DNA from: a virus
IMG/VR virus record: IMGVR_UViG_3300046477_000171
Coordinates: 1-34,409 of that record
Length of the DNA: 34,409 nucleotides
Reading direction: 5' to 3' (one strand)
Below the pieces are notes generated by a model that ran no database searches, was not told where the DNA came from, and saw only the letters and a program-made list of their open reading frames with translations. Positions 1-34,409 of this stretch are shown piece by piece. The position numbers and the translations under genes were made by a program. The stretch's first letter is position 1. Every line of letters starts with the position of its first letter.

Positions 1-1827
1 CCTAAGGTGCTGCCGGCGGCGACAGCCAAAGCGAAGACCTGGATCAATACGATCAAGCTGCAGAATCCGAATCCAGCCGAAGCATCTGCCTTGCAATTCG
101 TGCAGGGCAAAGGCGTGCCAGTCGATGCTGGCGCCGCGACGGGGAACAAGGCTATTCAGGGCACGCAACTCCTGACGGATCGGTCATTGCTCGGCAGTCT
201 GCGAGCGACGGGGCGGGCCCAACAGACCGCGCAAGGGCTCGAGCAGTTGGGCGGTGAGCTTGCGCAGCGAACGGGCGGGACTGCGACGACACCAGAGCAG
301 GGCGGTGCCACGATTGGCGACGTGTTGGCGGCAAAAGAAAAGCTGCATAAGGGGCAGGCTGATACCTTCTATTCGCGGTTTCGCGCTCAGGAGCAGTTAC
401 CGACGAATCAGGCCGATGTGCCCACGGCCTCGGCTCCTGTTGATAGCTTAGATCCATCGCTGGTGGGACAGGTGCGACGGATTGTCCATGAACTCGACGC
501 GGCGCCGTATACGGATCGACGGCTTGAAGCTGGCGCTGTTGGCAGTAGCCTGCAGCACGTCGAAGGCACTGGCGGCGGTGGGGCCAAGGTCTTTCACGAT
601 ATTACGCAACTGAGCGGCACGAACATTACCCGTGGGGCGCTGCAGGAACAACTAGAGCGCTATCTAGCTGGTGGGAATGAGACGGACAGCGTGAAGGCGG
701 CGATTGAAGTCGCTAAGGAACGCGCCCGCGGTCGCGCCGATGGGGTATCCCTGAGCAAGCCAGAATTGCCGCCGTCCGCAATGGATGTGCCGACGAAGCT
801 CGAGGCAGGCCGGCAGCGATTCGAGACGATGGGGTTGCCGACGAATCTCGAGAAGGCGAAGGCGGCCTTTCGTCCGGTCGTGGCGCAACTCGAGCGTCAG
901 TTGCCGGCGACACAAGCGGCGGCGAATCCTGCGCTCAAGGCCATGCGGAACATCATCGATGGGCCGGATTGGATGCCCGCCTCGCAGGCTGAAGCGGATC
1001 TAAGCACGCTCAAGCGCATGGCTCGAGAACAGGGTGGACTTGCCAAGAGGGCCGTAGCGGAACTTGAGAAAGCGGTGCAGGAGGCCGTAGCGAACGGCAC
1101 GCCTGAAGCGAAGGCTGCCTTAGACGCTGGGCGGCAGGCAACGCGGGCGAAGTATGCGGTTGCGGACGTGCTCGAGAAGGTCACGGGCAAGAGCGAGGAG
1201 CCGGTGGCGGCTTTCCGCAAACTGACCGCCAACGGTGATGCGAATATCAATCTACTACGGGCCGTGCGTGGGCAAGCCCCGCAGGCGATTAAAGAGGTGG
1301 CGCGTGCCGCCATTCAGGACATCCTGACGCCTCCAGCAGCCGAGTCCATTGCGGATCGTGGCGCTGGCATCAAGGCGCGATGGGAACGAATGGGTCCGCA
1401 GACCAAGCAGATCCTGTTTCCAAATGGGCTCGCGAGCGATCTCGATAAGTTTTTCATTGCGGCCAAACGCCTCGGCCTGAATCCGAATCCCAGCGGGACC
1501 GGGACCATCAATGCGTTGCGGGGCAGCTTTTATCGGATTACCACGGCGGCTGGGGCGAGTTATGGGTTTGGTTCACCGTTGCCCCTCTTAGGGGCGCTCG
1601 GTCTCGAGGTTGGCGCAGCAGCGATGTCTGAACTCTTGCATTCTCCGAAGGCGGTCAAGTTATTGACGAATGGCCTGGCGCTGGCTGCTGGCAAGGCTCC
1701 TGCGGCGGTGCAAGCGGCGGCGGCGGCACGGATTGTTGCCACTGCGCGTGAGATGGGTCTGCCGGTAACGCAGGGGGCTCAAGCAGGAGCGCCAGCGCAA
1801 TCAGAAGCAGGAGCAGCAGGCCGATGA
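1..1827 (+). CDS. Internal virion / DNA-ejection-type protein, 3' part of gene
   Basis: The frame is open from the first base, so the gene almost certainly begins upstream; 608 codons are visible. The protein is rich in Ala, Gln, Glu and Lys with long predicted helices. Near the C-terminus it has a segment 'LGLNPNPSGTG' followed by a Gly/Ala/Leu-rich hydrophobic stretch (about residues 515-565). I associate that arrangement with the C-termini of large podovirus internal virion proteins, which are ejected with the DNA. This is family resemblance, not a catalytic motif. Its place just before tail and lysis genes fits a late virion gene. If the genome is circular it would follow the ejection proteins at the right end of the window. 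A GTG at 7 is a possible but unlikely start. Confidence 0.6.
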   Translation, partial: PKVLPAATAKAKTWINTIKLQNPNPAEASALQFVQGKGVPVDAGAATGNKAIQGTQLLTDRSLLGSLRATGRAQQTAQGLEQLGGELAQRTGGTATTPEQGGATIGDVLAAKEKLHKGQADTFYSRFRAQEQLPTNQADVPTASAPVDSLDPSLVGQVRRIVHELDAAPYTDRRLEAGAVGSSLQHVEGTGGGGAKVFHDITQLSGTNITRGALQEQLERYLAGGNETDSVKAAIEVAKERARGRADGVSLSKPELPPSAMDVPTKLEAGRQRFETMGLPTNLEKAKAAFRPVVAQLERQLPATQAAANPALKAMRNIIDGPDWMPASQAEADLSTLKRMAREQGGLAKRAVAELEKAVQEAVANGTPEAKAALDAGRQATRAKYAVADVLEKVTGKSEEPVAAFRKLTANGDANINLLRAVRGQAPQAIKEVARAAIQDILTPPAAESIADRGAGIKARWERMGPQTKQILFPNGLASDLDKFFIAAKRLGLNPNPSGTGTINALRGSFYRITTAAGASYGFGSPLPLLGALGLEVGAAAMSELLHSPKAVKLLTNGLALAAGKAPAAVQAAAAARIVATAREMGLPVTQGAQAGAPAQSEAGAAGR

Positions 1828-1872
1828 GAAAGACGCTCTCGGCGCGTTCTACGGTCACTGGAGCCTAATTCT

Positions 1873-2196
1873 ATGTCTGCAGCCACGCTATTCGCGGCCC
1901 CCTACATTCAGGTCATTGACAATCGCCTCACAACAGACAGTCCCGGCGTGCCGCTGGTAGGGGCCAAGATTTACGTCTACATCACGGGCACGACGACGCC
2001 CCAGCCGGTTTATCACGACAGCGACTTGATGTCGGCGTGGACGCAGCCGATTGTGACGAATGCGTCGGGGATTACTGACGATCCGGTATTCGTGGATACG
2101 ACGCCAAGCCTGAAGGTCTTGATTACCGACGCGGACGATGTGGACTTGCCCGGCTATCCGATGGATCCGTGGAGTCCGTACGCGTTAGCGACGTAG
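1873..2196 (+). CDS. Stand-alone tail fibre/tailspike N-terminal adaptor domain
   Basis: The 107 residues match the pattern of the small beta domain at the N-terminus of many phage tail fibres and spikes: 'GVPLVGAKIYVYITGTTTP' (about residues 24-42), then 'VYHDSDL', 'PIVTNASGI' and 'LKVLITDADDVDLPG'. In those proteins the domain links the fibre to the virion and is followed by a receptor-binding part. Here the gene stops right after the domain, so it is either a truncated fibre or a linker that recruits a separately encoded protein. The likeliest such partner is the glycosidase-like protein at 3310. GGAG lies 11 nt before the ATG. Confidence 0.6.
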   Translation: MSAATLFAAPYIQVIDNRLTTDSPGVPLVGAKIYVYITGTTTPQPVYHDSDLMSAWTQPIVTNASGITDDPVFVDTTPSLKVLITDADDVDLPGYPMDPWSPYALAT

Positions 2197-2235
2197 GAAT
2201 AAACCGTGCAAGCAGAAGCCACTGAAAGGTGGCCT

Positions 2236-2523
2236 ATGGCGTATCCTCATGAAGCCTTTATGAGCGAAGTCAGCGCGGCAGAATTTTATCAGGCGCTCAA
2301 AGCGCAGACCCGTGAACTCATGTCATTTGTGGATGATAAGTATCGGGATATGGCGAATGCGCTGCGAGCGCATGAACTCGAAGACCGCAAGATTGCCGAT
2401 ATTGTGTTGCGGATCGAGACGCAGCGCGAAGAAGAAAACAAGCAGGCCGCGAAGAATGCGGCGTGGGTGTCCCTGCTGGTGGCGGGTGGGGTCTCGGCGT
2501 TCTTTAAGTGGATCTTGAAGTGA
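2236..2523 (+). CDS. Small coiled-coil protein with C-terminal membrane anchor (XhlA/holin-accessory-like)
   Basis: This 95-residue protein has a charged helical N-terminal part (about residues 10-70, many Glu, Arg and Lys). One hydrophobic segment, 'WVSLLVAGGVSAFFKWIL', lies at the very C-terminus. That plan is typical of XhlA-like haemolysin or holin-accessory proteins in phage lysis cassettes. I chose the ATG at 2236 because AAAGG sits 6 nt upstream; a GTG at 2206 would add 10 residues without a good ribosome binding site. The function is inferred from architecture and from the membrane protein genes nearby. Confidence 0.55.
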   Translation: MAYPHEAFMSEVSAAEFYQALKAQTRELMSFVDDKYRDMANALRAHELEDRKIADIVLRIETQREEENKQAAKNAAWVSLLVAGGVSAFFKWILK

Positions 2524-2626
2524 ACGTGACGCGGGTCGTGTAATGTTGCGGTGGCTCGGGAATGCGCTCGGACTCGCGGGCATTCGTGCTCGACTCGATT
2601 ACTTGATTGCACAAGGAGACAGAATC

Positions 2627-2827
2627 ATGGCCTCAGAAGCAGACCTCCAGAAAGACCTCGATGCGATTGCGGCGGGTGTCACGGCAGCGGTGAGCCAGAT
2701 TGCGGACCTGAAGGCGCAGATCGCGGCGCTCGGCACGGGGCCGGTGTCGCAAGAACAGCTTGACGCCTTAACCGCGCAGGCGGATAGCATCGTGGCGGCG
2801 CTCACGCCGAGCACGCCGGTTGCGTGA
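2627..2827 (+). CDS. Small coiled-coil phage protein, unknown function
   Basis: The 66 residues are Ala, Asp, Gln and Ile-rich with heptad-like spacing and a Pro/Thr C-terminal tail. Similar small heptad proteins are common beside phage tail and lysis genes, with no assigned role. A perfect AAGGAG at 2613-2618, 8 nt before the ATG at 2627, decides the start. An in-frame ATG at 2543 would add 28 residues of an amphipathic helix but has no ribosome binding site. The stop overlaps the next start by one base (TGATG). Confidence 0.55.
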   Translation: MASEADLQKDLDAIAAGVTAAVSQIADLKAQIAALGTGPVSQEQLDALTAQADSIVAALTPSTPVA

Positions 2828-2931
2828 TGCTCTGTGTGGCTTGCCGGCAGTGGGCGTGTGTCGAATTGGAAGGCAGCCTTATCTACTGTCTCCCCTGTTG
2901 GCTCTACCATCGGCGGTTCCATATCGCCTGA
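2827..2931 (+). CDS. 34-residue Cys-rich microprotein (possible zinc knuckle)
   Basis: Reading from the ATG that overlaps the previous stop (TGATG at 2825-2829) gives 34 residues with two CxxC pairs, C3-x2-C6 and C21-x2-C24, plus C11. Such pairs are the usual ligands of a mini zinc ribbon. The coupled start and the cysteine spacing support a real gene, and it fills an otherwise empty gap. Against it are the very short length and the lack of a recognisable family. Confidence 0.35.
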   Translation: MLCVACRQWACVELEGSLIYCLPCWLYHRRFHIA

Positions 2932-2941
2932 GCGAGTGTGT

Positions 2942-3313
2942 ATGAATGTAATGTCACGATCAACAGTCGATCATAACGTGCAGGAGTTCTCGCTCCGCTA
3001 TACCACGGCAGCGGTGGGAAATGGACAGACCATTCTGCAGGTGGCGAATCCTGATCCCCTCACGGGAAAGGCGCTCGGTCCCTATAAGGCCGACGGGCAA
3101 CCGGAGTTCACCGGGGAGAAATGCACGCTGTCCTGTCAGCCTGATGGCTCACTCCAGGTGCGCCCAGAAGGCCAGTGGGCGGAATTTGAGGCGGCGACGA
3201 TTGACGGCGCTGGGAACGTCACCTTTTGGCCAGGGCAGCACAAGATCGGGCCACAGGCGACATGGGGCACCTGTTATAAGTTTCTCGGCAGTGTCAACAT
3301 CCCGGTCTTATGA
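2942..3313 (+). CDS. Hypothetical beta-rich phage protein
   Basis: I do not recognise this 123-residue protein. It begins 'MNVMSRSTVDHNVQEFSL' and is rich in Gly, Thr and Val with predicted beta strands and no membrane segment. That suggests a small virion or fibre-associated protein, perhaps working with the following enzyme. The start is uncertain: ATG at 2942 or 2951, or GTG at 2834, none with a strong ribosome binding site. Its stop overlaps the next start in ATGA at 3310-3313, so the two genes are probably co-translated. Confidence 0.5.
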   Translation: MNVMSRSTVDHNVQEFSLRYTTAAVGNGQTILQVANPDPLTGKALGPYKADGQPEFTGEKCTLSCQPDGSLQVRPEGQWAEFEAATIDGAGNVTFWPGQHKIGPQATWGTCYKFLGSVNIPVL

Positions 3314-4479
3314 TTCCCCCCGTCTCAGCCCTGCTCCAAACAGGTTCAGCGGGGAGTAGTGGCGCCGGCGCGGGACAGAAGGGCCGTGTCCACATTGACG
3401 GCCTCGTCTTCCGCGATGAGCAGGGCGCGATCTGGCCGTGGCGCGGGGCGACCTGCTTCCTGCTGTATCAACTCTGGCTGATGGGCGGGCCGGCGGCGGT
3501 GGATCCGGTGCTGGCGGATTACCTGTCCTTGCAGCCGGGGCCGAATACCATGCGCGTGCTCGGGATGGTCGATTCCTTCGCCCGTCTGCATCCGCAGGAC
3601 TGGCCGAATTACTACGATCAACTCCAGCCATTCGCGCAGTATCTCTGGTCTCACTGGCAGGTGCGGTTTGAGTTCGTGATCTTCGCGGACAGTGGCGACA
3701 TCCTGCCGGATGCGGGGGACCGGGAACGGCATGCCCAGCGGGTGGTGGATACGTTAGCGGGCGAGCCGAATGTGTTCTTCGAGGTGGCGAACGAGCCGAG
3801 TCAGCATAGCAACCTGCCGGGCGGTGACGCGGAAGCCTCTGACCTCTACCTGAAGATCCGACGACCGGGCGTGATGATTGCCACGGGTGCCGGGGATGGG
3901 TATTTCGCCGGTGATTTCGTGACGGTGCACACCCCTCGGGATTCGGACCAATGGATGCGTCGCGCCAAGGACTTGCTGGACGTGCGCCTCATTGCGAACG
4001 TGCCGTGCGTGGCGGACGAACCGATGGGCGCCGCGGAGCAGTTCATCGACGGCAAGCGGGATACGGAGCCGCGCAACTTCGCGGACTATGCGGCGACGGC
4101 GCAGCTCGAGGGCGCGGGGTCCACGTTCCATTCCGACAGCGGGATCCTGTCCCGGCCGTTGCAGCCGGTGCAGCGGTCGTGTGCGGTGGCCTTCTTCGCG
4201 GCGGCGGCATGGGTGTCGCCTCTGTGTCAGGTGGAACCGTTCATGCGCGGGGAAGAGCGCGGGGACGGCGGGTGCCACTGGACCTATGCCCCCGGTGAAG
4301 CACCGGCGCCCTGTCACCACAGCGACGACATTGAATTGCGGAGCTACGGCAAGATCATCGAGCCGCAGTGCTGGGTGACGCAGGTCAAGACCCAGCGACC
4401 GGCGCCGGATCCCTGCCCGGGATGGGCTATTGACGCGCCAGGGCCGTCGGTGGGCCTCACGGTCTTTCGTCGGGCCTAG
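3310..4479 (+). CDS. Clan GH-A-like (TIM-barrel) glycoside hydrolase, possible depolymerase or lysin
   Basis: The 389 residues show the signature spots of retaining clan GH-A glycosidases (GH5-like). 'GLVFRDEQGAIWPWRG' is at about 31-46. An Arg in 'TMRVLG' is R82. A strand ends in 'FFEVANEPS', where N161-E162-P163 gives the candidate acid/base E162. 'VTVHTPR' (H207) follows, then 'CVADEP' with E237 as candidate nucleophile. These are motif assignments from reading; the substrate cannot be told. There is no signal peptide. The N-terminal 25 residues are Gly/Ser-rich and could be a linker. The gene sits between a tail adaptor domain and holin-like genes, so it may be a polysaccharide depolymerase on the tail or the missing lytic enzyme. 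Confidence 0.6.
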   Translation: MIPPVSALLQTGSAGSSGAGAGQKGRVHIDGLVFRDEQGAIWPWRGATCFLLYQLWLMGGPAAVDPVLADYLSLQPGPNTMRVLGMVDSFARLHPQDWPNYYDQLQPFAQYLWSHWQVRFEFVIFADSGDILPDAGDRERHAQRVVDTLAGEPNVFFEVANEPSQHSNLPGGDAEASDLYLKIRRPGVMIATGAGDGYFAGDFVTVHTPRDSDQWMRRAKDLLDVRLIANVPCVADEPMGAAEQFIDGKRDTEPRNFADYAATAQLEGAGSTFHSDSGILSRPLQPVQRSCAVAFFAAAAWVSPLCQVEPFMRGEERGDGGCHWTYAPGEAPAPCHHSDDIELRSYGKIIEPQCWVTQVKTQRPAPDPCPGWAIDAPGPSVGLTVFRRA

Positions 4480-4671
4480 GTGGCAGTCCCTCGCGGGAAG
4501 ATTGATTTACGGCCCTGCTGGGGGCATGGCCGACGCGGCGGGGATGTGTATTGGCTGCGGCCCACGGCGGATCGGCGCCGGGGTGGTCGGACGAAGGTCG
4601 AACGCGGGCGACGGATGACCGATGTGAAGCGGAAACCAAAGGAGCCAGAATGCCCGTCATTACCTTGCTGA
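4480..4671 (+). CDS. Doubtful small basic ORF
   Basis: A GTG directly after the preceding stop opens 63 residues rich in Arg, Gly and Pro. It runs into the next gene by 22 bases. There is no recognisable domain, and Arg-rich composition is what random GC-rich DNA also gives. It is kept because it would fill a 170-base gap in a genome that otherwise has almost none. The alternative is a non-coding spacer or leader for the holin-like genes. Confidence 0.25.
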   Translation: MAVPRGKIDLRPCWGHGRRGGDVYWLRPTADRRRGGRTKVERGRRMTDVKRKPKEPECPSLPC

Positions 4672-4856
4672 TCTATATCGTGCTCGTGGCCTTGCTCGGG
4701 TTCTTGGCCGTGTGGGTGCTCGGGAAGCTGGCGCCTGGGCATCCGGCCATGATTGACAACGTGATCTGGGTCATTGTCGTGCTGGTGATTGTGCTCGAGG
4801 TGCTGCAAGCCTTCGGGTTGCTCGGCGCCGGGCCGGTTGTGCCGCGGTTGCGGTAG
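4650..4856 (+). CDS. Two-TM small membrane protein, holin-like
   Basis: The 68 residues contain two hydrophobic helices: about 3-25 ('ITLLIYIVLVALLGFLAVWV') and about 38-60. The connecting turn holds 'GHPAMIDN' and the C-terminal end is basic. The pattern matches the small two-TM proteins annotated as Thivi_2564-family or class II holin-like in phages. A holin makes timed lesions in the inner membrane. The ATG at 4650 is preceded by AAAGGAG with 5 nt spacing. The stop overlaps the next GTG by one base (TAGTG). Confidence 0.55.
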   Translation: MPVITLLIYIVLVALLGFLAVWVLGKLAPGHPAMIDNVIWVIVVLVIVLEVLQAFGLLGAGPVVPRLR

Positions 4857-5107
4857 TGGCGCTCAGTCAGAGTTCTCAGACCACTGCGGGTTGGGTCGTC
4901 TTCATTGCCGGGATCGGCATGATGGCCGCGATGATGGCGGTGGACATTGCGCAACTGATGAATTGGAACGAGGCGATGACGCCCGCCTTCGTGGGAACCT
5001 GTATCGGTCACTTTGGCGCAGTCATTACAGCCTTCGTGGGTGGAAAACTGATCCCGGAGGGCCGCGATCCGGGGACGCATACGCGGCAGGAAGATCCGAA
5101 ACCATGA
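4856..5107 (+). CDS. Two-TM small membrane protein, possible second holin or antiholin
   Basis: This is an 83-residue protein with hydrophobic helices at about 11-32 ('GWVVFIAGIGMMAAMMAVDI') and about 43-63. Its soluble C-terminal tail is charged. It starts with a GTG overlapping the holin-like gene's stop, so the two are co-translated. Adjacent pairs of small membrane proteins are typical of holin/antiholin or pinholin cassettes, but no family motif fixes the role. Confidence 0.5.
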   Translation: MALSQSSQTTAGWVVFIAGIGMMAAMMAVDIAQLMNWNEAMTPAFVGTCIGHFGAVITAFVGGKLIPEGRDPGTHTRQEDPKP

Positions 5108-5304
5108 AGAAGCACAATCCGGCCGACCTGACCGGCCGCAACCTGCGGGCGCTGAAGAAGCGCGAAGTCATTGCGAAGGACATGCTGATCAATCGGGCGG
5201 GGTCACTCGACCACCGGCTGACCAATCTCAGCGATCTGGTGGATAGCGTGATCCGTCGGCTGACGGCGCTTGAGGTGATTGTGACCGGCAAGGGGGCCAA
5301 ATGA
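5104..5304 (+). CDS. Small helical protein in lysis cassette
   Basis: The 66 residues are highly charged and helical. The N-terminal half is basic and a heptad-like stretch, 'LDHRLTNLSDLVDSVIRRL', could form a coiled coil. There is no membrane segment or recognisable family. Four-base ATGA overlaps join it both to the gene before and to the gene after, marking it as part of the same membrane/export operon. Confidence 0.5.
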   Translation: MKKHNPADLTGRNLRALKKREVIAKDMLINRAGSLDHRLTNLSDLVDSVIRRLTALEVIVTGKGAK

Positions 5305-5666
5305 AGCGACTACTGACGCTGATTCTCGCGGGGCTGTTCCTCGTCACGGCGGGCACGATTCAACAGGCGTGTGCGGGCAACCAGCCGCCCATCCTGACGC
5401 CAGGAGCCGCCACAGCCCTCACCAATGGCCTGTCAGCCCTGTCGGGTATCCTGCGAGCACAAAACGCGTCTCCAGCCATCCTCGCGGCGATTAGCGATGC
5501 CCAGGTGGCGATTGCCCAAGATGTCTCGGGACATTCGTGGGGGCAGATTACGCGGACCTTACTGGAGGAGCTCTACAGCCAACTGCCTGCGGACGTGCTT
5601 AATCGGCCGGCGGTATGGGCGAGCCTAGCTGCTGTAGAAATCGTCTTAGCAACAATCGGTGCTTAG
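5301..5666 (+). CDS. Exported small protein with signal peptide
   Basis: The 121 residues begin with a classical signal peptide: MKR, hydrophobic core 'LLTLILAGLFLVTAGTI', then 'QQACAGN'. The cleavage region allows signal peptidase I (A-C-A) or, less well, lipoprotein processing at the Cys. The mature part is Ala-rich and helical. As the last gene of the lysis-like cluster it could be a spanin-like or outer-membrane component, but it lacks the Pro-rich region of typical o-spanins, so this is only a suggestion. Its 3' end overlaps a minus-strand gene tail to tail by 68 bases. Confidence 0.5.
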   Translation: MKRLLTLILAGLFLVTAGTIQQACAGNQPPILTPGAATALTNGLSALSGILRAQNASPAILAAISDAQVAIAQDVSGHSWGQITRTLLEELYSQLPADVLNRPAVWASLAAVEIVLATIGA

Positions 5667-5769
5667 CTTCGATGATTTGGTAGTCGCGCACGGAGGCATA
5701 GAGCGCGTCATTGAACAGACGCGCCTCTATCCGCAGCCTGATTAACTCTTCGGTCTCATCCTCAGTCAT
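5599..5769 (-). CDS. 56-residue helical protein transcribed leftwards
   Basis: This is the only convincing minus-strand protein gene. It encodes 56 residues starting 'MTEDETEELIRLRIEARL', strongly helical and charged, with no known domain. The start at 5769 is chosen because the ATG lies exactly 6 nt after a TACAAT -10 box on the minus strand, as in the other promoters of this family. Upstream GTG codons would fall inside the promoter. It is divergent from the basic gene at 5812, a layout usual for phage control genes. Its 3' end runs 68 bases into the exported-protein gene. Confidence 0.5.
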   Translation of the reverse strand: MTEDETEELIRLRIEARLFNDALYASVRDYQIIEAKHRLLLRRFLQQLGSPIPPAD

Positions 5770-5775
5770 TCTCTC

Positions 5776-5805
5776 ATTGTAAACCCAAGGGCTTCGGGTT
5801 ACAAT
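5776..5805. promoter_or_regulatory. Symmetrical divergent promoter with embedded operator
   Basis: On the + strand TTGTAA (5777-5782), a 17-bp spacer and TACAAT (5800-5805) are followed by six C and the ATG at 5812. On the minus strand the same DNA reads TTGTAA, 17 bp, TACAAT (5781-5776), then GAGAGA and the ATG at 5769. Of the 30 positions, 24 match the reverse complement. The spacer, ACCCAAGGGCTTCGGGT, resembles the operator-like sequences at 5952, 9837 and 11491. Neither gene has a Shine-Dalgarno sequence, so both transcripts are predicted to be leaderless. Confidence 0.65.
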
Positions 5806-5811
5806 CCCCCC

Positions 5812-5955
5812 ATGCCTATCTCTGTGCACGCGGCCGGTCGCAAGGGGGGCCGGTCTACCTCACCCAAGAAGCAAGCCGCCGCTCGGCTCAACGGGGCCAA
5901 GGGCGGCAGACCCCCCCTCAAAAATAAATCTCGCAGGATGAAAGAAAGTGCTTGA
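5812..5955 (+). CDS. Small basic Gly-rich protein, GRKGG/GGRP family copy 1
   Basis: This 47-residue very basic protein contains 'AGRKGGRSTSPKKQAAARLN' followed by 'GAKGGRP'. It shares the pattern GRKGGx...K..A.R.NG.KGGRP with the proteins at 10020 and 11716, so the window holds three paralogues. The GGRP core with flanking Lys/Arg resembles AT-hook-like minor-groove binding peptides; DNA binding is inferred. It is the first rightward gene of the divergent promoter and has only CCCCCC before its ATG. Its stop lies inside the -35 box of the next promoter. Confidence 0.55.
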   Translation: MPISVHAAGRKGGRSTSPKKQAAARLNGAKGGRPPLKNKSRRMKESA

Positions 5956-5981
5956 CAGGCCATAACCCAAGCCCTTAGGAT
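5952..5981 (+). promoter_or_regulatory. Promoter with operator-like sequence, second site
   Basis: A perfect TTGACA (5952-5957), 18-bp spacer and TAGGAT (5976-5981) lie 6 nt before the ATG at 5988. The sequence ACCCAAGCCCTTAGGAT overlaps spacer and -10. It matches 13 of 17 positions of the element at 5783 and 12 of 16 of the palindrome at 9844. The AGGA in the -10 could also act as a weak ribosome binding site for an upstream-initiated transcript. Confidence 0.5.
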
Positions 5982-5987
5982 ACAGAT

Positions 5988-6218
5988 ATGGCAAACACCT
6001 CACGACGCATGCAGGCGCGGTCGGTCTACGTGCAGAAGGAATACCGGGAGTGTGAGCAGTATTGGATTGATCTAAATCCCGGCTGGCAGAACGGGAACGA
6101 TCCAGGCACGCACAGCATTGTCGAAGAGACGAAGACGCGGGCGAATGAAGTCTTACGCCGTGTGCGGCCGTGCCAGTGTGCCGAATGCCTTCATCTACTG
6201 GCTGGGGTGGCCCGCTAA
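5988..6218 (+). CDS. Hypothetical early protein with C-terminal Cys motif
   Basis: I do not recognise this 76-residue protein. The C-terminal part has 'CQCAECLHLL', a cluster of three Cys that could bind metal; the middle is acidic and helical ('IVEETKTRANEVLRRV'). It is the first gene of the rightward early operon and starts 6 nt after the -10 box. Its stop overlaps the next start (TAATG). Confidence 0.5.
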   Translation: MANTSRRMQARSVYVQKEYRECEQYWIDLNPGWQNGNDPGTHSIVEETKTRANEVLRRVRPCQCAECLHLLAGVAR

Positions 6219-6430
6219 TGGCCGCCCCTATCACGGCGGCGACCTCCGATGACGTGCTCCGCATTGCGGTGGGGCTGGACGACCTGAAGCGCCGGCTGCA
6301 CGCGGAAGCCAAGGCAGGGAACTACGAGGGCGTGATGGCGATTTACGCATCCATGCGCGGGCTGGAGTTGGACGTGATGAGCCTGACGACGCTGGCGGGG
6401 AAGCTGGCGACGGATCTGGTGATGCGATGA
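6218..6430 (+). CDS. Hypothetical small helical protein
   Basis: The 70 residues are predicted to be fully helical ('LRIAVGLDDLKRRLHAEAKA' in the middle), with no Cys and no membrane segment. No family is recognised. It is joined to both neighbours by overlapping start and stop codons, TAATG upstream and ATG within the stop region at 6427-6430, so it belongs to the early operon. Confidence 0.5.
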   Translation: MAAPITAATSDDVLRIAVGLDDLKRRLHAEAKAGNYEGVMAIYASMRGLELDVMSLTTLAGKLATDLVMR

Positions 6431-6561
6431 ATGCCCAGTTCTGGCTCTACTACGGCTCAGCGACGGCCTTCCTACTCGCCGTCTTGGCGGTGGTGGATAT
6501 TCTGGGGCATCGGATCGTGGTGGCGTATCGGCGGTATCAGGTGCGGAAGGAGTTCAAATGA
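6427..6561 (+). CDS. 44-residue single-pass membrane protein
   Basis: The short reading frame encodes 44 residues. One hydrophobic segment, about residues 8-28 ('YYGSATAFLLAVLAVVDIL'), is followed by a strongly basic tail ('YRRYQVRKEFK'). The plan suggests an inner-membrane anchor with a cytoplasmic basic tail. Such tiny early phage proteins often inhibit host functions, but nothing here proves it. Starts and stops overlap on both sides by four bases. Confidence 0.5.
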   Translation: MNAQFWLYYGSATAFLLAVLAVVDILGHRIVVAYRRYQVRKEFK

Positions 6562-6809
6562 GAGAGATCAATAACTTTACCGGCGAGGTGCCGTCCATGC
6601 CGAGTGGCGATGGCAAGCCGCTGAAGCCGCTGACCTGCACCTGCCGCGATTGCGACTTTACCGGCGGGCTGCACGAGAGCATCGAGCACGACCGGCTGAC
6701 GCGGCATCGGCTGACGCACCGGGGCTACGTGCAGGATTTCTCGCATCTGCGGTCGATGGGACCGATTCTGCCGGGGGGCACGTTTCTACCAAAGAGGGGG
6801 GAGCAGTAA
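6558..6809 (+). CDS. Zinc-finger-like early protein
   Basis: The 83 residues contain a C2H2-like arrangement: 'CTCRDCDF' (about residues 27-34), then 'HESIEHDRLTRHRLTHR' (about 39-55). Spacing C-x2-C...H-x3-H fits a zinc finger of the kind scattered through phage early regions. The fold is inferred from ligand spacing. It lies in the overlapping early operon directly before the SSB-like gene (TAATG overlap), which hints at a nucleic-acid role. Confidence 0.5.
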   Translation: MREINNFTGEVPSMPSGDGKPLKPLTCTCRDCDFTGGLHESIEHDRLTRHRLTHRGYVQDFSHLRSMGPILPGGTFLPKRGEQ

Positions 6810-7207
6810 TGGACATCCGTAACGAGTTTCCATCGAAGTATCTCAAAGCATCGGACCTCGGGCTGAATCAGCCGGTGGTCACGATTGACCGGGTCGAGCG
6901 GGACAAGGTGGGGCGTGGGCAGGACACCAAGCCGGTGATTTACTTCAGCGGCAAAGAGAAAGGGCTGGTCCTGAACAAGACCAACGCGAACAAGATCATT
7001 GAGTTGACGGGCTCTGCGGTCACGGAAGAGTGGACGGGTTTCAGAGTGATTCTCTTCGCGACGACGACGGAGTTTGGCGGGGAGACCGTGGAGTGCATTC
7101 GGGTGAAGGCGGCAAAGCAGGCCACGAACGGGGCAAAGCCGAAGCCCGCGCCGGTTGTGCAGGAAGACGACCATGACCATGACGACATCGACTCGACCCC
7201 TTTCTAA
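6809..7207 (+). CDS. SSB-like early phage protein with acidic tail
   Basis: The 132 residues begin 'MDIRNEFPSKYLKASDL', a start I know from a widespread phage early family of unknown function. The central part has 'KPVIYFSGKEKGLVLNKTNA' and is predicted to be a beta barrel. The last 15 residues, ending 'DDHDHDDIDSTPF', are acidic and finish in Pro-Phe. This is like the C-terminal tip of bacterial SSB (ending DDDIPF) that recruits repair and replication partners. A role as single-strand DNA binding protein or SSB-tip mimic is inferred. No aromatic DNA-binding pattern proves an OB fold. Confidence 0.5.
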   Translation: MDIRNEFPSKYLKASDLGLNQPVVTIDRVERDKVGRGQDTKPVIYFSGKEKGLVLNKTNANKIIELTGSAVTEEWTGFRVILFATTTEFGGETVECIRVKAAKQATNGAKPKPAPVVQEDDHDHDDIDSTPF

Positions 7208-7460
7208 ATCCGTCACGGTGAAGATTCAGCGGGTGGGGGAGAGTCCCACCCGCGTGCCGGGGCTGCGGGCGTTCACGATTGACGCGGCGCCGGACCTGGA
7301 GCGGCCCGAGACGTTGGGGCTGCAGTTTCAGACCGTGGATGCCTGGAAGGCCACGTTGTGCGACCGGGCGCGGCAGACGGGCCGGCCGGTGCGGGTGACG
7401 TGGAAGCGCACGACCTACGGCAAGACGCTGACGAAGGTGCAGTTTGTGGAGCGAGTCTGA
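7173..7460 (+). CDS. Hypothetical small beta-rich protein
   Basis: The 95 residues show alternating strands ('SVTVKIQRVG', 'RPVRVTWKRTTYGKTLTKV') suggesting a small barrel. No family is recognised. The start is uncertain: ATG at 7173 (AGGA about 8 nt upstream) or 7179. It overlaps the end of the SSB-like gene by 35 bases in another frame, so part of its N-terminus is constrained by that overlap. Confidence 0.45.
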   Translation: MTMTTSTRPLSKSVTVKIQRVGESPTRVPGLRAFTIDAAPDLERPETLGLQFQTVDAWKATLCDRARQTGRPVRVTWKRTTYGKTLTKVQFVERV

Positions 7461-7666
7461 TGCCTGAGATGAGTCCTGACCTGAAGGCGAAGCTGCTCGA
7501 AGAAGCGGATCCTGCCTGCCCTGAATGTGACGGCACCGGCATTATCGCGGTGGTCTACAACAACGATCCGCGCCGGGAAGAGGACACGTTGTGCGAGTGC
7601 ATCGTGGGCGCCGGCACGCCGGACTGGCTCGAGGACTTCGAGCCGCATGATCGGTGGGAACCGTGA
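7460..7666 (+). CDS. Zinc-ribbon microprotein (CPxCxGxG type)
   Basis: This 68-residue acidic protein contains 'CPECDGTG' (about 20-27), a half-repeat typical of DnaJ-like zinc fingers. A later 'CEC' (about 45-47) could complete a four-Cys site. The C-terminus is acidic and Trp-containing. Probable small metal-binding early protein; the partner is unknown. It starts at the ATG overlapping the previous TGA. Confidence 0.5.
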   Translation: MPEMSPDLKAKLLEEADPACPECDGTGIIAVVYNNDPRREEDTLCECIVGAGTPDWLEDFEPHDRWEP

Positions 7667-7668
7667 GC

Positions 7669-7770
7669 ATGCGCTACTTCTGCGCGATGTGTGAGCGGTG
7701 GTTTACGCGGGGCGGGGACTGTCCCAAATGCGGGTTCAAGCTCGAGATGGCGCGAAAGAAGGCGGAATGA
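7669..7770 (+). CDS. 33-residue zinc-ribbon microprotein
   Basis: The 33 residues have two CxxC knuckles, C5-x2-C8 and C18-x2-C21 ('CAMCERW', 'CPKCGFKL'), and a basic tail. They look like a minimal rubredoxin-type or RPC10-type zinc ribbon. The four ligands are well placed, which makes chance unlikely. A GTG at 7663 is an alternative start that overlaps the preceding stop. The stop overlaps the next ATG in ATGA. Confidence 0.5.
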   Translation: MRYFCAMCERWFTRGGDCPKCGFKLEMARKKAE

Positions 7771-8189
7771 GCGACCGAATCGGCCAGAAGCTGGCGCGTG
7801 AGAAGCGGGTGGCGGATGCGGCGCGGGCGTTTCCGAAGGGGCCGACGCGCAAGGCGGTCAAGGCGAAGAAGGGCCGGCTCGAGAAGGCCATGATCGCGCT
7901 GGTGCGGACGGCGTGTGTGCTCCGGGATGGGCGCTGCCGGCTGATCTGGCCAGGAGTGGACGGGGATTGTCTGAGTTTCATTCCAGACTGTCACGGTCAG
8001 CCTGAATGGGCGCATTTCGGCCGCTACAAGCGAGCGCGGACCAGGAACCAGCAGCCGATGGCCCGCCACAATACGCAGGGTAGTCTGATGTTGTGTCTTG
8101 TCCACCACCGAGCGTATGACGCCGGCAAGTTGAAGATCACCGCGCTGACGGATCGGGGCTGTGATGGCCCCTTGGAGTTCACATGCTGA
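7767..8189 (+). CDS. HNH-like nuclease domain protein
   Basis: The 140 residues have a basic N-terminal arm, then C50, C57 ('VLRDGRCRL'), 'PEWAHFGRY' (H83), 'RHNTQGSLMLC' (H101, C110) and 'VHHRAYD' (H113, H114, D118). The order C..C..H..N..C..HH fits the beta-beta-alpha-metal fold of phage HNH proteins of the kind that recognise or cleave branched or nicked DNA. Activity is inferred; the exact catalytic His is uncertain. It lies in the early operon between zinc microproteins and a winged-helix gene. Confidence 0.55.
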   Translation: MSDRIGQKLAREKRVADAARAFPKGPTRKAVKAKKGRLEKAMIALVRTACVLRDGRCRLIWPGVDGDCLSFIPDCHGQPEWAHFGRYKRARTRNQQPMARHNTQGSLMLCLVHHRAYDAGKLKITALTDRGCDGPLEFTC

Positions 8190-8455
8190 CGTTCCTGCAG
8201 CGGTGGTTTCCTAGCCGCTCGTCCTACGTGTCCCCTGAGTGGCTGGATGCCTTGGCGAACCGGGGGAGCACGGAGGGGTGGACGGAGGCGCCGCGGATTG
8301 ACTGGCAGGCCAACACGTATACCGGCCCGAGAACGCGCCAGGATGCCCCACAGGAGCCGCCGACGGTTGTCTCGACCGCAAGGTCGGATGAAACGTTGTT
8401 CTTCTCTGACGGGGCAGCATGGCTCTGGAAGGGCGATACATGGAGCCGTCTGTGA
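8183..8455 (+). CDS. Hypothetical early protein
   Basis: The 90 residues begin 'MLTFLQRWFPSRSSYVSPEW' and end with 'FFSDGAAWLWKGDTWSRL'. The protein is Trp-rich, with no Cys pairs and no membrane segment. No family is recognised. TTGGAG lies before the ATG. It overlaps the HNH gene by 7 bases and the following gene by 16 bases. Confidence 0.45.
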   Translation: MLTFLQRWFPSRSSYVSPEWLDALANRGSTEGWTEAPRIDWQANTYTGPRTRQDAPQEPPTVVSTARSDETLFFSDGAAWLWKGDTWSRL

Positions 8456-8706
8456 CGCAGGGCACCCTGAGCTACACGCCGAAGTCCCTGAACCCCACGA
8501 GCCTGACGGGGCGGGTGTATGCCCTGCTAGACGCGCACCGGGGGCAGTGGGTGGACGGGCGCGAGATTGCCCAGGTCGGTGGGTATGCGGGGTGGTCGGC
8601 GCGTGTGCGGGATCTGCGGAAGCTGGGGTATGTCGTGGAAAATCGGCAGCGAACGCTAAAACTTCAGACTTCAAACATCGTGATTACGGAATATCGGCTT
8701 TTATGA
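8440..8706 (+). CDS. Winged-helix DNA-binding protein
   Basis: In this 88-residue protein residues about 24-70 read as a winged helix: 'TGRVYALLDAHRGQWVDGRE', then 'GYAGWSARVRDLRKLGY' as the recognition helix, then a wing 'VVENRQRTLK'. This matches the small wHTH proteins common in phage early regions, which are likely regulators or DNA-modifying cofactors. The start at 8440 is preferred over 8419 because GGAAGG lies 7 nt upstream. Confidence 0.6.
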   Translation: MEPSVTQGTLSYTPKSLNPTSLTGRVYALLDAHRGQWVDGREIAQVGGYAGWSARVRDLRKLGYVVENRQRTLKLQTSNIVITEYRLL

Positions 8707-9113
8707 GAATCATGCCGTGGACGGCGTGGGAGATGCTGCACGAACGGTTGATGATTCTGCCGGGGCGGCCTTCTGCGCGGGTCAGTCAGTCTGGGCATCT
8801 CATTGGGCAGGTATATCGTGGGCATTGCCTCACGGACCAATGGACGGCCACATGGAACGATGAGGATCCGATTGAAGAGATTTACCTGCGGATCGATGCG
8901 CTGGCGGCGAAGATTCTCGAGCATGAGCCGCCGGTCTTTGGTTGGTTGACGACCGCCTTACCGGGCCTGTTAGGGGCCGTGGCCCTGCATTCCAAGACCA
9001 GTCCGGTGAGATTGCGATGGCTGGAGCAGTGGCACTACGTGAACCTGCTGACACGCGTGGATGTGTTGTTCGCTCGTAACTCCTTAGCTACGGATACTCA
9101 GCTAAGGAAGTAG
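8703..9113 (+). CDS. Hypothetical early protein, 136 residues
   Basis: I do not recognise this protein. It has an N-terminal part with several Trp and Arg and an acidic middle ('DEDPIEEIYLRIDALAAK'). A moderately hydrophobic segment, 'FGWLTTALPGLLGAVALHS', lies around residues 79-97 and could be a membrane helix or a buried helix. It starts at an ATG overlapping the previous stop. A hairpin-forming inverted repeat lies in its last codons, and it is the last gene before a gene-poor region. Confidence 0.5.
   Translation: MRIMPWTAWEMLHERLMILPGRPSARVSQSGHLIGQVYRGHCLTDQWTATWNDEDPIEEIYLRIDALAAKILEHEPPVFGWLTTALPGLLGAVALHSKTSPVRLRWLEQWHYVNLLTRVDVLFARNSLATDTQLRK
9082..9107 (+). repeat. Inverted repeat at end of early operon
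   Basis: CCTTAGCT (9082-9089) and AGCTAAGG (9100-9107) form an 8-bp stem with a 10-nt loop, just before the stop of the preceding gene. No T run follows, so it is not a standard terminator. It could stabilise the 3' end of the early transcript or bind a protein. Confidence 0.4.
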
Positions 9114-9163
9114 CTCCGCGCTACGGGAGGAGAGTCCTAGGGCGCGTGGACGTGCCGCCGGTC

Positions 9164-9187
9164 GCGTGGAGACTATCCGCACCTTTT
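9164..9187 (+). terminator. Weak candidate terminator
   Basis: The segment GTGGA-GACTA-TCCGCAC followed by CTTTTT can fold into a short imperfect stem with a wobble pair and a run of five T. It lies in the 75-base gap after the early operon and just before the ATG at 9189. The stem is short, so this is a weak call. Confidence 0.25.
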
Positions 9188-9188
9188 T

Positions 9189-9383
9189 ATGACTGTTCAG
9201 GAATTGATTGCACAACTCGTCCTGTTACCGTTGGACGCCGAAGTCAAGGCGCTCTGGGATTGCACGCCAAACTTCGACGTGCATGGTGTCTACCGTTTCG
9301 GCTCGCGGGTCGTCATTGACTGCGGCAGCGGCCCTGATGGTGATTGGGATGATTTGGATCCGAATTGGCCGATGGTCGAATGA
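9189..9383 (+). CDS. Small conserved-type phage protein (MTVQELIxxL start)
   Basis: The 64 residues begin 'MTVQELIAQLVLLPLDAEV' and continue with 'VYRFGSRVVIDCG' and an acidic, Trp-containing end. The N-terminal pattern, a helix with 'L..LP.DAEV', is one I know from many short phage and prophage proteins with no assigned function. There is no ribosome binding site (a T run precedes the ATG), so its expression signal is unclear. Confidence 0.55.
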   Translation: MTVQELIAQLVLLPLDAEVKALWDCTPNFDVHGVYRFGSRVVIDCGSGPDGDWDDLDPNWPMVE

Positions 9384-9436
9384 TCTACATCTTGTGGCTT
9401 GACTCCGCGAGAGCAGAGGCGTAAATTCATGGCCTC

Positions 9437-9470
9437 AAATAAAAACAGCCCGAGTTGGGAGACTCAGGCT
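9437..9470 (-). terminator. Strong minus-strand intrinsic terminator
   Basis: Read on the minus strand, AGCCTGAGT and ACTCGGGCT form a 9-bp stem with a 6-nt loop, followed by GTTTTTATTT. One pair is a U-G wobble in minus-strand RNA but an A-C mismatch in plus-strand RNA, so the fold favours a leftward transcript. No rightward T run exists. Confidence 0.7.
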
Positions 9471-9515
9471 GTCAGACGTGATGACTGTCAGCATCGCGCC
9501 CGGTTCCTTGGAACT
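9437..9515 (-). ncRNA. Predicted leftward small RNA, about 80 nt
   Basis: A near-consensus promoter (9523-9551, minus strand) would start a transcript at about 9515. It would run to the intrinsic terminator at 9437. The RNA would begin with a hairpin (GTTCC-AA-GGAAC, 9503-9514) and end in the terminator stem. Within it an ATG after AAGGA opens 19 codons ending inside the terminator ('MLTVITSDSLSLPTRAVFI'), so a leader or toxin-like peptide is an alternative reading. It lies opposite the direction of all nearby genes, suggesting regulation, possibly antisense. No known RNA family is recognised. Confidence 0.5.
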
Positions 9516-9522
9516 GGCCCCG

Positions 9523-9551
9523 ATTCTAACCCCACCACAGCCTGTCGTCAA
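9523..9551 (-). promoter_or_regulatory. Near-consensus sigma-70-type promoter, leftward
   Basis: On the minus strand TTGACG (9551-9546), exactly 17 bp, and TAGAAT (9528-9523) each match the consensus hexamers at five of six positions. A 12-base inverted repeat, GTTCCTTGGAAC on the + strand, starts right at the predicted transcription start and could be an operator or a 5' hairpin. Confidence 0.6.
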
Positions 9552-9692
9552 TCTTCCCGCGCTGGCGCTCTGGACGTTAGAGAAAGTGCCTGCCGGCAAC
9601 CGATGCACCGGGGTTCCGTCGTGAGACGCACCGAAGCTCGGCGTCGTGTAACACCCAGGCTTGACCTGAAAATGCACGGGGAAGTGCGCTGA

Positions 9693-9795
9693 CCAGACAC
9701 CTCCGCGCCCCGTCCTCTCATGCTGTTGTGTGAAGCATTGTAGAGATGGCTTTTTCTTCAGACCCGATAGGGCGATGAGAGAAAAAGGTGTCTGG
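9693..9795 (+). repeat. Nested inverted repeat, possible structured RNA or protein-binding site
   Basis: CCAGACACCT (9693-9702) pairs with AGGTGTCTGG (9786-9795). Inside it CTCTCAT (9715-9721) pairs with ATGAGAG (9775-9781). The apical part holds a small CCC-GATA-GGG hairpin. Two coaxial arms of 10 and 7 bp enclosing about 53 bases are unlikely by chance. The element precedes the palindrome promoter at 9837. It may be a structured RNA, a replication element or a binding site. Confidence 0.5.
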
Positions 9796-9834
9796 AGGCG
9801 TGCTTAGATTTATTTTCTGGACCCCTCATTTTGT

Positions 9835-9889
9835 TGTTGACATACCTAAACGCTTAGGTAATACTCTCTTCATGGTTAACGAACTGACG
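9835..9889 (+). repeat. 55-bp exact direct repeat, copy 1 (promoter plus first codons)
   Basis: These 55 bases recur without a mismatch at 11489-11543. The repeat covers -35, operator palindrome, -10, the 6-nt leader and the first six codons (MVNELT) of two otherwise different genes. The sequence diverges on both sides, so this is a copied control cassette rather than duplicated genes. Confidence 0.9.
9837..9865 (+). promoter_or_regulatory. Promoter with palindromic operator, third site
   Basis: TTGACA (9837-9842), 17 bp and AATACT (9860-9865) lie 6 nt before the ATG at 9872, so transcription should begin at or beside the start codon. The spacer holds ACCTAAACGCTTAGGT, with 6-bp arms (7 bp counting the flanking T and A) around ACGC. 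A repressor bound there would block both hexamers. Confidence 0.7.
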
Positions 9890-10048
9890 GCCACGGCGAC
9901 GAAGAAAGCCCCGAAGGCGCGGGTCCGCACGAACGAGGACGGCAGCTACACCGTCATCGGGACGAGCGGGCAGGAACTTTCCACATGGGAAAGCCTCTAT
10001 CTGGCGAAGAGGTCGGTGCATGTCATCAACTCGAATCTTGGACGCTAA
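9872..10048 (+). CDS. Leader-cassette protein 1 (MVNELT start)
   Basis: The 58 residues have a basic N-terminal part ('TATKKAPKARVRTNEDG') and a short strand-helix unit ('SYTVIGTSGQELSTWESLYL'). No family is recognised. Its first six codons and whole promoter are identical to those of the gene at 11526, but the rest of the two proteins differs. It is predicted to be translated from a leaderless mRNA and precedes a GRKGGK-family gene. Confidence 0.55.
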   Translation: MVNELTATATKKAPKARVRTNEDGSYTVIGTSGQELSTWESLYLAKRSVHVINSNLGR

Positions 10049-10226
10049 GACCATGAAGAAGTTGATCGATGTGCTAGAGGGCTACCCGTGGGAGGAACCA
10101 GAGAAGAACGCTCATGCCGTCATTCTTGGACGGAAGGGCGGCAAGGTGAGCAGCCCCGCCAAGACCAAAGCGGTTCGGGAGAACGGCAAAAAGGGTGGCC
10201 GCCCCAAGAAGGTGACCCGTGGCTGA
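10020..10226 (+). CDS. Small basic Gly-rich protein, GRKGG/GGRP family copy 2
   Basis: The 68 residues end with 'LGRKGGKVSSPAKTKAVREN' and then 'GKKGGRPKKVTRG', nearly the same as the C-terminus of the protein at 11716 and related to the one at 5812. The basic tail with GGRPKK suggests DNA or RNA contact by an AT-hook-like peptide. Start 10020 has GAGG 7 nt upstream but overlaps the previous gene by 29 bases; ATG 10053 (57 residues) is the alternative. It is the second gene after the palindrome promoter. Confidence 0.55.
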   Translation: MSSTRILDAKTMKKLIDVLEGYPWEEPEKNAHAVILGRKGGKVSSPAKTKAVRENGKKGGRPKKVTRG

Positions 10227-10566
10227 GAGTCAGGTCTTTGACACGTATCGGGCGCTCTGGTCAGAGAAGTATGGCGTGCCCTGCGCCCTGATCCTGAGTC
10301 CGCTGGATTTCGGGAAGCTCGGGACGCACCTGCGGACGGCCGGCGTGACGCAGCAGATGATGCTAGACGCCTTAGCCGGCTACTTCGACACGGATAATTA
10401 TCTGGTGCTGAAGCGGAAGCATCCGCTAGGGCTGTTTCTCGTTAATCCCATGCAATACATCACTGTGCCGGCTCCGACAAAGGGTTACATTGTGCCGTGT
10501 CCGCATGATGTAAAGTGTTCAGCCACTTGGAGTTGCTGCAAGAAGCAGGATGAGGCCCGGGCATGA
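10219..10566 (+). CDS. Hypothetical protein, possibly replication-associated
   Basis: The 115 residues form a helical domain ('THLRTAGVTQQMMLDALAGY') followed by 'RKHPLGLFLVNPMQYI' and a Cys-rich tail ('CPHDVKC', 'CC'). The 'HPLG.F..NP..Y' stretch resembles C-terminal parts of some phage replication-initiator-region proteins, which is only a weak hint. GTG start, overlapping the previous stop region by 8 bases. Confidence 0.45.
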   Translation: MAESQVFDTYRALWSEKYGVPCALILSPLDFGKLGTHLRTAGVTQQMMLDALAGYFDTDNYLVLKRKHPLGLFLVNPMQYITVPAPTKGYIVPCPHDVKCSATWSCCKKQDEARA

Positions 10567-10832
10567 AGACACCAGACGCCTTGGATATTGAGACCCCCAG
10601 CCGGTATGACGCGGCGCCGTGGGAGACCTTGGAGCGCCTGAACTATCTCACGGCGATGGGGGCGGCCCATGCCTTCAGTTGTGTGGCGGCTGAAATGCGG
10701 GTCATTCTCAATCGGCGCTGGTCCGATGAGCACTTTGCCGTCGTCCAGCAGGCATTTTCAGGATTGATTGCGCGCATTGAAAAGACGCCGCTGTTTGAGC
10801 GGGCGACTGAGACGAGCGTGAAGGATGCGTAA
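10563..10832 (+). CDS. Hypothetical helical early protein
   Basis: This is an 89-residue, mostly helical, slightly acidic protein with 'ETLERLNYLTAMGAAHAFSC' in the middle. There are no metal ligands or membrane segments and I do not recognise a family. It overlaps its neighbours by 4 and 8 bases and lies directly before the VRR-NUC gene, so a role in DNA metabolism is possible but unproven. Confidence 0.45.
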   Translation: MKTPDALDIETPSRYDAAPWETLERLNYLTAMGAAHAFSCVAAEMRVILNRRWSDEHFAVVQQAFSGLIARIEKTPLFERATETSVKDA

Positions 10833-11085
10833 GGCTGGTAAGAAGGATCTGAATCAAGCCGCCATTGTAGCGGCGTTGCGGCAAATCGGTTGCGGCGTGA
10901 TTATTTTGAATCAAGAAGGGGTGCCGGATTTATTGGTGAATTGGCGCGACCGCTGGCATCTCGTGGAAGTCAAGCGGCCCCGTGGCCAGTTGACGAAGGC
11001 CCAGGCTGCGTTACGGCGCCGCAGCTGGTTTCCGGTGGTCTCGAGCGTCGATGAGGCGCTGGCGCTGTTTGGAGTGCAGGGATGA
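10825..11085 (+). CDS. VRR-NUC domain nuclease (PD-(D/E)XK fold)
   Basis: The 86 residues are the length of the minimal phage VRR-NUC proteins. The core motifs are in order: 'GVPDLLV' with D35, 'WHLVEVKRPRGQLTKAQ' with E48-x-K50, and Q60. VRR-NUC proteins are metal-dependent nucleases, and phage members resolve Holliday junctions or branched DNA. An N-terminal helix Glu seen in many members is replaced here by N10-Q11, so the first metal ligand is unsure. It fits a recombination and packaging clean-up role and is linked to both neighbours by overlaps. Confidence 0.75.
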   Translation: MRKAGKKDLNQAAIVAALRQIGCGVIILNQEGVPDLLVNWRDRWHLVEVKRPRGQLTKAQAALRRRSWFPVVSSVDEALALFGVQG

Positions 11086-11318
11086 GCGACGACTTACCGC
11101 CCTATGAGGGGTCGAACTGGCTGCATCTGACGGATGAGGAACTGGTGCATCTGGTCGGTATCGCTCGCGGTATTTTGCGCGTGTCTGTGGAAGAGAAGAT
11201 CCAACATCTCGCAGGAGCACTTCGTCAACGTCTGGTTCAGCGGGCGCTCCTCCCACAAGCCGAGGCCATCCCCTCGCACGTCCGCACCGATCGAGGGGGG
11301 CTGGAGTTCCCCGAATGA
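11082..11318 (+). CDS. Hypothetical early protein, 78 residues
   Basis: The protein starts 'MSDDLPPYEGSNWLHLTDEE'. A helical middle part contains the 'LTDEELVHLVGIARGIL' segment, and the tail is Arg-containing. No family is recognised. It starts with the four-base ATGA overlap on the VRR-NUC gene, and its stop overlaps a further tiny frame. Confidence 0.45.
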   Translation: MSDDLPPYEGSNWLHLTDEELVHLVGIARGILRVSVEEKIQHLAGALRQRLVQRALLPQAEAIPSHVRTDRGGLEFPE

Positions 11319-11410
11319 TCGCCGCGGTAGATCCTGTCGGTGGAACAGGGCAGGAACGTCCACGCGCGACAACATATGTTCTTTGTTTTCTGAGAGTTGC
11401 GGAGGACTGA
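11315..11410 (+). CDS. Possible 31-residue coupled ORF
   Basis: The ATG overlaps the previous stop (ATGA) and the frame ends in TGATG coupling to another tiny frame. The 31 residues ('MIAAVDPVGGTGQERPRATT'...) show no domain. Only the start-stop coupling supports it; the stretch may simply be the untranslated end of the operon. Confidence 0.25.
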   Translation: MIAAVDPVGGTGQERPRATTYVLCFLRVAED

Positions 11411-11511
11411 TGCCGAGGACACCCGCCCCGCTCACCGTGGACATGCTTTCGCTTTCCTTTCAAGAATCTTTTAGGCGCCTCATTTCTATGTTGACATACC
11501 TAAACGCTTAG
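11410..11511 (+). CDS. Possible 33-residue ORF running into the next promoter
   Basis: The start is coupled to the preceding frame (TGATG) and GGAGG lies 4 nt upstream. The 33 residues have a helical amphipathic middle ('MLSLSFQESFRRLISML'). Its last codons overlap the -35 box and operator of the promoter at 11491, as the 5812 gene does with the promoter at 5952. The call is weak. Confidence 0.3.
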   Translation: MPRTPAPLTVDMLSLSFQESFRRLISMLTYLNA

Positions 11512-11543
11512 GTAATACTCTCTTCATGGTTAACGAACTGACG
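11489..11543 (+). repeat. 55-bp exact direct repeat, copy 2
   Basis: Identical to 9835-9889. It again spans promoter, operator palindrome, leader and the codons for MVNELT. The two copies are 1,654 bases apart. Confidence 0.9.
11491..11519 (+). promoter_or_regulatory. Promoter with palindromic operator, fourth site
   Basis: TTGACA (11491-11496), 17-bp spacer with ACCTAAACGCTTAGGT, and AATACT (11514-11519) lie 6 nt before the ATG at 11526. It has the same geometry as the copy at 9837, and a leaderless transcript is predicted. Confidence 0.7.
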
Positions 11544-11729
11544 CCGCTGACGCCCGCCGAAGTTACTGAGTTGAAGGTTGGCGATCTTCTGATCCGAGTC
11601 TCGACTGGTAAGTCCTACATCGTGACTTGGATCTATCTTGATGGGGCAAAATGTGCGCGGCTTCTCAAGAACGATCGGCCCTTCGGCCCAGGTAACGAGG
11701 TGAAGCCGGGGCGTTATGCCCGCGGCTGA
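11526..11729 (+). CDS. Leader-cassette protein 2 (MVNELT start)
   Basis: The 67 residues start 'MVNELTPLTPAEVTELKVGD', followed by a strand-rich region 'LLIRVSTGKSYIVTWIYLDG' that could form a small SH3-like barrel. Only the first six codons match the protein at 9872. No family is recognised. It is predicted to be leaderless. It is followed by a GRKGGK-family gene overlapping it by 14 bases. Confidence 0.55.
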   Translation: MVNELTPLTPAEVTELKVGDLLIRVSTGKSYIVTWIYLDGAKCARLLKNDRPFGPGNEVKPGRYARG

Positions 11730-11961
11730 GGATGATTGGGTGCCCTGCGCCTGTGGCGAGTTCTGGTGCAATCTCCATCGGTCCCATGTGTTCGAATGTC
11801 CCTGCCCACCGATCGAGGAATGGTCAATGAATCCGTATCGGAAGAATCCTCATGCGGTGGCCCTCGGCCGTAAGGGTGGCAAGGTCAGGAGCGAAGTCAA
11901 GGCAGCAGCCGTGCGCGAGAACGGCAAAAAGGGTGGGCGTCCGAAGAAAGTGAAGTCCTGA
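11716..11961 (+). CDS. Zinc-binding module fused to GRKGG/GGRP basic tail, copy 3
   Basis: The 81 residues have an N-terminal metal site, 'CACGEFWCNLHRSHVFECPC' (about 11-30), and 'PPIEEW', a pattern I know from small phage proteins. The C-terminal basic tail is 'LGRKGGKVRSEVKAAAVREN' and then 'GKKGGRPKKVKS'. The tail is the third member of the family at 5812 and 10020. An internal ATG at 11827 has GAGG 8 nt upstream and would give a 44-residue tail-only form, so two products are possible. Confidence 0.6.
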   Translation: MPAAEDDWVPCACGEFWCNLHRSHVFECPCPPIEEWSMNPYRKNPHAVALGRKGGKVRSEVKAAAVRENGKKGGRPKKVKS

Positions 11962-12233
11962 TGCCAAAAACCAGCCCGCTCACCGTCGTGAGCGGAGAAG
12001 AATATGGGCATCTCGATTGGTGGTCTGTTAAATCTGGCGCGATCCTTGTCGCGGCTTTTCGGGAGGAAGCCGATGCCCGCGCCTTCGTGGCGCTGCCCGC
12101 GCTGATTGAACTGGGGAGGAAGATTGATGGCCTTCTTGGCTTCGAATACAGCGATAAAGAATACGAGATTATTTATGCTTTTCGAGCCGCCCTCGCGCAG
12201 GCCGACGGCCCCGCCCCCACGGAGGAGAAGTGA
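11961..12233 (+). CDS. Hypothetical acidic helical protein
   Basis: The 90 residues have strands ('LDWWSVKSGAILVAAF') followed by helices ('EEADARAFVALPALIELGRK') and an acidic end. No metal site and no recognisable family. It directly follows the copy-3 basic gene, starting at its last stop base, and overlaps the next gene by 4 bases. Confidence 0.45.
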   Translation: MPKTSPLTVVSGEEYGHLDWWSVKSGAILVAAFREEADARAFVALPALIELGRKIDGLLGFEYSDKEYEIIYAFRAALAQADGPAPTEEK

Positions 12234-12421
12234 AAATTAAGACCTATCATTTCGCGGCCAAGATTGATGTGGGGGGGCGAATCTCCGCGCTTTGTTATCG
12301 CCGTCCGAGAGCGATTAATTTAGCTAGTCAGCAGTCCTGGACGATTCGCCGGGGCGCGGTGAACTGTTGTAAATGCCTCAAGCTTCTGTCTGCCGCCGAC
12401 GGCCCCAAGGAGCAGCCATGA
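12230..12421 (+). CDS. Zinc-ribbon microprotein (VxCxxCLKLL type)
   Basis: The 63 residues contain an early H7 and C22 and a late 'AVNCCKCLKLL' with a CxxC-like cluster after 'WTIRRG'. This matches a common phage early pattern (W-T...V-T-C-x2-C-L) of single zinc ribbons. Binding partner unknown. GTG start with GGAGGAGAA upstream, overlapping the previous stop. Confidence 0.5.
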   Translation: MKIKTYHFAAKIDVGGRISALCYRRPRAINLASQQSWTIRRGAVNCCKCLKLLSAADGPKEQP

Positions 12422-12618
12422 GCCGCAACAGGTTTGGTCACGGACAGACGCCAACAGGGAACCCGAATCGGCACAAGAGGTTCCCGAGTCAGCAACCCGC
12501 CAAGCCGAGGCTTGAAGTCAATGATCAGGTGAGCGCCGAGGAACACCGCGCCCAGATTGCTGACCAACTTAGGCGTGAACGAGTGGCGGCGGGCACTGAG
12601 AGGACCGACCCCGCATGA
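12418..12618 (+). CDS. Hypothetical basic early protein
   Basis: The 66 residues are Arg, Asn and Gln-rich. The N-terminal part looks disordered ('GHGQTPTGNPNRHKRFPSQQ') and the C-terminal part is helical. AAGGAG lies 6 nt before the ATG. It could bind nucleic acid through its basic N-terminus. No family is recognised. Four-base overlaps link it to both neighbours. Confidence 0.45.
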   Translation: MSRNRFGHGQTPTGNPNRHKRFPSQQPAKPRLEVNDQVSAEEHRAQIADQLRRERVAAGTERTDPA

Positions 12619-12875
12619 GCGAGAAGCAAGGATTTGTCGATATTTACGGAAAGGCTGAGCCGATGACCACCGCGTCCCGCCCCCCTGACTCCAAAGGTAA
12701 ATTGACGTGTCCGTCCTGTGGCGCGACTGAGCTGCTGACTGGTGTGCAGTATGAAGGGACGCCCTGCGACTACGACGGCGTGTCTGAGTGGTGCTGCATG
12801 TGCGGCACGCGATGGGGCCGATGGTCGAATCGCATCCTCATTCCCGGCGAACTGGAGCAACGATATGGCCGCTGA
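12615..12875 (+). CDS. Zinc-ribbon early protein
   Basis: The 86 residues contain 'CPSCGATELL' (about 32-41) and 'WCCMCGTRWGRW' (about 59-70), the two knuckles of a zinc ribbon, separated by about 26 residues. The preceding part is acidic and probably disordered. It is likely a metal-stabilised nucleic-acid or RNA-polymerase-binding module; this is inferred from fold type only. Confidence 0.5.
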   Translation: MSEKQGFVDIYGKAEPMTTASRPPDSKGKLTCPSCGATELLTGVQYEGTPCDYDGVSEWCCMCGTRWGRWSNRILIPGELEQRYGR

Positions 12876-13368
12876 GTCCCGCCCCCCTGACGACACCCCG
12901 CCGAGAGGATCGGCCGCGAATGATCAGAACATCCTCACGGATTACGATGGCAAGGCAGAGATACGGCCGGTGGTCGCCCCTGACGACACCCCCACACGCC
13001 TCCACTTTGAGGAGACGAAACCGTGCTGCACCATCTGTGACGCTAAGAAAACCTGTTCGGTGTGTGGACAGCAAACACTTCTGGCGTGCTCTGATTGCAG
13101 GATAGATTTTCAGACCACGATTTACGTGTGCAAGCAGGCTGAATGTCGAGAACGGCATAAGGCGAAGTGTCCTTACGAGTTACGCGCCGAAGTCTCCCGT
13201 CTCCGCGAGGATCTGAACACAGCCGAAACGCTCAAGGCACTTGATATGGCTGAAACGATTATCGAACTGAGGGCCGACGTCTCCCGTCTCCAGCAGGAGA
13301 ACGCCTTACTCCGCAGAAGCCTGGAGATGCTGACACGCCAACTTAATGGATCAGCCGCCCTTGACTGA
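12865..13368 (+). CDS. Cys-rich protein with C-terminal coiled coil
   Basis: The 167 residues divide into three parts. The N-terminus is Pro/Asp-rich and disordered. A dense Cys region ('CCTICDAKKTCSVCGQQ', 'CSDC', 'CKQAEC') at about 54-102 could hold two zinc ions in a RING or B-box-like way. The C-terminal coiled coil (about 106-160) has Leu heptads, with 'VSRLREDL' and 'VSRLQQEN' as two repeats. GGAG lies 7 nt before the ATG. It is the last gene before the packaging module. Confidence 0.5.
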   Translation: MAAESRPPDDTPPRGSAANDQNILTDYDGKAEIRPVVAPDDTPTRLHFEETKPCCTICDAKKTCSVCGQQTLLACSDCRIDFQTTIYVCKQAECRERHKAKCPYELRAEVSRLREDLNTAETLKALDMAETIIELRADVSRLQQENALLRRSLEMLTRQLNGSAALD

Positions 13369-13386
13369 GGTGTATACTTCGGTGCC
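13366..13386 (+). promoter_or_regulatory. Candidate late-promoter motif, site 1
   Basis: TGAGGTGTATACTTCGGTG begins at the stop of the early region's last gene and ends just before the small terminase gene. The same 19 bases, with one change, recur at 32684 in front of the ejection genes, and a looser copy lies at 15519. TATACT is a good -10 box, but no -35 is present, so a phage-encoded activator would be needed. Confidence 0.4.
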
Positions 13387-13388
13387 GC

Positions 13389-13790
13389 TTGTCTAAGCAC
13401 GCCCCCCGCGGACCCGTGAAGGTGCATGACCCACTACAAAGTGAGCACCCTTTACAAAAGGCTCTGCTCGCGCCTGGTGCGGCGCGCTGCACGGCCAAAG
13501 GCAAGCACTCCAAGAAACCCTGCAAAAACCCTGCAATTGCCGGGGGGTTTGTCTGCCGCATGCACGGCGGCTCAGCCCCCCAGGTCAAGATGGCGGCTCG
13601 AGAGCGCCTGATGAACCTACAGCCGCTCGCCATTCAAACGTTGCACAACCTGCTGCATCGGGAAGAGTTCCCGACCGTGCAACTCGGCGCCGCGAAGGAC
13701 GTGCTCGACCGGACGGAAGGTAAAGCGGCTGAGTCCCTGCAAGTCACCGGGGCTGACGGTGGCCCACTGATCGTCAAATGGCAGGATTAG
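13389..13790 (+). CDS. Putative terminase small subunit
   Basis: The 133 residues have an N-terminal Cys/His module, 'RCTAKGKHSKKPCKNPAIAG' then 'CRMHGGSAPQV' (about 34-67), followed by a helical part ending 'AAKDVLDRTEGKAAES'. Proteins with this HGGSAPQV signature regularly sit directly before large terminases and are annotated as small terminase subunits, which recognise the phage DNA for packaging. The start is uncertain: TTG at 13389 or GTG at 13416. Its stop lies 13 bases into the HNH gene. Confidence 0.6.
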   Translation: MSKHAPRGPVKVHDPLQSEHPLQKALLAPGAARCTAKGKHSKKPCKNPAIAGGFVCRMHGGSAPQVKMAARERLMNLQPLAIQTLHNLLHREEFPTVQLGAAKDVLDRTEGKAAESLQVTGADGGPLIVKWQD

Positions 13791-14254
13791 TCTGCGCTTG
13801 CGGGTGTGGCAGGCCAGCACCAGCCACTGGCCGGCGCTTCATCCACGGCCATAACCGACGCAAAGTCGGCTCTAATACCTACGCCCAACTCAGTAAGACG
13901 AAGGTGCCAGCAGGCACACGATTAGTGCATCGGCTACGTGCCATCCAGGCGCTCGGGCGTCCGCTTCCGGCGAAGGCCGTGGTGCATCATGTGGACGGTT
14001 CACGCCGGCCTGATACGCCTCTCGCCATTCTTGAGAATCAGGCCGAACATCTGCGACTGCATGCGAGACAGCGGGTGCTAGCGGCTGGCGGGAATCCGTG
14101 GGTTGAGCGCATTTGTGACAGATGCCGCCATTTGAAGCATTTCAGCGCCTTTTCGACTAAACCGAAGGCGTATTTGGGGCTGTCTGCGACGTGCCGCGAT
14201 TGTGAGAATCGGCGGCGCCGGGAGGCTTATGCCGGTCTGCGTCATACCGTATAG
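13778..14254 (+). CDS. HNH endonuclease beside terminase
   Basis: The 158 residues have an N-terminal Cys cluster ('CACGCGRP'). The HNH core is 'LVHR' (H51), 'AVVHHVDGSRRPD' (H70, H71, D73) and 'LAILENQAEHLRLH' (N87, H91, H95). A C-terminal zinc ribbon follows with C113-x2-C116 and C139-x2-C142. HNH enzymes next to terminases are known to be needed for packaging in some phages (HK97 gp74 type). Here it lies between small and large subunits and overlaps both. Confidence 0.75.
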   Translation: MAGLVCACGCGRPAPATGRRFIHGHNRRKVGSNTYAQLSKTKVPAGTRLVHRLRAIQALGRPLPAKAVVHHVDGSRRPDTPLAILENQAEHLRLHARQRVLAAGGNPWVERICDRCRHLKHFSAFSTKPKAYLGLSATCRDCENRRRREAYAGLRHTV

Positions 14255-15512
14255 GCCACGGTCTCAGCAGCGTCTGCTTCACCAGATGTGGGAGTCACAT
14301 CGGTTCAGTGTCTGCGTGGCTCATCGCAGAATGGGGAAGACTGTCGCCGCGGTCAACCATCTGATTAAGGGCGCCCTGCTCTGCGACAAGAAGAAGCCTC
14401 GCTGTGCCTACATCGCCCCGACGTTTACGCAAGGGAAGCAGGTCGCGTGGAATTACATCGAAGAGTTCGCGCATGCCGTTGATAACACGGTCTTTAATCA
14501 GTCAGAATTGCGGGCGGATTTTGAAACGGGCGCTCAAGTGCGGATCTTCGGGTCAGACAACCCTGACAGCTTGCGCGGGTTGTATTTCGATATGGTCGTG
14601 CTCGATGAGTATGGTGCTATGTCCCCGCGGGTCTATAGCGAGGTGATTCGGCCCGCGCTGTCTGACCGGCAAGGGTCTGCGGTGTTCCTCGGCACGCCGG
14701 CAGGCCGGAATGAGTTCTATGACAAGGCGCAGCAGGCGAAGTCAGACCCGTCTTGGGGCTTCATGGAACTGAAGGCCTCAGAGACGGGCATCATCCCAGT
14801 TGAAGAGTTAGCCGCGGCGCGAAAGGACATGACGGCCGATGAATACGCGCAAGAATACGAGTGCAGCTTCGAAGCGAGCATCAAAGGGGCCATCTTCGCT
14901 GCGGAGCTTGACACTGCTCGGGCAACTCACCGTATATCGTCAGTCCCGTGTGACCCCGTTCTCCCGGTCGATACCGATTGGGACTTGGGTGTTGGCGATG
15001 CAACCTCCATCTGGTTTTCCCAGTCTCTGCGATCAGGTGAAGTGCGTATTATCGACTATCACGAAGCCTCGGGCGAAGGCCTCCCGTATTACGCGCAAGT
15101 CCTGAAGCAGAAAGGGTACACCTATGGCACCCACTGGGCGCCCCATGATATTCAGGTTAGAGAATTGGCTAGCGGTCGTAGTCGTCTTGAGGCTGCTGCG
15201 AGTCTTGGGATTCGATTCTCGGTCTGCCCAAATGTGGGGCTTGAGGATGGTATTCATGCCGCTCGAATGCTCTTCCCCCGATGCTGGTTCGACGCCGACA
15301 AGTGCAAGGCCGGCCTCGAAGCCCTCCAGCACTACCGCCGGGACTACAACAGCCGATTAAATGAGTTCAAGGCCACGCCGGTGCATGATTGGAGCAGCCA
15401 CGGGGCCGATGCCTTCCGCTACCTGGCCACGCGCCAGAAGACGCCTGTCGAGAAACAGAAGACCGTGATGGCGCCGCGCTACAATACAGGCGGCACAGGT
15501 TGGATGAGTTGA
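14229..15512 (+). CDS. terL: Terminase large subunit (ATPase and nuclease)
   Basis: The 427 residues carry all main terminase motifs. An adenine-type 'QQRLL' is near 13-17 and Walker A 'HRRMGKT' spans 32-38. Walker B 'MVVLDE' is at 122-127 and coupling motif 'FLGTPAG' at 153-159. The nuclease domain has acidic 'DTDWDLG' at 248-254, 'APHDIQ' at about 304-309 and 'HGADAFRY' at 391-398 (D394). It pumps DNA into the prohead through the portal and cuts it. The start at 14229 is 7 codons before the 'PRSQQ' region and overlaps the HNH gene by 26 bases. Confidence 0.93.
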   Translation: MPVCVIPYRPRSQQRLLHQMWESHRFSVCVAHRRMGKTVAAVNHLIKGALLCDKKKPRCAYIAPTFTQGKQVAWNYIEEFAHAVDNTVFNQSELRADFETGAQVRIFGSDNPDSLRGLYFDMVVLDEYGAMSPRVYSEVIRPALSDRQGSAVFLGTPAGRNEFYDKAQQAKSDPSWGFMELKASETGIIPVEELAAARKDMTADEYAQEYECSFEASIKGAIFAAELDTARATHRISSVPCDPVLPVDTDWDLGVGDATSIWFSQSLRSGEVRIIDYHEASGEGLPYYAQVLKQKGYTYGTHWAPHDIQVRELASGRSRLEAAASLGIRFSVCPNVGLEDGIHAARMLFPRCWFDADKCKAGLEALQHYRRDYNSRLNEFKATPVHDWSSHGADAFRYLATRQKTPVEKQKTVMAPRYNTGGTGWMS

Positions 15513-15513
15513 C

Positions 15514-15726
15514 ATGAAACAGGTGTATACTCCAGTGCCATTGACCCCTGACGAACAGCAAGCCATCTATGAGACGGCCGTGCGTCAACAGTTCCAGTCA
15601 TTGACGCCTCCTGAGCAGTCCCGTGTGCTGGATTGCGTGTCCCATCGTGACCAATTGCGCATGCTTTTTGGCCCCACGCATCAGGATGCGGCGTTTCTGC
15701 GGAAGTTGCATATCTGCCCGGAGTAG
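15514..15726 (+). CDS. Hypothetical small protein after terL
   Basis: The 70 residues begin 'MKQVYTPVPLTPDEQQAIYE', are helical, with C41 and C68, and lack a recognisable family. It starts one base after the terL stop without a good ribosome binding site. Its first codons contain the third copy of the TATACT motif, so either the motif or the coding sequence may be what is conserved here. Confidence 0.45.
   Translation: MKQVYTPVPLTPDEQQAIYETAVRQQFQSLTPPEQSRVLDCVSHRDQLRMLFGPTHQDAAFLRKLHICPE
15519..15539 (+). promoter_or_regulatory. Candidate late-promoter motif, site 3 (weaker)
   Basis: CAGGTGTATACTCCAGTGCC matches the element at 13366 in 17 of 21 positions and lies between terL and the portal operon. 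It is inside a predicted coding sequence, so coincidence cannot be excluded. Confidence 0.25.
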
Positions 15727-15728
15727 CC

Positions 15729-15899
15729 ATGCCTGAGCAGCGACTGGCACGGACCCGCGAAGTCTATCAAGACCAGCCACGATATGACGGTCCTGCGTGG
15801 ACGTATCGGCCGATGGTCATGGAAGATGGAGCCACGATGCTGCTCCGCTTTATCACGCCTGAATCCATGAAGGAGTGGGTGGATGCCGGCAAAGTCTAA
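15729..15899 (+). CDS. 56-residue hypothetical protein
   Basis: The protein starts two bases after the previous stop and reads 'MPEQRLARTREVYQDQPRYD'..., with a C-terminal helix ('TPESMKEWVDAG'). It is small, charged and without metal ligands; no family recognised. The 3' end overlaps the DUF3008-like gene by 17 bases. Gap-filling position and clean start support it. Confidence 0.45.
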   Translation: MPEQRLARTREVYQDQPRYDGPAWTYRPMVMEDGATMLLRFITPESMKEWVDAGKV

Positions 15900-16095
15900 G
15901 GCCCAGCAGCGGTTGATGGCAGCGGCAGAGCACGGAGCCACCTTCCCGATGGCGGAGAAGGTGCGGGCCTCGATGACGAAGGGCGCCCTGTCCGACTTTG
16001 CCAGCGGCTTGATGGCTGGGAAGCCGGTGCATGTGGCCGGGAGTCACCCTCACCGGAACCTTGGCAAGTATCTGCATCCGAAGAAGAATGGCTGA
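15883..16095 (+). CDS. DUF3008-like small phage protein
   Basis: The 70 residues begin 'MPAKSKAQQRLMAAAEHGAT' and contain 'KPVHV' and a basic end. This is the hallmark start (MPAKSKAQQRLM) of the short DUF3008 family found near phage packaging and head genes. Function is unknown. The context between terminase and portal suggests a structural or assembly role. Confidence 0.65.
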   Translation: MPAKSKAQQRLMAAAEHGATFPMAEKVRASMTKGALSDFASGLMAGKPVHVAGSHPHRNLGKYLHPKKNG

Positions 16096-16528
16096 CCCAG
16101 TCAAGTCGTCCTACTTAGGCGATCTGCCGGATGCCGGCTATGCCACGCATCGCCAGAAGGCCACATCAGACCTCGTGATGTTCTGGCTGCGGCATGTGGA
16201 GCGGGACCGTTTCCTGCTGCTGTCGATTGTGGTCGATGGCTACGACAAGTGGCGGAAGGTCGCCGGTAAGGCGTGGGACATCAACCGGGGCGGGCGCTCG
16301 ACGGCGATGAGTAGTGACCTCCTGCTGTTGGTCTGGGGCTACATGCTGAAGCTGGCCGGCGAGAATCCAGCCAGTCAACTCCTGACCCTGCAGGGCATGA
16401 AGGAACGCGAACTGAAGCACTGGGACTTCCGCAAGGCGACGGCGCTGGCGCTCACCAAGGCCCAGATTGACGCCCAGCTTGACCTGGCTAAAGAGCAAGC
16501 CAAACCTAAGAAGTTTTACCTGTCCTGA
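16088..16528 (+). CDS. Hypothetical protein upstream of portal
   Basis: The 146 residues are mostly helical with Lys/Arg-rich parts: 'SDLVMFWLRHVERDRFLLLS' in the first half and 'ALTKAQIDAQLDLAKEQAK' near the end. No family is recognised. Its stop overlaps the portal start (TGATG), so it is probably made with the portal. A head-assembly factor is plausible. Confidence 0.5.
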   Translation: MADPVKSSYLGDLPDAGYATHRQKATSDLVMFWLRHVERDRFLLLSIVVDGYDKWRKVAGKAWDINRGGRSTAMSSDLLLLVWGYMLKLAGENPASQLLTLQGMKERELKHWDFRKATALALTKAQIDAQLDLAKEQAKPKKFYLS

Positions 16529-18870
16529 TGGCCACAGACGGCACGGATCCCATCGTCACGGAAGCCCGCGAACGCTGGATCCGTGCGGATTCGGCTGAGA
16601 AGAAGCAGCGAGAGTCTATTCTTGCGGCGAAGGACTTCCGGGCAGGCGCCCAGTGGGATCCGGCGATCAAGACGGAGCGGGAAGGCGGCAACTCCCTAAG
16701 TGGGCAAGCCCAGCAGCCAGCCCGTCCCTGCCTGACCATTGATCGCATCTCGCAGCCGGTCCGGCAAGCCTCCAATGCGGTGAAGCAGGCCAATATCAGC
16801 ATCGACGTGAAGCCCAACGGGGAGCACGCCAACGACGAGACGGCGACGGTCTTTACTGGCTATCTGCGTCGGATGCAGAACCAGGCGCGAGGTGATGCCC
16901 CGATTGAGTGGGCCGCGGATTCGGCCATTGAATCCGGGCTTGGGTGGCTACGGATGCGCTCGGTCTATTGCTCTGATGAGGTGAGTTCTGACATCTCGGC
17001 GTTTGACCAGGAAATGGTGCTCGAGCGCATCACGAATAGCCTGTCGATCTACTGTGACCCCTCCAGCGAGAAGCCCACGAAGTCTGACGCCCAGTGGATG
17101 ATCCAGACGGAAGACCTGAGCCTGGATGAGTTCAAGCGGCGCTGGCCGAAAGCGCAGCAGGTCGGGGTTGAGGATGTGGTTGGGGACACGTCGAACTGGA
17201 AAGATTGGGTTCGGGACGACATGATCCGCATCGCGGATTACTGGCGGATCGTCTACGAGGAGCAGCATCTGTGCCTCTTGAACGATGGCCGAGTGGTCCC
17301 GCTGAAGCAGGCGCCGGATAAGACGGCCATCGTCCAGACCCGCGTGGTCGAAGTCCCGAAGGTCGAGTGCTACAAGATTAACGCGATGGAGGTGCTGGAG
17401 CCCAAGGGCGTCTGGTTGGGCCGGCGCATCCCGCTGTTTCCCATCATCGGGGAAGAGCTGAACGTCGATGGTCGGAAGGTCTACCGCGGGATCATCCAGT
17501 CGGCCATGGACGCGCAGCGGATGGTCAACTACCTCTATAGCGGGGCGGTTGAGACCGCAGCGTTGGCCCCGAAGGCGCCCTGGATCATTGCGGAAGGCCA
17601 GGACGATGGCCATCCGGAGTGGCAGTACGCGAACACCTACAACTATCAGGCGCTCTACTACAAGCCGGTGACGCTGGGCGGGGAGCTGGCCCCTCCCCCG
17701 AAGCGGAACATCGAAGAGCCGCCGATTCAGGCGATGGTGGAACTGCTGCACCTGTCAGAAGAGGCGATCAAGGCCACCACGGCCTTCTTTGATGCCAGCC
17801 TCGGGAACCACAATAGCAACGTGACCTCTGGCCGGCAGACGATTGCCCTGCAGAAGCAGCAGGAGCAGGCCACGAGCAACTTCCTGGATAACGTGGTGCG
17901 GACGATGATTGAGATTGGCAACGAAGCCGTCTACATCATCCCGAAGATCACGCGGAAGGGGCAGTTGCTGCACATCTTGGGGCTGGACGACAAGCCCGAA
18001 CAGGTGATTGCGGGCCAGCAGTTCATGCAGGGGCAGAACGGGCAGGCGCAGCCGATTACCCCGGAACAGGCGCCCATGCTCGAGAAGGGCATGGCGAAGT
18101 TCTTCGACCTCACAGCCGGCCGTTACGGGGTCACGGTGGATGTCGGGAAGTCGGCCACAACGATGCGGGAAGAGGGCTTAGGTGCCTTGGGCGACTTGAT
18201 TCCTCATCTGCCGCCGGAGATGGCCGCGGTGATTACGCCGGAGTTTGTGGCCGAGATGTCCTTCCCTGGCGCCCAGCGGATGGCCGAGATTCTGCGGAAG
18301 GCGCTGCCGCCGCAACTCCAGCAGCAGGAAGAGGGCGGGCCGGATCCGAAGCTCCAGCAAGCCATGCAGCAGATTCAGATGCTGACGGAGCAGATCAAGA
18401 GCAAGGCGGCCGAGAAGCAAGCCGAGATGCAGGCCAAGGGCCAACTGGACATGCAGAAGCAGCAGTTGGAAGGCCAGCAGAAGCTGCAACTGGCCACGCT
18501 CGAGCAACAGGGCAAGGAACGGCTGGCGTGGATTCAGCAGTCCGCCCAGATTGCCATAGCCGGCGCCAAGATTGACGCGGAGCAGGCCAGGACGTTCGTG
18601 GATGCGGTGGAGCAGCGCAGCGGGAAGGCACTCGACCTCCACATGGAACAACTCGGCCATGCGCAGGAAGCCCTGCATGCCACGGCCCAGATGACGCATG
18701 AACAGGGGCAGACGGACTTGCAGCACGCCCATGAGATTGCGATGGCCCAGATTGAGCACCAGCAGGCGATGGAACAGGCCCAGCAAGGCCAGCAGCACGC
18801 GCTCGAGCAGGGGCAGCAGGCAGCGGACTTAGCGCCAGAGCCGGCGTCACCAGCCAATGGAGGCGAATAA
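16528..18870 (+). CDS. Portal protein, P22 type
   Basis: The 780 residues are close in length to the P22 portal (725). The N-terminal half carries P22-family stretches such as 'RPCLTIDRISQPVRQASNAV' and 'TGYLRRMQNQARGDAPIEWA', then 'SIYCDPSSEKP' and the wing region with Trp-rich segments. Twelve copies form the ring through which DNA enters and leaves the head. The last about 185 residues are extremely Gln, Met and Ala-rich with a long predicted coiled coil, equivalent to the P22 portal barrel that reaches into the capsid. Confidence 0.92.
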   Translation: MATDGTDPIVTEARERWIRADSAEKKQRESILAAKDFRAGAQWDPAIKTEREGGNSLSGQAQQPARPCLTIDRISQPVRQASNAVKQANISIDVKPNGEHANDETATVFTGYLRRMQNQARGDAPIEWAADSAIESGLGWLRMRSVYCSDEVSSDISAFDQEMVLERITNSLSIYCDPSSEKPTKSDAQWMIQTEDLSLDEFKRRWPKAQQVGVEDVVGDTSNWKDWVRDDMIRIADYWRIVYEEQHLCLLNDGRVVPLKQAPDKTAIVQTRVVEVPKVECYKINAMEVLEPKGVWLGRRIPLFPIIGEELNVDGRKVYRGIIQSAMDAQRMVNYLYSGAVETAALAPKAPWIIAEGQDDGHPEWQYANTYNYQALYYKPVTLGGELAPPPKRNIEEPPIQAMVELLHLSEEAIKATTAFFDASLGNHNSNVTSGRQTIALQKQQEQATSNFLDNVVRTMIEIGNEAVYIIPKITRKGQLLHILGLDDKPEQVIAGQQFMQGQNGQAQPITPEQAPMLEKGMAKFFDLTAGRYGVTVDVGKSATTMREEGLGALGDLIPHLPPEMAAVITPEFVAEMSFPGAQRMAEILRKALPPQLQQQEEGGPDPKLQQAMQQIQMLTEQIKSKAAEKQAEMQAKGQLDMQKQQLEGQQKLQLATLEQQGKERLAWIQQSAQIAIAGAKIDAEQARTFVDAVEQRSGKALDLHMEQLGHAQEALHATAQMTHEQGQTDLQHAHEIAMAQIEHQQAMEQAQQGQQHALEQGQQAADLAPEPASPANGGE

Positions 18871-18871
18871 A

Positions 18872-19093
18872 ATGGATATCTCTGACGTGGTGGGTGCCCA
18901 ACTTGCGGCCATGAAAGCTGGGCATCCTTATCAGAAGGTCTATGTCAACCCCGTAGACGCTGAGCGCATCATGCAAGGGGTCACGCCGTTTAAGGTCCAT
19001 TCCGTGGCTGTTGGTGAATTGTTCGCGAAGGCGGCAGGCTTGACATGGTTCGCGGATGAGACTGTGCCGGTAGGATCGAAGCGGTTTGAATGA
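18872..19093 (+). CDS. Hypothetical small protein after portal
   Basis: The 73 residues form a mixed alpha/beta protein ('MDISDVVGAQLAAMKAGHPY' to 'ADETVPVGSKRFE') with no recognised family. GGAGG 8 nt upstream decides the ATG at 18872 over one at 18857 within the portal end. It ends in an ATGA overlap with the zinc-ribbon gene. Confidence 0.5.
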   Translation: MDISDVVGAQLAAMKAGHPYQKVYVNPVDAERIMQGVTPFKVHSVAVGELFAKAAGLTWFADETVPVGSKRFE

Positions 19094-19383
19094 CCAAGGC
19101 CAAGCCTAAAGCGAAAGCGGCCCAGAAGGCGCCGAAGCTGAGCGAGCCAGCCGATCTGGTGTTTGTCTATCGGCCGGTGCTCCATTGCCCGACCTGTAAC
19201 GTCGGGATGACGTATGTGGATGCGTCCGACGTGGACCCGATGGTCGCCGTGTGCAAGGTCTGTAAGGTGGCGGTGCAACTACCGCGGCCGACGATGGCGG
19301 TGACGAGCGTGAAGTATCCCATTGACGGTCCTGCGGACGCGCCGAAGGTGAAGCACAAGTTGGACGTGGCATGGGACAAGTGA
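19090..19383 (+). CDS. Zinc-ribbon protein in head operon
   Basis: The 97 residues have a Lys/Ala-rich N-terminus, then 'LHCPTCNVGM' (about 36-45) and 'VCKVCKVAV' (about 55-63), the two knuckles of a zinc ribbon, and a basic C-terminus. Presence among head genes is unusual for a zinc ribbon. It may help head assembly or be a moron-like insertion. It overlaps the next gene by 13 bases. Confidence 0.5.
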   Translation: MTKAKPKAKAAQKAPKLSEPADLVFVYRPVLHCPTCNVGMTYVDASDVDPMVAVCKVCKVAVQLPRPTMAVTSVKYPIDGPADAPKVKHKLDVAWDK

Positions 19384-19574
19384 ACCTGGACCTCCTGATG
19401 CGGCGGCGCGTGGTGACGCGGGCTGATCTGCTGATGAAGGTCGAAGCGGAAGACTGGCACGGTGCGGCAGATGCCTGTATGGATCTGCGGGAGATTGACG
19501 CGCAGATTGCCGTCATCAAAGAACCGCTAGCATTTGGGTTGGATATTTCGTATCCTAGGCGGCATTCCGCATGA
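19371..19574 (+). CDS. Hypothetical small helical protein before scaffold
   Basis: The 67 residues are helical and charged ('RADLLMKVEAEDWHGAADAC'), with no recognised family and no membrane segment. Overlap with both neighbours (13 and 4 bases) places it in the portal-scaffold-coat operon. It could be a small assembly factor. Confidence 0.45.
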   Translation: MGQVNLDLLMRRRVVTRADLLMKVEAEDWHGAADACMDLREIDAQIAVIKEPLAFGLDISYPRRHSA

Positions 19575-20566
19575 GTGACGTTGAGACCGCGCCGGTCGAA
19601 GCTCCAGCCGCTGGTGCGCCTGCGGAGTTGGACTCTAATCAGCCGGTCTCCATTACCATCGGCGACATTGAGCTGACCGGGGCAGGCGAGACGGAAGCGT
19701 CCCTGCGCGAAGGCTTGCCGAAGTTACCGGACGCCATGCCGGCGACGACGGACAAGCCCTCCCGCGGGCAGAAGCGATTTAGCCAACTGACCAGCGAACG
19801 GGATCAGGAGGCGCACAAGCGGGCAGAAGCTGAGCGCGAACGGGATGAACTCAAGGCGCGGATAGCGGCCATTGAAGCCTCTCGGACCCCGGCTCCTGCG
19901 CCGGTCGCGGCTGTGGTTCCCCCCTCGGCCGCACCGGTCTCTTCTGCGAAGTTCTCGTATCCCACGTATGACCAGGCAGCGGCCCAGAATCCTAATCTGA
20001 GTTGGGATGACTGGAATGACGGGAAGATTGAAGCCCGCGCCAAGTTTGAACTCGCTCAAGTCGATTTCGACGCTCGTATCCGAGACCGCATCGAAGCGGA
20101 TACAGCCTCTCGGGCATTCAAGTCCACGGTCTCCACGATGCTGGAGCGGGGCAAGAGTGCTTATCCGGACTTCGATGCAGTTCGCCAATCCGGTCCTGGC
20201 GTGATGATTACGCTCGGTCCCACCATCGACAAAGGTGCGGAACGAGCGCAGATGATTGCGTCGATGCCGAATGGCGAACACCTGTTCTATGCAATCGCAC
20301 GGTCAGCCGAAGTGGCGCATGCACTCGCACGGATGAGTGATTACCAGTTCGGGATGGCCTTGTCCTCGATTGCACCGTCTGCCCCTGCCGCTTTACCGGC
20401 CTCGACAGGGACATCCGGCCCGTATGTGCCTCCTCCCCCCATGCAGCCGGTGGGGTCGGGGAGCAAAACTGCGGTGCCGTCTGCTGTCGATTTAGCCGAA
20501 CGTGGCGGGGAAGATTACGACGCCTCGGGATTCCGAGAGCAAGCCCGCCGCGAACGCCGTCGCTAA
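19571..20566 (+). CDS. Scaffolding protein
   Basis: The 331 residues lie between portal and coat, the standard place of the scaffold, and are near the P22 scaffold length (303). The N-terminal third is acidic and disordered. A charged coiled coil runs about 55-100 ('SQLTSERDQEAHKRAEAERE'), followed by a Pro/Ala-rich linker. The end is a basic helix 'FREQARRERRR'. In P22 a basic C-terminal helix-turn-helix of the scaffold grips the coat, so the C-terminus here probably does the same. Assignment rests on position and composition more than on sequence. Confidence 0.75.
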   Translation: MSDVETAPVEAPAAGAPAELDSNQPVSITIGDIELTGAGETEASLREGLPKLPDAMPATTDKPSRGQKRFSQLTSERDQEAHKRAEAERERDELKARIAAIEASRTPAPAPVAAVVPPSAAPVSSAKFSYPTYDQAAAQNPNLSWDDWNDGKIEARAKFELAQVDFDARIRDRIEADTASRAFKSTVSTMLERGKSAYPDFDAVRQSGPGVMITLGPTIDKGAERAQMIASMPNGEHLFYAIARSAEVAHALARMSDYQFGMALSSIAPSAPAALPASTGTSGPYVPPPPMQPVGSGSKTAVPSAVDLAERGGEDYDASGFREQARRERRR

Positions 20567-20573
20567 GCAGACG

Positions 20574-20591
20574 CATCGGCTGGAGCCGATG
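20574..20591 (+). promoter_or_regulatory. Hairpin over the coat gene's ribosome binding site
   Basis: CATCGGC (20574-20580) and GCCGATG (20585-20591) form a perfect 7-bp stem with loop TGGA. The Shine-Dalgarno GGAG (20582-20585) sits at the loop and the first base of the GTG start ends the stem. The hairpin could gate or time coat translation, or be bound by a protein. Confidence 0.5.
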
Positions 20592-21835
20592 TGGCAAACA
20601 CATTTCTCACCAATAAGGTGATCACCTACAACGCGTTAGACGTGTTGGAAAACACGTATGACGTGATGGCGAACATCAACACGAAGTATTCCGATCAGTT
20701 CAAGTTCGGCGGCGCGGTCCTCGGGCAGACCCTGAGCATCCGGAAACCCCCGCGTTTTATCGGTCGTCTCGGTCAGGCCGTGGCGATTGAAGGCATCACC
20801 GAGACCTACGTCCCGTTGACGCTGTCGTTTCAGCGCGGCGTGGATACCAACGTCTCGTCGCAGGATCTGACGCTGAACATCAACGACTACCGGGAGCAGT
20901 TCCTGGAGCCGCAGGTGGTCCGCATCTCCAACCTGATCGACCAGGACTGCGCCAACCTCGCGCAAGGCTTGGATAACTTCGTCGGCACGCCGGGGGTGAC
21001 TCCGACCACGCTGGCGACGTATCTGAGCGCCAAGACGAAGCTGGACTCCCTCGCCTGTCCGGCGGATCGCAAACGCTACGTCATGAACAACCCCGATGCG
21101 GATGCGTCCATCATGGACAACCTGAAGGGCCTGTTCAACGCGGCGCGTGAAATCAGCGACCAGTATGAGTCGGGGTCGATGATGGAACAGCGCACGATTG
21201 GCGCGAACTGGACGATGGATCAGAACATCTACGTCCATACCGTCGGCACGCTCGGCGGCACGCCCACCGTCACCACGTCACCCTCGAGTGGGGCCACGAG
21301 CATCGTCACAGGGTCGTGGACCTCGACCACGCTGAACGCCGGGGATGTGGTCAGCTTCGTTTCGACCACGACGCCGGTCAACAGCGTCAATCCGCAGTCG
21401 TTCCAGAGCACGGGCAAGACGGCGCAGCGCGTCGTCGCGGCCACGGTCTCGGACAGCACGGGCACGATTACCATCCCGTTCCTGACCCCGATGATCAGCT
21501 CGGGATCGTCGCTGCAGAACGTCACGAACATGCCCGCCACCTCGACGGCGGTCTACGTGTTCGATACGGCGGCGGCGAACTTCGCCAACATCTCGGGCGT
21601 GCAGACCCCCCAGAATCTCTTCGTGCATCGCGACTTCGGCACGATTGCGATGGTGGATATGCCGCTGCCGGGTGGAACCGATAAGGCGTTCCGTGCGGCC
21701 TCGCGCAAGTCGGGCAAGAGCATCCGGGTCATCCGCGATTACGTGGCGACCACGGACCAGTGGATCCAGCGGCTGGATGTCCTCTACGGGACCGCTGTCT
21801 TACGGCAGGAACTCGGCTGCCGGGTGGGAGGCTAA
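20591..21835 (+). CDS. Major capsid (coat) protein, P22 gp5 type
   Basis: The 414 residues are close to P22 coat (430). The N-terminal arm 'MANTFLTNKVITYNALDVLE' and 'SDQFKFGGAVLGQTLSIRKP' match the P22 coat family pattern of the HK97 fold. An inserted beta-rich region at about 215-325 ('SWTSTTLNAGDVVSF', 'VNSVNPQS') corresponds to the P22 I-domain that stabilises the subunit. The C-terminal part returns to the HK97 core ('RVIRDYVATTDQWIQRLDVL'). GTG start, with the ribosome binding site inside a hairpin. Confidence 0.92.
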   Translation: MANTFLTNKVITYNALDVLENTYDVMANINTKYSDQFKFGGAVLGQTLSIRKPPRFIGRLGQAVAIEGITETYVPLTLSFQRGVDTNVSSQDLTLNINDYREQFLEPQVVRISNLIDQDCANLAQGLDNFVGTPGVTPTTLATYLSAKTKLDSLACPADRKRYVMNNPDADASIMDNLKGLFNAAREISDQYESGSMMEQRTIGANWTMDQNIYVHTVGTLGGTPTVTTSPSSGATSIVTGSWTSTTLNAGDVVSFVSTTTPVNSVNPQSFQSTGKTAQRVVAATVSDSTGTITIPFLTPMISSGSSLQNVTNMPATSTAVYVFDTAAANFANISGVQTPQNLFVHRDFGTIAMVDMPLPGGTDKAFRAASRKSGKSIRVIRDYVATTDQWIQRLDVLYGTAVLRQELGCRVGG

Positions 21836-21839
21836 CGTC

Positions 21840-22457
21840 ATGTCACTGACCACAACCTACAGCACGGGCGCGGTCGCTCTCGGAGCCACGCGCATCACGC
21901 TCAATGCCTATACGGCGCCCTCGGCTGGCCCCAATGGTCCGCTGAAGGTGCTGCGCTGGGCCACGGGCGAATACGCCCTCATCACCGATGATTCGCTCTC
22001 CCCCACGCTGATCGTCGTGCCGGGCTGGAACGGATCACGGAACGTGGCCCACTCGGCACGTGAAGGCGTCCAGTATGGGCTGGCGAATGACGCGAGCTGG
22101 CCGGCGGGTCCGGCGGCGAACGTCCAGATCGCGCCGGTCACGATCACGAACGCGCAGGAAGTCACCCTCACGGGCTCGACGGGCACCGATGCCGCGGTCG
22201 TGACGGCTCCCTGGCCGGCGTTCCTGAATCTGTCCGGTGCCTCCGGGGCTGGCGTCAATCTGCCGGTGCCGGTCGTCGGGGCGCAATACGTCGTGAAGAA
22301 CACCAGCAGCGGCACGGCGAGCGTCTACTGCGTCGGCGGGTCGATCAATGGCACCACGGGCACCACGGCCGTGACCATTACCACCACGGGTGCCCTCGGG
22401 GACATCTTCTGGTGCTCGACGGCTGGCGCCTGGCAGACCGTGCCGAAGTCGGTCTAA
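21840..22457 (+). CDS. Head decoration or head-fibre protein
   Basis: The 205 residues have two beta domains. The first is about 1-90, with 'VPGWNGSRNVAHSAREGV'. The second, about 95-205, has 'GAQYVVKNTSSGTASVYC' and 'GDIFWCSTAGAWQTV', a pattern common in phage head fibres and decoration proteins. Directly behind the coat gene with a strong GGAGG (8 nt spacing), it probably coats the capsid and may bind surface sugars. No enzymatic motif. Confidence 0.55.
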   Translation: MSLTTTYSTGAVALGATRITLNAYTAPSAGPNGPLKVLRWATGEYALITDDSLSPTLIVVPGWNGSRNVAHSAREGVQYGLANDASWPAGPAANVQIAPVTITNAQEVTLTGSTGTDAAVVTAPWPAFLNLSGASGAGVNLPVPVVGAQYVVKNTSSGTASVYCVGGSINGTTGTTAVTITTTGALGDIFWCSTAGAWQTVPKSV

Positions 22458-22464
22458 CGGCCCT

Positions 22465-23538
22465 ATGACTCGACGGGTGCATCTCTTGTCCACGCCGAAC
22501 GTGCAGCCGGTGGCGGCTGATTACCTCGACGTGTTTTCAGGGTTCACCCGTCGATTCTCGGAACTGCTGACCGAACTCGGGTATGAGGTTTTCTTGTATG
22601 GGGGCCAATCCACGGATGCCCCCTGCAAGGAACTCGTGACCTGCATCTCGGATGCGGAGCGCGACAAGTTCATGGCGGGCGAACCAGCCCATAAAGCGTG
22701 GTATGACGCCCAGAACCCGCTGTTTATCCATTTCAATGTGCGAGCCGCGGCCGGGATTCAGGCACGCAAGGAACCGGGCGATCTGCTCTGCACGATTGCG
22801 GGCACGGCGCAGGCGCCCGTGTGGCAGCAGCATCAGGAGTTGTTCTTCCTGGAGTATTCGATTGGCTACCGCGGGGTGTGTGCGCCCTATCGGATTTTCC
22901 AGAGCCATGCGTGGCGGCACGTCGCGCACGGCTATACCGGCATGGAATACGGGAGGGCCGGCGATGACGTTCTCTACCATTGGTTCCACGAAGACGAGTT
23001 TCCCACTCGTCCTGTCGAAGATTACGTCCTCTACGTGGGGCGCCTTACCTCCGTCAAAGGACTCAAGACCGTCTGTCGAGCCGCCGAAGCCGCCGGCGTG
23101 AAGTTGTATCTGATTGGCGACGGGGATCCGGCGCTGGTGACCTACGGCGAATACCTGGGCCACATGCCGCCGGCTGAACGCAATCGGTGGATGGCCGGAG
23201 CTCGGCTGCTGCTGTGTCCGACCGAATACATCGAGCCGTCGGCCTGTGTGGTGACGGAAGCGCAACTCTGCGGCACGCCGGTCCTGGCCTCTCCGTGGGG
23301 CGGGTTTACCGAATACATCGAAGACAAAGCCACGGGGCTGTTGTGCAAGTCGCTTGAGCAGTTCACGGAAGCGATTCGGCTGTGGGATGCGTTCGACCGG
23401 AGTTACATCCGGCGCCGGGCGCGGCGGCTCTACGGCTGGCACGCGGGGCGGGAAGCGTATGGCGATTACTTTTCACGGGTCTTACCCGAGATGCCGGCGG
23501 CGATGACGCCACTGGTAGAGGAGCAGATATGGCCGTAA
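22465..23538 (+). CDS. GT-B glycosyltransferase, GT4 family type
   Basis: The 357 residues have a two-Rossmann GT-B plan. The N-domain begins 'RRVHLLSTPNVQP'. The C-domain has 'VLYVGRLTSVKGL' (R193, K198 for the donor phosphates), 'LYLIGDGDP', 'LLLCPTEYIEPSACVVTEAQ' with E257-x7-E265, and 'TPVLASPWGG'. The E-x7-E motif is diagnostic of retaining GT4-like enzymes using nucleotide sugars. Being within the head operon, between decoration and fibre-like genes, it may glycosylate virion proteins; modifying host surface glycans is the alternative. It overlaps the next gene by 10 bases. Confidence 0.8.
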   Translation: MTRRVHLLSTPNVQPVAADYLDVFSGFTRRFSELLTELGYEVFLYGGQSTDAPCKELVTCISDAERDKFMAGEPAHKAWYDAQNPLFIHFNVRAAAGIQARKEPGDLLCTIAGTAQAPVWQQHQELFFLEYSIGYRGVCAPYRIFQSHAWRHVAHGYTGMEYGRAGDDVLYHWFHEDEFPTRPVEDYVLYVGRLTSVKGLKTVCRAAEAAGVKLYLIGDGDPALVTYGEYLGHMPPAERNRWMAGARLLLCPTEYIEPSACVVTEAQLCGTPVLASPWGGFTEYIEDKATGLLCKSLEQFTEAIRLWDAFDRSYIRRRARRLYGWHAGREAYGDYFSRVLPEMPAAMTPLVEEQIWP

Positions 23539-23927
23539 CCACCATCGTCAAGCAGGGCGCCTTCACGGCAGATATTGCCAAGCAGATCAATGACAACTTT
23601 TCGTCCCTCAGCGGCACGTCGGCCGGGGGATCGCTGACCGACGGGCATATCCTCGTCGGTTCGGCGCTGGGCGTCTCGACGGATGTCGCCATGTCGGGCG
23701 ATGTCACCATCATCAACACGGGCGCCACGGCGATCAAGGCGAGTGTCTCGCTGACCACGCCGGTCCTCGGGGTGGCCTCTGGCACGAGTGTCAACCTGTC
23801 CGGCGACTGCAAAGCCGCCACGTTTCACTCAGGCGCGACGGCGGGCGTGACGGCGGGGCCGTTTGCCACGGTCTCCTCGATTGCCAGCACGGCGGGCCTC
23901 GTCACGACACTGACCGGATCGGCGTAA
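23529..23927 (+). CDS. Head/tail-fibre-like beta-repeat protein
   Basis: The 132 residues begin with a short helix ('TADIAKQINDNFSSLSG') and continue as Gly/Thr/Val/Ala repeats ('AMSGDVTIINTGATAIKA', 'LTTPVLGVASGTSVNLSGD') typical of the shafts of phage fibres. It is probably a structural protein on the head or tail; no receptor-binding domain is visible. The start overlaps the glycosyltransferase stop region, so it is a possible substrate of that enzyme. Confidence 0.5.
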   Translation: MAVTTIVKQGAFTADIAKQINDNFSSLSGTSAGGSLTDGHILVGSALGVSTDVAMSGDVTIINTGATAIKASVSLTTPVLGVASGTSVNLSGDCKAATFHSGATAGVTAGPFATVSSIASTAGLVTTLTGSA

Positions 23928-24119
23928 ATGGCGGTGCTCGATGAGTTGATCCTGAAGGAGCTCGGGCTGCAGTTGTATACGCGGCTCCGGGTGCAGGCGC
24001 AGCTCGAAGAGGTCAAGGCGCGACTCGCAGAAAGTAACGCTCTTTTAATCAAGGTGAGAGATGAATCTACAAGCGCTCCGGGAAATCTTTCAGAACAAGT
24101 TCGGGACGACCCTCAGTGA
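23928..24119 (+). CDS. Small coiled-coil protein
   Basis: The 63 residues start with an ATG immediately after the previous stop. A helical heptad region ('RLRVQAQLEEVKARLAESNA') occupies the middle. The C-terminus overlaps the next gene by 59 bases in another frame, so its end may be partly constrained by that gene. No family recognised. Confidence 0.4.
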   Translation: MAVLDELILKELGLQLYTRLRVQAQLEEVKARLAESNALLIKVRDESTSAPGNLSEQVRDDPQ

Positions 24120-24603
24120 ACAGGAACTGCTAGCGCTGGCAGGCGGCACGGATGCCTCGGGCCGGTCGCCCCTGCGCCCTCGGCAGTTGACCGATCTACG
24201 GCTGGCGCCTCGCGCCGATGATCCGCGGCCGACGTTCTTCACCACATCCGAAGTCCCTCGGGACTGGGACACCACGGGACAGCATGAGTTTCCGAAGCTG
24301 ATGTGGTCGCCCAAGGGGCAGGAGATTACGATTCCTGCCGGTCGGGATGCGAAGGCGCACGAAGCCGAGTATGAGGCGAAGGGCTACGGGCACATCCCGC
24401 CGGCCAGTGAGGCGCCGATGGATGCCGTGCAGCGGGAGATGGCGCAGTTGTCCGACGAAGACCGCAAGCTGGTGCTCGAGATGCAGCAGCAGGCACGGAT
24501 GAATCGGTTGCAGGAGCGGATGTCGCATCTGACCGATCAGGAACTGGCCTCGGTGCTGGTCGATGTCGCGGCGACCCCGGCGAAGGGCAAGAAGAGCGCC
24601 TAG
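24061..24603 (+). CDS. Hypothetical structural protein before head completion gene
   Basis: The 180 residues have an N-terminal helical region ('LREIFQNKFGTTLSEQELLA'). A central part contains 'FPKLMWSPKGQEITIPAGRD', and the C-terminus is a charged coiled coil. The central 'FPKLM..P.G' stretch is something I associate with small phage head proteins, but no role is known. Its stop overlaps the GTG of the gp4-like gene by one base. Confidence 0.5.
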   Translation: MNLQALREIFQNKFGTTLSEQELLALAGGTDASGRSPLRPRQLTDLRLAPRADDPRPTFFTTSEVPRDWDTTGQHEFPKLMWSPKGQEITIPAGRDAKAHEAEYEAKGYGHIPPASEAPMDAVQREMAQLSDEDRKLVLEMQQQARMNRLQERMSHLTDQELASVLVDVAATPAKGKKSA

Positions 24604-25343
24604 TGGCGACGGTCCTGAGCATCGTCACGCAGGCGCTGCAGGAGATTGGCGCCTATGGGCAGGGGGAAACCCTCTCGGCCTATAACGCGCAAGTCTGTCT
24701 GCTGCGGTTCCAGAACCAACTCGATGCCTGGCAGGCGGATCAGTTGACGCTCGCGGTCAATGCGCAGCTCACCTTCACGATTCCCTCGAGCACGCAGACC
24801 TTTACGATTGGCCCATCGGGGGATATCGTGGCGCAGCGGCCGGTCTACATTGAAGCCATGAATTACGTCGTCGTCGGATCGTCTCCGGAAGTGGAGACCG
24901 TCATGGCGCCGATGAACGATGACCAATACGATGCGCTGTCCATCAAGACGCTGCCCTCGTCCTATCCGACGCAGTATTACTACAACACATCCTTTACCTC
25001 ACTGAACGGGTCCATGTTCGTGTGGCCGATGCCGACGCAGAACGTGAAGGTCTACGTCTATGCGAAGCAAGGCCCCGCGGTGCCGGCGGCGCTCAGTTCG
25101 ACCGTCACAGGGCCGGCGGGGTATCAGGACGCGTTTATCTATCAGTTGGCGCTGCGGCTCTGCACGCCCTTTGCGATGCCGGTGCCGCCCTTACTGCCGG
25201 GGCTGGCGGCCGAAGCCTACGCGAAGATCAAGCGAGCGAACATGCAGCCGGGATTGCTCGGGGTCGATGCGGCGCTGGTGCCGACGAGTGGCGGCGCCTA
25301 CAACATCTTGAACGATACCAACACGGGATACTACGGACGCTAA
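24603..25343 (+). CDS. Head completion / DNA stabilisation protein, P22 gp4-like
   Basis: The 246 residues begin 'VLSIVTQALQEIGAYGQGET' and 'ALLRFQNQLDAW'-type helices (here 'LLRFQNQLDAWQADQLTLAV'), the signature of the P22 gp4 family. They continue with 'RPVYIEAMNYVV' and 'YYYNTSFTSLNGSMFVWPMP'. gp4 binds below the portal ring, closes the packaged head and is the first tail-machine protein to join. It is longer than P22 gp4 (166 residues). GTG start overlapping the previous stop. Confidence 0.85.
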   Translation: MATVLSIVTQALQEIGAYGQGETLSAYNAQVCLLRFQNQLDAWQADQLTLAVNAQLTFTIPSSTQTFTIGPSGDIVAQRPVYIEAMNYVVVGSSPEVETVMAPMNDDQYDALSIKTLPSSYPTQYYYNTSFTSLNGSMFVWPMPTQNVKVYVYAKQGPAVPAALSSTVTGPAGYQDAFIYQLALRLCTPFAMPVPPLLPGLAAEAYAKIKRANMQPGLLGVDAALVPTSGGAYNILNDTNTGYYGR

Positions 25344-25618
25344 TGGCTGTTTCCTTCAATCAGTCCTACAGCAACGCAATTGCCATCGTGCCGGATGATG
25401 CGCTGAACTTCGACGGCACCTCAAGTGCCATCGGGGAAGCGGTGACGCCCTGCGATGCGATCTATGTCGGCGCGGGTGGCGTGGTGCCTTGCGTGCTGCA
25501 GGATGGCGTGGTGGTGAACTTCACGGCGGTGACGGGCGAACTGTTGCCGATTCGGGCGATTCGCGTCAATAGCACGAATCTGGGCGCCGACAAACTCGTC
25601 GCCTTTTACGCGGTGTAA
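25343..25618 (+). CDS. Spike base protein, Rcc01079-like, copy 1
   Basis: The 91 residues fit the small all-beta family annotated as spike base protein (RCAP_Rcc01079 type), with 'VTPCDAIYVGAGGVVPCVLQ' and 'GELLPIRAIRVNS'. It is clearly paralogous to the next gene. These proteins contribute to tail-tip spike bases in gene transfer agents and phages. TAATG overlap with the gp4-like gene. Confidence 0.6.
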   Translation: MAVSFNQSYSNAIAIVPDDALNFDGTSSAIGEAVTPCDAIYVGAGGVVPCVLQDGVVVNFTAVTGELLPIRAIRVNSTNLGADKLVAFYAV

Positions 25619-25620
25619 CG

Positions 25621-25899
25621 ATGGCTGTTGCCTACAATCAGAGCTACGCGCTTGCGACCGCGATTACCAAGTCCAATACGGTTAACTTCGATGCATCGGT
25701 GTCCACGACGGGCGGAAACGTCAAACCCTGCGATGCGATTTACATTGGCGGGGCCGGGATCGTCATTGGCGTGCTGCAGAATGGCGGCACGATCAGCCTG
25801 ACGTGTGTGGCTGGCGCCCTGATTCCCTTGCGCCTGATTCGGGTGAATAGCACGACGACGACCGCCACGTTGATGGTGGCCCTGTATGGGTCAAGCTAA
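25621..25899 (+). CDS. Spike base protein, Rcc01079-like, copy 2
   Basis: The 92 residues align end to end with the preceding protein: 'NQSY', 'PCDAIYIGGAGIVIGVLQNG', 'ALIPLRLIRVNST'. This shows a tandem gene duplication with clear divergence. The pair may form a hetero-oligomeric base. It overlaps the next ATG by one base. Confidence 0.6.
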   Translation: MAVAYNQSYALATAITKSNTVNFDASVSTTGGNVKPCDAIYIGGAGIVIGVLQNGGTISLTCVAGALIPLRLIRVNSTTTTATLMVALYGSS

Positions 25900-26270
25900 T
25901 GTCGCTGCCCGCCCTCGAGACGGTGCTGCTCAATGGGGTCAGTTCGGGCTCGAGTAAGGCCGTCAACGTCAAAGGCTATCGTGACCTGACGATCTATCTG
26001 GCCGGATCTGGCACGCTCAGCACCGGCACGATCATCGTCGAAGAAGCCTATTACAACGTCACCGGCACGCCCAGTTCCAATACCATCGTGTTGCCGCCAA
26101 CGACCTGGAGCAGCGTCACGGGCATTAGTCCGTTGGCGGTCTCGGAAGTCAGCGGCGGGCTGCAGAAAGCCTATCAGTTGCCGCCCGGGGCCTATGCGTT
26201 CATCAAGGTGAGCGTCGGCACGTCGATCACCGGCGGCGGCACGATTACGGTCGCCTTGGTGGGCATCTGA
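25899..26270 (+). CDS. Small beta-structured virion protein
   Basis: The 123 residues are almost entirely predicted strands with Gly/Ser/Thr turns ('VNVKGYRDLTIYLAGSGTLS', 'LPPGAYAFIKVSVG'), like phage decoration or tail-fibre jelly-roll modules. No catalytic motif. It is coupled to both neighbours by one-base stop-start overlaps. Confidence 0.5.
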   Translation: MSLPALETVLLNGVSSGSSKAVNVKGYRDLTIYLAGSGTLSTGTIIVEEAYYNVTGTPSSNTIVLPPTTWSSVTGISPLAVSEVSGGLQKAYQLPPGAYAFIKVSVGTSITGGGTITVALVGI

Positions 26271-26479
26271 TGGCGAACTCGCAGCGATCCACGGGCGTCC
26301 TGCCGCGGGTGCCGATCCCGACGACGACCGGCTTCGGCACGTATCGCACGGGCATGCCCTTATCCGATGAGATGGTGGCGCAGATTCGGGCGGTCTGGGT
26401 GCGTGACCTCTATGAACTCCAGCAGTCGTTGCGCCCGTGGTATGTGCGCCTCTGGGAATGGGTGAACCGTGGCCGCTAA
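26270..26479 (+). CDS. Hypothetical 69-residue Trp/Arg-rich protein
   Basis: The protein has a Pro/Thr-rich N-terminal half ('STGVLPRVPIPTTTGFGTYR') and a helical C-terminal half with four Trp ('SLRPWYVRLWEWVNRGR'). No family recognised. It may be a small tail adaptor. It overlaps the next gene by 11 bases. Confidence 0.45.
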   Translation: MANSQRSTGVLPRVPIPTTTGFGTYRTGMPLSDEMVAQIRAVWVRDLYELQQSLRPWYVRLWEWVNRGR

Positions 26480-27509
26480 CTCGGAACGCATTATCGGGCT
26501 GGAGTCTGACGGGTCGGTGCCGGTCACGATTGTCTCCGGTGGCGGCACGGGTGGCACGGCCTCCACGTTTGGCGCGGCGTTTCCTCCGACGGGCACGGCG
26601 GCTGGCTTCATCGACAACGGCGGCAACATGGCCGGCGGGACGCTGGATGCCGCGGGGTATCTGAAGGTCAACGTCGCGGCTGGTTCAAGCGGGAATGCGG
26701 CAGCGAGCGCGACGGGCGCCGCAGTCCCAGCGTCAGCGGATTACCAAGGCGTGAACGTCGGCGGGAACCTCGTGGGCGCCACGGGGGTGACGGCGGGCAG
26801 TATTACCTCGCAGCATGTGATTGGCAGCGGGGCGGCTGGCACAGCAGCGACTGGCGTGGTCACGGTGCAGGGTATTGCCAGCATGACGAAGCTGCTGGTG
26901 ACGCCTGATTCAGTGGCGCTGCCGGCCAATCAGTCCGTCAATCTCGCGCAAGTCGCGGGCACGAATACCGTGACGGCTGGCGTGAACGGCACGCAAGCGG
27001 TCGGCGGGAACGTCGCCACGAACGTCGCCATCGGGACGAATCCCATCAATCTGGGGGCGCAAGCGGTCGCGGCCGAAAATGCGGCCGTCACGGCGACACG
27101 CTTGGTGCAGCTCGTCGCGGACCTTGCCGGCAAACTGATTGTCCTGCCGTATGCCAACCCGGAGAACTTCGTGTCAGGGGCGATTACCTCCGCGATGACG
27201 GGGACCACGACCACCTCGCTGCTGGGGGCGCCGGCGGCTGGCCTGCGGAACTACATCACGCAGATCACGGTCAGCAACGGCAGCATCACGGTCCCGACGG
27301 ATATTCTCATTCAGGATGGCAGCGGGGGCACCACGCTGTATGTCGTGCCGGCGCCGATTGGCACGGGGACCGGGACAGGCACCTCGGGCGGCACGTTTGT
27401 GTTTCCGACGCCCTTGCGACAGCCGACGACGGCCACGGCGATCTTCGTGGCGAACGTGACGACCGGATCCAGCACGAAGGTGTCAGCGAGCGGATATAAA
27501 GGAGCCTGA
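26469..27509 (+). CDS. Fibre-like structural protein with Gly/Ala/Thr/Val repeats
   Basis: The 346 residues are low-complexity beta repeats with many 'GGN', 'GTNTV' and 'AVNVG'-like units, for example 'VNLAQVAGTNTVTAGVNGTQ'. The C-terminal globular part (about 235-346) has 'LRNYITQITVSNGSITVPTD' and 'VFPTPLRQP', a pattern seen in many phage virion surface proteins. Probably a head or tail fibre. GTG start. Confidence 0.55.
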   Translation: MAANSERIIGLESDGSVPVTIVSGGGTGGTASTFGAAFPPTGTAAGFIDNGGNMAGGTLDAAGYLKVNVAAGSSGNAAASATGAAVPASADYQGVNVGGNLVGATGVTAGSITSQHVIGSGAAGTAATGVVTVQGIASMTKLLVTPDSVALPANQSVNLAQVAGTNTVTAGVNGTQAVGGNVATNVAIGTNPINLGAQAVAAENAAVTATRLVQLVADLAGKLIVLPYANPENFVSGAITSAMTGTTTTSLLGAPAAGLRNYITQITVSNGSITVPTDILIQDGSGGTTLYVVPAPIGTGTGTGTSGGTFVFPTPLRQPTTATAIFVANVTTGSSTKVSASGYKGA

Positions 27510-27925
27510 TGGCGCTCACGGCCTTTCTGGAAACGCTGGATATCTTAGGGGATGGGTCCTCGCATGTCGTGGCGATTGTCACGGATAACGTGTCCGTGAA
27601 GATTCGCGTCGATAAAATCCTCCCGATCAATACCACGGTCGAAGGGCTGAAGGCTGCGCTCTCGTCGGTGGTCACCCAGGCGCCGAATCTCGACGCGCTC
27701 AAACAACTGCCCCTTCATAGTCCGCTGGATTTGACGCCCGCCCCACCTGATCCGCCGACGCCTGATCAAGAGGCGCAGCGGGCGTTTATCGTCGCGTATC
27801 AGGGGTTACAGAGCGGATTACGGAAGGTCGCGGCTGGCGTCATTGCGGCCGACGATAAAGGGGTGGCGGCGCAGCTCGCGCTGGTGCAGTCGCTCTATCT
27901 GCCGGATTACTTACTCCTCGGCTAA
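27509..27925 (+). CDS. Hypothetical virion-region protein
   Basis: The 138 residues have an N-terminal alpha/beta part and a Pro-rich hinge ('LTPAPPDPPTPDQEAQ'). The C-terminal part is helical and ends 'SLYLPDYLLLG'. No family recognised. One-base overlaps to both neighbours put it in the tail operon. Confidence 0.45.
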   Translation: MALTAFLETLDILGDGSSHVVAIVTDNVSVKIRVDKILPINTTVEGLKAALSSVVTQAPNLDALKQLPLHSPLDLTPAPPDPPTPDQEAQRAFIVAYQGLQSGLRKVAAGVIAADDKGVAAQLALVQSLYLPDYLLLG

Positions 27926-28581
27926 TGGCGTATAGCCTCGTCACGCATACCACATCCTCGGCTGGGGCTGCCTCGTCTCCGTCCGTCGATACGAGTGGGG
28001 CGAATCTGCTGATTGGCTGTGTGTCGGCGACGGATCCTGCGAGTGGCGGGTCCAGCATGACGCCCTCGGACAATAAAAGTAACACGTGGCATGAAGCGGC
28101 CTATATTCCTGGCGCGTTCAGTGGGGCCACGAAGATTTATTACGCCTTCAACCCCACGGTGGGATCAGGCCATACCTTCACCGCGAATGGGGACTTGCAA
28201 TCTGGGTGTTTCATGGCCTGGAGCGGGGCGACTACCACCGATCCACTGGATCAGGTCTCGGCGGGCGCGAACTCATTTAGTCCGTTGCAGCCGGGTAGTG
28301 TCACGCCCAGTCGGGATGGGGCGTTACTGGTCGTCGCAGTGGGAGACGTGCAGACATTTCCTCCCGTGACCGATAGCGGCTATACGGATCTGGATTGTGT
28401 CATCACGGTGGGAGGGGTCAATTATTCCTCGGCGGATGCCTACTTCGTGCAGTCGGTAGCTGCCGCCATCAATCCGACGGTCACTGAGACCGGTTCCATG
28501 AATCTGATTCAGGTGAGTTTCCTGCCGGCGGCGAGCGCGACCACGCATCGCACTGGCTTGCCGCTCCTCGGGGTGGGCTAG
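27925..28581 (+). CDS. Beta-sandwich (lectin/Ig-like) surface protein
   Basis: The 218 residues match a beta-sandwich pattern found in many phage and bacterial surface proteins: 'PSDNKSNTWHEAAYIPG', 'TKIYYAFNPTVGSGHTFTAN', 'FMAWSGATTTDPLDQ'. Such modules often bind carbohydrate. It lies immediately before the tail hub, so host-surface contact by the virion is likely. One-base overlap with the next GTG. Confidence 0.55.
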   Translation: MAYSLVTHTTSSAGAASSPSVDTSGANLLIGCVSATDPASGGSSMTPSDNKSNTWHEAAYIPGAFSGATKIYYAFNPTVGSGHTFTANGDLQSGCFMAWSGATTTDPLDQVSAGANSFSPLQPGSVTPSRDGALLVVAVGDVQTFPPVTDSGYTDLDCVITVGGVNYSSADAYFVQSVAAAINPTVTETGSMNLIQVSFLPAASATTHRTGLPLLGVG

Positions 28582-29714
28582 TGACTCGTATCAGCGTGCC
28601 TGGCTTCGTGGACGGCTCCAACACGGAGCGCAGTCCGCAGGCCCAAATTGGCCGAACCATCAACGTCTTCACCGAATCGACGCAACCCGGCGGCGATGCG
28701 AAAGCCCCGAAGTATCTCCAGGGCACGCCGGGGATCCATCCCTTGCTGGTGTGGCCGGATCAGCCGATTCGCGGGATGTTCTCGATCAATGGGCGGGCGT
28801 TCGTCGTGGGCGGGGCGCTCTTTGGCGAGTGGTTCTCGGATGGGACCATCGGCACGACCTATACAGTGACCAACGACAGCGAGCCGGTCTCGTTCTGCTC
28901 CAATGGGACGGCCGGCAATCAGATTATGTTCTCGTCTGGCGGGGATGGGTATGTCTACAACACGCTGACCAACGTCTTCGTGCAGATTACCGATCCCGAT
29001 TTCCCTGTGCCGACGCGCATGGTGGAGTTTCTGAACGGCTATGGCTTGGCCCTGAAGGGCGGTGGGTCGCGGTCGTTCTCGTGGTCGAATCTTGAAGACT
29101 TCCTGATCTGGGATCCGCTGGATGTCGCGGAACGTTCGAGCACGGCGGATAATCTCGGCGCGATGATTCGTAGCCATGAAGAGATTTGGTTCATGGGCGG
29201 GCAGACCAGTCAGGTCTACATCAATAATGGGATTGCCTCAGAAATCTTCGCGCCGGTCTCTGGTGTGGTGCTCGAGTTTGGCGTGCTCGGACCCTTCTCC
29301 GTGCATCGGGCGGATAACACGATCTTCTGGCTCGGGAGCAGCGTGGACGGCTGGGGCATGATGAACCGGGCCGACGGCTACACCCCGCAGCGCGTCTCCA
29401 CGTTTGGCCTTGAGCAGCAAGTGCAAATGCAGGACGTGCCGACGGATGCGGTGACGTTCTCCTTTCAGATGAACGGGCACATCTTCGTCGCGCTGCTCCT
29501 GCCGCGCAATGACCGCACTTGGCTCTTCGATATCACGATGAATACCTGGGTCGAGTGGAACATCTGGGACACCACCCATGCCGTCTGGTTGCCGCATGTC
29601 GCTGGGTCGCATGTCTTTGAGTTTGGCAAGCACTACGTCGGGGACCGGCTGTCCGGTGCGATCTACGAGATGAGCATGGCGTTTGTCACCGACGAGATCG
29701 TGGCGCCGGTATGA
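28581..29714 (+). CDS. Tail hub / packaged DNA stabilisation protein, P22 gp10-like, C-terminally split
   Basis: The 377 residues match the P22 gp10 family through most of its length: 'MVEFLNGYGLALKGGGSRSF', 'WSNLEDFLIWDPLDVAERSS', 'GRADNTIFW'-type stretch (here 'HRADNTIFWLGSS') and 'GDRLSGAIYEMS'. gp10 forms the hub under gp4 that carries the spikes. P22 gp10 has 472 residues. Here the chain stops just after 'GAIYEMSMAFVTDE', where relatives continue with 'IRRLRR' and about 90 more residues. That missing segment is found at the end of the protein encoded at 29875. Confidence 0.85.
   Translation: MTRISVPGFVDGSNTERSPQAQIGRTINVFTESTQPGGDAKAPKYLQGTPGIHPLLVWPDQPIRGMFSINGRAFVVGGALFGEWFSDGTIGTTYTVTNDSEPVSFCSNGTAGNQIMFSSGGDGYVYNTLTNVFVQITDPDFPVPTRMVEFLNGYGLALKGGGSRSFSWSNLEDFLIWDPLDVAERSSTADNLGAMIRSHEEIWFMGGQTSQVYINNGIASEIFAPVSGVVLEFGVLGPFSVHRADNTIFWLGSSVDGWGMMNRADGYTPQRVSTFGLEQQVQMQDVPTDAVTFSFQMNGHIFVALLLPRNDRTWLFDITMNTWVEWNIWDTTHAVWLPHVAGSHVFEFGKHYVGDRLSGAIYEMSMAFVTDEIVAPV
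29700..29708 (+). repeat. Short direct repeat flanking the hub insertion, left copy
   Basis: GTGGCGCCG at 29700-29708 recurs at 31243-31251. The two copies lie at the end of the N-terminal hub gene and at the point where hub-like sequence resumes. At nine bases the match alone could be chance, but the location is exact. Confidence 0.4.
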
Positions 29715-29878
29715 CGGCCCACGAGATTGCGGCGGCCTTGACGCGCCGGACGGATCTGCCGATGACGCCCACGCGGGTCAAGAAGCTGCGGGCCTGCTGC
29801 GAGCGGTTCGGCGTGGATTTGGGCGACGTGCTGCCCCTGCTGCCGGCAGACCTCCAGGAACAGATCCGGCAGTCATGA
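29711..29878 (+). CDS. 55-residue hypothetical protein inside the split hub locus
   Basis: The 55 residues form a compact helical protein: 'MTAHEIAAALTRRTDLPMTP', then 'RVKKLRACCERFGVDLGDVL'. The arrangement of three helices could be a small helix-turn-helix, but no family is recognised. The ATGA overlap at each end joins it to the two hub pieces, so all three are co-translated. Confidence 0.5.
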   Translation: MTAHEIAAALTRRTDLPMTPTRVKKLRACCERFGVDLGDVLPLLPADLQEQIRQS

Positions 29879-31614
29879 AACAACTGATTACTGGTAAATG
29901 CTGGGGATCAAGCGGGCAGTTGTCGAATGACAATCCCGTGCTGCCGGTCAATGGCCCGATTCGCGGAACCATCTTCAGCACGGCCACGGCAGGGCCGAAT
30001 GTCTATCTGTTCCCGTGGGGGCATCCCTGGTCGGTGGCCGGGGTGTTCAAGGACTGGTATGTCGAACTGCTTTGGCCGGAAGAGAATCCCTCGGCCGGTG
30101 GGTGGGATGAGATTACATTTACCCTGCTGGTCAATGGATCGCCCTCTGGATTATCCGTGACGGTGCCTGCCGCGGCGCCTTCGACCCCTCCTCCAGGCTA
30201 TCTGCAATTCGCGCAGAACACGACGGATACCGCCACGATTGCGCCGGGGGATGTCGTCACGATTGACCGCGGAACCGGCCATATCAACGCGGGGATTAAC
30301 AACTTCACGGCGTTGATTGCCTGGACGCTGACTTTCGAGAGCGATAACGACGGGGAGAGTTCCTACGGCTGTGCCCACTGTGCCAATGCGTCGTTGGTGC
30401 CGCCGGCCAGCACGGGCACGGTGCAGGCCACGAACATCTTGCTGACGGCACCCTTTACGGGGCCGACGGATTGGGCGACGGCCTCTCCTGGGGATCCCGG
30501 CACGTTTAGTGTTGTCCCCCTCAATGGCGCGGTCACGCGGATGGATGTGCACATCGACATCGCCCCTGGGACCGGATCCTCGCGCACGTTTGCGGCCTAT
30601 CTGAACGAGATTCTACAGGATGGCAGCGGGGGCACGGTGGATACGCGGGTCACGCTGACCGACTCCGATACGACGGGTGTCGGGACGTTTACCCTGCCGA
30701 TTGCGGTCTTGGACCGGCTGTCGATTGCCCAGCTCGTCACGGCGGGGACGCAGCCGGTGCATAGCTATCTCACGTATTCGATTGCGGTGACCGCCGATGT
30801 CGATGGGCAGTCGGCGCTCGGCTATAACACGGGGAGCGCGAATCCGATTGCGGACGGGTCTACGGATTTTGCGGTGGGGAATGATGGCGGCTGGGCCTGG
30901 AGCACGGCGCGGTCGCCGCAGCCGAACACAAACACGGATCGCTGGCCCTTCTCTGAATATTCGATGAGTATTCCAGGCCCGATTGACCGCTATTCGTTGA
31001 GCGGTCTCTGTATGCAATTCGATAGTGCGCCGGGGATGGGTGCGAGTTATACGTTCACGACGCGCAAAGCCTTCACGGATACGCCCTCGGTGGTCACGCT
31101 CTCGGATGCGGAACTGGTCGCGGTGGGACCGGAGGCGCTGACGACGTTCGTCTCGGTGAATGACCGATTAGCGCTCAAAGGGATCGCCGCTGGCACGCCG
31201 GATACGACGCAGACATCGTGGACATGGTTGGTGACGGAGTTTGTGGCGCCGCCGATTGTCTCGACCTCGTATCCGATTCGCCGGCTGCGGCGGTTCGCGC
31301 TGCCGTTTGCCCAGAACAAGTGGATTCGGATCAGTCGTGTCGAACTCATCATGCAGGCCGGGAACGGCTTATCCGGCACGGTCGCCACGCAGGGCTATAA
31401 CCCGATTGTCATGTTCCGATTGTCACGGGATGGCGGGACGACGTGGGACGATGAACTCCAGATGGAGACCGGCAAGCTGGGCGAGTATACCGCCCGTGCG
31501 TTCCTGAACATGCTGGGGCGGGCTCGGAATCCGGTGGTGGAGTTGACCTCCAGCGATCCGGTCTTCATCAGTTGGATTGATTTCACGGTCGATTACGAGG
31601 AGGGGACGAGCTAG
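29875..31614 (+). CDS. Beta-repeat tail protein carrying the C-terminal gp10-like segment
   Basis: The first about 455 of 579 residues look like three beta domains of about 130-150 residues sharing a pattern of an NG turn, strands, 'VTLTDSD' or 'VTLSDAE', then '.V.DRL..' ('[14 protein letters not shown]', '[14 protein letters not shown]'). The last about 120 residues resume the P22 gp10 family: '[13 protein letters not shown]', '[18 protein letters not shown]', '[16 protein letters not shown]'. The protein therefore seems to complete the hub in trans while adding surface domains. The start is the ATG of the ATGA overlap. Confidence 0.7.
31243..31251 (+). repeat. Short direct repeat flanking the hub insertion, right copy
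   Basis: GTGGCGCCG, as at 29700-29708, lies just before the codons for '[13 protein letters not shown]' where gp10-like sequence resumes. Confidence 0.4.
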
Positions 31615-31997
31615 TGGCGAATCCCACGGGCATTCCCTCGCCCACGCAGCCGATTGGCGAGGATGGCTCGGATCGGGTGCTGGTCAGTCGCCCGTGGTAT
31701 CTCTGGTTCCAGAAGATCGGGGCTGGGGGTGGCACCACGGGGCCGACCGGACCGACTGGTCCCACGGGGCCAACAGGCCCGACCGGACCGACTGGCCCGA
31801 CTGGCCCGACGGGGCCAACGGGACCAAGCGGCCCGACTGGTCCGACGGGACCGACTGGCCCAACTGGGCCGACTGGTCCGACAGGCCCGCCGGGAACGGG
31901 CGCGGATTACGTCGTGGCGAGCGATGGGGGCATTCCGACGCCACAGCCGATCAATGACGGTGCCGGTAACTTCATTTACATCACGTATACCCCATGA
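31614..31997 (+). CDS. Collagen-like tail fibre protein
   Basis: The 127 residues have an N-terminal anchor ('[17 protein letters not shown]'), then about 16 uninterrupted Gly-Pro-Thr triplets (about residues 41-92, one GPS), then '[10 protein letters not shown]' and a short C-terminal cap. The GPT repeat should fold as a collagen triple helix, known in phage fibres as a rigid shaft. At DNA level the triplets make a tandem nine-base-like repeat at about 31735-31890 that can expand or shrink. It overlaps both neighbours. Confidence 0.8.
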
Positions 31998-32686
31998 GCG
32001 ATACCAGTCTCGCCAAGATCATCCAATACGGCACGTCCACGGATCGGATTGCCTTTACGCCGGATCCGGCCTCGGGCAGTCAAGTGTTGTATCTCTGGTA
32101 TGAGACCGACAACCCGCCCGACACCTATGCGTGGGATGGCAGTGCCTGGGTGCAGATTGGCGGCGGCGGGGGGAGTGGCGGGCTGACGCAGATCGCGCAG
32201 CACATTACGTCCTCAAGTACCACGATTGATTTCAGTGGGATTTCTGGATCGTTTAGCGCCCTCTTACTGACGTTTACCGCGCAGGCGTCATCGGGATCGA
32301 CGGGCGCTGAGAACTTCCGGTGCAAGGTGAACAACGACGGGACGAGCGGAAATTACAGCACGGCGGTGGTGTCGGGTTCGAATAATGGGTCTGCGTTCCT
32401 GGGCAATCAAGCCGCGAGTGGCGATGGCGGGTGGATCGGCATCATTCCCGATTCAGGGAACACCGGCATTCCCGCGAGTGGCTATCTGTTCATCATTGGC
32501 TATGCGGCGACGACCTTGCACAAAATGATTCAAACGGTCTGCGGCGCGGAGCAGGGGGCGGGGCCGTTTACGTCCTCCAGTTCGTTTCGATGGAAGAACA
32601 CGGCGGCGATTACCCAGTTGACGGTGCGGCCGGAAGGCGTGTCGTTTGCCGACGGGGGCATCTTTACGCTATATGGCCTGCAGTGA
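31994..32686 (+). CDS. Tail fibre / receptor-binding-type protein
   Basis: The 230 residues begin with a small module ('[20 protein letters not shown]', 'AWVQIGGG') and a Gly linker. They end in a beta domain of about 165 residues ('[15 protein letters not shown]', '[14 protein letters not shown]', '[17 protein letters not shown]') like the C-terminal heads of many phage fibres. Following a collagen-like shaft gene, it may be the distal receptor-binding tip. The four-base overlap links their translation. Confidence 0.6.
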
Positions 32687-32704
32687 GGCGTATACTTCGG
32701 TGAC
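32684..32704 (+). promoter_or_regulatory. Candidate late-promoter motif, site 2
   Basis: TGAGGCGTATACTTCGGTG starts at the fibre gene's stop codon and lies in the 24-base gap before the GNAT-like gene. It differs from the element at 13366 in one of 19 bases and, like it, spans a stop codon and the beginning of a new gene group. Confidence 0.4.
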
Positions 32705-32710
32705 TCCCGC

Positions 32711-33073
32711 ATGCTCATAACCCGCGAACTGCCGCCGGCTGAATGGCCGAAGCTGGCGGGCACCGAACTCGAGCAGGTCTGGCCGGTCCTGACGCCTGAG
32801 GCGAAGGTGATTGTGGTTGAGGATGACGACGGCGCGATTGTCGGCTGTTGGGCGCTGATGCAGTTCTGGCACGCGGAAGGCGTCTGGATTGCGCCGGCCT
32901 ATCAAAAGCGCACCAGCGTGGCGCGACGGCTCTGGATGGGGATGCGGGGACTCGCGGCGAAGGCGGGCGTGGTGCGGGTGATTACCGCGGCGGCGGATGC
33001 GCCGATGGTGGCGTTGTTGGACAAGCACGGCACGAAGTTGCCGGCTCAGGAGTATGTGCTATGCCTGCAATAG
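32711..33073 (+). CDS. GNAT-like protein of the internal virion gene cluster
   Basis: The 120 residues have the GNAT strand order: 'AKVIVVEDDDGAIVGCWALM', 'VWIAPAYQKRTSVARRLWMG' (in the place of the acetyl-CoA loop Q/R-x-x-G-x-G/A) and 'VVRVITAAADAPMVALLDKH'. The loop here, QKRTSVA, lacks the usual Gly, so catalysis is doubtful. GNAT-like proteins are common beside podovirus internal virion genes (T7 gp13 position). It overlaps the next gene by 13 bases. Confidence 0.6.
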   Translation: MLITRELPPAEWPKLAGTELEQVWPVLTPEAKVIVVEDDDGAIVGCWALMQFWHAEGVWIAPAYQKRTSVARRLWMGMRGLAAKAGVVRVITAAADAPMVALLDKHGTKLPAQEYVLCLQ

Positions 33074-33627
33074 TGCCGTTGATCATGGTCGGCGGGAGCA
33101 TCGTGGGCGGCGCGATTGCGGCGAATGCGAATAAGAAGGCGGCGCAGACGCAGGCGAATGCCGCCACGACGGGATCGGCTGACCAACTGAAAGCGGCAGA
33201 AGAAGCCTTAGCCTTTCAAAAGCAGCAATACAACAACACGCAGAAGGCTATCAACCCCTATCAGAACATGGGTCTCGGGGCGCTGTCGGCGCTGGGATCC
33301 GGTCTGGGCGTGACGCCGGGGAATCTCCCCGTCAATCAGATTGCCCCTGACCGGCAGAACGGCGTGACGACGAGCGGGTTCATGTCGCCGGAGGACTTTA
33401 CCCAGTTCAAGGGCGCGGTGGTGGCGAACGCGAATGAGCGCCCGGCGAACACCTTTACCAACGTGGGCAATGGCGCGTTTGGCGTGCAGGCGGATCAGGC
33501 GCAGCGGGCGCAGAGCCTGAGTCAGAGCAGCGTGCGGCTGCAGTCCCCGGATGGCAAGGAAACGCAGACGGTGCCCGCGAGTCAGGCGCAGTATTACATC
33601 TCGCAAGGCGCAAAGGTGGTGGCGTAA
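33061..33627 (+). CDS. Internal virion / ejection protein 1
   Basis: The 188 residues begin with a Gly-rich hydrophobic segment ('VPLIMVGGSIVGGAIAANAN'), then a Gln/Ala-rich coil ('AEEALAFQKQQYNNTQKAIN'). They end in a module 'RLQSPDGKETQTVPASQAQY' followed by 'YISQGAKVV'. This plan is typical of podovirus proteins ejected into the cell ahead of the DNA. The terminal module recurs in the next protein. One-base overlap with it (TAATG). Confidence 0.6.
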   Translation: MPAIVPLIMVGGSIVGGAIAANANKKAAQTQANAATTGSADQLKAAEEALAFQKQQYNNTQKAINPYQNMGLGALSALGSGLGVTPGNLPVNQIAPDRQNGVTTSGFMSPEDFTQFKGAVVANANERPANTFTNVGNGAFGVQADQAQRAQSLSQSSVRLQSPDGKETQTVPASQAQYYISQGAKVVA

Positions 33628-34280
33628 TGGGCTGGTTTGACCAAATGGCGCGATCCGCGCCCAGTATTCCGACGCCTCCAGGATCGCAAGCCCTTAGCGC
33701 GGTCACTGGTGGTCCGCAGGCGACGAGCGGCATGGCGGGCATGTTCAGCAGAAAGGCGCCAACGGGACCGAATAGCGTGTTAGGTCTCATGGGCGGGCAA
33801 CTGCTAAATCAGCAACCGCAGATTGGCTCGCTGTCGGCGCTGGGTGGCGGCGGCCTCAATCAAGTGAATCCGTGGGACGCCATCGGCGGGACTCGCGTGG
33901 ATAGCCAGCCGATTGCGGCTCCTCCTGTTGGGGCACTGGCTGGCGGCTTCAACGGCCCGCAACCCGAAGATTCAACCGGGATGCCGCTGATCAGTGATGG
34001 TCCCGGCAACCGTGGCAGCGGCCAGCCGATCAATCAGCCGATGGGCGGCAATCCAAATTGGCCGACACCGACCAATGGTGGCATCAATCCGCAGGGTGTG
34101 CCGAAGTTGCAGCCTGATGGCACGTATTCAACTCCTCCGATGGGCAGCCTGCAATCCCTCGGCGGCGGGCAGTTGAATCAATCCGGCATGGTCAACCTGC
34201 GCGGGCCTGACGGCTCGAGCAAGGCCGTGCCGCAGTCTGATCTGGCGCACTGGCTCAGTAAAGGCGCGGTGAGGGTGTAA
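33627..34280 (+). CDS. Internal virion / ejection protein 2, Gly/Pro/Gln-rich
   Basis: The 217 residues are largely low-complexity, with three similar patches ('LMGGQLLNQQPQIG', 'LSALGGGGLNQVNP', 'LQSLGGGQLNQSGM'). The end, 'VNLRGPDGSSKAVPQSDLAH' then 'WLSKGAVRV', matches the C-terminal module of the preceding protein. That 'PDG...VP.S....LS.GA' module is shared by many phage ejection proteins. It is probably a flexible internal virion protein. One-base overlap with the next start. Confidence 0.55.
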   Translation: MGWFDQMARSAPSIPTPPGSQALSAVTGGPQATSGMAGMFSRKAPTGPNSVLGLMGGQLLNQQPQIGSLSALGGGGLNQVNPWDAIGGTRVDSQPIAAPPVGALAGGFNGPQPEDSTGMPLISDGPGNRGSGQPINQPMGGNPNWPTPTNGGINPQGVPKLQPDGTYSTPPMGSLQSLGGGQLNQSGMVNLRGPDGSSKAVPQSDLAHWLSKGAVRV

Positions 34281-34409
34281 TGAGCTTCTTTGACGATCCG
34301 GCGAATCAACCGCCCAGCAGCGGGCAGCGTCCCGGCGGCTACGGCTCCAATGGACCTGTCGCGCAACCTGGGCCAGTAGCGACGGCTCCTGGTCCGGTCA
34401 GTGGCACGG
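34280..34409 (+). CDS. Start of a further virion protein gene, cut by window end
   Basis: Forty-three codons are visible, Pro/Gly/Ala-rich and probably disordered ('MSFFDDPANQPPSSGQRPGG'...). The ATG overlaps the previous stop (TAATG). From position it should be another ejection or tail protein. If the window ends were joined directly, this frame would meet a stop after one codon, so it is not simply continuous with the gene at position 1. Confidence 0.5.
   Translation, partial: MSFFDDPANQPPSSGQRPGGYGSNGPVAQPGPVATAPGPVSGT

Follow-up and report, generated by a model that had tools for sequence, protein, structure and literature searches.

A P22 gp10-type tail hub encoded as two chains, one of them bearing exchangeable domains, in a clade of environmental phages

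Can the tail hub of a P22-like phage be divided between two proteins, and what would the second protein bring to the virion? The question is raised by a viral contig of 34,409 nucleotides (IMG/VR record IMGVR_UViG_3300046477_000171), the whole of which is called the window here. A sequence-only reading had noticed that a 377-residue hub protein stops early and that the missing segment instead ends a 579-residue protein, with a 55-residue gene and three beta domains between the two hub pieces. All three frames were confirmed (Table 1). The same genome has matches to P22_portal (E 1e-119) and P22_CoatProtein (E 1e-24), the portal and coat types that it shares with P22, as well as a candidate head-tail adaptor (phrog_12985, plus a weak match to phrog_637) and a candidate DNA-ejection protein. 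These are the neighbours expected of a gp10-type hub. A Pfam search with all three proteins gave nothing but a sub-threshold Hira match. The small protein had no family match in PHROG and Pfam searches; it is conserved in 8 relatives and is confined to the window's close family. The source phages form a little-known short-tailed group, known from environmental DNA alone.

Table 1. Features of the two-chain hub locus, with positions in the window
Feature	Position	Strand	Description	Basis
Hub N chain	28581..29714	+	377 aa, GTG start; gp10-type hub minus C-terminal domain	
Overlap, N chain / 55-aa gene	29711..29714	+	ATGA stop/start overlap	sequence
Small gene	29711..29878	+	55 aa; ATGA overlap with both neighbours	
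Overlap, 55-aa gene / C chain	29875..29878	+	ATGA stop/start overlap	sequence
C chain	29875..31614	+	579 aa; three beta domains (cargo), then hub C-terminal domain	
Cargo domain 1	29875..30372	+	C chain residues 1-166, predicted TNF-like jelly roll	AlphaFold2, VIA-align
Cargo domain 2	30436..30834	+	C chain residues 188-320, predicted C1q/TNF-like jelly roll	AlphaFold2, VIA-align
Cargo domain 3	30991..31239	+	C chain residues 373-455, beta domain, low-confidence model	AlphaFold2, conservation
Hub C module	31264..31614	+	C chain residues ~464-579	phrog_578, solved hubs, fold match, dN/dS 0.093

We compared the two larger proteins with profiles and with hub chains of solved structure. The 377-aa chain matches positions 8-364 of the phrog_578 profile (486 positions; E 6e-62), and positions 373-472 of the same profile match residues 472-577 of the 579-aa chain (E 2e-11), so that the N chain and the C module are consecutive pieces of one hub. 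The solved chains agree: the N chain aligns to the Pan3 hub (9vyg_M) at 23-307 and also matches that of Pam1 (7eeq_1), while a profile built from 42 C modules aligns to 9vyg_M at 337-439 and 7eeq_1 at 333-437, both near E 1e-14. A profile of one-chain relatives spans nearly all of the Pan3 and Pam1 hub chains, P22 gp10 and Sf6 gp8. The two pieces therefore match consecutive parts of the same uninterrupted proteins, as the sequence-only reading had it, and neither the PHROG profile nor the comparison with solved chains placed a C-terminal hub domain in the 377-aa protein. Judged by sequence, this protein corresponds to a P22 gp10-type hub over the N-terminal three quarters of the latter. The genome does have the C-terminal domain, on the 579-aa chain, the two regions being encoded by separate genes. 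Apparent sialidase relationships of the C-module profile were rejected, as those matches were due solely to the Asp-box motif S-D-x-G-x-T-W.

The predicted fold of the C module points the same way. Modelled alone, it forms a seven-stranded sandwich (pLDDT 76), for which Foldseek returned the Pan3 and Pam1 hubs as the best two matches, followed by T7-type nozzles, P22 gp10 and Sf6 gp8. The best six rows in VIA-align were all gp10-type hubs (Z 9.4-10.3), and residues 356-472 of P22 gp10 are the fold counterpart of the module (Z 10.1). Both pieces are therefore homologous in sequence, and the C module also in predicted fold, to one known hub, that of P22 gp10 and Sf6 gp8 (PHROG 578, 'head closure Hc3'; 8tvr, 8u10, 8eap, 7sg7). 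However, P22 gp10 is a single chain of 472 aa, whereas in the window the C-terminal domain lies on a second chain together with added domains, here called cargo. The same contrast holds for the cyanophages Pam1 (7eeq) and Pan3 (9vyg), whose hubs are the closest solved relatives of both pieces, and for Rhodoferax phage P26218, the closest cultured one: these hubs are one chain of 442-475 aa without cargo. In the one-chain loci L029, L038 and L023 the hub C domain bears extra sequence, as in the window, but this is an insert in a C-domain loop and the hub is still one chain. Proteins of PHROG 19101 (595 positions) resemble the C chains in that their last ~75 positions match the C module; their other ~520 positions are without a match to the window's cargo, and the family was never assigned a function.

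The split is not confined to the window. Hubs broken at the same residue were found in at least ~50 further IMG/VR contigs among the matches listed, which came from six scans covering many samples and were counted as distinct records, several being near-copies. In these loci the N chain stops within a few residues of one alignment column and a separate downstream chain ends in the C module. N chains of relatives ending at the same point are 76-97% identical to that of the window, and relatives just 34-40% identical have the split too. Among 153 distinct N modules listed, 42 are split and 111 one-chain, totals that reflect the matches listed and are no population estimates. In a maximum-likelihood tree of the N modules, unrooted and built by a quick method without bootstrap, the split hubs occupy one side of a branch (SH-aLRT 95), and the split state changes once, as against ~20 times with shuffled labels; an earlier, smaller tree gave the same grouping (SH-aLRT 93). 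Since P22, Sf6, Pam1 and the cultured relatives all have one-chain hubs, the one-chain form is taken to be ancestral. The sequence comparisons thus indicate that the split is an old, conserved trait of a single clade, and the separation of N and C pieces seems to have happened once, a hub domain having been cut loose and turned into an anchor. The unusual two-chain tail design that was first suspected is hence real as a split, though it is a clade-wide design rather than an oddity of this phage.

Every split member comes from a metagenome. In tblastn searches of cultured phages, N- and C-chain queries from several split loci hit nothing but one-chain hubs, and two genome-contig scans found no prophage relatives. 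A one-chain hub was checked in the annotation of VvAW1 (461 aa), P26218 (475 aa) and the uncultured circular genome ctfPj964; in each, the pieces lie ~10 bases apart within one gene. No one-chain hub gene stood beside a split hub in the split loci examined. Full-text searches of the open-access literature, judged by title and abstract, turned up no report of a split gp10-type hub. The locus is best classed as a two-chain variant of the gp10-type hub rather than an ordinary member, with exchangeable added domains across the clade.

Our preferred explanation, which we regard as probable, is that the C domain supplies the rest of the hub in trans and bears adhesins which are exchangeable and probably bind the host. 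The N chain would supply all of the gp10-type ring subunit up to the C-terminal domain, and the C module of the 579-aa chain would meet it, in the virion, where P22 has a covalent join. The module, C-terminal to an exchangeable row of surface domains, would be the plug by which they dock, each hub subunit showing one cargo unit around the tail tip, and the likely job of this cargo would be host-surface binding.

What, then, is the cargo? AlphaFold2 (12 sequences) predicted three beta domains followed by the C module for the 579-aa chain, a model of middling confidence (pLDDT 67, pTM 0.66) in which domain 3 is poor and the relative placing of the three jelly rolls unreliable. The three beta domains of the sequence-only reading are borne out by this model, and the first two look TNF/C1q-like. 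In VIA-align, read for the ten-strand jelly roll of the C1q/TNF superfamily, residues 1-158 matched 4-1BB ligand (Z 9.1 at 3.3 A, 125 aligned), and the matches of residues 157-311 were spore-coat C1q-like proteins, Cbln1 and EDA-A1 (Z 7.9-8.7), although a Z near 8 can be due to a common arrangement. Four of the five best Foldseek matches of the full model hold C1q/TNF-family jelly rolls in multiple copies (E 5e-8 to 6e-7), namely the Cbln1 C1q trimer complex 5kca, the single-chain C1q head 5hkj and two chains of the single-chain APRIL-BAFF-BAFF 4zch; TM-scores to them are low because the domains are unreliably placed relative to one another. The window's tandem triple resembles these single-chain constructs, as far as a model with unreliable domain placing can show. 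On this model, three tandem TNF/C1q domains may make one self-contained pseudo-trimer head, which would suit a six-fold ring without homotrimer formation. A TNF-like jelly roll also occurs in Pam3 gp24, a tail protein held to recognise the host. However, gp24 forms a homotrimeric fibre that docks through a helical bundle at its N-terminus, whereas the window has tandem jelly rolls on one chain with a hub domain as C-terminal anchor.

Across the clade the cargo is varied. Coverage-based clustering, used in place of a single-linkage version that at E 1e-5 fused nearly everything, probably via shared domains, gave at least 12 mutually unrelated cargo types, 11 of them on the tree and some shared between lineages. 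Without exchange, 10 changes would account for these types on the N-chain tree, but 14 are required. They include a family of ~400 residues (L018, L104, L108, L138), propeller-like chains (L119, L126, L017), laminin-G-like domains (L205, L230; Pfam PF13385, under the curated cut-off) and repeated domains (L020, L105), and several C chains have a short DUF5979/prealbumin-like linker preceding the C module. The window's trio recurs in L184, there preceded by an additional domain that has relatives at the N-termini of the L205 and L230 chains, and in L186 without the hub C module. Locus L017 has an N chain 69% identical to that of the window, yet its cargo is of the propeller type. Decoration is also seen where the hub is undivided: 29 of 109 one-chain hubs among the matches listed have at least 25 extra residues past the N module, and in those that were read the extra residues sit within the C module, so that the C domain seems to be a tolerated site for decoration.

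Selection separates the cargo from its anchor. Eight genomes of the close family to which the window belongs give the N chain and the C module median dN/dS values of 0.094 and 0.093, i.e. equal constraint on the two hub pieces, and the three added domains one of 0.353, about four times as high; that of the 55-aa gene is 0.335. Across the same family the C module is 81-99% identical and the cargo 41-84%. The arrangement looked for in a receptor-binding protein, a variable domain on a conserved anchor, is therefore present (0.353 against 0.093, and 12 types). In short-tailed phages, the usual description of a receptor-binding protein is a separate fibre or spike that has an anchor domain of its own. 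The C1q/TNF folds and the laminin-G-like and DUF5979/prealbumin-like domains make the cargo likely to be adhesin-like, and its fold and fast divergence are what suggest receptor binding. Counted against this explanation is that the median cargo dN/dS stays below 1. The hub could also be a true two-chain assembly whose cargo instead stiffens or shields the tail, acts enzymatically on surface polymers or adheres to environmental surfaces. In favour of this, some cargo types are propeller-like, and jelly rolls are frequent as structural decorations too. However, the cargo diverges fast and is replaced on a static anchor, as is usual for parts that recognise the host, and we consider such other roles rather unlikely, if worth keeping in view.

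Does the C module really complete the ring? It might be that the N chain suffices for a working ring and that the module only anchors a fibre or spike docked to the ring's outer face or to the adaptor, since it ends multi-domain, fast-changing chains as an anchor would, and since the N chain of L217 is itself extended by ~530 aa at its C-terminus, from the point at which the C domain would start. However, all split genomes with enough downstream sequence retain one C module or more, a short way downstream of the N chain and under equal constraint, although L222, L226 and L234 showed none within reach despite some sequence beyond the N chain. Bare C modules fit a pure anchor poorly as well. In L018/L138 and L197/L198 a bare module of ~110-130 aa (the longest frame in L018/L138 is 167 aa) lies beside a loaded one, which argues that the C module can work without cargo. 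Distances of N chains and C modules are correlated over 16 split loci (r 0.73, and 0.53 for pairs beyond the close family), which fits a partnership of the two, but shared descent too. We judge the anchor-only reading unlikely and retain completion of the hub in trans. A bolder form of the latter, in which C modules are loaded with unrelated adhesins and loci with bare and loaded modules build hubs whose rings bear a mixed number of adhesins, is put forward tentatively, as a suggestion that may well prove wrong.

The order of the genes bears on how the chains would be made. In most of 20 loci the stop of the N chain takes part in a stop/start overlap, and in the window such overlaps probably couple the translation of N chain, small gene and C chain one after another, which would aid the stoichiometry of the chains. 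Programmed frameshifting or read-through could in principle join them into one long hub with cargo inserted, as in the window and in 6 of 19 other loci no stop interrupts the C-chain frame as far back as the N chain's end. However, in 13 of the 20 loci, including all tested close relatives of the window, stops intervene in that frame; fusion by frameshifting was rejected on this account, and we hold any joined product to be very improbable. A sequencing or assembly error, or a hub gene decaying in one phage, has next to no chance of being the cause, for although the N chain of L017 is interrupted by an in-frame stop and its C module by a frameshift, the one break point recurs with varied cargo and open frames in those independent contigs, and the frames of the close family are under purifying selection, with dN/dS ~0.09 on both hub pieces.

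One further observation of the sequence-only reading was that GTGGCGCCG occurs at both junctions. It is indeed present at 29700 and 31243, but a third copy lies at 3359, and the repeat has no visible role. A 9-mer is shared by two random 60-bp stretches in ~3% of cases, and close relatives do not conserve the residues that GTGGCGCCG encodes at the second junction, from which we conclude that the split did not leave it as a scar; the third copy and the presence of the split in the distant relatives speak against a scar too.

To conclude, within this clade what seems to be a single split of the hub gene has left two pieces under equal constraint, one of which carries faster-evolving, replaced cargo. 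If the proposed completion in trans is true, a ring protein would be divisible without loss of function, and these phages would offer a natural plug-and-socket for the display of foreign domains on the virion. It would also give a role to the proteins of phrog_19101, now filed as of function unknown.

The three beta domains that precede the C-terminal hub domain (C module) in the window's 579-residue C chain are also found at L186, a locus on another environmental virus contig, where they precede a different C-terminal part and are not accompanied by the hub C module. This three-domain cargo is therefore mobile on its own. The hub N module, that is, the P22 gp10-type hub minus its C-terminal domain, was not found within the L186 locus.

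The 55-residue gene of the window is kept across its close family and is missing from most other split loci. Directly 3' of the C chain lies a collagen-like protein, whose number of GPT repeats and subsequent domains vary among relatives. The beta-rich protein immediately 5' of the hub resembles the cargo of locus L106 by eye, and no blastp link between the two was found at E 1e-3. The coat gene and the tail genes of the window have a glycosyltransferase gene between them; at L100, the gene immediately 5' of the hub also resembles a glycosyltransferase by eye, and differs from that of the window.

Coordinates of hub-associated features in the window and at other loci
Locus	Positions	Feature
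Window	22465-23538	glycosyltransferase (Glyco_trans_1_4, E 3e-15; phrog_3408)
Window	27925-28581	beta-rich protein, 218 aa
Window	29711-29878	55-aa gene
Window	31614-31997	collagen-like GPT-repeat protein
L186	5869-7659	window-type three-domain cargo ahead of a different C-terminal part
L017	4653-6122	hub N chain, in-frame stop
L017	7242-8608	C module, frameshift
L217	5980-8685	hub N chain with ~530-aa extension

In L017, a close relative of the window (69%) with cargo of the propeller type, both hub genes are interrupted, either because the contig contains errors or because the hub is decaying.

At L217 the hub N chain runs on into its extension without a change of reading frame; cargo and C module come after it on a separate chain. 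Many one-chain hubs (L029, L038, L036, L023) carry 30 to about 200 additional residues in one loop of the C domain, and such loop inserts constitute another way to decorate the hub.
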